From positions 1-42,833 of the forward strand of contig JAMPDH010000012.1 of NCBI GenBank assembly GCA_023665725.1: a DNA stretch of 42,833 nucleotides, in the 5' to 3' direction. This DNA comes from Clostridium sp. (GTDB taxonomy: Bacteria; Bacillota_I; Bacilli_A; RF39; UBA660). Of the stretch, positions 1-42,833 are shown piece by piece (position 1 is the stretch's first letter; each line of letters begins with the position of its first letter). A model generated the notes under the pieces. It was given only the letters and a program-made list of their open reading frames with translations. It did not search any database and was not told the origin of the DNA. The position numbers were made by a program, and so were the translations under genes.

Positions 1-2
1 CA

Positions 3-815
3 AAAGATAATAATACAACTAATACTGGAAATAACAATTCAAATAATACAAGTGATGTAGTAGAACTTGATATTAATAGTAGTGAAATTCAAGACTTGAC
101 AAAATTTGTAAGGGGATTTGATACTAATAATATATCTGCATGGGGTGTTTTCGGACCTACTCCATTGATGGATGCACTTGACATAAATAATACTAATCGT
201 GATAAAATGATGTTACTCATTTCGAGAGGATTAGAACATACACGGGTATGCGATGCTTTTGATGACTCTTCTGATTGTGCAAGTAAATGCCTTGTTGTAG
301 ATGGTACGTATCATTGCGGTTATGTAGATCAAAAAAGTATGGAGAATAAATTTAGAGAGGTATTTGGACCAGATGTATCTTATACAAATGGAACATTTGG
401 TAATGGAGAGTGTGCTTTAGCAACTGAATATGATTCAAAAACACAAAAATATTGGGCTGCTTATGTATGTGGTGGTGATGCGGACTACCCAGAATATTAT
501 AACGAATTATATAGAGCAGAACAAAAAGGTGATGAAATATATACTTACTGGTATTTTTATGAAACGCCTTATTATCCTATTGAGTCATATGAATATGACT
601 ATGACTCATCAGATTACATTCACTATTCAGATTATATTCACTATTTATCAATAATAGATGCAAATGGTGTAGAACACGAAATAGTTATTGATGATAATGA
701 AGTAAAGGAAGAGTTTAATAAGCTTAAGACAATAATGGATTTAAAAACATATAAAATAACATATAAAAAACAAAGTGATGGAAAATATTATATATATAGT
801 GGAGAATGGGTGTAA
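3..815 (+). CDS. C-terminal part of an unrecognised exported-looking protein (5' end outside window)
   Basis: The frame is open from the left edge, so the true start lies upstream; the TTG at 96 is only an internal codon. The visible part begins with an Asn/Thr/Ser/Gly-rich linker (about residues 1-18), typical of a spacer behind a signal peptide or membrane anchor. A compact domain with six Cys follows. Then comes a strongly Tyr/Asp-rich stretch holding a tandem six-residue duplication, SDYIHY twice, encoded by two 18-bp units at 609-626 and 627-644 that differ by one base. I recognise no family. The paired Cys residues and the linker suggest a surface protein stabilised by disulfides (inference). 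The stop codon lies in the loop of its own terminator. Confidence 0.75.
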   Translation, partial: KDNNTTNTGNNNSNNTSDVVELDINSSEIQDLTKFVRGFDTNNISAWGVFGPTPLMDALDINNTNRDKMMLLISRGLEHTRVCDAFDDSSDCASKCLVVDGTYHCGYVDQKSMENKFREVFGPDVSYTNGTFGNGECALATEYDSKTQKYWAAYVCGGDADYPEYYNELYRAEQKGDEIYTYWYFYETPYYPIESYEYDYDSSDYIHYSDYIHYLSIIDANGVEHEIVIDDNEVKEEFNKLKTIMDLKTYKITYKKQSDGKYYIYSGEWV

Positions 816-835
816 CCATTCTTTTCTTTATTTTA
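803..835 (+). terminator. Intrinsic terminator with stop codon in the loop
   Basis: Stem AGAATGG (803-809) pairs with CCATTCT (816-822) around the loop GTGTAA, followed by a T-rich tail. The TAA stop (813-815) of the upstream gene is in the loop. Confidence 0.85.
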
Positions 836-865
836 TTGATATTACATCTTTTCATATGATATAAT
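836..865 (+). promoter_or_regulatory. Sigma-A-type promoter of the VanY-like gene
   Basis: TTGATA at 836-841 and TATAAT at 860-865, spacer 18 bp. Predicted transcription start is near 872, giving a leader of about 12 nt that begins in the GGAGG site. Confidence 0.6.
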
Positions 866-883
866 TAAAATGGAGGAAATAAG

Positions 884-1465
884 ATGGACTATTTATTGTT
901 AGTTAACAAAGTAAATAAATTACAAAAAAACTATGTTCCTAAAGATTTAGTAGAAGTAAAAACTATTATACCTGGTTCTGTTCAAGTAGATAGGAAAATA
1001 TATTTAGAGAAATTAGTTGCTAAAAAATGGCTAGAATTAAAAAAATATGTATCAGATTTAGGCTATAATATAGATATATCTAGTGGGTATAGAAGTTATG
1101 AATATCAACAAAAGTTATTGGATAATAAAATAGAAGAAAAAGGTTATAAGGAAGCTTTAAAAATAGCTGCTATACCTGGAACGAGCGAACATCAAACTGG
1201 TTTATGCCTTGATTATGAAAAATATTATTATGAAGATAATACTCTTAAATCAGATTTGAATGAATCAGATGTTGAATATAAAATTGTAAATGAAATTGCG
1301 CATCAATATGGTTTTATAATTAGATATCCTAAGGGAAAAGAAGATATAACAGGTTATAAATTTGAACCATGGCATTTAAGATATGTAGGTTTGAAAGCGG
1401 CTTTGAAAATATATAAAGATAATATTACATTAGAAGAATATACTCATAAGATTTTAATAAAATAA
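884..1465 (+). CDS. VanY/M15B-family D-alanyl-D-alanine carboxypeptidase
   Basis: Zn-dependent peptidase of the LAS/M15B group, which trims the terminal D-Ala from peptidoglycan stem peptides. Family motifs are clear: SGYRSYEYQQKLL (67-79), SEHQTGLCLDY (101-111) with Zn ligands His103 and Asp110, and EPWHLRYVG (161-169) with catalytic Glu161 and ligand His164. The 193-residue length matches a bare catalytic domain. The start at 884 is set by GGAGG at 872-876. An ATG at 870 is out of frame. Oddly, there is no signal peptide or membrane segment, whereas most VanY proteins are exported, so the product looks cytoplasmic or leaves the cell by another route. It is preceded by its own promoter and is not in an operon. 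Confidence 0.88.
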   Translation: MDYLLLVNKVNKLQKNYVPKDLVEVKTIIPGSVQVDRKIYLEKLVAKKWLELKKYVSDLGYNIDISSGYRSYEYQQKLLDNKIEEKGYKEALKIAAIPGTSEHQTGLCLDYEKYYYEDNTLKSDLNESDVEYKIVNEIAHQYGFIIRYPKGKEDITGYKFEPWHLRYVGLKAALKIYKDNITLEEYTHKILIK

Positions 1466-1494
1466 TTGACATTTATAATTCATATTTGTATACT
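1466..1494 (+). promoter_or_regulatory. Near-consensus promoter of frr
   Basis: TTGACA (1466-1471), 17-bp spacer, TATACT (1489-1494). Predicted start is near 1501. It overlaps the TTG at 1486 and so rules that codon out as the frr start. Confidence 0.85.
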
Positions 1495-1521
1495 ATATTT
1501 AGAAAGATGAGAGGAAAATTT

Positions 1522-2064
1522 ATGGATGATATTTTAACAGAAACTGAACTTAAAATGCAAAGTACAATTGAAAATATGGAAAAAAGATTTCAAAATATAA
1601 GAGCAGGTAGAGCAAATCCTACAATATTAGATCCAGTTATGGTTGATTATTATGGAACTTCAACTCCTTTAAAGCAGTTAGCAAATATATCAATACCGGA
1701 GGCAAGACAATTAATGATTAAACCATTTGATAAAAGTATTTTAAGTTCTATTGAAAAGGCTATTTATGAGGCTAATATAGGTTTGACTCCAAATAACAAT
1801 GGAGAAATAATAATACTTAATATTCCAACACTTACAGAAGATACAAGAAGAGAATATGTAAAGCAAGTAAAAACGATATCAGAGGAAGCTAAAATTGCCT
1901 TAAGGAATATAAGACAAGATGCTAATAATGATATAAAAAAATCAGATATGACAGAAGATGAACAGAAGAATTTAACTGATGATGTACAAGAATTAATTAA
2001 TAAATATAATAAAGTTGTTGATGAAAAATTAAAAGTAAAAGAACAAGAATTAATGACTGTATAA
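1522..2064 (+). CDS. frr: Ribosome recycling factor
   Basis: RRF splits post-termination ribosomes together with EF-G. The 180-residue product spans the whole family: an N-terminal helix with MENMEKRFQNIRAGRANP-type sequence (RAGRANP is the hallmark), the strand motif PVMVDYYGTSTPLKQLANI, and the C-terminal LTEDTRREYVKQVK and NIRQDANNDIKK helices. The ATG at 1522 is preceded by GAGGAAA (1510-1516). An upstream in-frame TTG at 1486 lies within the -10 box and cannot be translated from this promoter. In most Firmicutes frr follows pyrH; here it is monocistronic, with its own strong promoter and a bidirectional terminator. Confidence 0.97.
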   Translation: MDDILTETELKMQSTIENMEKRFQNIRAGRANPTILDPVMVDYYGTSTPLKQLANISIPEARQLMIKPFDKSILSSIEKAIYEANIGLTPNNNGEIIILNIPTLTEDTRREYVKQVKTISEEAKIALRNIRQDANNDIKKSDMTEDEQKNLTDDVQELINKYNKVVDEKLKVKEQELMTV

Positions 2065-2080
2065 AAATATTACATATAAA

Positions 2081-2119
2081 AACCTATAAGATATTTATAT
2101 CTTATAGGTTAATTTTTTT
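2081..2119. terminator. Bidirectional terminator between frr and popT
   Basis: Perfect 13-bp stem (2081-2093 with 2098-2110) around a TTTA loop, T-rich on both exits. The minus-strand gene ends at 2109-2111, so its stop codon is at the foot of the hairpin. Confidence 0.9.
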
Positions 2120-2966
2120 CTTTTTTTCCTAAAATAGTAATAGCAATAGCACCAATTATAAAAGTAATAATAGAGGTTATTGTAGTTACTAAATCATATC
2201 CTTTTAATGGAATTATAGTTATTGCACTCATTAAAATTAATCCTAATATAAAACTCATTGTATTGGTTTTATACTTTTTTAAAAGAGAACTTGTTAGTTT
2301 TGCACTAACTATTATTCCTATTAGAACTCCTATTGCTATAATACATAAGCCTATTAATATTTGAGGATTAAAACTAGTTATATTTGCAACATAACCTTTG
2401 AATATATGGTACCAACCTAATATTAATAGTATCATTGACCCTGATATTCCAGGAAATATAGTAGCAGCTCCAGAGATAAAACCTAGTAAAAAAATTTGTA
2501 ATATATATATTAATGTAAAATTATTAGCAATAAGTTCTTCTAATGTTATATTGGAATTAGTGTTACTTGGTGATAAAAATGTAAGAGCACCAATAACTAA
2601 AATACCTAAAATAAACCATATTATGGAAATTTTATTATCTTTTATCTCTTTATTTTTAACAATTGGTAAACTAAATAAAATAAGCCCTGCAAAGCACATT
2701 AATGTTTGATTTTCAAAATTTTCAAATAAAAATGTTAATATTTTTGCAAATCCTACAAGGCCGATACCCATACCAATAACTAAAATCACTAAAAATTTAA
2801 ATGCTTCTAATCTTCTTTTTTTGTCGATTTTAAATTTAAAAAAATCAGATATAGAATTCATAGTTTTATCAAATATACCAAGTAGAACAATCATTGTTCC
2901 GCCGCTTATACCAGGTATAATATTTGCAACACCAATAAGTATTCCACCTAAAAAAGTCCTTAACAT
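2109..2966 (-). CDS. popT: DUF368 membrane protein, undecaprenyl-phosphate translocase family (PopT)
   Basis: A 285-residue polytopic protein with the duplicated DUF368 signatures GVANIIPGISGGTM near the N-terminus and GAATIFPGISGSMILL in the middle, separated by several hydrophobic helices. DUF368 proteins (PopT) are one of two known families that return the lipid carrier undecaprenyl phosphate to the cytoplasmic face, so this serves the wall pathway encoded elsewhere in the window. The ATG has AGGAGG seven bases upstream on the minus strand (2972-2977). It is transcribed from a divergent promoter shared with the AI-2E-type gene. The family assignment is secure; the substrate rests on family knowledge. 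Confidence 0.9.
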   Translation of the reverse strand: MLRTFLGGILIGVANIIPGISGGTMIVLLGIFDKTMNSISDFFKFKIDKKRRLEAFKFLVILVIGMGIGLVGFAKILTFLFENFENQTLMCFAGLILFSLPIVKNKEIKDNKISIIWFILGILVIGALTFLSPSNTNSNITLEELIANNFTLIYILQIFLLGFISGAATIFPGISGSMILLILGWYHIFKGYVANITSFNPQILIGLCIIAIGVLIGIIVSAKLTSSLLKKYKTNTMSFILGLILMSAITIIPLKGYDLVTTITSIITFIIGAIAITILGKKEKN

Positions 2967-2984
2967 ATATTCCTCCTAGGATAA

Positions 2985-3036
2985 ATTATATCATTTATTA
3001 AATTTGATGTAAATATATAAACAAATGTGTTATAAT
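2985..3036. promoter_or_regulatory. Divergent promoters popT / AI-2E transporter
   Basis: Minus strand: TTTACA (3008-3013) and TATAAT (2985-2990), spacer 17. Plus strand: extended -10 TGTTATAAT (3028-3036). The same 3008-3013 hexamer lies 17 bp from both -10 boxes, so the two promoters appear to share a -35 region and may compete. Confidence 0.65.
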
Positions 3037-3056
3037 AATTAGAAGTGAGGTGTCTT

Positions 3057-4211
3057 ATGATAATTAGAAAGAAAAAACATGATGAAAACACACAAATAGA
3101 TAAAGAAAAAGTTAATGATGTATTAAGTTTATCAAAAAAAATACTAAAAATTTTATATATTCTTTTAATAATAATTGGGATATATACTGTATTTATACTT
3201 GCTAGAGATACTAGAATATTTCATATAATAATTTCTGTTCTTAAGATAGTAGCGCCACTTTTTATAGGAATTGTTATTGCTTGGCTTTTTGATCCATTAG
3301 TAAAATGGCTCCAAAAAAAAGGCATAAAAAGAATTTTTGGAACAATCTTAGTATATGTAGCATTTGTTGGAATACTTGTATTAATTGTAAGTTTAATAAT
3401 ACCAATTTTAACAGAGCAAATAAATGATTTTGTTGCTACAAGTATACCTGCAATAATAGATACTTCTAAAAACTTTATAAATGATGTTTTTGAAAAACTT
3501 TCATCAGTTACATCATTTGATGTAGAAGGTATGAAAATAGAAATATTTAATAAAATAGCTCAAATTGGTGGAAGTTTAACTTCAGATTTACCAACAATAA
3601 CAGTAAATATACTAAAATCAATTTTTTCAGGTATTGGTACTATAGTAATTGGATTAGTAATAGGCTTCTATTTACTTTTAAGCTTTGATAGTGCGACTGA
3701 CACTATAATAACACTTTTACCTGAAAGATTTAGAAAAGATACAACTGATTTAGCAAATGATGTAAATACCTCTTTAAGAAGTTTTGTTACAGGAGCATTA
3801 TTAGATGCATTGTTAGTATTTGTAGTAACATCTATTGGATTTTATATAGTAGGACTAAAGGCTCCACTTTTATTTGGACTTTTCTGTGGGCTTACAAATG
3901 TAATCCCTTTTGCAGGACCATATATAGGTGGAATTCCCGCAGTTATAGTAGGGCTATCTCAGGGATTGCCAACAGGTATTTTAACACTAATAGTTATAGT
4001 TGTAATTCAATTTATAGAGGGAAATTTCCTTCAAGCTTTAATAATGAGCAAGACTACTAAACTCCATCCAGTTACAATTATGTTAGGACTTTTAGTATTC
4101 GCACATTTTTGGGGAATACTTGGCATGCTTATTTCAACACCAATAATAGCGGCTTTAAAAGCAATTATTGTATTTTTTGATAATAAGTATGATATATTAA
4201 AGCTAAATTAG
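3057..4211 (+). CDS. AI-2E family (UPF0118/PF01594) membrane transporter
   Basis: A 384-residue protein with an N-terminal cytoplasmic tail, about eight membrane helices and the family's GLTNVIPFAGPYIGGIPA motif in the C-terminal half, followed by QFIEGNFLQALIMSK and HPVTIMLGLLVFAHFWGILG. Members export or exchange small solutes (autoinducer-2 in TqsA, Na+/H+ in some relatives). The substrate here cannot be told from sequence. The start is ATG 3057 with GAGGTG at 3047-3052; the GTG at 3045 overlaps that ribosome site and is rejected. It is the first gene of an operon with the dNMP kinase-like gene (8-bp gap) and alaS. Confidence 0.9.
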   Translation: MIIRKKKHDENTQIDKEKVNDVLSLSKKILKILYILLIIIGIYTVFILARDTRIFHIIISVLKIVAPLFIGIVIAWLFDPLVKWLQKKGIKRIFGTILVYVAFVGILVLIVSLIIPILTEQINDFVATSIPAIIDTSKNFINDVFEKLSSVTSFDVEGMKIEIFNKIAQIGGSLTSDLPTITVNILKSIFSGIGTIVIGLVIGFYLLLSFDSATDTIITLLPERFRKDTTDLANDVNTSLRSFVTGALLDALLVFVVTSIGFYIVGLKAPLLFGLFCGLTNVIPFAGPYIGGIPAVIVGLSQGLPTGILTLIVIVVIQFIEGNFLQALIMSKTTKLHPVTIMLGLLVFAHFWGILGMLISTPIIAALKAIIVFFDNKYDILKLN

Positions 4212-4219
4212 GAGGAAAT

Positions 4220-4750
4220 ATGAAAATAATTTTACTTAGTGGTAAAGCGCGTAATGGAAAAGATACAACTGCTTTAATGTTAAAGGAAATATATGAGAAA
4301 GATAATAAAAAGGTTATAATTTTATCTTATTCATTTTATTTAAAAGAATATGCTAAAAAGATAAGTAATTGGGACGGAAAAGAGGAAAACAAACCTAGAG
4401 ATTTATTACAACAGCTTGGAACTGAAATAATAAGAAATAATATTGATGAGTTATTTTTTGTAAAAAGAATGATAGAGGATATAAAAGTTTATTCTTATTA
4501 TTTTGATATTATTATAATATCAGATGTAAGACTTAAAAATGAAATAGTATGGATAAAAAGCAGTTTTGAAAATGTTTACCCAATTAGAATTATAAGACCA
4601 AATTTTAATAATGGTTTATCAGAAGAACAAAAAAGGCATATAACTGAAGTGGATTTAGATGATTATGATTTCAAATATAAAATAGTTAATGATAAGACTT
4701 TAGTAGAATTAAATAAAAAAGTAGAAGAGTTAGTTGAGGTATTAAAATGA
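4220..4750 (+). CDS. Deoxynucleoside monophosphate kinase-like P-loop protein
   Basis: A 176-residue P-loop kinase with Walker A GKARNGKDT (8-16), in the style of the phage T4-type dNMP kinases and related CMP/dephospho-CoA kinase-like proteins. DVRLKNEIVWI in the middle is the conserved Asp-Arg segment of that group. RDLLQQLGTEIIRN resembles the substrate lid. It probably phosphorylates a (deoxy)nucleoside monophosphate, but the exact substrate is not readable. AGGAGG precedes the ATG. The TGA stop overlaps the alaS start as ATGA (4747-4750), showing translational coupling, and shows that TGA is a real stop in this organism. Confidence 0.72.
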   Translation: MKIILLSGKARNGKDTTALMLKEIYEKDNKKVIILSYSFYLKEYAKKISNWDGKEENKPRDLLQQLGTEIIRNNIDELFFVKRMIEDIKVYSYYFDIIIISDVRLKNEIVWIKSSFENVYPIRIIRPNFNNGLSEEQKRHITEVDLDDYDFKYKIVNDKTLVELNKKVEELVEVLK

Positions 4751-6495
4751 ATATAAGAGAGTTATATATAGACTTTTTTGTAGGTAAAGGTCATAAACAA
4801 ATTCCAAGTGCACCAGTAGTTCCAGAAAACGATCCATCTGTTTTATTTAATACGGCTGGAATGCAACAATTGGTTCCATATTTAATGGGCGAAAAACATC
4901 CATACGGAACTAGACTTTGTGATTATCAAAAGTGTATAAGAACAAATGATTTAGACGAGGTTGGGGATAAAACGCATCATACTTTTTTTGAAATGCTTGG
5001 TAATTGGTCATTAGGAGACTATTTTAAAGAGGAAAGTATAAAATATAGTTTTGAATTTTTAACTAAAGTGTTGAATATACCAGTAAACAGACTTGCTGTA
5101 ACTGTATTTAAAGGTACGGATAGTATCCCAAAAGATGAATTATCAGCAAGTATATGGAAAAGTTTGGGAATAAGTGAGGAAAAAATAGCATATTTAGATA
5201 ATGATAATTTTTGGATAGCAGGCGAAACTGGGCCATGTGGCTCTGATACTGAGATATTTTATTTTAGAAGTAATGATATAATTCCAGATAAATTTGATCC
5301 TAATGATGATAGATGGGTAGAAATTTGGAATAATGTATTTATGGAATTTTATAAAAATAGTGATGGAAGTATAACGGAACTTTCTAAAAAAAATGTAGAT
5401 ACTGGTATGGGATTAGAAAGAATTGTAGCAGTAATGGAAGGCGTAACAGATAACTATGAAAGCTCAATTTGGAAAGATATAATTTCTTTGATAGAAAAAA
5501 TATCTGGTAAAAGTTATAATGAAGATAAAAAAAGTATGAGGATTATTGCTGATCATATAAGAACAGCTGTATTTATATCAGCAGATTATGCAGGAATTAA
5601 ACCTTCTAATACTGATCAAGGATATATACTTAGAAGATTAATAAGAAGGGCTATTAGGTATGCTAAAAAGTTAGATATTGATATTAGTAGTAACTGGGAA
5701 GAGGTTATCGCTACTAAAATAATAAATAAGTATTCTAAATATTATAAAGAAGTAGAAGAAAATAAAAATATAGTTTTAGAAGTATTAAGAAATGAAAAAT
5801 TAAAGTTTAATAGAACTCTTGAAAAAGGTTTAAAAGAATTTGAAAAAATGGCCAGTAGTTTAGAAAATAAATTTTTAAATAAAGATTTGGCTTTTAAACT
5901 TTATGATACATATGGATTTCCTATTGAATTAACACTAGAACTTTCAAATGAACTAGGAATAACAGTTGATGTAGATGGATTTAATGAAAAATTTAAAGCT
6001 CATCAAGAATTATCTAGGGCAGGTTCTACTGCTAAATTTAAAGGTGGCCTTTCTAGCACAAGTGATATTAATATTAAATATCATACAGCAACACATTTAC
6101 TTAATGCTGCTTTAAAACACGTATTAGGTTCTCATGTTCATCAAAAAGGAAGTAATATTACTGAGGAAAGAATGAGATTTGATTTTTCACATGATAATAA
6201 AATGACTCCAGAGGAGATAAAAGAAACAGAAGAATTAGTAAATAAATATATACAAATGTCTTTACCAGTTACAAAAGAGGAAATGGATAAAGAAAGTGCG
6301 ATTAAATCAGGGGCGGAATGTATGTTTATAGATAGGTATCCTGATATAGTAACAGTATATTCCATAGGTGATGTTTCAAAAGAACTTTGTGGTGGTCCAC
6401 ATGTAGAAAATACTAATACACTTGGGCATTTTAAAATAATAAAAGAAGAAGCTTCTTCAGCCGGTGTAAGAAGAATAAAGGCAATACTAGAGTAG
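4747..6495 (+). CDS. alaS: Short alanyl-tRNA synthetase lacking the beta-barrel and C-Ala regions
   Basis: Charges tRNA-Ala. The class II catalytic core is complete (PENDPSVLFNTAGMQQ at 26-41, THHTFFEMLGNWSLGDYF around 76-93, VDTGMGLERI, DHIRTAVF). The editing site is present with HTATH (446-450) and CGGPH (548-552), which together bind Zn. At 582 residues it is far shorter than the usual 850-880. It stops right after AGVRRIKAILE, so the coiled coil/DHHA1 and C-Ala domain are missing. The segment between the tRNA-binding helices and HTATH is also collapsed: FKGGLSSTSD replaces the usual beta-barrel with its ESGGQ motif. From memory this compact layout matches AlaRS of Patescibacteria (CPR). 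It is the third gene of its operon, with the stop codon in a terminator. Confidence 0.95.
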   Translation: MNIRELYIDFFVGKGHKQIPSAPVVPENDPSVLFNTAGMQQLVPYLMGEKHPYGTRLCDYQKCIRTNDLDEVGDKTHHTFFEMLGNWSLGDYFKEESIKYSFEFLTKVLNIPVNRLAVTVFKGTDSIPKDELSASIWKSLGISEEKIAYLDNDNFWIAGETGPCGSDTEIFYFRSNDIIPDKFDPNDDRWVEIWNNVFMEFYKNSDGSITELSKKNVDTGMGLERIVAVMEGVTDNYESSIWKDIISLIEKISGKSYNEDKKSMRIIADHIRTAVFISADYAGIKPSNTDQGYILRRLIRRAIRYAKKLDIDISSNWEEVIATKIINKYSKYYKEVEENKNIVLEVLRNEKLKFNRTLEKGLKEFEKMASSLENKFLNKDLAFKLYDTYGFPIELTLELSNELGITVDVDGFNEKFKAHQELSRAGSTAKFKGGLSSTSDINIKYHTATHLLNAALKHVLGSHVHQKGSNITEERMRFDFSHDNKMTPEEIKETEELVNKYIQMSLPVTKEEMDKESAIKSGAECMFIDRYPDIVTVYSIGDVSKELCGGPHVENTNTLGHFKIIKEEASSAGVRRIKAILE

Positions 6496-6516
6496 TATTG
6501 CTTTGTTATTTTTGTT
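6478..6516 (+). terminator. Terminator of the AI-2E/dNMP kinase/alaS operon
   Basis: GCAATACTA (6481-6489), loop GAG, TAGTATTGC (6493-6501), then a T-rich tail. The alaS stop TAG is the first three bases of the 3' arm. Confidence 0.88.
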
Positions 6517-6525
6517 AAAAATTTC

Positions 6526-6554
6526 TTGAGAAAGCATAATAAATATGTTATATT
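6526..6554 (+). promoter_or_regulatory. Promoter of the prepilin gene, extended -10
   Basis: TTGAGA (6526-6531), 17-bp spacer, TGT-TATATT (6546-6554). Predicted start near 6561, about 13 nt before the ATG. It excludes the in-frame upstream start at 6526. Confidence 0.6.
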
Positions 6555-6573
6555 TATTATAGAGGTAGAATAT

Positions 6574-6924
6574 ATGAAAAAAGGATTTACTTTAATAGAG
6601 TTAATGGGAGTTATAGTAATATTAGCTATACTTTCTATAATTGTAGTTGTAGGAATTGATAAATCTATATCTGAAGGTAGACAGGATTTATATGAAAAAC
6701 AGATAACTGCTATAGAATTAAGTGCGAAAGAATGGATAATTGATAATCCAAATTTGAGACCAATGGACAATGACCCCCTTATTATAACTATTCAAACATT
6801 AGTAGATGATGGTAGAATAGATTCTGATATAACAAATCCTAAAACAGGTGAAAAATTTGATTTATCTACTCAAATAAAAATAACTAAAGTGGTTAATACA
6901 TATAGTGCGAAAGTCTTAGACTAA
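6574..6924 (+). CDS. Type IV prepilin-like protein (pseudopilin)
   Basis: A 116-residue protein with the prepilin signature MKKGFTLIELMGVIVILAIL: a short basic leader cut after Gly4, N-methylated Phe, Glu at mature position 5, then a hydrophobic helix. The C-terminal domain is small, ending with VNTYSAKVLD, the size of ComGC or GspG-type pseudopilins. Such proteins assemble into short fibres for DNA uptake or secretion. The ATG at 6574 has AGAGGT upstream. No prepilin peptidase, ATPase or platform protein is nearby, so it is an orphan here. It would need assembly genes elsewhere. The role (competence, adhesion or secretion) is undetermined. Confidence 0.88.
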   Translation: MKKGFTLIELMGVIVILAILSIIVVVGIDKSISEGRQDLYEKQITAIELSAKEWIIDNPNLRPMDNDPLIITIQTLVDDGRIDSDITNPKTGEKFDLSTQIKITKVVNTYSAKVLD

Positions 6925-6972
6925 ACACCAACTAATAATACCCGAATAATATATTATTAGAGGTGTTTTTTT
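6924..6972 (+). terminator. Terminator-like hairpin that also hides the murE ribosome site
   Basis: Two-part stem: AACACC (6924-6929) with GGTGTT (6962-6967), and CTAATAATA (6932-6940) with TATTATTAG (6952-6960), followed by a run of T to 6972. The murE ribosome site GAGGTG (6960-6965) is in the 3' arm, and the GTG start follows the T run at once. No separate murE promoter is visible in the gap. It may be a plain terminator, an attenuator or a translational lid. Confidence 0.7.
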
Positions 6973-8292
6973 GTGAATATAAAAACTGATTCTAGGAAAA
7001 TAGAAAAAGGAGATACTTTTGTTGCGATAAAGTATAATAACGATGGACATGATTATATAGAGGATGCAATAAAAAATGGAGCTTCTAAAATTGTATGTAA
7101 TAGAGGACTTTATAGTGTTGAAACATTACTTGTAAAAGATACACATGAGTATCTTGTTAATTATTTAAAAGACAATTATTATGATGAAATTAAAGATTTA
7201 AAATTAATTGCTTTAACAGGGACAAATGGTAAGACAACTACTTGTTATTTAATATGGCAAATGTTAAATACGTTAGGAATAAAATGTGGTTATATAGGAA
7301 CTATTGGATTTTATATTGATGATAAAGTAAGGGATTTAAATAATACGACTCCGGATATATTAGATATATATGAAATGTTGCTTGAATGCAAACAGAAAAG
7401 CTGTCAATATGTAGTAATGGAAGCTAGTAGTCATGCACTTTCATTAGATAGATTAAAGAGTTTATTATTTGATTATGCTATATTTACAAATCTTACTCAA
7501 GATCATTTAGATTATCATAAGACAATGCAAAATTATGCTCTTTGTAAACAAAAATTATTTAATATGTTAAAAGAGGATGGTAAAGCTATAGTAAATATAG
7601 ATGATAGTTATAAAGATTACTTTTTAGTGGAAAACAAAACTATAACATATGGATTTAGTGAAAGTGATTATAATATATCAGATTTAAGTATCAGTAAAAA
7701 TGGAACAACATTTAAGGTAAATAATGAAACATACGAAACAAAATTAATAGGTAAATATAATGTTTATAATAGCGCTATATGTGTAATATTAATGAAGGAA
7801 CTTGGTTTAAATAATATTATTAATAAATTAAGTGCTCCTAAAGGAAGAATGCAAAGAATAGAATACAAAGATAATTCTATAGTAATAGATTATGCTCATA
7901 CTCCTGATGCAGTTAGTAAGGTAATTACTGCTGCTCGCGAAATAGGATATAATAATATATATACAATAATTGGATGTGGTGGAAATAGGGATAAAACAAA
8001 AAGAAGTATAATGGGGCGTACTGCAAGTGATTTATCCGATTATGTTATATTAACAAGTGATAATCCAAGAGATGAGAATCCTGTTGATATAGTAAATGAT
8101 ATGATAGATGGAATAGATAAAGAAAATTACGAAATAATAGTAAATAGGGAAAAAGCTATAATAAGGGGTATACAATTATTAGATAAAAGTGATATACTAT
8201 TAATATTAGGAAAAGGACACGAAGAGTATCAAATAATTAATGGTATAAAGTATGATTTTTCTGATTTAGAAATAGTTAATAGAAATATATAG
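6973..8292 (+). CDS. murE: UDP-MurNAc-tripeptide synthetase MurE, predicted meso-DAP-adding
   Basis: Adds the third residue to UDP-MurNAc-L-Ala-D-Glu in the cytoplasm. The three Mur-ligase domains are in order: N-terminal UDP-binding domain with TDSRKIEKGDTFVA (5-18), the central ATPase with TGTNGKTT (82-89), SSHAL and the lysine to be carbamylated in NYALCKQKLF, and the C-terminal domain with TSDNPRDENP (361-370). The DNPR motif is the one known from meso-diaminopimelate-adding MurE; Lys-adding enzymes usually have DNPA-like versions. So an mDAP wall is inferred. Length 439 is slightly short because of small loops. The start is GTG 6973. The gene is followed 8 bp later by mraY. Confidence 0.95.
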   Translation: MNIKTDSRKIEKGDTFVAIKYNNDGHDYIEDAIKNGASKIVCNRGLYSVETLLVKDTHEYLVNYLKDNYYDEIKDLKLIALTGTNGKTTTCYLIWQMLNTLGIKCGYIGTIGFYIDDKVRDLNNTTPDILDIYEMLLECKQKSCQYVVMEASSHALSLDRLKSLLFDYAIFTNLTQDHLDYHKTMQNYALCKQKLFNMLKEDGKAIVNIDDSYKDYFLVENKTITYGFSESDYNISDLSISKNGTTFKVNNETYETKLIGKYNVYNSAICVILMKELGLNNIINKLSAPKGRMQRIEYKDNSIVIDYAHTPDAVSKVITAAREIGYNNIYTIIGCGGNRDKTKRSIMGRTASDLSDYVILTSDNPRDENPVDIVNDMIDGIDKENYEIIVNREKAIIRGIQLLDKSDILLILGKGHEEYQIINGIKYDFSDLEIVNRNI

Positions 8293-8300
8293 GAGGAAAT

Positions 8301-9293
8301 ATGTTACTTTTAGCAAAATCTGCACTAGCACTCATGGTATCATTTATAATAACTGTAGTATGTGGTTTAATAATTTTACCATTACTTAAAAAAATAAATG
8401 CTAGACAAACGATAAGTTTATATTTATCAAATATTCATAAGAAAAAACAAGGGGTTCCAACAATGGGGGGATTGATATTTATAATTCCAACTATTGTTGC
8501 AACTATAATATTATTATTGCTTGGTAAAATAAATTTTTCTAGTAACTTATTTTTGATATTATTTATATTTATAGCATATGCCTTACTTGGATTTATAGAT
8601 GATTTGCTAAAAATAAAAAGAAAAAATAATATTGGGCTTACTGAGATACAAAAATTAATAGGACAGATATTTATTGCAGCTATATTTTTTATATTATATA
8701 TTAATACAGGTCATGATACTATTTTTGATATTCATACGCTAGGTATTAGTATTGATATGGGATGGTTTTATGGACTGTTTATATTACTGATGCTTGTTGC
8801 CAGTAGCAATGCAGTAAATATCACAGATGGTTTAGACGGACTTGCTGGTAGTTTATCTACAATAGCTTTTTTAGCTTTTGCTCTTATTTCATTTGGTACT
8901 ACATGGATTACAGGTAGTGAAGATATAGGAATATTTTGTTTTATATTAGTAGGTTCATTAATGGGCTTTCTAATTTATAACATTTATCCTGCAAAAGTAA
9001 TAATGGGAGATACAGGATCCCTTGCTTTAGGCTCAACTTTAGCAGTTATTGCAATTTTAACAAGTCATGAGGTAACTCTTATAGTGGTTGCATTTGTATT
9101 TGTTATAGAAACTCTTTCTTGTATAATTCAAATGATAGCTGGGAGATATTTTGGCAAGAAAGTATTTTTAATGGCGCCACTTCATCATCATTTTGAAAAA
9201 TTAGGTTGGCATGAGACTGATGTAGTAAAACTATTTATTGTATTTGGGATAATATTTAGTTTTCTAGGAGTGACATTTAGTGTTTGGATATAA
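8301..9293 (+). CDS. mraY: Phospho-N-acetylmuramoyl-pentapeptide transferase
   Basis: Transfers phospho-MurNAc-pentapeptide to undecaprenyl phosphate, forming lipid I at the membrane. It has 330 residues and about ten helices. Motifs: HKKKQGVPTMGG, FIDDLLKIKRKNN (the Asp-Asp active-site pair), SSNAVNITDGLDGLAGS, YPAKVIMGDTGSLALG and the terminal APLHHHFEKLGWHE, which identifies MraY rather than WecA/TagO-type relatives. AGGAGG lies just upstream and the gene is coupled to murE. A terminator lies about 100 bp downstream, ahead of murL. Confidence 0.96.
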   Translation: MLLLAKSALALMVSFIITVVCGLIILPLLKKINARQTISLYLSNIHKKKQGVPTMGGLIFIIPTIVATIILLLLGKINFSSNLFLILFIFIAYALLGFIDDLLKIKRKNNIGLTEIQKLIGQIFIAAIFFILYINTGHDTIFDIHTLGISIDMGWFYGLFILLMLVASSNAVNITDGLDGLAGSLSTIAFLAFALISFGTTWITGSEDIGIFCFILVGSLMGFLIYNIYPAKVIMGDTGSLALGSTLAVIAILTSHEVTLIVVAFVFVIETLSCIIQMIAGRYFGKKVFLMAPLHHHFEKLGWHETDVVKLFIVFGIIFSFLGVTFSVWI

Positions 9294-9388
9294 AAACTCC
9301 ATAAAAACTTTACAGCTTTATTTTTTGTAATTGTAAAAGGATACAATAAAAATAGAAATATATATTAATAAATACAAATAAATTGTAG

Positions 9389-9413
9389 ATAGTGATTTAA
9401 TCACTATTTTTTG
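9389..9413 (+). terminator. Terminator after mraY
   Basis: ATAGTGAT (9389-9396), loop TTA, ATCACTAT (9400-9407) and six T. It separates murE-mraY from murL. Confidence 0.88.
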
Positions 9414-9441
9414 TTACAAAGTTTAAATATTACTGTATAAT
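9413..9441 (+). promoter_or_regulatory. Promoter of murL
   Basis: TATAAT at 9436-9441 with a weak GTTACA (9413-9418) 17 bp upstream. Predicted start about 9448, directly at the AGGTGAT ribosome site (9448-9454). Confidence 0.5.
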
Positions 9442-9457
9442 ATATATAGGTGATACT

Positions 9458-10792
9458 ATGGATAAATATAACGAGTTTAGTAATAAATATGATACTTTTA
9501 TATATGAAGGATTTGATATAGAAAATTTAGATAAAAATATGAAAATAACATTTCATTATAATGTTTTAAATCTAACTACTTATAATCCAACTTTAGAAAT
9601 GAAAAAATTTGAAATAAATGATTTTACTAAATATTTAATATTCAATATAGGAATGGTTGAATTAATTAGTTATTGGAAAGCAACATGTAGTAAAAATGTA
9701 ATAATAAAGGCTGGATATTTAGATGAAGATCAAATAAAATTTTTTAAAAAACTTTATTTTTATGGACTAGGTGAACTATTTTTTACTAATGGTATAACAG
9801 TAAATATAGATGATTTCATGAATATAAAATGTGATTGTAGTAAAGAAAATATAGAAATACCTTGTAAAACATATACTGGAAATTTAATACCTATAGGTGG
9901 TGGGAAAGATTCTAATGTAACTTTGGAGCTTTTAAAAGATGATTATAATAATAATGATTGTTTTATAATAAATCCAAAACAAGTTACTTTAGAATGTGCT
10001 TATACTGCTGGATATAAAGATAATAAAATTATAACAGTTAAAAGAACTATAGATAAGAATTTAATTGAACTTAATAAACAAGGTTTTATAAATGGACACA
10101 CCCCTTTTTCTGCATTAGTAGCATTTATTTCATTTTTAAATGCATATATATTAGGAAAAAAATATATAGTTTTATCCAATGAAGCAAGTGCGAATGAGTC
10201 AAATGTTAGTAATACTAAGATAAATCACCAATATTCTAAAACTTATGAATTTGAAAATGATTTTAATAGTTATGTAAAAAAATATTTTAAAGTTGATATA
10301 AAATATTTTAGTTTACTTAGACCATTAAGTGAGTATCAAATCGGAATGTTATTTTCTAAATATGAAAAATATCATAGTATATTTAAAAGTTGTAATGTAG
10401 GTAGTAAAACTGAACCTTGGAAATGGTGTTGTAATTGCCCAAAATGTTTATTTGTTTATATAATACTAAGTCCATTTTTATATAAAGAAAAATTAGTTAA
10501 TATATTTGGGGAAGATTTATATGAAAGAGAGGATTTACTTGATACATTTATAGAATTAACTGGATATGGTGATACAAAACCATTTGAATGTGTAGGAACT
10601 TATAAAGAGGTTAGATATGCATTAAGTAAGGTTATAATAAATAATAATAATTTACCATATTTACTTAAATATTATAAAGATAATTATGAGTTATCAGATA
10701 TGAATGAAAATTTAGAAAACGAATATAATGAGGAAAATAATTTAGATGAGTACTTTGAAAAAATTATAAAAAAAGAATTAAATACTTTATAG
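9458..10792 (+). CDS. murL: MurL-type UDP-MurNAc-L-Ala-L-Glu epimerase
   Basis: MurL inverts the glutamate of UDP-MurNAc-L-Ala-L-Glu to the D form, an alternative to glutamate racemase. The 444-residue protein shows the conserved blocks I know for this family: GGGKDSNVTLE (147-157, a PP-loop-like ATP site), the NGHTPFSAL block (212-220), SNEASA (240-245), INHQYSKTYEFE (255-266), FSLLRPLSEYQIG (284-296), SCNVGS (311-316), the CCNCPKC cluster (324-330) and KPFECVG (374-380). Its place between mraY and murD supports a wall role. The last 30 residues are an Asn/Glu-rich tail, part of which is repeated downstream of dinD. Start ATG 9458 with AGGTGAT. Confidence 0.87.
   Translation: MDKYNEFSNKYDTFIYEGFDIENLDKNMKITFHYNVLNLTTYNPTLEMKKFEINDFTKYLIFNIGMVELISYWKATCSKNVIIKAGYLDEDQIKFFKKLYFYGLGELFFTNGITVNIDDFMNIKCDCSKENIEIPCKTYTGNLIPIGGGKDSNVTLELLKDDYNNNDCFIINPKQVTLECAYTAGYKDNKIITVKRTIDKNLIELNKQGFINGHTPFSALVAFISFLNAYILGKKYIVLSNEASANESNVSNTKINHQYSKTYEFENDFNSYVKKYFKVDIKYFSLLRPLSEYQIGMLFSKYEKYHSIFKSCNVGSKTEPWKWCCNCPKCLFVYIILSPFLYKEKLVNIFGEDLYEREDLLDTFIELTGYGDTKPFECVGTYKEVRYALSKVIINNNNLPYLLKYYKDNYELSDMNENLENEYNEENNLDEYFEKIIKKELNTL
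10700..10747 (+). repeat. 48-bp direct repeat, copy 1 (murL 3' end)
   Basis: Encodes MNENLENEYNEENNLD in the murL tail. Identical over 48 bp to 11785-11832 beyond dinD. The two tails after the repeat are diverged but still alignable at protein level (EYFEKIIKKEL against TKFEFVLKNEL). Confidence 0.97.
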
Positions 10793-10811
10793 AAGATAGA
10801 TATCGAAATTA

Positions 10812-10820
10812 TGGTATTAT
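10812..10820 (+). promoter_or_regulatory. Candidate extended -10 promoter of dinD
   Basis: TGG-TATTAT at 10812-10820 with no recognisable -35. I see no GAAC-N4-GTTC type LexA box between murL and dinD. Confidence 0.4.
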
Positions 10821-10874
10821 TATAACAATTGATTTTAAAGGTTATATAAAAATTAAAATATCGGGAGGTAATGG

Positions 10875-11711
10875 ATGAACGAAATTGAAAAGTATAACGA
10901 AACAACATTTGAAGAAATTAAGCATATAGATGAATTTGGTTATGAATATTGGGAAGCAAGAGAATTAATGTTAGCACTTGAGTATAAAAGATGGGATAAG
11001 TTTAATAATGTAATTGATAATGCTAAAATTGCGTGTGATAAAAGTAATTATTTAATTGAAAATCATTTTTCCCAAGCGGGAAAAATGATAAATATAGCAA
11101 ATGGTGCTAAAAGAAAAATAAATGATTATAGATTAAGTAGATATGCATGCTATCTAATTGTTCAAAATGCTGATCCTAGAAAAGAAAATGTAGCATTAGG
11201 TCAAACTTATTTTGCTATTCAGACTAGAAAGCAAGAGCTAACTGAAAAAGAATATAGTATGCTTTCTGAAGATGAAAAGAGATTTTATCAAAGAAAACTA
11301 ACTAAAAAGGGTAATTATTCTTTAAATAGAACTGCTATAAAATCTGGAGTAAAAAATTTAGATAAATTTCATAATTATGGGTATAAAGGCTTATATAACG
11401 GCGAAACGGCAGATGATATAGCAAAAAGAAAAAAATTAAGATATCGTGAAGATATTTTGGATAATATGGGAAGTGTTGAGTTAGCAGCTAATTTATTCAG
11501 AATAACTCAAACAGAACAAAAATTAATAAATGATAATATACAAAGTGAGAGTGATGCAAATAAAACTCACTATACTATTGGAAAAAATATAAGAGAAGTT
11601 ATTGCTAAAAATGGTGGAACTATGCCAGAAAAATTACCAACTCCTAAAAAGAGTTTAAAAGAATTAGAAAAAGAAAAGAAAAATAATCTTATAAGAGTTA
11701 GTCAAAAATGA
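10875..11711 (+). CDS. dinD: DNA damage-inducible protein D (DinD) homologue
   Basis: A full-length 278-residue DinD-like protein. Opening FEEIKHIDEFGYEYWEAREL is the BRO/DinD N-terminal motif. It is followed by YRLSRYACYLIVQNADPRKE, ALGQTYFAIQTRKQEL, NYGYKGLYNGETADDI, ILDNMGSVELAANLFRITQTE and the terminal GGTMPEKLPTPKKSLKELE, all typical. In E. coli DinD restrains RecA filament activity in the SOS response. Families of this type move by horizontal transfer and sit in defence or phage contexts. The start is ATG 10875 with GGGAGG at 10863-10868; the ATG at 10871 runs into a stop. It interrupts the murL-murD pair and is flanked by a 48-bp repeat, so it is best read as an inserted cassette. Confidence 0.93.
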   Translation: MNEIEKYNETTFEEIKHIDEFGYEYWEARELMLALEYKRWDKFNNVIDNAKIACDKSNYLIENHFSQAGKMINIANGAKRKINDYRLSRYACYLIVQNADPRKENVALGQTYFAIQTRKQELTEKEYSMLSEDEKRFYQRKLTKKGNYSLNRTAIKSGVKNLDKFHNYGYKGLYNGETADDIAKRKKLRYREDILDNMGSVELAANLFRITQTEQKLINDNIQSESDANKTHYTIGKNIREVIAKNGGTMPEKLPTPKKSLKELEKEKKNNLIRVSQK

Positions 11712-11784
11712 AAACATATTGGATTTAATTATTAATTTTAAATTAAGAAGGTATAGAGTGATTAGGAAATTAAAATTACTAGAC

Positions 11785-11832
11785 ATGAATGAAAATTTAG
11801 AAAACGAATATAATGAGGAAAATAATTTAGAT
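11785..11832 (+). repeat. 48-bp direct repeat, copy 2 (downstream of dinD)
   Basis: Identical to 10700-10747. Together the two copies bracket dinD and its flanks, an interval of about 1.1 kb. Confidence 0.97.
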
Positions 11833-11883
11833 ACTAAATTTGAATTTGTTTTAAAAAATGAATTAAAAGAGGTTAATAAATAG
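11785..11883 (+). pseudogene. Remnant of a murL 3' end
   Basis: A 32-codon frame reads MNENLENEYNEENNLD then TKFEFVLKNELKEVNK and stops at 11881-11883, directly at the GGAGG site of murD. It matches the tail of MurL at protein level and keeps the codon frame. The simplest reading is that this is the original murL terminus, left next to murD when dinD entered with a second copy of the tail. It could in principle be translated as a small peptide, but no good ribosome site is seen. Confidence 0.7.
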
Positions 11884-11895
11884 GAGGTAAATAGT

Positions 11896-13218
11896 ATGTA
11901 TAATAAAATACTAGAATTTTTAAAAAATAAAAAAATCGCAGTAGTAGGTTTTGGAAAAGAAGGTAAATCTACATATAAATTTATAAGAAAGTATTCTAAT
12001 CAACATTTAACTATATTAGACTCTAATGAAAACTTATTAAGTCAAAATGAAGAATTAGAAAGTGACAAAAATATAGATATAATAACTGGTAAAAATTATT
12101 TAGATAGTTTAGAGGATTTTGACTTAATAATTAAATCACCAGGAATTAAATTTAAAGATATTGATATAAGCAAATTTGAGGAAAGAATAGTCTCACAATT
12201 ATCTTTAACGCTTGATTACTTTAAAAATAATACAATTGGTATAACTGGTACTAAAGGAAAATCTACAACAACTTCACTTATTTCAGAGGTTTTAAAAAGG
12301 CAAGGGTATGATGCATATTTATTAGGTAATATTGGTATTCCTATATTTGACTATATAGATAAAATAAATGATAAAAGTATATTTGTTATAGAAATGGCAG
12401 GGCCACAGTTAGAATTTGTTCACTCATCTCCTCATATTGGTATTATACTTAATTTATTTGAAGAACATTTAGATTTCTTTAAATCTAAAAATGATTATTT
12501 TCTTTCTAAGATGAATATGTTTAAATATCAGACAAATGAAGATTATGGTTTATACTCATCTTTAAATGATACATTAAAAGATTATGTAAAAAAAGGAAGT
12601 TATGACACCAATTTAATAGATATTGATTCAGAATTAATTATTAGAGATAACTATATAGAATTTAATAATAAAAAATTATATGATATAACTTCAAAAAGAA
12701 ATTTACTTGGTAATCATAATTTAGAAAACATTAAGTTTGTATTAAGACTTAGTGAATTACTTAATTTAAATTTAGATAAAACTATTGAAACTATAAATGA
12801 ATTTGAGTGTTTAGAACATAGAATGGAATATGTAGGAACTTTTAATGGAGTAAAATATTATAATGATTCTATCGCAACTATCCCAGATGCGACTATAAAT
12901 TGTTTAGAAGCATTAGTCTGTGTTGATACAATTATATTTGGTGGTATGGATAGGGGTATAGATTATTCTAAATTAATCAAATACTTTAATGAAAGCAATA
13001 TAAATAATTTTATATGTATGCCAGAAACAGGATATAAGATAGGAAAGCAAATAAAAAAGGGTAATGTATATATGGTGGAAACTTTAGAAGAAGCTGTTTT
13101 AAAAGCTAAAGAAGTAACTAAAAAAATATGTGTTATGTCACCTGCCGCACCAAGTTATAATGCTTTTAAAAATTTTGAAGAAAAAGGTAGAATGTATAAA
13201 GTTTTAATAAAGAAATAA
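11896..13218 (+). CDS. murD: MurD-family ligase, probably the L-glutamate-adding MurD2 type
   Basis: Adds glutamate to UDP-MurNAc-L-Ala. Domains: Rossmann-like UDP-binding part with VVGFGKEGKST (17-25 region), ATPase with GTKGKST (118-124) and NLFEEHLDFF, and the C-terminal domain. Two ligand-side motifs differ from classic D-Glu MurD. The SKATN motif is replaced by NDSIATIPDAT (323-333), losing its Lys, followed by GGMDRGIDY (349-357). The usual LSPACAS-type motif reads MSPAAPSYNAFKNFEEKGR (414-432). From memory this pattern resembles MurD2, the partner of MurL that uses L-Glu. Neighbouring murL supports that. Ribosome site AGGAGG; ogg follows 9 bp after the stop. Confidence 0.85.
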   Translation: MYNKILEFLKNKKIAVVGFGKEGKSTYKFIRKYSNQHLTILDSNENLLSQNEELESDKNIDIITGKNYLDSLEDFDLIIKSPGIKFKDIDISKFEERIVSQLSLTLDYFKNNTIGITGTKGKSTTTSLISEVLKRQGYDAYLLGNIGIPIFDYIDKINDKSIFVIEMAGPQLEFVHSSPHIGIILNLFEEHLDFFKSKNDYFLSKMNMFKYQTNEDYGLYSSLNDTLKDYVKKGSYDTNLIDIDSELIIRDNYIEFNNKKLYDITSKRNLLGNHNLENIKFVLRLSELLNLNLDKTIETINEFECLEHRMEYVGTFNGVKYYNDSIATIPDATINCLEALVCVDTIIFGGMDRGIDYSKLIKYFNESNINNFICMPETGYKIGKQIKKGNVYMVETLEEAVLKAKEVTKKICVMSPAAPSYNAFKNFEEKGRMYKVLIKK

Positions 13219-13227
13219 GGTTTTAAA

Positions 13228-14052
13228 ATGATAAAGATAAGTGTAAATGATTTTAACTTAAAAGATACAATTACTTGCGGACAAATATTTAGATTTAAAG
13301 AGGTAGATGATTCATATATCGTTGTTTTAAAAGATAGAGTTGTAAAACTTAAACAAGATAAAGATATTTTATATGTAACATCTAATAATGAAGAAAATTT
13401 AGAAGCAGTAATTAAAGATTATTTAGATTTAGATAGAGATTATTTAAGTATAAATAAAGAAATTCTAAAAAGAAATCCTGAACTTAAAAATTCTATAGAT
13501 AATTGTAGTGGTCTTAAAATGATTAGGCAGGATAAATTTGAAACATTAATTTCATATATAATATCAGCTAATAATAGAGTTTCTATGATATCAAAAGTAG
13601 TTGATAATATATCTATGCGTTATGGTAAAAAAGTTATTTTTGAAGGAAAAGAATATTATTTATTTCCAGATTCAATTAGTATGAAAGATTGTACTAAAGA
13701 AGAATTAAGAAATTTAAAAACAGGTTTTAGAGATGAATATATATATGAAATAGTAAATAAAATAAATAGTAAAGATTTTGATTTAGAAAAAATAGATGAA
13801 ATGACAAGTAATGAGGCTTTAGATTATCTTATGTCTAATAAGGGAATAGGATTAAAGGTCGCATCTTGTATTTTATTATTTGCTTATTCGAGATTTGATG
13901 TTTTTCCAATAGATACATGGGTTAAAAAATATATGTTAGATAATTATAATATAAATACGGTTTCAAAAATAAAAAAATACTCTGAAGAGCATTATTCTAA
14001 TTATTCAGGATTAATAATTCAGTATATGTTTCATTCTAGTAGAAATAAATAA
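13228..14052 (+). CDS. ogg: OGG1-type 8-oxoguanine DNA glycosylase/AP lyase
   Basis: Base-excision repair enzyme of the HhH-GPD superfamily. The N-terminal domain starts LKDTITCGQIFRF (11-23), the Gln-Cys-rich segment typical of OGG1. The helix-hairpin-helix is NKGIGLKVASCILL (204-217) with catalytic Lys210. Catalytic Asp229 is in PIDTW. The 274-residue length fits clostridial OGG1 proteins. The ATG has only a weak AAGG upstream, 9 bp after murD, so it is probably co-transcribed. It ends 3 bp from the convergent tmcAL with no clear terminator between them. Confidence 0.9.
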   Translation: MIKISVNDFNLKDTITCGQIFRFKEVDDSYIVVLKDRVVKLKQDKDILYVTSNNEENLEAVIKDYLDLDRDYLSINKEILKRNPELKNSIDNCSGLKMIRQDKFETLISYIISANNRVSMISKVVDNISMRYGKKVIFEGKEYYLFPDSISMKDCTKEELRNLKTGFRDEYIYEIVNKINSKDFDLEKIDEMTSNEALDYLMSNKGIGLKVASCILLFAYSRFDVFPIDTWVKKYMLDNYNINTVSKIKKYSEEHYSNYSGLIIQYMFHSSRNK

Positions 14053-14055
14053 AAT

Positions 14056-15198
14056 TTAATCAATAATTATCGGTTTATTTTTATACTCATCTTCTATTAA
14101 ATTGTTTTCCTTTAAAATAGATGAATATACACAAGTAGATCTAAATTCTAAATTTAACATATCGTTTTTTATAGAAGAAAAATTAGTTATTATAGGTATA
14201 TTAATACCTTTTTTTATTTTATTTAAATATTGTTTTCCTTTAGAATTAAAACCTATTATTCTAATATATTCTATATTATTTAAGTTTTTTGCTTCTTCTT
14301 TTGTAAAAGAACATAATATATGTGTAAACATTCTATTTATTTTATTATAAGTATATCTTTTTGTTTTAATAAGATTTATTAGTTCTTCTAAAGAATTAGC
14401 AGTAGCTATATATTTTTTTATTCTATTTTCAATTCCTTCATCTACTGTTTGGTATATGCCTAAATCTTTACTTGTTAAAATTTTATATTTAAGTAAATTA
14501 AAATAATTATCTTTAATATTAATATTTTTTATATATTTTAAAATTAAATTAGGTACATAATTATTTATTTCTTTATTTTCTTTTAAAGCTTCTCTTATAG
14601 CTTTAGCACTTACAATATTACTATTTAAACTACTAGAGTTAAAATTGTTTGTTCTTTTTATACAAAATGGTTTAATTTTACTATTTGTTTTTATAATTTC
14701 TTTTATATATGAAAAACCTAGTAAATCATTTGGTTCTTTTATAGTAGAACCCGTTAAATCTTTAATTGCTTTTGACATAGCGCTTGGATAGTTGATTCCT
14801 TTATCTAAATATTCTTTAACTTTTAAATCATACTCATTATTATTTATAACTAAGTTTGCAAGGTTATAAAGTTTTTTTATATCGCCACATTCAGAACCAA
14901 ATACTAGTTTTTCAACATTTAATGAATTTAATATCTGGATTGAACCTTTACTAAATATATCTGCAGATTGAGTAGAAAAAGCAAAAGGGAGTTCTATTAC
15001 CAGGTCAATACCATAATTAAGCGCTATAAAAGTTTTATCCCACTTATTTATAATACTAACATCTCCTCTTTGTGTGAAATTACCACTCATTGCTAATATA
15101 ATTGTGTCATTTGGAAACATTTCTTTAATCTTTTTAATATGATATAAATGTCCATTATGAAAAGGATTATATTCACATATTATTCCAACACTACCCAT
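14056..15198 (-). CDS. tmcAL: tRNA(Met) cytidine acetate ligase TmcAL (YlbM family)
   Basis: Forms N4-acetylcytidine at the wobble base of elongator tRNA-Met using acetate and ATP. The nucleotidyltransferase fold opens GIICEYNPFHNGHLYHI (5-21), with the adenylylation HxGH motif at His14-His17, then MSGNFTQRGD, VIELPFAFSTQSAD and FGSECGD. The 380-residue length is close to the B. subtilis protein. On the minus strand AGGTGA precedes the ATG, with TATAAT at 15215-15220. It is divergent from yceD-rpmF, a neighbourhood also known in other Firmicutes. Confidence 0.94.
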   Translation of the reverse strand: MGSVGIICEYNPFHNGHLYHIKKIKEMFPNDTIILAMSGNFTQRGDVSIINKWDKTFIALNYGIDLVIELPFAFSTQSADIFSKGSIQILNSLNVEKLVFGSECGDIKKLYNLANLVINNNEYDLKVKEYLDKGINYPSAMSKAIKDLTGSTIKEPNDLLGFSYIKEIIKTNSKIKPFCIKRTNNFNSSSLNSNIVSAKAIREALKENKEINNYVPNLILKYIKNINIKDNYFNLLKYKILTSKDLGIYQTVDEGIENRIKKYIATANSLEELINLIKTKRYTYNKINRMFTHILCSFTKEEAKNLNNIEYIRIIGFNSKGKQYLNKIKKGINIPIITNFSSIKNDMLNLEFRSTCVYSSILKENNLIEDEYKNKPIIID

Positions 15199-15235
15199 AT
15201 TTAATCACCTAAATATTATATTAGCACAAAATCTC

Positions 15236-15264
15236 TTGAAAAAAAATAAAACATTATGTATAAT
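15236..15264 (+). promoter_or_regulatory. Promoter of yceD-rpmF
   Basis: TTGAAA (15236-15241), 17-bp spacer, TATAAT (15259-15264). Predicted start near 15271, three bases before the GGTGAT ribosome site. Confidence 0.8.
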
Positions 15265-15283
15265 GTAATAACTGGTGATAAAA

Positions 15284-15760
15284 ATGTTAATAGATTTAAT
15301 TAGACTAAAAAATAATATTGATGAATATATTAATATAGATTTTATGTATTCATTTCCTAAAGAATATTTAGATCAAACTGAATTATTAGAATTAAATGAT
15401 ATTCATGTTAAAGGGAAGATATTTAAAAATAGCTTAGATGATATACAAATTACTTTAAATATAGAAGGTATAATGGCATTACCTTGTGCTTTAACTTTAA
15501 AACCTGTTAATTATAAATTTTCAAGTAACATCGATGAAAGTTTAGAAGAACTTTCAAATATAACAGAAAATTTAAAAAAAGATGAAAATACACTTGATAT
15601 TTTACCAATTATATGGGAAAATATACTAATGGAAATCCCAATGAAGGTTGTCTCAGAAGATGCAGACTTATCTGATCTTAAGGGAGATGGTTGGGAGTTT
15701 GTTACCGGTGAAAGGAAAAAGACAAATCCAGAACTAGAAAAGTTAAAAGACTTATTATAA
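15284..15760 (+). CDS. yceD: YceD/DUF177 family protein
   Basis: A 158-residue DUF177 protein, the usual partner of L32; members are needed for 23S rRNA accumulation. Visible family marks are the central strand pattern LPCALTLKPVNYKF and the C-terminal LPIIWENILMEIPMKVV with EDADLSDLKGDGWEFV. The two Cys of some members are reduced to one here. GGTGAT (15274-15279) places the start at ATG 15284 rather than the GTG at 15275, which is inside that site. rpmF starts 16 bp after the stop. Confidence 0.88.
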   Translation: MLIDLIRLKNNIDEYINIDFMYSFPKEYLDQTELLELNDIHVKGKIFKNSLDDIQITLNIEGIMALPCALTLKPVNYKFSSNIDESLEELSNITENLKKDENTLDILPIIWENILMEIPMKVVSEDADLSDLKGDGWEFVTGERKKTNPELEKLKDLL

Positions 15761-15775
15761 GAAAGAGGTGTTAAA

Positions 15776-15961
15776 ATGGCTGTACCATTTAGAAGAGTTA
15801 GTAAAACTAGTGGAAGAATGAGAAGAACACATTACAAAATTACTGAAAATTCAACTGTAAAGTGTCCAAAGTGTGGTGAAGAAATAAGACCACATAGAGT
15901 ATGTTCAAATTGTGGAACATATAAAGGGAAAGAAGTTATTAAAAAAGAAGAGGAAAAATAA
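15776..15961 (+). CDS. rpmF: 50S ribosomal protein L32, zinc-binding form
   Basis: A 61-residue protein beginning [20 protein letters not shown] with the zinc ribbon [17 protein letters not shown], so the Zn-dependent (C+) form. The family's usual spacing and basic N-terminus are intact, and AGAGGTG precedes the ATG. It forms a two-gene operon with yceD and ends directly in a terminator whose stem starts at the last base of the stop codon. Confidence 0.97.
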
Positions 15962-15995
15962 AAACTGATGAAATTATAGTCATCAGTTTTTATTT
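15961..15995. terminator. Bidirectional terminator rpmF / zinc-ribbon gene
   Basis: AAAACTGATGA (15961-15971) pairs with TCATCAGTTTT (15980-15990) around an 8-nt loop; A/T tracts on both sides. Confidence 0.88.
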
Positions 15996-16003
15996 TGTTG
16001 ATA

Positions 16004-16363
16004 TTAATAGAAAACATTAACTAGATTTATAATACTCCATATTCCGTAAAGAATACTAAATATACCAACACAAAGTCCTGCTATAGCCATACCTTTTCCT
16101 TTTTGATTACGATCTTTTAATTGGAAAAGACCAACTGCAGATAGAATAGTACCTGTAAGTCCTACTATACCAGCAAAATTAATTATTAATGAAGACATAG
16201 ATACAATAAAACCTGCTAAAGCAAGACCATTGTATTTTAGTGGTTGACCAGCAGTAGTACTACTAACAGCTTCTGTACTATTTCCTACTATTTTTCCACA
16301 TTTCAAACAAATATCTGCATTTTCTTTTAATTCTGCACCACAGTTTTCGCAAAATTTAGCCAT
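16004..16363 (-). CDS. Zinc-ribbon protein with DUF4190-like membrane hairpin
   Basis: A 119-residue protein. The N-terminus MAKFCENCGAELKENADICLKCG is a four-Cys zinc ribbon. After a short Ser/Thr linker come two hydrophobic blocks (about 40-68 and 85-112) separated by QLKDRNQKGKGMAIAG, the DUF4190 pattern of a small Gly-rich membrane hairpin. Function unknown; such proteins are often predicted membrane sensors or scaffolds. The start is set by GGAGGTG on the minus strand (16372-16378 region). In-frame codons further upstream to 16471 lie beyond the promoter. Confidence 0.82.
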   Translation of the reverse strand: MAKFCENCGAELKENADICLKCGKIVGNSTEAVSSTTAGQPLKYNGLALAGFIVSMSSLIINFAGIVGLTGTILSAVGLFQLKDRNQKGKGMAIAGLCVGIFSILYGIWSIINLVNVFY

Positions 16364-16382
16364 ACAACACACCTCCATAATA

Positions 16383-16391
16383 AGTATACCA
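16383..16391 (-). promoter_or_regulatory. Extended -10 promoter of the zinc-ribbon gene
   Basis: Minus strand TGG-TATACT. No good -35 is visible. Confidence 0.5.
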
Positions 16392-16453
16392 TATTTATTG
16401 TTTAAAATGATATACTTTTTTAAAAGATGAATATATATTTTTCTATAAAAAAG

Positions 16454-16483
16454 TTGCTTTTTTAAAGACATATAATATATAAT
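16454..16483 (+). promoter_or_regulatory. Promoter of ffh
   Basis: TTGCTT (16454-16459), 18-bp spacer, TATAAT (16478-16483); a second TATAAT at 16471-16476. Predicted start about 16490, inside AAGGTGA. Confidence 0.55.
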
Positions 16484-16499
16484 TAGTAAGGTGATAAAA

Positions 16500-17804
16500 A
16501 TGTTTGAAAGCTTAGGAGATAGATTACAAAATGCAATAAATAAAATAAAAGGTTATGGTAAAATAACTGAAGAAAATATAAGTGAAGTTACTCGTGAAAT
16601 AAGACTTGCTTTATTAGAAGCAGATGTTAACTATAATGTAGTAAAGGAATTTATCGCAAATGTAAAAGAAAAAGCATTAGGTGAAGAGGTAACAAAAAGT
16701 TTAAAACCTGGTGAAATGTTTGTAAAAATTGTAAAAGATGAATTGGTAGAGTTGTTAGGTGGAGAAAAAAAAGACTTAAATCTTGATGGTAACCCAGCCA
16801 TTTTAATGCTTGTAGGTCTACAAGGAACAGGAAAAACAACTATGATAGGTAAACTTGCTTTAAAACTTAGAAAAAAACATAATAAAAAACCTTTATTAGT
16901 TGCTTGTGATATTTATAGACCTGCTGCAATTGAACAGTTAAAACAATTAGGAAAACAATTAAATATAGAGGTATATGAAGAGGGGACTAATGATCCTGTT
17001 ATAATTGCACAAAATGCAGTTAAATATGCCAAAGAAAATGGATTTAATTATGTACTCATAGATACAGCAGGAAGACTTCATATAGATGAACCTTTAATGG
17101 AAGAGTTAAATAATATTAATAATTTAGTTAAGCCAGATGAAATACTTTTAGTTATAGATAGTATGATGGGACAAGATGCTATTAATGTTATAAACGGCTT
17201 TAATTCATCACTCCCTTTAACAGGTGCCATTTTAACAAAGCTAGATGGGGATACAAGAGGTGGAGTTGCGCTTTCTGTAAGACATCTTACTAATGTACCT
17301 ATAAAGTTTATTGGAATAAGCGAAAAAATGGATGGAATTGAAGAATTTTATCCTGATAGAATGGCTACTCGCATACTTGGTATGGGAGATTTAATGACAA
17401 TGATTGAAAAGGCAGAAGATGTAATAGACCAAGATGAGGCTTTAAAAACTGCAAAAAAAATGCAAAATGGTAAGTTTGATTTAGAAGATTTTTTAAGTCA
17501 ATTAAAACAAATTAAAAAATTAGGGCCATTAGAAAATTTAATTAAAATGTTACCAGGAATTCCAAAAGAGGCAAAAAATGTTAAAGTAGATCCAAAAGAT
17601 ATGGCACATATAGAAGCAATTATTTTATCTATGACACCATATGAGAGAAGACATCCTGAAGTATTAAAAGCAACAAGAAAACAAAGAATTGCTAAGGGTA
17701 GTGCAAGAAGTGTAGAGGAAGTTAATAGATTATTAAAACAATTTGAACAAATGAAAGATATGATGAAAAGTTTAAGAAATGGTAATTTTAAATTACCTTT
17801 TTAA
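16500..17804 (+). CDS. ffh: Signal recognition particle protein Ffh (SRP54)
   Basis: GTPase that binds 4.5S RNA and signal sequences and delivers nascent membrane proteins to FtsY. The N domain (1-90) is followed by the G domain with GLQGTGKTT, DIYRPAAIEQL, DTAGRLHID and TKLDGDTRGG. The Met-rich M domain includes GMGDLMTMIEKAED and MTPYERRHPEVL...KGSARSVEEVNRLLKQFEQM. The 434 residues are full length. AAGGTGA puts the start at ATG 16500; the GTG at 16491 is inside that site. No ylxM precedes it, although ylxM-ffh is the common Firmicute pairing. Confidence 0.97.
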   Translation: MFESLGDRLQNAINKIKGYGKITEENISEVTREIRLALLEADVNYNVVKEFIANVKEKALGEEVTKSLKPGEMFVKIVKDELVELLGGEKKDLNLDGNPAILMLVGLQGTGKTTMIGKLALKLRKKHNKKPLLVACDIYRPAAIEQLKQLGKQLNIEVYEEGTNDPVIIAQNAVKYAKENGFNYVLIDTAGRLHIDEPLMEELNNINNLVKPDEILLVIDSMMGQDAINVINGFNSSLPLTGAILTKLDGDTRGGVALSVRHLTNVPIKFIGISEKMDGIEEFYPDRMATRILGMGDLMTMIEKAEDVIDQDEALKTAKKMQNGKFDLEDFLSQLKQIKKLGPLENLIKMLPGIPKEAKNVKVDPKDMAHIEAIILSMTPYERRHPEVLKATRKQRIAKGSARSVEEVNRLLKQFEQMKDMMKSLRNGNFKLPF

Positions 17805-17848
17805 TAAAATGGTTAAATATAAAAAGAGTTTATTAAAATTTTTATAAG

Positions 17849-17857
17849 TGTTATAAT
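17849..17857 (+). promoter_or_regulatory. Extended -10 promoter of the thioredoxin-like gene
   Basis: TGT-TATAAT at 17849-17857, with a weak TTTATT 17 bp upstream. Confidence 0.55.
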
Positions 17858-17886
17858 ATATATGTTTTAAGTAGGAGGAAGTATCA

Positions 17887-18693
17887 ATGAAAAATAAAAT
17901 TATGTTATTTTTAATAGTTTGTTTTTTATTATTACCATTTAATGCAAATGCTATGGAGGGTGAATATAAAACATTAAATTTAGATCAAGCATTAACTCAA
18001 GAAAAGATTGATCATGATTTTAGTAATTATAAAGAAACTAGTGATCAAATAACTATTTATCTATTCAGAGGTAATGGATGTGGATTCTGTCGTTCATTTT
18101 TAACCTTTTTAAATAGTATAGTTCCAGAATATGGAAAGTATTTTAAAGTAGTATCATTTGAGGTTTGGTATGATGAAAAAAATAGTGCATTAATGGAAGA
18201 AGTTGCAGATTATTTAGGAGAGGAAGCTGGAGGAGTTCCATACATAATTATTGGTGATAAAGTTTTTCCAGGTTATGTAAGTACATGGGATCAAGAAATA
18301 AAAACAGCTATTGTTGATTTATATAATAATAAAGATAGATATGATGTTTTTTATGAAATGGAGCATAATCCAAAAGTTTCAACAGAAGAAAAAGTTGCTA
18401 CAATGGAAAAAGCAGTTACTATGACTGAATCTAGAACAAATGTGGTATTTGTAATTTCTGTTATCACATTAATAGTATCTATTTTTATATCTGTTTTTTC
18501 AATAATATTGGTCAAATTGACAAATACTAAGTTTTTAAAAATACAAAATAAGCTAGATAATATTGAAAAAAAGATTTTAGATATTAACGTAAAACAAAAT
18601 GATTCTACAGAAAAACTATCTAAAAATGTTAAAAAAAGTGAAAAAAAAGTTAATAAGGGTACAAAGAAAATTTCTAAAAAAGTAGAAAAATAA
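17887..18693 (+). CDS. Exported membrane-anchored thioredoxin-like protein
   Basis: A 268-residue protein. Residues 1-22 are a signal peptide ending ANA. The thioredoxin fold (about 45-150) carries the active site CGFC (65-68) and the cis-Pro loop GGVPYIIIG (Pro118). A membrane helix spans about 186-209 and the tail is very Lys-rich (KSEKKVNKGTKKISKKVEK), so cytoplasmic. The redox domain therefore faces outside and the tail may touch nucleic acid or membrane surface. It probably works on disulfides of exported proteins; the Cys-rich protein at the window start is a type of client (inference). GGAGG precedes the ATG. Confidence 0.82.
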   Translation: MKNKIMLFLIVCFLLLPFNANAMEGEYKTLNLDQALTQEKIDHDFSNYKETSDQITIYLFRGNGCGFCRSFLTFLNSIVPEYGKYFKVVSFEVWYDEKNSALMEEVADYLGEEAGGVPYIIIGDKVFPGYVSTWDQEIKTAIVDLYNNKDRYDVFYEMEHNPKVSTEEKVATMEKAVTMTESRTNVVFVISVITLIVSIFISVFSIILVKLTNTKFLKIQNKLDNIEKKILDINVKQNDSTEKLSKNVKKSEKKVNKGTKKISKKVEK

Positions 18694-18704
18694 TTATTAT
18701 ATTT

Positions 18705-18740
18705 AAAAGTTTAGATACCAAATTATCTGAACTTTTTTTA
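18705..18740 (+). terminator. Terminator of the thioredoxin-like gene
   Basis: 13-bp stem (18705-18717 with 18724-18736, one G-U pair) followed by T residues. The rest of the gap to 18857 holds only an 11-bp direct repeat TATTATAGAAT (18786-18796, 18801-18811) and no clear promoter. Confidence 0.85.
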
Positions 18741-18857
18741 AATTATATGCTATTTAATGAGGAGTTAGAGCCGATTCAAAAAAGCTATTATAGAATAAAT
18801 TATTATAGAATCAAGTTATATTTAAAAATTAAATAATTTGATTATAGGAGGTGAGAT

Positions 18858-19733
18858 ATGGAAAAGTGTTTATTTCCTCTTAAATATTTGTATATAACTC
18901 AAAAGATGAACGTAGGAACACATAAAGGTACTAAAGCAATTGATTGTGGATATAGAAACGAAGAAGATAAGAAAGTATATGCACCATTTACAGGAACTAT
19001 AGTGCAAATTTATGGAGATCAACATTCAGTATGGTTACAATCAAATGATAAAATTATGTTCGCAGATGGTACTACTGGATACGCAACGGCAAGGTTTATT
19101 CATGATAATGATGTAAGTGACCTAAAAGTCGGTAAAGTTATAAAACAAGGTGAATTATTTTATAAAATGGGTAATGCTGGAAATGCAACAGGAGTACATG
19201 TTCATTTAGAAATATCTAAGGGGCATGTAAAAGGGTATAAATCTAAAAATAAATATGGTAATTGGGAAATGCCAAATACTATTAATATATATGATGGATA
19301 TATATTAAAAGATGATACAGAGGTTAAAAATACAAAAGGTTATATATTTAAGTATGAAAAGGATATGGATGATAGTCGAACTCAAAAATTTAATATAGGT
19401 GATGAGGTAATAATAAATGGGAATCTATACAAATCCTCAAATGCTGATAAAGCAAGTGGAGTTGTTAAAGCAAAAAAAACTACAATAACTAGATATGCTA
19501 AAGGTACAAAACATCCATATAATACAACCGGTGACTTAGGTTGGATGAATGAGGAAGATATAAAACCTTTACAGAATAATGAATTAAATTATATAGTTAA
19601 AAAAGGTGATAATTTAACAACAATTGCTAAAAAATATAATACAACTTGGCAAAAAATCTATAATGATAATAGATTAATTATAGGGAGTAATCCTAATATA
19701 ATTAAAGTAGGTCAAAAATTAATAATAAAATAG
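18858..19733 (+). CDS. Phage-type endolysin: M23 peptidase, SH3-like domain, LysM
   Basis: A 291-residue wall hydrolase. An M23 (LytM/lysostaphin-like) domain covers about 1-130, with Zn ligands His22 and Asp29 in THKGTKAIDCG and the HVH motif His114/His116 in GVHVHLEIS. An SH3-like wall-binding region (about 150-235) ends GDLGWMNEEDI, and one LysM repeat (246-291) starts YIVKKGDNLTTIAKKY. M23 enzymes cut peptide cross-bridges. There is no signal peptide, which is the phage endolysin layout (release through a holin), yet no holin or other phage gene is near. It may be a domesticated lysin or a relic. AGGAGGTGAG precedes the ATG. Confidence 0.85.
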   Translation: MEKCLFPLKYLYITQKMNVGTHKGTKAIDCGYRNEEDKKVYAPFTGTIVQIYGDQHSVWLQSNDKIMFADGTTGYATARFIHDNDVSDLKVGKVIKQGELFYKMGNAGNATGVHVHLEISKGHVKGYKSKNKYGNWEMPNTINIYDGYILKDDTEVKNTKGYIFKYEKDMDDSRTQKFNIGDEVIINGNLYKSSNADKASGVVKAKKTTITRYAKGTKHPYNTTGDLGWMNEEDIKPLQNNELNYIVKKGDNLTTIAKKYNTTWQKIYNDNRLIIGSNPNIIKVGQKLIIK

Positions 19734-19740
19734 TTTAAAA

Positions 19741-19780
19741 GGAACTATAATGAAATAACTTCATTTAGTTCTTTTTTTAT
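19741..19780 (+). terminator. Terminator of the endolysin gene
   Basis: GAACTA-T-AATGAA pairs with TTCATTTAGTTC (one bulge), then seven T. Confidence 0.85.
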
Positions 19781-19837
19781 TCTAAAAAAAAAAGTTATCA
19801 CATATATTTAACTATAGAAAGAGAGGAATTAGTATAT

Positions 19838-20098
19838 ATGGAAACACTTAAAGTTTCAACTAAATCAAATCCAAATTCAGTAGCGGGAGCACTTGCTAAC
19901 GTATTTCGTGAAAAAGGTACTGTAGAAATTCAGGCAATAGGAGCTGGAGCTTTGAATCAAGCAATTAAGGCAATTGCAATAGCACGAGGTTTTGTCGCAC
20001 CAAGTGGTAAAAACTTAGTATGCATTCCTGCATTTACCGATATAGTAATAGATGGTGAAGAAAGGACAGCTATTAAATTAATTGTGGAAGCTATGTAA
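19838..20098 (+). CDS. spoVS: Stage V sporulation protein S
   Basis: An 86-residue Alba-fold protein with the near-invariant SpoVS sequence: METLKVSTKSNPNSVAGALA, EIQAIGAGALNQAIKAIAIA and DIVIDGEERTAIKLIVE. In Bacillus it affects spore coat assembly and septation; it is also common in non-sporulating bacteria, where it probably binds nucleic acid. Its presence therefore does not prove sporulation. GAGAGG precedes the ATG at an 11-base distance. It is monocistronic, with terminators on both sides. Confidence 0.96.
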   Translation: METLKVSTKSNPNSVAGALANVFREKGTVEIQAIGAGALNQAIKAIAIARGFVAPSGKNLVCIPAFTDIVIDGEERTAIKLIVEAM

Positions 20099-20109
20099 GC
20101 TTCTTTTTT
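20087..20109 (+). terminator. Terminator of spoVS, stop codon inside
   Basis: GAAGCT (20087-20092), loop ATGTA, AGCTTC (20098-20103), six T. The stop TAA is 20096-20098. Confidence 0.9.
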
Positions 20110-20122
20110 ATTTATAAAGTAT

Positions 20123-20162
20123 TTGCAAAATATTTATTATATAGTTTATAATATATTTGCAA
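20123..20162 (+). promoter_or_regulatory. Promoter of the flavodoxin gene inside an inverted repeat
   Basis: TTGCAA (20123-20128), 18-bp spacer, TATAAT (20147-20152). TTGCAAAATAT (20123-20133) and ATATTTGCAA (20153-20162) form an inverted repeat flanking the promoter, one base short of perfect. It is a possible operator, though an A/T-rich coincidence cannot be excluded. Confidence 0.55.
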
Positions 20163-20181
20163 TAAAAAGGAGGAAGCTTTT

Positions 20182-20799
20182 TTGAAAAAAATAATATACA
20201 TAATTATGTTTAGTCTAATTATTGTTGGCTTAACAGGATGTGGAAATAGTAATAAGTTGAATGAGAGTTCTAAAAATGACCAAGAGGATATAAATATAGG
20301 AAGCGATAATAAAGTGAATGAAAATAGAAAAAGTCTAGTTTTATATTTTTCGGCAACTGGTACTACTAAAGGTGTAGCAGAAAAAATAGCCACTATTTCA
20401 AATAGTGATATTGTAGAAATTATTCCAAAAGAAAAATATACATCTTCTGATTTAGATTATAGTAATAATAATTCAAGGGCAAATAGGGAACAAAATAGTA
20501 GTTCTGCAAGACCTGAAATAGAAAATCAAATTAATTTAAATGAATATAATGTAATTTATTTAGGTTATCCGATTTGGTGGGGAGATATTCCAAAAATCAT
20601 TTTAACACTATTAGATACTTATAATTTAGATGGGAAAACTGTTATACCATTTTGTACTTCTGGAAGTACTGGAATTTCTCAAAGCCAAAGTACATTAGAA
20701 TCATATAATAAAAATATAAAGTGGATAAATGGAAAAAGATTTTCTTCAAATGTTAGTCATAAAGAGCTAGAAAGTTGGATTAATGAATTTAATCTATAA
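20182..20799 (+). CDS. Lipoprotein flavodoxin (Flavodoxin_4-like)
   Basis: A 205-residue protein. It has a lipobox LTGC at residues 16-19, an Asn/Asp/Ser-rich linker, then a flavodoxin fold: FSATGTTKGVAEKIA (the FMN phosphate loop), IYLGYPIWWGDIPKI and PFCTSGSTGISQS. Flavodoxins carry electrons on FMN; here the domain is tethered outside the cell, suggesting extracellular electron transfer or quinone reduction (inference). The start is TTG 20182, 8-9 bases after GGAGG. GrpB-like gene follows 25 bp later. Confidence 0.87.
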   Translation: MKKIIYIIMFSLIIVGLTGCGNSNKLNESSKNDQEDINIGSDNKVNENRKSLVLYFSATGTTKGVAEKIATISNSDIVEIIPKEKYTSSDLDYSNNNSRANREQNSSSARPEIENQINLNEYNVIYLGYPIWWGDIPKIILTLLDTYNLDGKTVIPFCTSGSTGISQSQSTLESYNKNIKWINGKRFSSNVSHKELESWINEFNL

Positions 20800-20824
20800 C
20801 TGTCAATTTTAGGAGATAATATTT

Positions 20825-21379
20825 ATGGATTTGGGTAAATTAAATTTAGAGAAATTGTGGGAATTGTTTCCAATAACATTTACTGATTGTAGTGAAAATT
20901 TTAAAGATATTTATTTGCAAGAGGAAAATATTTTGAAATCTTTAATAGGTAATTATATAAAAAGAATAAATCATATTGGCAGTACGTCAATTAAAAATAT
21001 TAAAACAAAGCCAATAGTTGATATTCTAATAGAAATAGATTTTAATAATAAAGATATAATTAAAAATATTTTAAGTAACAATAATTATATTTTAATGAGT
21101 GAAATTAATAATAAAATATCTTTTAATAAAGGTTATACGATAAATGGATATGCTAATAACGTATTTCATATTCATATAAAAAAATATAAGGACTGTGATG
21201 AATTATATTTTAGAGATTATTTAAATGATAATTTATCTAAAGCAAAAGAATATGAAAAATTAAAATTAGATCTTTATGATAAATATAAACCAAATAGAGA
21301 TTTATATACGGCGGGTAAAAAAGAGTTTGTTATTGAAATAGTAAGATTAGCAAAAGAAAAATATAAGAATAGGTATTAA
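20825..21379 (+). CDS. GrpB/UPF0157-family nucleotidyltransferase-like protein
   Basis: A 184-residue member of the GrpB (UPF0157) family, which has a nucleotidyltransferase fold. Marks: INHIGSTSIKNIKTKPIVDILIEID (residues near 47-72; GSTS and the KPIVDI acidic strand are the catalytic-like elements), NVFHIHI and LYFRDYLN. Function unknown; some members are fused to CoaE kinases. No terminator separates it from the flavodoxin gene, so they may be co-transcribed. About 160 bp of A/T-rich non-coding DNA follows. Confidence 0.85.
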   Translation: MDLGKLNLEKLWELFPITFTDCSENFKDIYLQEENILKSLIGNYIKRINHIGSTSIKNIKTKPIVDILIEIDFNNKDIIKNILSNNNYILMSEINNKISFNKGYTINGYANNVFHIHIKKYKDCDELYFRDYLNDNLSKAKEYEKLKLDLYDKYKPNRDLYTAGKKEFVIEIVRLAKEKYKNRY

Positions 21380-21537
21380 TTATATTACAATTATTTTATT
21401 TGTTGATTTAAAGATTTAACACCTCTAAAATGTATTTTTGATATTCAAAATGATGTACAAATAGTAACTAGAAATGATTAGGAAACTTAAATGAATAATA
21501 AATAATTAGTTTTAAAATAGTAAGGAGCAAAAATAAT

Positions 21538-22041
21538 ATGAAAAAAATGAGTAAGATAATTATAAGTATGATTTTAATTATTTCTTTAACTGGATGCAAA
21601 CCAAATTTAACTAAGGAAAAATTAAGCCATTTGGATGATGGATATGTGTGTGAATATAGATATGGAAAAAACGCAAGGTATTCAACGGAATTAGTAGATA
21701 TAAATTTTGAATTTGATAGTCAAATGTTTATAGAACTTTATAATGAAAAGGCACAATATAATCCAGTTTATTTAAGAAAACATATAGAAAAATGTGATTT
21801 AAAACTAGAAAGTGGAGGCAAAGAAATTGCTGAAATGTTAGAGACGGAAATTAGTATCAGAGCTGCTTATCAGGATACATATAAAGAGGTAGTAGTGTAT
21901 AAATATGATGATGATTTATATTTCTTTGTTTTAAGTATGGGAGGAAGGACAGAGAAAGATAAAGAAGGCTGGTATTTTATGAGAGTTTCAGATAATCTTC
22001 AAAAATATTGGAAACAATTAACTAATCAAATATATAAATAA
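21538..22041 (+). CDS. Small lipoprotein of unknown function
   Basis: A 167-residue protein with a signal peptide and lipobox SLTGC (Cys20). The mature part has two further Cys (near 39 and 79) that could form a disulfide, a KEVVVYKYDDDLYFFVLSMGG strand pair and a charged C-terminus. I recognise no family. AAGGAGC precedes the ATG. It lies 76 bp upstream of the membrane-bound XRE regulator and may be its functional partner (position only). Confidence 0.72.
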   Translation: MKKMSKIIISMILIISLTGCKPNLTKEKLSHLDDGYVCEYRYGKNARYSTELVDINFEFDSQMFIELYNEKAQYNPVYLRKHIEKCDLKLESGGKEIAEMLETEISIRAAYQDTYKEVVVYKYDDDLYFFVLSMGGRTEKDKEGWYFMRVSDNLQKYWKQLTNQIYK

Positions 22042-22117
22042 AATTATAAAGTAAACCAATAGTGTGTGTAATTTAAGGATATAAAATGGTATTATTACCT
22101 TGAAATGAGGGATAATT

Positions 22118-23404
22118 ATGAATCAAGAAAAAAATGGTATATTTATATCCAATCAGAGAAAAGAAAAGAAATTAACTCAAGAACAGCTTGCTGAAAAAAT
22201 GGGGGTTTCTAAAAATGCAGTTAGTAAATGGGAAAGAGGTTTAAGCTTTCCTGATGTTTCATTATATAAAAAACTATGTGAAGAATTAGATATAAGTATA
22301 GAGGAACTTATTAATGGAGAAAAAGATAATAGTGATGAAGCTAAAAATCGTGCTCTAATTAATACAATTGAGTCTAGAGAAAAGGAAAAGAAAAAATTAT
22401 TTTGGATTATAATATTATCAATAATAATAATAATAACTTTGATTATAATTAGTGTTTTTGTTTATAAAACTAGTGAAGATAAAATCTCAGATTATTATGA
22501 AAAAAATTATCAAAAAACATTTGTAGCAAGAAATGTGGATGCACTTTTAAAATATAGAAATGATGGAGGATATCCTGATTATTATGGTGGCATGTATATA
22601 AGCGATGATGCCAATAATTTAATACTTTTAATAGTTAAAGATAAAATTCCAAGTGAAAATACTAGAGAGATTTATTATTATAATGAATTAATAAATCTTG
22701 ATGAATCTATAAAAATAGAATATGTAAAGAATTCATATAATGTTCTTGAAGAAGTTAATGATAAAATTATAGAGTATATTACTACACATGAGATACCTGA
22801 AGAGTATAACAGTAATTATGTAGATATTATTAAAAATAAAGTAATTGTAAATTATGTAACAGTTAATGATAACATAATTCAAGATTTTAAAAAAAACATT
22901 GTCGATTCTGATTTAATTGAATTTCAGCAAAATGTTGATATAATTTCTGATTCAAATAAATGCATTAATTATCCTACTGAAATAGGGGAAAAGCCATTAG
23001 AAACACATGGTGAGTTATTGATAAATATTCAGACAGGTAAGAAAAAATATGTTCCGGTTTCACTAAGCATTTATGATGATGGGACATATGAGTTATTTAC
23101 TGCATATGAAGCATGTAAACCGGGAAGACTTTGCAATATGATGTTAAAATATACTAAATCTATTAAAGGAACATATAATTATGATATAAGAAAAATATTA
23201 GAATATAGTATCAATGCAAATAATAAAAGTTATTCTATGGAGAATTTACCGGAATATGAAATATATCTAGGATTATGGACAGAAGAATATGATACTTTAA
23301 TGTTTACAGTAGAAAAAGGTAAAAAAAATAAATATCTTGATGAATTTCTTAAATCTATTAATGTTGATTTAAATAAATGCGCTAAACCAGAATACATAGA
23401 TTAA
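22118..23404 (+). CDS. Membrane-anchored XRE-family regulator with large outer domain
   Basis: A 428-residue protein. An XRE helix-turn-helix occupies about 8-64 (LTQEQLAEKMGVSKNAVSKWERG, SFPDVSLYKKLCEELDIS). A charged linker leads to a single membrane helix (95-116), then an outer domain of about 310 residues. That domain has four Cys, including NKCINYPTE and YEACKPGRLCNMM, suggesting disulfides. The architecture suggests a one-component sensor that reads an outside signal and acts on DNA at the membrane. The outer domain is unrecognised. Ribosome site TGAGGGAT; start ATG 22118. Confidence 0.82.
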   Translation: MNQEKNGIFISNQRKEKKLTQEQLAEKMGVSKNAVSKWERGLSFPDVSLYKKLCEELDISIEELINGEKDNSDEAKNRALINTIESREKEKKKLFWIIILSIIIIITLIIISVFVYKTSEDKISDYYEKNYQKTFVARNVDALLKYRNDGGYPDYYGGMYISDDANNLILLIVKDKIPSENTREIYYYNELINLDESIKIEYVKNSYNVLEEVNDKIIEYITTHEIPEEYNSNYVDIIKNKVIVNYVTVNDNIIQDFKKNIVDSDLIEFQQNVDIISDSNKCINYPTEIGEKPLETHGELLINIQTGKKKYVPVSLSIYDDGTYELFTAYEACKPGRLCNMMLKYTKSIKGTYNYDIRKILEYSINANNKSYSMENLPEYEIYLGLWTEEYDTLMFTVEKGKKNKYLDEFLKSINVDLNKCAKPEYID

Positions 23405-23476
23405 TGATATTAAAAGAAATTAGTTATGTAATTGATTTTTTATAATATTTTATTTATAATTAAATGGGTGAAATAT

Positions 23477-23893
23477 ATGGACCAAAACATAAAAAGAAGT
23501 ATAATGCTTGAACATTATCAAAATCCTTTAAATAAAGGTTTAATAGATGATAGTACATATTTAAAAATAAATATGAATAATGAAAGTTGTATAGATGAAA
23601 TTAATCTTATGGTAAAACTTGATAATGGCATCATAAAAGATATAAAATTTGATGGTGAAGCTTGTGCGATATGTACAAGTGCAACATCAGTGATGATAGA
23701 AACATTACTTGGAAAAAATATAGAAACTGCTAAAAAAATAATTCAAAATTATTATAATATGATAGAAGAAAAGGAATACGATGATAAAATACTTGAAAAT
23801 GCAATTATTTATAGTGATATATCAAAACAGCCTAATAGAAAAAAATGCGCACTTCTACCATGGTGGGGAATAGATAAAATTACAAAAGATTAA
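23477..23893 (+). CDS. sufU: SufU, zinc-dependent sulfur-transfer partner of SufS
   Basis: A 138-residue SufU, which accepts persulfide sulfur from SufS for Fe-S cluster building. Zn ligands match B. subtilis spacing: Cys38 and Asp40 (NESCIDE), Cys63 (GEACAIC) and Cys124 (RKKCALLPW). An extra Cys66 is present. GGGTGAA puts the start at ATG 23477 (an upstream in-frame codon at 23432 would add an unlikely hydrophobic tail). sufB follows after a terminator, but sufS, sufC and sufD are absent from the window. Confidence 0.92.
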   Translation: MDQNIKRSIMLEHYQNPLNKGLIDDSTYLKINMNNESCIDEINLMVKLDNGIIKDIKFDGEACAICTSATSVMIETLLGKNIETAKKIIQNYYNMIEEKEYDDKILENAIIYSDISKQPNRKKCALLPWWGIDKITKD

Positions 23894-23914
23894 ATACCTT
23901 TTGTACTTTTTTTT
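23881..23914 (+). terminator. Terminator of sufU, stop codon in the loop
   Basis: TACAAAAG (23881-23888) pairs with CTTTTGTA (23898-23905), followed by a T run. The stop TAA (23891-23893) is in the loop. Confidence 0.85.
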
Positions 23915-23949
23915 AAACTTTTATAGTATAATATATTTATGGTGATAAA

Positions 23950-25254
23950 ATGGAAAATTTAAACATAGAAAAAGTTAAAAAAATATCCCAAATAAAAAAA
24001 GAACCAAAATGGATGATGGATTTTAGAGTAAAGTCATACGAAACATTTGAAAAATTTTCCAATCCAAAATTTGGACCAGAATTAAAAATAGATTTTGATA
24101 TTATAAATTATTATAAAAAATTAGATGATAAAATTCATAATAAATGGGAAGATGTACCTACTAATATTAAAGATACATTTGATAAAATCGGACTTATAGA
24201 TGCAGAAAAAAAATATTTATCTGGAGTTCATGCACAATATGAAAGTGAAGGAATTTATAATAATATGCTTAAAGAACTAGAGGATAAAAATATAATATTT
24301 TGTGATACAGATACTGCATTAAAAAAATATCCTAAATTATTTAAAGGATATTTTAATAATTTAGTAAAATATGATGAAAACAAATATACTGCACTTAATG
24401 GAGCAGTTTGGAGTGGGGGGACATTTATATATGTTCCACCTCATACAAAAATAGATAGACCTCTTCAGAGTTATTTTAGAATAAATTCTAAAAATATGGG
24501 ACAATTTGAAAGAACAATTATAATAGTTGATGAATATAGTACTCTTCATTATATGGAAGGTTGTACTGCACCTACTTATACTTCTGATTCTCTTCATGCA
24601 GCAGTTGTAGAAATATATGTTAAAAAAGGTGCCAAATGCAGATATACAACTATTCAAAACTGGTCAAATGATGTATATAACTTAGTCACTAAAAGGGCGA
24701 TTGTAGAAGAAAATGGCCTAATGGAATGGATTGATGGTAATATTGGATCTAAAGTAAATATGAAATACCCATCTTGTATATTAAATGGAAAATATGCGAA
24801 AGGGAATTGCATTTCAATAGCGGTTGCAACAAAAGGACAAATACAGGATGCAGGTGCAAAGATGATTCATTTGGCACCTAATACTACAAGTAATATAATA
24901 TCTAAATCAATAGCTTTAAATGGTGGAGAAGCAACTTACAGAGGTACAGTTAAAATAGTTAAGGATGCTACCAACTCAAAAAGTTTAGTAAAATGTGATA
25001 CAATAATATTGGATGATGAATCTAGAAGTGATACTATTCCTGTAAATCAAGTTGAAAATGATAGTTCAAATATTGAACATGAGGCAACAGTTTCAAAAAT
25101 AGATAAAGAAAAGTTATTTTATTTAATGAGTAGAGGAATAGAAGAGGAAAAAGCAAAAGAATTATTAATGATGGGATTTATAGATAAATTTAAGGAAGAA
25201 TTGCCAATGGAATATGCAATAGAATTAAATGCATTATTAAAAAATTATTTTTAA
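23950..25254 (+). CDS. sufB: SufB, Fe-S cluster scaffold subunit
   Basis: Core scaffold of the SufBC(2)D complex. The 434-residue protein has the N-terminal [17 protein letters not shown], central [34 protein letters not shown] (Cys ligand region), [14 protein letters not shown] and the C-terminal [19 protein letters not shown] with [16 protein letters not shown]. It is slightly shorter than the usual 465 because of a short N-terminus. TATAAT at 23927-23932 and GGTGATA just upstream give a leader of about 11 nt; no -35 is evident. A small lipoprotein gene follows 11 bp later. Confidence 0.95.
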
Positions 25255-25265
25255 GGAGTATAGAT

Positions 25266-25553
25266 ATGAAAAAAATTTTATTTTTAATACCACTTGTGAT
25301 TTTATCAGGATGTAATTCTAGTAATAAAAACGAAGAGGTAATGTTGGAATATGCTAAAACATATTATACAAATCATATGGTTATGATTGGCTCTGATACT
25401 GTCTCAATTACAAAACAAATGCTTGAGGATGCATCAATTATAGATAATTATGATATGTCAAAGTTATCATCATGTAAAGGTGATTCTAAGGTTATTTTTT
25501 CAATAGAAAATGGTAAAATAGAAAATGTTGAATATAATTTAAACTGTGAATAA
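25266..25553 (+). CDS. Very small lipoprotein
   Basis: A 95-residue protein: signal peptide with lipobox LSGC (Cys16), then about 79 mature residues with two Cys (SSCKGD and the penultimate residue NCE) that could pair. AAGGAG precedes the ATG 11 bp after sufB, so it is probably in the sufB transcript. Family unknown; no metal or cofactor motif is seen. Confidence 0.7.
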   Translation: MKKILFLIPLVILSGCNSSNKNEEVMLEYAKTYYTNHMVMIGSDTVSITKQMLEDASIIDNYDMSKLSSCKGDSKVIFSIENGKIENVEYNLNCE

Positions 25554-25645
25554 TTTAATTTTTCTATTTTATATAATTAAATAATGGATTACTAAATAAG
25601 TATTTTTGTATAGCAGAAATAAAAAAATAGTAAGTTTTAAAAACT

Positions 25646-25680
25646 AATAAGACAAAATATAACTTTGCCTTATTTTTTTT
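25646..25680 (+). terminator. Terminator of sufB-lipoprotein transcript
   Basis: AATAAG-A-CAAA pairs with TTTG-C-CTTATT (one mismatch), followed by eight T. Confidence 0.75.
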
Positions 25681-25717
25681 GATAGTTTATTATTGTTTTG
25701 TGAAAGGAGAAATAATT

Positions 25718-26047
25718 ATGTTAAATCAAACTGTTTTAGTTGGAAGAATTGTAAGGGATCCTGAAGTTAAGGAAACTGAAACTGGAAGAAAGGTAAGTAA
25801 AATTACTTTAGCTGTCCCTAGAAACTTTAAAAACTCTGAAGGAGAGTATGAAACCGATTTTATATCATGTGTACTTTGGAAGGGAATTGCTGAAAGTACA
25901 GCTGAGTATTGTAAAAAGGGAGATCTTGTTGGAGTAAAAGGTAGAATTCAATCAAGAAATATTGAATTAGAGGATCAAACAAAAAAACAGGTAGTAGAAG
26001 TTGTTGCAGAAAAAGTTACATTTTTAACAAGCAAACCAAAGGAATAA
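25718..26047 (+). CDS. ssb: Short single-stranded DNA-binding protein, SsbB-like
   Basis: A 109-residue OB-fold protein: MLNQTVLVGRIVRDPEVKET, KITLAVPRNFKNSEGEYETDFI, VLWKGIAESTAEYCKKGDLVGVKGRIQSR. It ends right after the core (TFLTSKPKE) and lacks the flexible tail and acidic DDDLPF-like tip that recruits repair proteins. This is the layout of B. subtilis SsbB, used in competence, and fits with the orphan prepilin elsewhere in the window (inference). AAAGGAG sets the start at 25718. Not in the usual rpsF-ssb-rpsR setting. Confidence 0.92.
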   Translation: MLNQTVLVGRIVRDPEVKETETGRKVSKITLAVPRNFKNSEGEYETDFISCVLWKGIAESTAEYCKKGDLVGVKGRIQSRNIELEDQTKKQVVEVVAEKVTFLTSKPKE

Positions 26048-26048
26048 A

Positions 26049-26076
26049 AAAAGTAAAATAACTAATTTTTACTTTT
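26049..26076. terminator. Bidirectional terminator ssb / XRE gene
   Basis: AAAAGTAAAA (26049-26058) pairs with TTTTACTTTT (26067-26076). Confidence 0.8.
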
Positions 26077-26268
26077 ACAAAAGTCTTTATAAAAAACATC
26101 ATCAGGTTTAAGTGAAAATATTTTAGAAATTAAAATCGCATTTTTATAAGTTAAACGCCTTTTTTCATTTTCTATTTGCCAATAATAGGATCTACTAACC
26201 CCTAAAAAATTTGCCATATCTTGATATGAATATTTTTTTCCAATTCTTAACTTTTTTAACTGCTCCAT
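26062..26268 (-). CDS. Small XRE-family DNA-binding protein
   Basis: A 68-residue protein that is almost only a helix-turn-helix: SYQDMANFLGVSRSYYWQIENEKRR, then LTYKNAILISKIFSLKPDDVF. The recognition helix is SRSYYWQIE. GGAG on the minus strand places the start at 26268. Divergent from a second XRE gene, with an operator-like region between; its own -35/-10 (TTGAAG-17-TATAAT) overlaps those half-sites, so autoregulation or control by its neighbour is likely. Confidence 0.85.
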   Translation of the reverse strand: MEQLKKLRIGKKYSYQDMANFLGVSRSYYWQIENEKRRLTYKNAILISKIFSLKPDDVFYKDFCKSKN

Positions 26269-26287
26269 AATCCAACTCCGTATTATC

Positions 26288-26330
26288 ATTATATATTAAC
26301 TTTTGGATAACTTCAAGTACAAAAGTTATC
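26288..26330. promoter_or_regulatory. Operator-like palindromes over the minus-strand XRE promoter
   Basis: AACTTTTG (26298-26305) and CAAAAGTT (26320-26327) form one inverted pair. GATAACTT (26306-26313) and AAGTTATC (26323-26330) form another. The minus-strand promoter is TTGAAG (26311-26316) and TATAAT (26288-26293), 17 bp apart; the half-sites lie in its spacer and -35. Confidence 0.65.
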
Positions 26331-26364
26331 TATTAGTTAATTTTAGTAAATAAGAAATAAATGT

Positions 26365-26373
26365 TGCTATAAT
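26365..26373 (+). promoter_or_regulatory. Extended -10 promoter of the plus-strand XRE gene
   Basis: TGC-TATAAT at 26365-26373, predicted start near 26380, leader about 15 nt. Confidence 0.6.
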
Positions 26374-26394
26374 TAATTTTGTTGGAGGTATATA

Positions 26395-26745
26395 ATGTTA
26401 TTAGGTAGAAGGGTAAAAGAGGCCAGGGAATGTATGAAATTTACGCAAAATGATTTGGCTAGCAAACTAGGAGTTTCAAAGGTAACTATTTGTGGATATG
26501 AAAAAGGTAAAAGGTATCCATCTCTTGCTATATTTATAAAGTTACTTGATGCACTTCAAGTAACACCTGATTATTTACTTGGTAGAGATACTGTAGTAAG
26601 TGAACAAGATACTGAATATAAAATAATAATGTCAAAGGAAGATATAAAGATACTTAATGAAATAAAAAGTAATAATATTGTTTATAACAGATTATTAGAA
26701 AATCCTAAAAGTGTTATAAATTTTATTAGTAAGAAACTTAATTAA
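26395..26745 (+). CDS. XRE-family transcriptional regulator
   Basis: A 116-residue protein. The helix-turn-helix is about 6-60: RVKEARECMKFTQNDLASKLGVSK, VTICGYEKGKRYPSL, LLDALQVTPDYLLGR. The C-terminal part (70-116) is charged and helical, probably for dimerisation. Its size and layout resemble phage or ICE repressors, but no integrase or structural gene is near. GGAGG precedes the ATG. Its stop touches the terminator stem that precedes the YerB-like gene. Confidence 0.88.
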   Translation: MLLGRRVKEARECMKFTQNDLASKLGVSKVTICGYEKGKRYPSLAIFIKLLDALQVTPDYLLGRDTVVSEQDTEYKIIMSKEDIKILNEIKSNNIVYNRLLENPKSVINFISKKLN

Positions 26746-26775
26746 AAAAGTGGTGGTAATATCACCCTTTTTTTG
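26744..26775 (+). terminator. Terminator of the plus-strand XRE gene
   Basis: AAAAAGTGGTG pairs with CACCCTTTTT (one bulge), followed by a T run. Confidence 0.8.
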
Positions 26776-26782
26776 ATATACT
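26774..26782 (+). promoter_or_regulatory. Extended -10 promoter of the YerB-like gene
   Basis: TGA-TATACT at 26774-26782 starts within the T run of the preceding terminator. It includes the TTG that could be mistaken for an upstream start. Confidence 0.6.
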
Positions 26783-26805
26783 GTATTATAGATAGGAGTA
26801 TAGAT

Positions 26806-27831
26806 ATGAAAAAAAGTTGTAAGATTTTAAGTTGTATTTTATTATTATTTAGTTTCTTTTTCACAGGATGTTTCAATAAGAATGAGGAAAAAGTAGAAGA
26901 GGTTAAGGAACCTGAAAAAGAAATAAAAACATTAAATATTGTAGACTTATCATCTAATTCAAGACCTTATGCTGTAATGATAAATAATCATGCCAGTGCA
27001 AGACCATATCATTCAGGACTTCAAGATGCATATATAGTTTACGAAATGATAGTAGAGGGTGGAATCACTAGGTATATGGCAATTTTTAAAGATAAGGACA
27101 CTTCTAAAATTGGCTCAGTTAGAAGTTCTAGGCACTATTACTTAGATTATGCAATGGAAAATGATGCGATGTATGTTCACTGGGGGTGGAGTCCTCAAGC
27201 CCAAAGTGATATAAAAACTCTTGGGATTAATAATATAAATGGACTTACATATGAGGGAACTTATTTCTTTAGAGATAAAACTTTAAATGTTGCTTATGAA
27301 CATAAAGGATATACATCTATGGAGTTATTAAAAAAAGCAGCTGATAGATTAAAATATAGAACGACAACTACAAAAGATTTATTGTTAAATTATAGTATTG
27401 ATGATATTTCTTTACAGAATATGGAAGGTTCTAAGATTGCAAACAAGGTAAGCATAAAATATTCTTCTGCAGTTACTACAAGTTATGTATATGATGATAC
27501 TACTAAACTTTATAAAAGATATGTAAACAATAAGGAGCATAAAGATTATGTAACTAAAGAACAGTATACTGTAAAAAATATAATAACTTATCAAGTTAAA
27601 AATTCTAATATTTCTGGGGATTCAAAGGGGAGACAGAATTTTGATAATATTGGAAGTGGAACAGGATATTATATAACTAATGGATATGCAGTTCCAATAA
27701 AATGGGAGAAATCATCAAGAGATTCTCAAACTGTGTATAAATATTTGGATGGAACAGAAATAACCGTAAATGATGGAAATACATATATTCAAATCCAACC
27801 CTTGTCACAAAATTTAGAAATATCTGAATAA
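26806..27831 (+). CDS. DUF3048 lipoprotein (YerB family)
   Basis: A 341-residue lipoprotein: signal peptide with lipobox FTGC (Cys21), an acidic linker, then the two DUF3048 parts. Marks: SRPYAVMINNHASARPYHSGLQDAYIVYE, GGITRYMAIF, KIGSVRSSRHYYLDYA and VHWGWSPQA in the first; YKRYVNNKEH and GTGYYITNGYAVPIKWEK in the second. Known members are surface lipoproteins of unknown role next to wall or DNA genes. GATAGGAG and the promoter fix the start at ATG 26806. The stop lies at the foot of an A/T hairpin. Confidence 0.9.
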   Translation: MKKSCKILSCILLLFSFFFTGCFNKNEEKVEEVKEPEKEIKTLNIVDLSSNSRPYAVMINNHASARPYHSGLQDAYIVYEMIVEGGITRYMAIFKDKDTSKIGSVRSSRHYYLDYAMENDAMYVHWGWSPQAQSDIKTLGINNINGLTYEGTYFFRDKTLNVAYEHKGYTSMELLKKAADRLKYRTTTTKDLLLNYSIDDISLQNMEGSKIANKVSIKYSSAVTTSYVYDDTTKLYKRYVNNKEHKDYVTKEQYTVKNIITYQVKNSNISGDSKGRQNFDNIGSGTGYYITNGYAVPIKWEKSSRDSQTVYKYLDGTEITVNDGNTYIQIQPLSQNLEISE

Positions 27832-27877
27832 AATATAAAAAAATTAATAAAATAACATTATAATTTTTTATATTTTA
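27829..27877 (+). terminator. Long A/T-only hairpin after the YerB-like gene
   Basis: 17-bp stem with one bulge (27829-27846 with 27861-27877). It contains only A-T pairs, so it is weaker than the other terminators, but includes the stop codon. Confidence 0.5.
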
Positions 27878-27886
27878 TGATATACT
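27878..27886 (+). promoter_or_regulatory. Extended -10 promoter of the HD gene
   Basis: TGA-TATACT at 27878-27886, the same nine bases as upstream of the YerB-like gene. It contains the ATG at 27877, which is therefore not a start. Confidence 0.6.
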
Positions 27887-27915
27887 GTAATAGTAATAGT
27901 AGAGGTGAAAAAATT

Positions 27916-28419
27916 GTGCAAACAGTACATGATGATGTAGAATACATGAATCTGGTTGGCCATATTTTAGATAATAGTGAATTTAATAAAATAAAAAATA
28001 TAGAACATCATGGCATTACAAGATTTGAACATTCATTAAGAGTTTCTTATTACTCATATAAGGTATCAAAATTTTTAAAGTTAGATTATAAACAAGTTGC
28101 AACAGGTGGACTTTTACATGATTTCTTTTTAAGTGATGATGAAAGAACTAAAAAAGATAAATTTAAATCTTTTTTTAGTCATCCAAAAAAGGCCGTTAAA
28201 AAATCATATGAACAATTTAAATTAACTGACAAGGAACAAGATATTATAAGAACACACATGTTTCCTATGAATCCTGCAATACCTAAGTATGCTGAATCTT
28301 GGGTAGTAAGTTTTGTAGATAAAGTAGTAGGTGTTTATGAATTTTCAAGGAAATTTGGATACAAACTTGTATACGCAGCCAATTTATTTATTGTATTTAT
28401 TTTAAATAGCATTAAGTAA
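27916..28419 (+). CDS. HD-domain phosphohydrolase
   Basis: A 167-residue HD protein. Metal ligands are His39 (RFEHSLRV), His68-Asp69 (GGLLHDFF) and a later His in RTHMFPM, the usual H...HD...H pattern of small HD hydrolases acting on nucleotides or phosphate esters. The substrate is unknown. AGAGGTG (27901-27907) points to GTG 27916. The stop codon sits in the terminator loop. Confidence 0.85.
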   Translation: MQTVHDDVEYMNLVGHILDNSEFNKIKNIEHHGITRFEHSLRVSYYSYKVSKFLKLDYKQVATGGLLHDFFLSDDERTKKDKFKSFFSHPKKAVKKSYEQFKLTDKEQDIIRTHMFPMNPAIPKYAESWVVSFVDKVVGVYEFSRKFGYKLVYAANLFIVFILNSIK

Positions 28420-28434
28420 TTAGTGCTATTTTTA
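28404..28434 (+). terminator. Terminator of the HD gene, stop codon in the loop
   Basis: AAATAGCATTAA (28404-28415), loop GTAA, TTAGTGCTATTT (28420-28431). The loop contains the TAA stop. Confidence 0.9.
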
Positions 28435-28454
28435 TGTGTAAATAAAAAAAAGTA

Positions 28455-28482
28455 TTCCAATTTATTGTTTATGTGTTAAAAT
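28455..28482 (+). promoter_or_regulatory. Promoter of tRNA-Arg
   Basis: TTCCAA (28455-28460), 16-bp spacer, TGT-TAAAAT (28474-28482). Confidence 0.5.
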
Positions 28483-28492
28483 ATACATGTAT

Positions 28493-28571
28493 GTTCTCAT
28501 AGCTCAGTTGGATAGAGCACGGACCTCCTAAGTCCGGTTTTGCGGCAGTTCGAATCTGCCTGGGAACACCA
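28493..28571 (+). tRNA. tRNA-Arg (CCT)
   Basis: Cloverleaf: acceptor GTTCTCA/TGGGAAC, anticodon loop CTCCTAA giving anticodon CCT (reads AGG), T arm GGCAG-TTCGAAT-CTGCC, discriminator A and encoded CCA. Own promoter and own terminator. Confidence 0.95.
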
Positions 28572-28583
28572 GATTGAATGATT

Positions 28584-28613
28584 ACTCGAATTTTATATAA
28601 ATTCGAGTTTTAT
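28584..28613 (+). terminator. Terminator of tRNA-Arg
   Basis: ACTCGAATTT (28584-28593) with AAATTCGAGT (28599-28608) and T residues. Confidence 0.85.
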
Positions 28614-28732
28614 AATATTTAAATTTATTAAAATTCTATGTATGGTTTAATTATAATTAGTTATAAATTTCATCATTTTACATAAAATTATAAAGTAAAT
28701 GTAAAAAAAATTACAAAAAAGTAAAAAAAGTG

Positions 28733-28761
28733 TTCACAAATTTTTAATAGTATGGTACAAT
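28733..28761 (+). promoter_or_regulatory. Promoter of the Asn-Asn-Glu tRNA operon
   Basis: TTCACA (28733-28738), 17-bp spacer, TGG-TACAAT (28753-28761). It implies a leader of about 63 nt. A TATAAT at 28821-28826 is too close to the first tRNA (would start inside it). Confidence 0.6.
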
Positions 28762-28830
28762 TATACCTGTATTAAAGAAAAACAGTCGTTAAAAAGAGTG
28801 TTAATGAATTATTTTGATAGTATAATACTT

Positions 28831-28906
28831 GCCTGATTAGCTCAGTTGGTAGAGCATACGGCTGTTAACCGTAGGGTCGTAGGTCCGAGTCCTACATCAG
28901 GCGCCA
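28831..28906 (+). tRNA. tRNA-Asn (GTT), copy 1
   Basis: Acceptor GCCTGAT/ATCAGGC, anticodon loop CTGTTAA (GTT), T arm GTAGG-TCCGAGT-CCTAC, discriminator G, encoded CCA. Confidence 0.96.
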
Positions 28907-28911
28907 TCGAT

Positions 28912-28987
28912 GCCCAATTAGCTCAGTTGGTAGAGCATGCGGCTGTTAACCGTAGGGTCGTAGGTCCGAGTCCTACATTGGGCGCCA
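28912..28987 (+). tRNA. tRNA-Asn (GTT), copy 2
   Basis: Follows copy 1 after 5 bp. The body is identical except for one base in the anticodon stem (TACGG to TGCGG). The acceptor is GCCCAAT/ATTGGGC: two pairs differ from copy 1, with both strands changed so that pairing is kept. Confidence 0.96.
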
Positions 28988-29001
28988 CTTAATATTTACT
29001 T

Positions 29002-29078
29002 GGCCTGTTGGTGAAGTGGTTCAACACACATGCCTTTCACGCATGCATTCATGGGTTCAAATCCCGTACAGGTCACCA
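29002..29078 (+). tRNA. tRNA-Glu (TTC)
   Basis: Acceptor GGCCTGT/ACAGGTC, anticodon loop CTTTCAC (TTC), T arm TGGG-TTCAAAT-CCCG, discriminator A, encoded CCA. Confidence 0.95.
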
Positions 29079-29088
29079 TATTGTGATT

Positions 29089-29113
29089 AACCCTTATTTT
29101 ATAAGGGTTTTAT
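29089..29113 (+). terminator. Terminator of the tRNA operon
   Basis: AACCCTTAT (29089-29097), loop TTT, ATAAGGGTT (29101-29109), T-rich tail. Confidence 0.9.
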
Positions 29114-29148
29114 TTTAATTGTATTTATAAATTGAATCATATTATTTA

Positions 29149-29177
29149 TTGATTAGAATATTATTTAATGATATAAT
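29149..29177 (+). promoter_or_regulatory. Promoter of the nfeD operon
   Basis: TTGATT (29149-29154), 17-bp spacer, TGA-TATAAT (29169-29177). It contains the TTG at 29149, which is therefore not the nfeD start. Confidence 0.75.
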
Positions 29178-29196
29178 TGTAAATAGGAGGCAGTAT

Positions 29197-29613
29197 ATGT
29201 TATTTTGGTTAATTATTATAGTCTTTTTATCATTTATAGAAATAGCAACAACAAGTCTCACAACGATATGGTTTATTGCAAGTGCTTTAGTAGCGCTTAT
29301 AATATCGATATTTACAAATTTATTTTTAGTGCAGTTTGCTACTTTTGTACTTCTTGGGACTTTACTTTTAATAACAACTAGAAAAACTCTCTTAAAAGTT
29401 TTTAAAGAAAAAAAAGAGGAAACAAATATTGAAAGAATACTAATGATGAATGGAATTGTAACAGAAGAAATACAAAAAAATAGTATTGGGGAAGTAAAAA
29501 TAGATGGAAAAAAATGGTCAGCGTATTCAGACTCATCTATTCCAGTAGGTGCAATTGTTAAGGTGCTTAAGATTGATAGTGTAAAACTTAAAGTGGAGAA
29601 AGTAGAGGGATAA
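29197..29613 (+). CDS. NfeD-like membrane protein
   Basis: A 138-residue short NfeD-type protein: two or three membrane helices (about 1-65) followed by a soluble OB-fold domain (about 80-138: MNGIVTEEIQKNSIGEVKIDGKKWSAYSD, IPVGAIVKVLKIDSVKLKVEKVE). Its partner, an SPFH protein, begins 1 bp after the stop. NfeD-stomatin pairs are a widely conserved two-gene unit of membrane microdomains. AGGAGG precedes ATG 29197. Confidence 0.9.
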   Translation: MLFWLIIIVFLSFIEIATTSLTTIWFIASALVALIISIFTNLFLVQFATFVLLGTLLLITTRKTLLKVFKEKKEETNIERILMMNGIVTEEIQKNSIGEVKIDGKKWSAYSDSSIPVGAIVKVLKIDSVKLKVEKVEG

Positions 29614-29614
29614 T

Positions 29615-30505
29615 ATGGAAATATTAATAATTATTTTAGTTTTAGTTGTAGTTATAATTATACCATGTATAAAGATAGTACCACAGGCAACAAGTTATGT
29701 AGTAGAAAGAATTGGTTCATATTATGCAACTTGGAAAAATGGATTACATTTTAAAATTCCGTTTATAGATAAAGTATCAAATAAAGTAACATTAAAAGAG
29801 ATTGTTAAGGATTTTGCACCACAACCAGTTATTACAAAAGATAATGTAACAATGCAAATAGATACAGTAGTTTATTTTCAAATAGTAGACCCTAAATTAT
29901 ATACATATGGTGTTGAAAATCCAATAAATGCAATTGAAAATTTAACAGCAACAACACTTCGTAATATAATCGGAGAATTAGAACTTGATCAAACTTTAAC
30001 ATCACGTGATATAATTAATTCAAAAATGCGTTCAATATTGGATGAAGCAACAGATCCATGGGGAATAAAAGTAAATAGAGTAGAAGTAAAAAATATAATA
30101 CCACCAAAGGATATTCAGGAAACAATGGAAAAACAAATGCGTGCTGAACGTGAAAGAAGAGAAAAAATATTACAAGCAGAGGGTGAGAAAAAATCTAGTA
30201 TATTAATTGCAGAAGGCGAAAAGGAAAGTGCAATATTAAGGGCAGAGGCTAAAAAGGAATCTCAAATTAAAATTGCAGAAGGTGAAGCTGAGGCACTTAT
30301 AAAAACAAAACAAGCGGAAGCAGAAGGAATAAGATTACTTAAAGAAGCTGGGGCAGATAAGGCAGTATTGACATTAAAAAGTTTTGAAGCATTAAGTAAT
30401 GTTGCAAATGGTCAATCAACTAAAATTATCGTTCCATCAGACTTACAAAATATTGCTACAATTGGTACAACTATAAAAGAAATGATGAAAGAAGATAAAA
30501 AATGA
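29615..30505 (+). CDS. SPFH/stomatin-like membrane protein (QmcA type)
   Basis: A 296-residue protein with an N-terminal membrane helix (1-20), the SPFH/PHB domain (about 22-190: SYVVERIGSYYATWKNGLHF, DNVTMQIDTVVYFQIVDP, IENLTATTLRNIIGELELDQ, WGIKVNRVEVKNIIPP) and a long Glu/Lys/Ala-rich coiled coil (180-260). Stomatin-like proteins form large ring or cage assemblies that organise membrane patches and proteases. It is translationally linked on both sides: 1 bp after nfeD, and its TGA overlaps the next ATG (ATGA). Confidence 0.95.
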   Translation: MEILIIILVLVVVIIIPCIKIVPQATSYVVERIGSYYATWKNGLHFKIPFIDKVSNKVTLKEIVKDFAPQPVITKDNVTMQIDTVVYFQIVDPKLYTYGVENPINAIENLTATTLRNIIGELELDQTLTSRDIINSKMRSILDEATDPWGIKVNRVEVKNIIPPKDIQETMEKQMRAERERREKILQAEGEKKSSILIAEGEKESAILRAEAKKESQIKIAEGEAEALIKTKQAEAEGIRLLKEAGADKAVLTLKSFEALSNVANGQSTKIIVPSDLQNIATIGTTIKEMMKEDKK

Positions 30506-31335
30506 AAACACTTGATTATATAAAAAATATAATCAAAATTATGATTTGGCCTATTCTATTTGGAATTGGCCAATTTTTAGTAATTTTGATATTTACATCA
30601 AACTATAATAATAATATATATAATGATATAGTAAATGCAAATAATACTTTGAAAGAAGAAGAAATAACCGAACTTTTTAATATTTATATAGATACTAATG
30701 AATATAAGACAAATCTTACTAACTATATAAATGATAATACAATATGGATAGTATTAATAGTAGCAGCAATATTTATACCGATTCTTATATTTATATTAAA
30801 AAAATATAAAACTAAATTTAATTTTAAATTAAATAAAAATATAATACCAACAGTTTTAGCGGGATTAAGTTTATCTATATTTTTAAATCTTTTAATAATG
30901 AATATTAATAATACATTTGGAATAGAAAATGGAATATTTAATAATAAATATCTAGTCTCCACAATAATTTCTTCCGTATTACTTGGACCTATAATAGAAG
31001 AACTATTATTTCGAGGAGTGATGTTTAACAAATTAAAAACATTTAATAATTTAAAACCATCAATGCTTATAACAACATTTATATTCGCATTTTTTCATGA
31101 TACATTAACTCAAATGGTATTTGCATTTATAGTAGGTTATATTTGTGTCAAACTTTATAATAATTATGATACATTATTATTTCCTATAATATTTCATATG
31201 GGATGTAATATAATTATGCCACTTTTTAATAATATCCTTTTAAGTTTAAATATGGTTTATACAATTATAGTATTAATATCATCATTAATAATTTTTATAA
31301 TTTGTTACAAAAATATGTATAAAAAACAAGATTAA
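30502..31335 (+). CDS. CPBP-family intramembrane metalloprotease
   Basis: A 277-residue polytopic protein with the three CPBP/Abi motifs: EELLFRG (166-172, Glu-Glu and Arg), FAFFH (195-199) and HMGCN (232-236). Relatives cleave prenylated or membrane-bound peptides, and some act in bacteriocin immunity. The ATG overlap with the stomatin-like gene suggests that the microdomain scaffold and the protease work together (inference). The substrate is unknown. Followed by tandem hairpins. Confidence 0.9.
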   Translation: MKTLDYIKNIIKIMIWPILFGIGQFLVILIFTSNYNNNIYNDIVNANNTLKEEEITELFNIYIDTNEYKTNLTNYINDNTIWIVLIVAAIFIPILIFILKKYKTKFNFKLNKNIIPTVLAGLSLSIFLNLLIMNINNTFGIENGIFNNKYLVSTIISSVLLGPIIEELLFRGVMFNKLKTFNNLKPSMLITTFIFAFFHDTLTQMVFAFIVGYICVKLYNNYDTLLFPIIFHMGCNIIMPLFNNILLSLNMVYTIIVLISSLIIFIICYKNMYKKQD

Positions 31336-31350
31336 GTTTATATTATTAAT

Positions 31351-31402
31351 GTGAATAAATGATATTCACACTAAATAACTCCTTTTTGGAGTTATTTTCT
31401 TT
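31351..31402 (+). terminator. Tandem hairpins ending the nfeD operon
   Basis: First hairpin GTGAATA (31351-31357) / TATTCAC (31363-31369) without a T run. Then a strong terminator: AATAACTCC (31374-31382), TTTTT loop, GGAGTTATT (31388-31396), T-rich tail. Confidence 0.88.
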
Positions 31403-31446
31403 TAAAAATATAAAAAGTAGTGTATAATTATTTATGGTGAATAAAA

Positions 31447-32184
31447 GTGATAAAACATATAATGGACATAGATGTTAATTATATAAGATATGGTAATTCA
31501 AAAGGTAAATCTGTTATCTTGTTACATGGTTGGGGACAGAATATACAAATGATGCAACCAATCGGGGATAATTTGTCTAGTGAATTTGATGTAACTATAG
31601 TAGATTTACCGGGATTTGGAATGAGTGAAGAACCTAAATATGTATGGGAAGTTATAGATTATGTAAATTGCATTCATAAATTACTTGGTGAGTTAAATAT
31701 AGCTAGACCAATAATGATAGGTCATTCATTCGGAGGAAAAATTACATTATTATATTCAAGTATATATGATACAGAAAAAATAGTATTATTTGGAAGTCCA
31801 TATACTAAAGAGGTAAAAAAAGTTGGAATGAAGACAAAAGTACTAAAATCTTTAAAAAAGGTTCCAGGGATAAATAAGTTAGAAGGCTTTGCAAAAAAAC
31901 ATATGGGCTCAACTGATTATAGACAAGCATCTACTATGATGAGAAATGTTTTAGTTCAAACTGTTAATCTTGATATAACAGAAGAAGTAAAAAAAATAAA
32001 TGTGCCAACGCTTCTTATATGGGGAACAAATGATAGTCAGGTTTCAATAGAACTTGCAAGGGAATTAGAAAAATTAATAAAAGATTGTGGACTTATTGAA
32101 TATGAAGGGTGCACACATTATGCATATTTAGAAAGATTAGAGCAAACAATAAATGTGCTTAGCAGTTTTTTGAGAGGAGAGTAG
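31447..32184 (+). CDS. Alpha/beta-hydrolase
   Basis: A 245-residue alpha/beta-hydrolase: oxyanion region LLHGWG (25-30), nucleophile elbow GHSFGG (92-97, Ser94), acid Asp196 (WGTNDSQV) and His224 (GCTHYAYLE). Esterase or lipase-like; the substrate cannot be read. The GTG at 31447 with GGTGA at 31436-31440 is the best start; TATAAT lies at 31423-31428. murF follows 1 bp after the stop, so it is the head of a hydrolase-murF-ddl operon and may act on wall precursors or lipids (position only). Confidence 0.87.
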   Translation: MIKHIMDIDVNYIRYGNSKGKSVILLHGWGQNIQMMQPIGDNLSSEFDVTIVDLPGFGMSEEPKYVWEVIDYVNCIHKLLGELNIARPIMIGHSFGGKITLLYSSIYDTEKIVLFGSPYTKEVKKVGMKTKVLKSLKKVPGINKLEGFAKKHMGSTDYRQASTMMRNVLVQTVNLDITEEVKKINVPTLLIWGTNDSQVSIELARELEKLIKDCGLIEYEGCTHYAYLERLEQTINVLSSFLRGE

Positions 32185-32185
32185 T

Positions 32186-33775
32186 ATGATTTATTTTTTA
32201 ATAAGTATAATACCGATGTTTATTTATATGCTAATTAAATCTACAAAAGGACTACATTCTTTGCAACAAAATTGGTATAACGATGGAAATAGATATATAA
32301 AGTGGATTAACAATAATCTAAGTAAGGTATTTTTATCATTTGATATGTTATTTTTAATAGTAATAGCAGTTGGTTTTTTAGGTAATTATATATTACAGTA
32401 TGTATTATGGATAATATTATATATAATTTCTATATTTGTAATAATAAGAAAAAAAGAACAAGTAAAACTTCCTTTAAAATATACAAGTAGGATAAAAAGA
32501 TTATTAGTAACAATTATACTTATATATTTAATACCTATATTTTTAATTTGTATATTTTATAATGAATATTCATTAAACATATATTATATTATTTTAGGAA
32601 TTTTAGTATATTTTAGTTATTATATAGTAATTTTAGCAAATATTATAAATAAACCAATTGAAAAAATAGTTTACTTCTATTATAAAAATATGGCTAGTAA
32701 GAAACTTTCACAATTAAGTAATATGCAAGTTGTTGGAATAACAGGTAGTTACGGAAAAACAAGTAGTAAAAATATACTATCAAATATTTTAAATGTAAAA
32801 TATAATGCTCTACCAACTCCCAAAAATTTTAATACATTATATGGCTTGATGAGGACAATAAATGAAAACTTAGATAAGTTTACAGATATATTTATTGCAG
32901 AAATGGGAGCATTTAGACGTGGGGAAATAAAAAAATTGTGTAATTTTGTACATCCTAAATATGGCATTATTACAACAATCGGAGAGGCACATTTAGAAAC
33001 ATTTGGTAGTCGTGATAATATATGCATTGGTAAGTTTGAATTAGTAGAGTCGTTACCAAGTGACGGAGTAGCAATTTTAAACGGGGATGATCCTTATCAA
33101 TTAAATTATAAAATAAAAAATAATTGTAAAGTATTATGGATAGGAATAAATAATAAAGATGTAGATTTATATGCATCAGATATAAAAATAACATCTAATG
33201 GTATGCAGTTTAAGGCCCATTTTAAAGGTGATAAAAATGTATATGAATTTGAAACTAAGTTATTGGGTAAAGCTAATATATATAATATACTTGCAGGAAT
33301 AATTCTAGGAAAATATTTAAATTTAAGCATTGAAGAATTGCAAAGAGCAGTTAAAGGTGTAATTCCTGTCGAACATAGATTAGAACTTAAATATTTTGGT
33401 AATATTAATATAATAGATGATGCGTATAATTCAAATCCAGTAGGATCTAAAATGGCATTAGATGTTTTAAACTTAATGAATGGTAAGAAAATAATTGTAA
33501 CACCTGGGATGATAGAACTAGGGGACAAACAATATGAAGTAAATAAACAATTCGGAAAATATATAAGTGAAGTATGCGATGAGGTAATATTGGTAGGTGA
33601 ACAGCAAACTAAACCTATATATGATGGATTAGTTGAAGAAAAATATGATACAAAAAAAATACATGTATTAAATGATGTTAAAAAGGCATTTCCACTTATT
33701 CAATCTTTAGCTGAAGTAAATACTTATGTGCTTTTAGAAAACGATTTGCCTGATATATTTAATGAGAAGGAGTAG
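32186..33775 (+). CDS. murF: MurF-like D-Ala-D-Ala-adding ligase with N-terminal membrane domain
   Basis: MurF joins D-Ala-D-Ala to UDP-MurNAc-tripeptide. This 529-residue form starts with about 155 residues of membrane helices (about 1-17, 52-88, 106-124, 131-151). It then enters the Mur ATPase domain directly at GITGSYGKTSSK (184-195), followed by TPKNFNTLYGL, GEAHLETFGSRDNI, HRLELK and DDAYNSNPVGSKMALDVL in the C-terminal domain. The usual soluble first domain that holds the UDP-MurNAc part is missing. Such membrane-fused Mur ligases occur in some Bacilli (memory). Immediately followed by ddl, which makes its D-Ala-D-Ala substrate, so the activity call is well supported. Confidence 0.85.
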   Translation: MIYFLISIIPMFIYMLIKSTKGLHSLQQNWYNDGNRYIKWINNNLSKVFLSFDMLFLIVIAVGFLGNYILQYVLWIILYIISIFVIIRKKEQVKLPLKYTSRIKRLLVTIILIYLIPIFLICIFYNEYSLNIYYIILGILVYFSYYIVILANIINKPIEKIVYFYYKNMASKKLSQLSNMQVVGITGSYGKTSSKNILSNILNVKYNALPTPKNFNTLYGLMRTINENLDKFTDIFIAEMGAFRRGEIKKLCNFVHPKYGIITTIGEAHLETFGSRDNICIGKFELVESLPSDGVAILNGDDPYQLNYKIKNNCKVLWIGINNKDVDLYASDIKITSNGMQFKAHFKGDKNVYEFETKLLGKANIYNILAGIILGKYLNLSIEELQRAVKGVIPVEHRLELKYFGNINIIDDAYNSNPVGSKMALDVLNLMNGKKIIVTPGMIELGDKQYEVNKQFGKYISEVCDEVILVGEQQTKPIYDGLVEEKYDTKKIHVLNDVKKAFPLIQSLAEVNTYVLLENDLPDIFNEKE

Positions 33776-33780
33776 TAATA

Positions 33781-34980
33781 ATGAGAATTAAAGTTGGTGT
33801 AATTTTTGGTGGAGAAACTGTTGAACATGAGGTAAGTATTATATCGGCAGTACAAGCTATGAATAATATGGATCAGGAAAAATATGAAATAATTCCTATA
33901 TATATAACAAAGGATAGAATTTGGTATACGGGACATATGCTTATGGATATAGATGTTTATAAAGATTTTGAAACATTAAAAAGATATGCAAAAAGAGTAA
34001 CTTTATGTAAAAGAGAAGATGGGTTTTATCTAGTTAATACATCAGGAATATTAAGAAAAGATGTAAGTTCAATTGATATAGCATTCCCTATTGTTCATGG
34101 AAATAATGTAGAAGATGGTTCATTACAGGGATATTTAGATACTATTGGTATTCCTTATGTAGGAAGCAAGGTATTAGGTTCATCTTTAGGACAAGATAAA
34201 GTAATTATGAAACAAATATTTTCATCAATTGGTTTAAATGTAGTTCCATATACTTGGTTTTTTGATACAGAATATCAAGTAAATAATAGTACAATACTTG
34301 AAAATATAGATTCATTAGGTTATCCAGTTATTGTAAAACCTGCCCATTTAGGAAGTAGTGTAGGAATTACATTTGTACAAAGTAAGGAAGATATAGATAG
34401 TGCAATTAATGAAGCCATAAAATATGATACTAAAATTGTTGTAGAAAAGGCTATAACTGATATGAAAGAAGTTAATTGTGCAGTTTTAGGTAACTATTCT
34501 AATCAGACAACAAGTGCTATAGAGGAAGTTATTGGTTCTAAGAATTTCTTAACTTATGCAGATAAGTATATGGGTTCTTCAAAATCAAAAGGTGGAGCTA
34601 AATTTTCTAAGTTTAATAAGTTTGGAAAAGGAATGGTAAGTGCTAAAAGAAAAATACCTGCAGATATAACAGATAATCAAAAAGAAGAAATTGAAGAGTA
34701 TTCTAAAAAAGCCTTTAAAGCTTTGAATTTAAGCGGTGTATGTAGAATTGATTATATGATAGATACAAAACAAAATAAAATTTATATTAATGAACCTAAT
34801 ACTATTCCAGGATCTTTATCATATTACTTATGGGAAGCTAATGGAAAAGAGTATAGTGAATTACTAAATGATATGATTACTTTAGCAATTAAGGAGTATA
34901 AAGAAAAGGAAAGAAAAACATATTCTTTTGATACTAATATTTTAAGTAATTATAATGGTGTAAAAGGTTTAAAAAAATAG
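33781..34980 (+). CDS. ddl: D-alanine-D-alanine ligase
   Basis: Makes D-Ala-D-Ala for MurF. An ATP-grasp enzyme of 399 residues: N-terminal VGVIFGGETVEHEVSIISA, HGNNVEDGSLQGYLDTIGIPYVGS, SSLGQDKVIMKQIF, central PVIVKPAHLGSSVGI and the metal-binding C-terminal NEPNTIPGSLSYYLWE. It is somewhat longer than average, with a Lys/Ser/Gly-rich insert (SSKSKGGAKFSKFNKFGKG) in the omega-loop region that covers the active site. AAGGAG precedes the ATG 5 bp after murF. No plus-strand terminator follows clearly. Confidence 0.93.
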   Translation: MRIKVGVIFGGETVEHEVSIISAVQAMNNMDQEKYEIIPIYITKDRIWYTGHMLMDIDVYKDFETLKRYAKRVTLCKREDGFYLVNTSGILRKDVSSIDIAFPIVHGNNVEDGSLQGYLDTIGIPYVGSKVLGSSLGQDKVIMKQIFSSIGLNVVPYTWFFDTEYQVNNSTILENIDSLGYPVIVKPAHLGSSVGITFVQSKEDIDSAINEAIKYDTKIVVEKAITDMKEVNCAVLGNYSNQTTSAIEEVIGSKNFLTYADKYMGSSKSKGGAKFSKFNKFGKGMVSAKRKIPADITDNQKEEIEEYSKKAFKALNLSGVCRIDYMIDTKQNKIYINEPNTIPGSLSYYLWEANGKEYSELLNDMITLAIKEYKEKERKTYSFDTNILSNYNGVKGLKK

Positions 34981-34990
34981 TTAAAATATA

Positions 34991-35058
34991 TTCCATTTTT
35001 TTAAAATTATGGTATACTAAAGTAGTGATGTTTAAAACTTATACTTTTTAGGTATAAT
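34991..35058 (+). promoter_or_regulatory. Candidate promoters of tRNA-Lys
   Basis: Two options: TTCCAT (34991-34996) with TGG-TATACT (35010-35018), and TTTAAA (35031-35036) with TATAAT (35053-35058), each with a 16-bp spacer. Confidence 0.5.
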
Positions 35059-35078
35059 TAATGAGTTAACAAACCAAA

Positions 35079-35098
35079 AAGCCTTATAAATAAGGCTT
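35079..35098. other. Hairpin between ddl and tRNA-Lys, terminator-like on the minus strand
   Basis: AAGCCTTA (35079-35086), loop TAAA, TAAGGCTT (35091-35098). The T run that would make it a terminator is on the minus strand only (complement of 35076-35080). On the plus strand it would lie just before the mature tRNA. Confidence 0.6.
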
Positions 35099-35102
35099 AG
35101 AT

Positions 35103-35178
35103 GTCTCCTTAGCTCAGTTGGTAGAGCAACTGACTCTTAATCAGTGGGTCTGGAGTTCGAGTCTCCAAGGGGACACCA
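35103..35178 (+). tRNA. tRNA-Lys (CTT)
   Basis: Acceptor GTCTCCT/AGGGGAC, anticodon loop CTCTTAA (CTT), T arm CTGGAG-TTCGAGT-CTCCA region, discriminator A, encoded CCA. Confidence 0.95.
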
Positions 35179-35188
35179 TTTGCTAAAT

Positions 35189-35220
35189 AACCTGTGAATA
35201 ATTATTTGCAGGTTTTATTT
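35189..35220 (+). terminator. Terminator of tRNA-Lys
   Basis: AACCTG (35189-35194) with CAGGTT (35209-35214), inner AATAA/TTATT, T-rich tail. Confidence 0.75.
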
Positions 35221-35299
35221 TGTAATAATCATAATTAAGTATATTTAGTAATAAAATTATAATGAATATAAAAAAATTATAAAAAAGTGTAAAAATATA

Positions 35300-35328
35300 T
35301 TGAAAAAAAGGAAAAAATAATGTATACT
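35300..35328 (+). promoter_or_regulatory. Promoter of tRNA-Ile
   Basis: TTGAAA (35300-35305), 17-bp spacer, TATACT (35323-35328). Confidence 0.75.
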
Positions 35329-35347
35329 TTAGTAAGTTCATTATTAC

Positions 35348-35424
<77 letters not shown>

Positions 35425-35437
35425 TTTTTTGATTATA

Positions 35438-35466
35438 AACTCGAACTTTTATGTTTCGAGTTTTAA
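35438..35466 (+). terminator. Terminator of tRNA-Ile
   Basis: AACTCGAA (35438-35445) with TTCGAGTT (35455-35462) and T residues; same core sequence as the tRNA-Arg terminator. Confidence 0.8.
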
Positions 35467-35530
35467 TATACCTAAATCTATGGTATAATATAAATAATAA
35501 TAAAAGATAAGAAAAGTGGGAATATTTAAT

Positions 35531-36607
35531 ATGATAGAAAATGAAATAAAAAACACATTTGAAAAAATAGTATCCTTTAGGGCCACACCGGGAATTAATT
35601 ATGCTGTAATAAAAGATGAAAAGGAATATATAGGTTCACTTGGTTTAAAGGCACAATATATATTAGATAAAGATACTCTAAAAGATGCACCAGAAGAAAA
35701 CAATATAGATACACTTTATGATATAGCTTCTCTTACAAAAGTAGTATGTACTTTACCAATAATTTTTAGATTACAAAAAAAGGGAAAATTAAATATAAAT
35801 GATAATGTAAAAAAATATTTACCAGATTTTAAGTATAAAAATATAACCATTTATGATTTAATGACACATAGGTCGGGATTACCTGCTAATTTTGAGTTAA
35901 AAAAATTGGTATCAAAAGAGGAAATAATAAAAAGGCTTTATGAATTTGAATTAGTAAATAAAAAAGGAACTTATTTATATACTGATATAGGATATATGTT
36001 ACTTGGATTAATTATTGAAAAAGTATGTAACAAATCATTAGATGAAGTTTTTGATCAAGAAGTTAGAAAACCACTTGAAATGAAAAATACAGTATTTAAT
36101 CCCAAACAAAAAGAAATAACTGCACCTACTGAAGTTACTATAACAAGAGGTGTAGTTAGAGGTGTAGTTCATGATGAAAAAGCATATTGTATGAATGGAA
36201 TATCTGGACATGCAGGACTATTTTCTAGTATAAAAGATTTAGTTAATTTTGCTACAATGATTTTAAATAAAGGTAGATTTAATGGAAAAAGGTATTTAGA
36301 TAAATCTGTAATTGAAACTTGGTTTTCTAAACAAGCTATTAAAGAAGGATATAAAAGATCTTTTTGTTGGTTTATTGGAAATAATCCTAATATAGTAGAA
36401 GGGATAGGCGATGAGGTTATTTCATTCCAAGGATTTACAGGTTCCAGTATATTAATTGATATTAAAAACAGATTGATAATAATAATGCTTGCAAATAGAA
36501 TTCATCCAACAAGAGATAATAAATTATATACAAAACTTAGACTACAAATAAGTAAAAAAGTATATGATATATTTGAAATAAGCAATAATTCTTTAATATC
36601 AAATTAA
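35531..36607 (+). CDS. Beta-lactamase-family serine hydrolase
   Basis: A 358-residue class C beta-lactamase/PBP-like hydrolase. The nucleophile motif is SLTK in DIASLTKVV, the second motif reads YTD (Tyr kept, Asn replaced by Asp) in YLYTDIGYMLLG, and GISGHAGLFSS and FTGSS supply the late motifs. There is no signal peptide, so it is probably a cytoplasmic esterase or peptidase of the EstB type rather than a drug-resistance enzyme. The ATG at 35531 is preferred, with AGTGGGA upstream; the GTG at 35516 lies in that site. The stop is at the foot of the terminator. Confidence 0.85.
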   Translation: MIENEIKNTFEKIVSFRATPGINYAVIKDEKEYIGSLGLKAQYILDKDTLKDAPEENNIDTLYDIASLTKVVCTLPIIFRLQKKGKLNINDNVKKYLPDFKYKNITIYDLMTHRSGLPANFELKKLVSKEEIIKRLYEFELVNKKGTYLYTDIGYMLLGLIIEKVCNKSLDEVFDQEVRKPLEMKNTVFNPKQKEITAPTEVTITRGVVRGVVHDEKAYCMNGISGHAGLFSSIKDLVNFATMILNKGRFNGKRYLDKSVIETWFSKQAIKEGYKRSFCWFIGNNPNIVEGIGDEVISFQGFTGSSILIDIKNRLIIIMLANRIHPTRDNKLYTKLRLQISKKVYDIFEISNNSLISN

Positions 36608-36645
36608 AAAAGAAATGCAATGAAAATTGCCCTTTCTTTTTTTTA
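36606..36645 (+). terminator. Terminator of the serine hydrolase gene
   Basis: AAAAAAGAAA (36606-36615) with TTTCTTTTTT (36633-36642), inner GCAAT/ATTGC. Confidence 0.82.
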
Positions 36646-36770
36646 ATTTCAACCTCACCATTTAATAAAATTTTATCAAAAGAAAATTCATCTATATTTA
36701 ATGAATTTTTTTATTGTAATATTATATAAAGAATGATAATATTATTAAAGATAGTAAAGGATTTGGTAAG

Positions 36771-37580
36771 ATGAAGAAAAAGTTACTTTTAGTTGGAATT
36801 ATTATATTGGTTTTAAGTATGTCTATTTTGTTAATTTTAAATGATAATAAAGAAGAAAATAATAATCAAAATAATGATATAGTTTACGAGATAGCCTTTA
36901 AAGTAAATCCATTAGTAAAGTTTAAGTTTAAATATAATAATGTAAGTGCAATAATTACAGATTTTGAACTTTTAAATGATAGAGCTAAAGAATTATTTTT
37001 AGATATTGATTTTAAAAATATGGAGTTAAATGAAGCTATTTCATTATACGGAGACACTTTGACAAAAAATGAAATTGAATTTGATACAATACATATCTGG
37101 ACAACATGGGAAAAAGTAGAATACTTTAAAAGTGAAAAATACAAACTTAAGGTTAACAAGGTGGATAATTTAGATAGTTTAGATGATTTAACAAAATCAA
37201 AACTTATTTATAATGAAAAGTATTATTTAAAAGATGATGAGTATGGTTATAGCATTGTTTTTAATGAAGATGGTACATTATCTTATTATCAAGAAAAAGA
37301 TAGACCTTTAAAAATTTGCGATGATTTAGATCCAGATGATTGTTATGAGACAACTATAAAGGCTGGAGAAGTTGAAACGGATGAAAATAATATTTTTGAA
37401 ATTAATGGAGATAAAGTTAAATTAAAAGCTGCAAGTACTGATAGAAAGTGCTATTTCGGATGGTGTTTATCATATGACATATGTGAAATAGGATTTAATA
37501 AATTAAAATGTGACCATTATAATTCATATAGTGGTTTAGATATTAAGTATCGCTATACTAAGTATTATGAAGTAAATTAA
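36771..37580 (+). CDS. Membrane-anchored protein with RsgI-like outer segment
   Basis: A 269-residue protein with one N-terminal membrane helix (about 5-24) and an Asn/Glu linker. The segment 37-105 (AFKVNPLVKFKFKYNNVSAIITDFELLNDRAKELF, ELNEAISLYGDTL) resembles the outer 'NPS' region of anti-sigma factors of the RsgI group; the cytoplasmic anti-sigma part is absent. The C-terminal half is a strand-rich domain (YYLKDDEYGYSIVFNEDGTLSYY, then Cys residues in CDDLDPDDCYE and CYFGWCLSYDIC) likely with disulfides. Function unknown. AAGGATTTGGTAAG precedes the ATG, a weak ribosome site. Confidence 0.65.
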   Translation: MKKKLLLVGIIILVLSMSILLILNDNKEENNNQNNDIVYEIAFKVNPLVKFKFKYNNVSAIITDFELLNDRAKELFLDIDFKNMELNEAISLYGDTLTKNEIEFDTIHIWTTWEKVEYFKSEKYKLKVNKVDNLDSLDDLTKSKLIYNEKYYLKDDEYGYSIVFNEDGTLSYYQEKDRPLKICDDLDPDDCYETTIKAGEVETDENNIFEINGDKVKLKAASTDRKCYFGWCLSYDICEIGFNKLKCDHYNSYSGLDIKYRYTKYYEVN

Positions 37581-37601
37581 GCTTCGTAAAACAATTAAAG
37601 A

Positions 37602-37635
37602 AATTGACATATTATTAATTATAGTCAATTTTTTT
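37602..37635 (+). terminator. Terminator of the RsgI-like gene
   Basis: AATTGAC (37602-37608) with GTCAATT (37624-37630), followed by T residues. Confidence 0.75.
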
Positions 37636-37651
37636 AATATTTGATTAAAAT

Positions 37652-37679
37652 TTGACAAATTTAAAAAAATGTATATAAT
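37652..37679 (+). promoter_or_regulatory. Promoter of the M60 protease gene
   Basis: TTGACA (37652-37657), 16-bp spacer, TATAAT (37674-37679). Leader about 45 nt, longer than elsewhere in the window. Confidence 0.7.
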
Positions 37680-37729
37680 AAAGCAACTAATAGGTGGAAG
37701 AATATGCAATTAAAAGGGGGAATTATAAG

Positions 37730-40700
37730 ATGAAAAAGGGTTTAAATATTTTATTAGCTATATCAATATTAATATTGCAGTTTGTACCTATAACTACTGT
37801 TGATATTGTAAATGGTAAAACAGATGAAACAAAGAGAAATGAAAATAGTTATTGGAGCGAAGATAATATGCCCATATTTTATGGTGCAACGAAAATAACT
37901 TTAGAAATAGGTAGTGTTAGCGAATTTAATTTTAACGATACTAGATTTAGAATTTTTGCTAAAGACTTTGAAGATGGTGATCTAACAACTAAAATAACAC
38001 ATACAGGAAGTGTTGATGTTAATAAAGTAGGAACATATAATATAACTTATAGAGTTACAGATTCCCATAATAATACATCAGTTCTTAATGTACCAGTTAT
38101 TGTAAAAGACCATGATATTAAAGATGGGAATCCATCTTCTACTTCTAACGATGGAAACTCTAATGATACAAATAAAGAAGAAAAAGAACAAGAGAAAATT
38201 GAAAGCATTTCAGAAAATGAAATTCAAGTTCAAAGTACAGAAATTAGTGAATTATCTGATGATTTAAAGCAAGAGATAAAAGATAATGAAGAAGATATAA
38301 GTAAAATTGAGGGAACAGATGAAATTGATTCTAAGCAAGTTGATGAAACAGTAAAAGAATTGTCTAGTGAAAGTGAATCTAAACAAAATATTGACAATGA
38401 ATCTACAACAGAAGAAAAAGATACATATAAAATCAATGTAGAAAGAACATTATATACTATTCCATCTGTTTGGAATATGGATATGGTAGGTACTAATAGG
38501 AACAACTATGGAGATAGGCAAATACTAGGAATTTATATGCCAGCAAACACTACAATTAAAGCAAGGATATTATCTGCAACAAATAATATAACTGTTAGTT
38601 TTCTTGCTAATGATTCGGCTGTTGAAAGTTCAATGACTTTAAAAACAAATGGAGAATGGGTTGAACTAAAAAATATAAAGAATGATACTTCATATGATTC
38701 AGTTCCATTATTTACATCTTCTGTTATGAAAAAGGGAGAAAATATACATAAAGTATTTAAAGTAGAATTAGAATATGATAGTTCTGTAAAAGAATTAAAC
38801 TATTATCACCAAAATGATAATGAAATAGAATTTAGAAATAAGTGGAATAATGAAAAAAATACATATGGTATTATAGAAAATGAAGTTTTAAATGTAGTAG
38901 TACCATATAAGGATATAAATAAATTAACAAACTATTATTCAAAGGGATTTACTTCATTGGATCAATTTCTAGAGTATTGGCAAAAAGTAGTAGATAGAAT
39001 GGATGAAATAATGGGTCTCGATTTAAATCCTGTAAATTTAACAGATCAAAATGTTAGAACTAAATATCTAGTAAAAGCCAATATTCATGGTGTAGGGGCA
39101 GCATATTATTCTGGAAATCATGTTGGTATACATAATTCAAGTGTAGCTTCATTTTTCGAAATGAATTGGGGTGGTTTACATGAATTTGCTCATGGTTATC
39201 AAGGATCATTTGGAAAAGGACAAATGTCTTTAGGAGAAGTTTCTAATAATATAATAGGCCATTATATACAAGTTGATAAAAGTATATATTTTCATTCAGG
39301 AGATTGGCTTGGAAGCTTACCTATTATAGAGGAAAATAAAAATAAAGAAAGATTTGATGGTAAAACATTCCAAGAAACTCAATTATCAACTAGACTATAT
39401 GCTCTTATTAACTTATTTGACAGTTTAGAGGGTGCAGATACATATACTAAGATGTTTAAATGGTATAGAAGTGCTATAAATGAAGGTAAATCTATGACTA
39501 ATCAAGATGCTTATGTATTATCTATTGCTGATATTTATGGAGTTAATATTATACCTTATATGGAGGATTGGCGTCTTGTAATATCTGATTCAGTTAAAAA
39601 TGAGATATATGATAAAAATTATCCTATGCTTAGTATAGTAAAGGATACTGTAAGTTCTGATAATTTAAATAAAATTATGAGTGGTGAAAATTTAAATAGG
39701 AAATATTCATTAGTTACAAATGATATTTTATCAAAATATAATATAAATGGAAGTTTAAAAATTAATGTTGAAATAGACAATATAGATTATATAAAAGGAA
39801 ATATAATTAGGGTAAATTCTGAGGATAAAACTATTAAAACAATAAAAATAGATGATAAAGTAATAGATGGTAATACAATTAAAATAGCAGATTTACCAGT
39901 CGGTACTTATTATATACAAATGCCAATAGTTAATGGATATTCGCAAGGATATTTATATACTCAAATTAAGGAATCAGAAGATAGTGTTTATACTTATAAG
40001 TATGAAAAACAAGAAAATCAAATTTTTGAATATGTTAATATTAATATAAAAGGGTATACTTATGATACCAAAGGATTTATATTAAGTTTTTCAGATAATT
40101 ATAAAAAAGTATTATTAAGTCCAGGTCAGGCTGGTATGAGCGGATCTGAATATGTAAGAATTTATGATGATAAAAATAATTTATTGTTTGAAGATGCTGT
40201 TAGTAAAAATGCAAATGGAAAATACTTTAACTTTGATAAAGGTAATCAAACATTGGATATAAAACCGGGTTATGTAATAGAAATTAATTATCCAAATAAA
40301 TATGCAAGTAAGGTTCAATTTATAAGTAGTTTAACAGGGAAAAATTTGTCTGGATATTCAATGACTAATCAAACAACGAGATATATAATTATGGAAAATG
40401 GTATTAGAAAAGAAGAAACTAGTGAAAGTGAAGCAAATGATATTGCATATTCTAATATAAAGCCTATACTTGTAAATATAATTGAAACTTATATGAAAAA
40501 GGCAACGGAAGATAGATTAAGTAATAAATGGGTAGATTTTATGGAAAAACAATATGTGTTAAATGCCTATAATAACTTAAAAGATGAAGATAAAACTTCA
40601 TATATAGGTTTCATTAATTCTATTAAAAGTGGAGGAGCTCCAAATATTCAAGTAGTTGGAAAATTAGAATATGAAATTGGTGAAAATATTGATTTATATT

Positions 40701-41356
40701 CTCTCATTAAAGCAACAGATAATGAGGATGGGGAAATATTAATTAATAAAGAATCTACAACAATTGAAACAAGTTTAAATACAAAAAAAGCTGGTAGTTA
40801 TAATGTTATATATAAAGTATTAGATTCGAATGGAAATATATCTACATGTGTATTAAAAATAGTAATAAAAGGTATAGAAGAAGAAAAAAAAGAACAAGTT
40901 GAAATTACTAAAAATGATGAAACTCTAATACCATCAAAACCTAGTGTTGTAAAAGATAATATAAGTAAAGTAGATAAAGAAAATACATCTAATAGTACTA
41001 AATTAGATAATAATGAAAAAGTAGAAGAAGATAAGATAAATAATGAAACTAATAATGAACAAGAAGATAAAATAGATAATGAAATTAATAATGAACAAGA
41101 AGATAAAATAGATAATGAAACTAATAATGAACAAGAAGATAAAATAGATAATGAAACTAATAATGAACAAGAAGATAAAATAGATAATAATATTAATAAT
41201 GAAGAAAATACTAAACAAGAAGAATCTATTAAAAATGAATTAACTGATTTTGAAAAATATGAAAAAAGTGAAAATTCATTCGCACTTATCGGAATTGTTT
41301 CTACATGTATACTAATTATACTTGTTTGCATAGTTTTAAAATTTGATAAAAATTAA
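37730..41356 (+). CDS. Large surface M60-like (enhancin/mucinase-type) metalloprotease
   Basis: A 1208-residue surface protein. Order: signal peptide (1-22); Ig-like DUF5011-type domain (about 47-125); acidic Ser/Glu-rich linker; M60-like module (about 230-650) with its N-terminal jelly-roll-like part and the gluzincin site HEFAH (484-488) plus Glu503; linker domains; a second DUF5011-type domain (about 971-1048); a 12-residue tandem repeat; and a C-terminal membrane helix (FALIGIVSTCILIILVCIV) with a short Lys tail. M60 proteases from gut microbes cut O-glycosylated mucins, so a host-mucus role is inferred. There is no LPXTG, so it is anchored by the helix. AAGGGGG sets the start at ATG 37730. 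Own promoter and terminator. Confidence 0.92.
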   Translation: MKKGLNILLAISILILQFVPITTVDIVNGKTDETKRNENSYWSEDNMPIFYGATKITLEIGSVSEFNFNDTRFRIFAKDFEDGDLTTKITHTGSVDVNKVGTYNITYRVTDSHNNTSVLNVPVIVKDHDIKDGNPSSTSNDGNSNDTNKEEKEQEKIESISENEIQVQSTEISELSDDLKQEIKDNEEDISKIEGTDEIDSKQVDETVKELSSESESKQNIDNESTTEEKDTYKINVERTLYTIPSVWNMDMVGTNRNNYGDRQILGIYMPANTTIKARILSATNNITVSFLANDSAVESSMTLKTNGEWVELKNIKNDTSYDSVPLFTSSVMKKGENIHKVFKVELEYDSSVKELNYYHQNDNEIEFRNKWNNEKNTYGIIENEVLNVVVPYKDINKLTNYYSKGFTSLDQFLEYWQKVVDRMDEIMGLDLNPVNLTDQNVRTKYLVKANIHGVGAAYYSGNHVGIHNSSVASFFEMNWGGLHEFAHGYQGSFGKGQMSLGEVSNNIIGHYIQVDKSIYFHSGDWLGSLPIIEENKNKERFDGKTFQETQLSTRLYALINLFDSLEGADTYTKMFKWYRSAINEGKSMTNQDAYVLSIADIYGVNIIPYMEDWRLVISDSVKNEIYDKNYPMLSIVKDTVSSDNLNKIMSGENLNRKYSLVTNDILSKYNINGSLKINVEIDNIDYIKGNIIRVNSEDKTIKTIKIDDKVIDGNTIKIADLPVGTYYIQMPIVNGYSQGYLYTQIKESEDSVYTYKYEKQENQIFEYVNINIKGYTYDTKGFILSFSDNYKKVLLSPGQAGMSGSEYVRIYDDKNNLLFEDAVSKNANGKYFNFDKGNQTLDIKPGYVIEINYPNKYASKVQFISSLTGKNLSGYSMTNQTTRYIIMENGIRKEETSESEANDIAYSNIKPILVNIIETYMKKATEDRLSNKWVDFMEKQYVLNAYNNLKDEDKTSYIGFINSIKSGGAPNIQVVGKLEYEIGENIDLYSLIKATDNEDGEILINKESTTIETSLNTKKAGSYNVIYKVLDSNGNISTCVLKIVIKGIEEEKKEQVEITKNDETLIPSKPSVVKDNISKVDKENTSNSTKLDNNEKVEEDKINNETNNEQEDKIDNEINNEQEDKIDNETNNEQEDKIDNETNNEQEDKIDNNINNEENTKQEESIKNELTDFEKYEKSENSFALIGIVSTCILIILVCIVLKFDKN
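41045..41206 (+). repeat. 36-bp in-frame tandem repeat in the M60 gene
   Basis: Four near-identical 36-bp units (41045, 41081, 41117, 41153) and a decayed fifth. Each encodes E-T/I-NNEQEDKIDN. It makes an acidic, flexible stalk just before the membrane helix. Confidence 0.95.
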
Positions 41357-41381
41357 AAAGATGATGGTTAATCATCTTTTT
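41355..41381. terminator. Bidirectional terminator M60 / tspO
   Basis: AAAAAGATGAT (41355-41365), loop GGTTA, ATCATCTTTTT (41371-41381). The M60 stop (41354-41356) is at its foot. Confidence 0.88.
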
Positions 41382-41387
41382 AAAATA

Positions 41388-41843
41388 CTATCTATTTAAA
41401 ATAAATATACCAATGGTAAGATATGTAGCAAATAAAATCCAAATTAAATATGGTATATTTAAATATGCTGATATTTTATTGCTTTTGTAAAATAAAGATA
41501 TTAAATAAATTACTAATATAACTAATAAAATAATCCATATTATTGAAAAAAATCTCATTTTGTAGATAAAGAATATTATAGACCATAAAGCATTTACTAT
41601 AAGTTGTAAATAATATACTATAGTTGTATTTCTATTTTCTTTTGAATTTTTTTTATACAAATAATATGATATTCCCATAAGTATATAAATAATAGACCAC
41701 GCTATTGGAAATAAAATACTGGGTGGTGCAAATGGAGGTAAATTTAATGTATTATAATCAATATTATTTGAAATTAAAATACCTACTATACCTCCTATTA
41801 TTAATGGAAATATTAAATAAAAAATGTTTAAAATTTTTTTCGT
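41388..41843 (-). CDS. tspO: TspO/MBR-family membrane protein with apparent ACG start
   Basis: The first ATG on the minus strand (41676-41678) would give only 96 residues and lose the first helix. The frame continues upstream without a stop and encodes the typical TspO N-terminus, with NLPPFAPPSILFPIAWSIIYILMGISYYL (Pro-Pro and Trp conserved), then NALWSIIFF and the terminal NIPYLIWILFATYL. A good ribosome site, GGGAGTGA, sits just upstream of an ACG codon (41841-41843) exactly where ATG is expected, giving T/M-KKILNIF and 151 residues, the family length. There is no ATG, GTG or TTG in frame here. TspO binds porphyrins and related ligands in stress control. Either ACG initiates, or this is a recent start-loss allele or a sequence error. 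Confidence 0.8.
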   Translation of the reverse strand, partial: TKKILNIFYLIFPLIIGGIVGILISNNIDYNTLNLPPFAPPSILFPIAWSIIYILMGISYYLYKKNSKENRNTTIVYYLQLIVNALWSIIFFIYKMRFFSIIWIILLVILVIYLISLFYKSNKISAYLNIPYLIWILFATYLTIGIFILNR

Positions 41844-41946
41844 AAAATCACTCCCATTATAAATATATTTTATTTTTAAACCTTTATACTATATTTAATT
41901 AATATTATTTTAAATAAATGTTATAGTAAATTTTTAATATTCATAG

Positions 41947-41952
41947 TATAAT
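41947..41952 (+). promoter_or_regulatory. -10 box of trmB
   Basis: TATAAT 41947-41952; predicted start near 41959, four bases before GAGGTGA (41963-41969). No clear -35. Confidence 0.5.
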
Positions 41953-41975
41953 CTTATTATTCGAGGTGACGTATT

Positions 41976-42605
41976 TTGAGATTAAAAAAAGTAAAAGGTG
42001 CGGAAGAAAAAGTAAATTCAAGTAAATATATAATAGAAAAACCAGATTATTATAAAGGAAAATACAATAAACTTTTTAATAATAATAATGAATTACATTT
42101 AGAAATAGGTATGGGTAAAGGAACCTTTATAATAAATAAAGCTCTAACTAATCCTAATATAAATTATATAGGTATAGAAAAATATGATAGTGTTATAGTT
42201 AGAGCTGTAGAGAAAATAGAAAATATGGAGATTCCTAATTTAAAATTAATAAGAATGGATGCAAATAATATAGAAGAAATATTTGATAAAGAAATAGATA
42301 AAATATATCTTAATTTTTCAGATCCATGGCCTAAAGAAAGACATGCAAAAAGAAGATTATCAAGTTCTGAGTTTTTAAATAAATATAATAATATATTTAA
42401 AAATAAAAAAATAATTCAAATGAAAACAGATAATAGAAAATTATTTGAATATTCATTAAAATCATTTATAGAAAATGGATATAAAATAGATGATATATCA
42501 CTAGATTTATATAATGATGATATAAAAGATAATATACCAACTGAATATGAAATTAAGTTTTCTTCTCTTGGACAAACTATATATATGGTAAGTGTTAGTA
42601 AATAG
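41976..42605 (+). CDS. trmB: tRNA (guanine-N7-)-methyltransferase
   Basis: Methylates G46 in the variable loop of tRNAs using S-adenosylmethionine. A 209-residue TrmB of full length: N-terminal MRLKKVKGAEEKV, SAM loop LEIGMGKGTFI, NYIGIEKYDSVIVRA, and the signature NFSDPWPKERHAKRRLSS, then MKTDNRKLFEYSL. The start is TTG 41976, six bases after GAGGTGA. Confidence 0.94.
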   Translation: MRLKKVKGAEEKVNSSKYIIEKPDYYKGKYNKLFNNNNELHLEIGMGKGTFIINKALTNPNINYIGIEKYDSVIVRAVEKIENMEIPNLKLIRMDANNIEEIFDKEIDKIYLNFSDPWPKERHAKRRLSSSEFLNKYNNIFKNKKIIQMKTDNRKLFEYSLKSFIENGYKIDDISLDLYNDDIKDNIPTEYEIKFSSLGQTIYMVSVSK

Positions 42606-42833
42606 ATTTAATATATAATTATTATAGATGCAAGTTTAGATTTTAACTTATGTTTTTTAAATAATTTATATTTTTAAAAAATATATAAAAAAATAAATTA
42701 TAATCTATATAAAATTCAAATAAAAATTAAATAAAAAGATTTATAGGTAACAAAATAAAATATTAGAATATAAAGAATTACAGAAATAAAAAAACTTATA
42801 TTTGATTTTTAAAATATTTATCTATATTATTTC
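42606..42833. other. A/T-rich non-coding right edge
   Basis: No gene, tRNA or strong terminator is visible. AAGTT...AACTT with following T residues near 42632-42658 is only a weak hairpin candidate. Confidence 0.5.

Follow-up and report, generated by a model that had tools for sequence, protein, structure and literature searches.

We found that a gene in the 42,833-nucleotide stretch of Clostridium sp. DNA analyzed here (the window) encodes a Mur ligase of the MurF clade in which a membrane domain replaces the UDP-binding domain. The protein, which we call TM-MurF, is a putative amide ligase of 529 amino acids encoded at 32186-33775; this gene and all other operon features described below lie on the plus strand. 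Its architecture, clade, operon and distribution, from which activity, acceptor and location are read, indicate that TM-MurF is probably a membrane-embedded MurF that carries out the MurF step at the membrane. That it ligates D-Ala-D-Ala to the stem tripeptide we infer from its occurrence as the only MurF of many genomes and from its linkage to a D-Ala-D-Ala ligase (Ddl) gene.

Domain architecture and MurF clade membership

Pfam searches identified a Mur ligase central ATPase domain in TM-MurF (Mur_ligase_M, residues 185-374, 32738-33307, E = 6e-41) and a Mur ligase C-terminal domain (Mur_ligase_C, residues 397-517, 33374-33736, E = 3e-11). The P-loop GITGSYGKTSSK occupies residues 184-195 and comes straight after the membrane helices, as the initial annotation had described. 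That annotation had also noted the loss of the domain that grips UDP, and the corresponding family (PF01225) was indeed absent from TM-MurF and from all 33 homologues scanned with Pfam; it is present in a soluble MurF encoded elsewhere in the window's genome. The nearest curated family, NCBIfam murF (TIGR01143), scored 228.6 bits on TM-MurF, below its cut-off of 288.6, and the alignment began only at profile position 63.

The N-terminal membrane domain (residues 1-180, 32186-32725) was characterized by hydropathy and by AlphaFold2. Averaging hydropathy over the family pointed to about five membrane-spanning stretches; with a simple threshold, individual homologues had three to five. The AlphaFold2 model of the whole protein, made with 75 aligned sequences, had a mean pLDDT of 92 and a pTM of 0.81, with helices at residues 2-28, 30-43, 52-63, 68-88, 101-123, 127-142 and 144-176 and the first Mur strand at 181. 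Residues 1-180 modeled alone reached a pLDDT of 96. The initial annotation had placed membrane segments over about the first 155 residues and had suggested predicting the structure of the N-terminus; the segments are as it described, and the last helix carries them on to residue 176.

The two most conserved loops of the membrane domain, basic and polar in character, were placed by hydropathy on the ligase side, which is the predicted cytosolic face. One contains the motif LHxLQQNxYN..xRYxxW (residues 24-40, 32255-32305), in which Q27 and Y31 are invariant. The other is a basic loop, KxPLxxTxRxKR (residues 94-106, 32465-32503), with T100 and R105 invariant and R102 kept in 32 of 33 sequences. 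The membrane domain is thus predicted to be polytopic, with its conserved loops facing the ligase. It belongs to no accepted Pfam family, a PDB sequence search with its profile returned a single chance match (E = 0.1), and a fold search gave no match below E = 1 in the PDB or in a viral library. A search of plasmid proteins returned partial matches only, all from residue 141 onward (soluble MurFs where annotated) and none covering 80% of the query. Dozens of independent genomes encode proteins of the same architecture, with identities of 32-76%.

The assignment to MurF made in the initial annotation was borne out by phylogeny and by fold. In a tree of 82 sequences built from the central and C-terminal domains, TM-MurF proteins were monophyletic (SH-aLRT 98), and their sister group comprised soluble MurF and X464, a small set of MurF-like proteins; MurE, MurD, MurC and MurT branched separately; support for TM-MurF plus soluble MurF was 83. 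The X464 proteins (about 460 amino acids; L207, L208, L209 and L210; SH-aLRT 100) retain an N-terminal region and score below the murF cut-off; genome G057 has two copies. All of the ten best PDB fold matches of TM-MurF were MurF. Catalytic residues common to TM-MurF and soluble MurF are T186, G187, S188, G190, K191, T192, N216, E239, H269, K283, N299, R398 and N415, and the C-terminal domain carries DDAYNSNP, a motif of the YN-x-NP type that is MurF-like and unlike that of MurE.

The positions at which TM-MurF consistently departs from soluble MurF fall into three groups. In the acceptor loop of the central domain (residues 211-220), T217 is found in 54 of 55 TM-MurF proteins where soluble MurF has N, so that NN becomes NT. 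A further group comprises G420, T439, P440, G441 and N453 (GD to PG, and H to N453). In the C-terminal pocket, which the GD to PG and H to N453 changes also affect, the KGSR of soluble MurF is replaced by the TM-MurF-specific ENDLPD (residues 518-523, 33737-33754). TM-MurF therefore resembles MurF (TIGR01143; PDB 4qf5, 3zl8 and 1gg4) in its central and C-terminal domains, P-loop, E/H/K residues, YN-x-NP motif, sister clade and top folds, and departs from it in having about five membrane helices instead of the UDP-binding domain, the NT loop, ENDLPD and a TIGR01143 score below cut-off.

A conserved operon with a divergent Ddl

TM-MurF is the middle gene of three. It is preceded by a gene for an alpha/beta hydrolase of 245 amino acids (31447-32184), the conserved first gene, in which the GxSxG nucleophile motif is kept, and followed by a conserved partner of the D-Ala-D-Ala ligase family, Ddl2 (399 amino acids, 33781-34980). 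Stop-to-start gaps are 1 base between hydrolase and TM-MurF and 5 bases between TM-MurF and Ddl2. Each junction has a Shine-Dalgarno sequence within the end of the preceding gene, which for TM-MurF is the hydrolase gene. A terminator-like stem-loop (31373-31397) followed by a promoter-like TTTAAA-16-TATAAT (31401-31428) is likely the upstream boundary of the operon, and a second terminator-like stem-loop 3' of ddl2 (35189-35214) is likely its end. These elements are consensus matches only, and promoter-like sites were no commoner than in shuffled sequence.

The triad was intact in 68 of 80 loci in the genome collection and recurred in other families, with TM-MurF identity down to about 30%. 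There are variants: in some families a Nudix hydrolase gene separates TM-MurF from Ddl, and in others a gene for a glycosyltransferase of family 4 (WecA/TagO-like) follows the operon. MurE adjoins TM-MurF at five loci (L062, L117, L127, L140 and L148), and at the last of these the genes after TM-MurF are MurE-MurE-MraY; MraY falls outside the conserved neighborhood. The hydrolase and Ddl are the conserved partners, and among the loci compared MurT-GatD was found beside TM-MurF only at L062. In Aquibacillus kalidii, the operon is directly followed by a gene for a VanX-like D-Ala-D-Ala dipeptidase, an M15 peptidase (PF01427; L166:7900-8622).

Two other readings of the neighborhood were set aside. 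An MraY-like gene after the operon at L069, L071, L075 and L076 gives no support for a second MraY; it is a family 4 glycosyltransferase (by Pfam for L071) and looks more like WecA/TagO than like a true MraY. Regarding a vancomycin-resistance operon (vanK/murF), we found no matching operon and one review only. Elsewhere in the window, an alanyl-tRNA synthetase-like open reading frame (4747-6495) encodes only 582 amino acids and apparently lacks the C-terminal domain, and a large surface protein (37694-41356) combines a motif of the HExxH type, which by eye is M60-like, with acidic tandem repeats (NNEQEDKIDNE) at its C-terminus.

Ddl2 has both Ddl domains and scores above the cut-off of NCBIfam PRK01966.1-4. 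Of 109 Ddl2 proteins, 105 retain the D-K-Y signature. All 106 parsable Ddls beside TM-MurF have PG[SCNA][LF] (PGSL in the window) and no SxxP, whereas the seven remaining Ddls, of which six adjoin soluble MurF, have PGFT...SxxP. Many Ddls adjoining TM-MurF, that of the window among them, also contain an inserted omega-loop. Ddl2 is thus like Ddl in its domains, family score and D-K-Y signature, and differs in the inserted loop and in lacking the SxxP loop seen beside soluble MurF. In DdlB, the SxxP loop helps to bind the second D-Ala. Because the acceptor loop and C-terminal pocket of TM-MurF and the loop of Ddl2 are all altered, the two proteins seem to have diverged together. The altered pocket and the lost SxxP loop also mean that the dipeptide might be something other than D-Ala-D-Ala. 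The conserved D-K-Y signature argues that the product is still D-Ala-D-Ala, as do four genomes (G030, G012, G032 and G033) that encode soluble MurF and TM-MurF and have a single Ddl each.

Genomes with and without soluble MurF

Seven Mur-domain proteins are encoded in the window's genome, which spans 1.09 Mb and is 95% complete: TM-MurF, a soluble MurF, two MurE, MurC, MurD and MurT. The two MurE genes lie in the window (6973-8292) and on contig C9 (L003:1474-2868), and one adjoins MraY; in the cell-wall cluster of the window, two unrelated genes, one DinD-like by eye, separate MraY from MurD (9458-11711). The soluble MurF (C1:4481-5710) scored 310.8 bits, over the curated murF cut-off. The initial annotation had held that a second canonical murF in the genome would suggest that the membrane protein is a different Mur-like ligase. 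Taken literally, the objection applies; it is weakened by the distribution across relatives, since in most genomes that encode TM-MurF no soluble MurF reaches the cut-off. Because soluble MurF is also present, TM-MurF is not strictly needed for the MurF step in the window's genome.

The soluble MurF of this genome forms one subclade (support 99) with those of G018, G027, G030 and G033, which also have both types. In all five, a peptidase-C26/GATase-like gene (encoding 190-228 amino acids) lies directly upstream of soluble MurF on the same strand; it was not seen beside soluble MurF in G012 or G032. Genes for a family-3 glycosidase (NagZ-like), the C26 protein and soluble MurF stand in a row in the window's genome (L082:4457-7754, contig C1). 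The pair of C26 and soluble MurF looks like a separate module, possibly related to recycling.

We determined the presence of both MurF types in 60 genomes, comprising the window's own and its relatives, most of the genomes in this and the following counts being incomplete MAGs. TM-MurF was found in 40, of which 13 also had soluble MurF over the cut-off and 27 did not. Within this group of 27, soluble MurF is partial in G021, and G043, G050 and G057 have an X464 protein. A sample of the phylum added 37 genomes with TM-MurF, four with soluble MurF over the cut-off and 33 without, two of the latter (G245 and G258) having a match of the X464 kind. These five genomes with X464-type proteins thus encode an additional soluble MurF-like ligase below the cut-off. 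One scan of the collection also returned two cultured species, Alteribacillus persepolensis and Aquibacillus kalidii; no MurF scored over the cut-off in either, TM-MurF being the best match and the next much weaker (174 and 94 bits).

TM-MurF was the sole MurF candidate found in about 56 genomes (23 + 31 + 2), including the single-contig genomes G046, G169, G223 and G289. MraY was present in all 32 of these genomes that were checked (over the cut-off in 31), D,D-transpeptidases were present in 13 of 13, and MurE with its N-domain is kept. There was one Ddl in 18 of 19 checked; it adjoins TM-MurF in most, G007 and G169 being exceptions. Across the 60 genomes, TM-MurF and soluble MurF were not significantly associated (odds ratio 0.72, p = 0.58), a consequence of the genomes in which both types are absent. 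The argument from distribution rests on the class with TM-MurF only, and not on mutual exclusivity.

Proposed acceptor of TM-MurF and possible consequences for peptidoglycan synthesis

In the mechanism that we propose, the catalytic half of TM-MurF would use ATP to activate the carboxylate of the stem tripeptide and would join it to the dipeptide made by Ddl2, as an ordinary MurF does. The membrane domain, in place of the domain that grips UDP, would confine catalysis to the cytosolic membrane surface; in the variant that we favor, its conserved basic and polar loops would recognize a lipid-linked acceptor (lipid I or II with a tripeptide). The initial annotation had likewise suggested an enzyme working at the membrane, perhaps near MraY or on a lipid-linked substrate. 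TM-MurF would be the housekeeping MurF in lineages that have no soluble MurF, and would work alongside a soluble copy in the window's genome.

The closest precedent for such an acceptor is MurT, of the lipid II isoglutaminyl synthase MurT/GatD. This peptidoglycan Mur ligase, which has no UDP-binding domain, uses lipid I and lipid II but no UDP-linked precursor as substrates, and docking put the acceptor peptide at its loop between b2 and a2 (PMC6085368). By analogy, the corresponding loop of TM-MurF may also place the acceptor peptide. MurT differs from TM-MurF in that it amidates D-Glu with ammonia from GatD and has no polytopic membrane domain; TM-MurF falls outside the MurT clade, far off in the tree, and the window's genome has its own MurT-GatD. 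Cyanophycin synthetase (CphA), PgsB/CapB and folylpolyglutamate synthase likewise use Mur central and C-terminal domains on other acceptors, with no UDP substrate. Similarity to TM-MurF is much lower for cyanophycin synthetase, whose models scored 27-41 bits compared to 229 for murF. PgsB/CapB are membrane-associated. We know of no Ddl partner for any of the three.

The domain that binds uridine has been lost, its replacement sits in the membrane and has four invariant residues (Q27, Y31, T100 and R105), and MurT provides a precedent; on these grounds we favor, with about even confidence, a tripeptide-bearing lipid I or lipid II over a UDP-linked acceptor. Less likely, in our estimate, is that TM-MurF uses the customary UDP-MurNAc-tripeptide, the membrane domain serving as an anchor or scaffold near MraY and its loops providing new contacts to the UDP-sugar. 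UDP-MurNAc-tripeptide should be made, since genomes with only TM-MurF keep a MurE with its N-domain; addition of the dipeptide before MraY calls for no change in MraY, and the TxRxKR of the basic loop could bind the pyrophosphate of UDP as well as that of a lipid. Against this stand the loss of the uridine-binding domain in every homologue scanned, the fixed N to T change in the acceptor loop, and the fact that MurT, a characterized peptidoglycan ligase that has lost the UDP domain, uses no UDP precursors (PMC6085368).

It is improbable that TM-MurF is instead a different Mur-like ligase, joining D-Ala-D-X or another amine to a specialized or non-peptidoglycan acceptor. The 13 genomes with both types, the altered C-terminal pocket together with the altered loop of Ddl2, and the Nudix or WecA/TagO-like genes in or after the operon in some lineages would fit that role. 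It is opposed by the roughly 56 genomes, with MraY where checked, that have no other MurF candidate, by MurF being the closest ligase, and by the nearly universal D-K-Y of Ddl2; the four genomes with both MurF types and one Ddl suggest that soluble MurF shares the dipeptide. Fusion of an unrelated membrane reading frame to a MurF fragment through an assembly or gene-calling error is refuted, the architecture recurring in dozens of independent assemblies that include four single-contig genomes and two cultured species, and the single-chain AlphaFold2 model being confident.

Building on the lipid-linked acceptor, we propose, a little more tentatively, that in a large group of Bacilli MraY uses UDP-MurNAc-tripeptide and that a membrane MurF with its own dedicated, co-diverged Ddl then adds the dipeptide to lipid I or II. 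In RF39 and related orders, steps of peptidoglycan synthesis are missing by KO annotation, and replacement by unidentified genes has been raised (PMC10868615). TM-MurF is a candidate for one of these steps and could explain part of this gap. The tree section of a study with Mur trees in neighboring lineages does not mention a membrane type (PMC12786226), and no description of a membrane MurF family was found in the literature searched, largely without subscription journals.

If a membrane MurF takes the place of soluble MurF, which is a target for antibacterials, the pentapeptide stem would be reached by a second route. The sequence of steps MurC-MurD-MurE-MurF-MraY is regarded as universal. 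If our proposal is correct, the textbook order of two steps is reversed in the TM-MurF lineage, with the stem completed after MraY. A membrane MurF also allows the addition of D-Ala-D-Ala downstream of MraY to be tested directly in cultured halophilic Bacillaceae.
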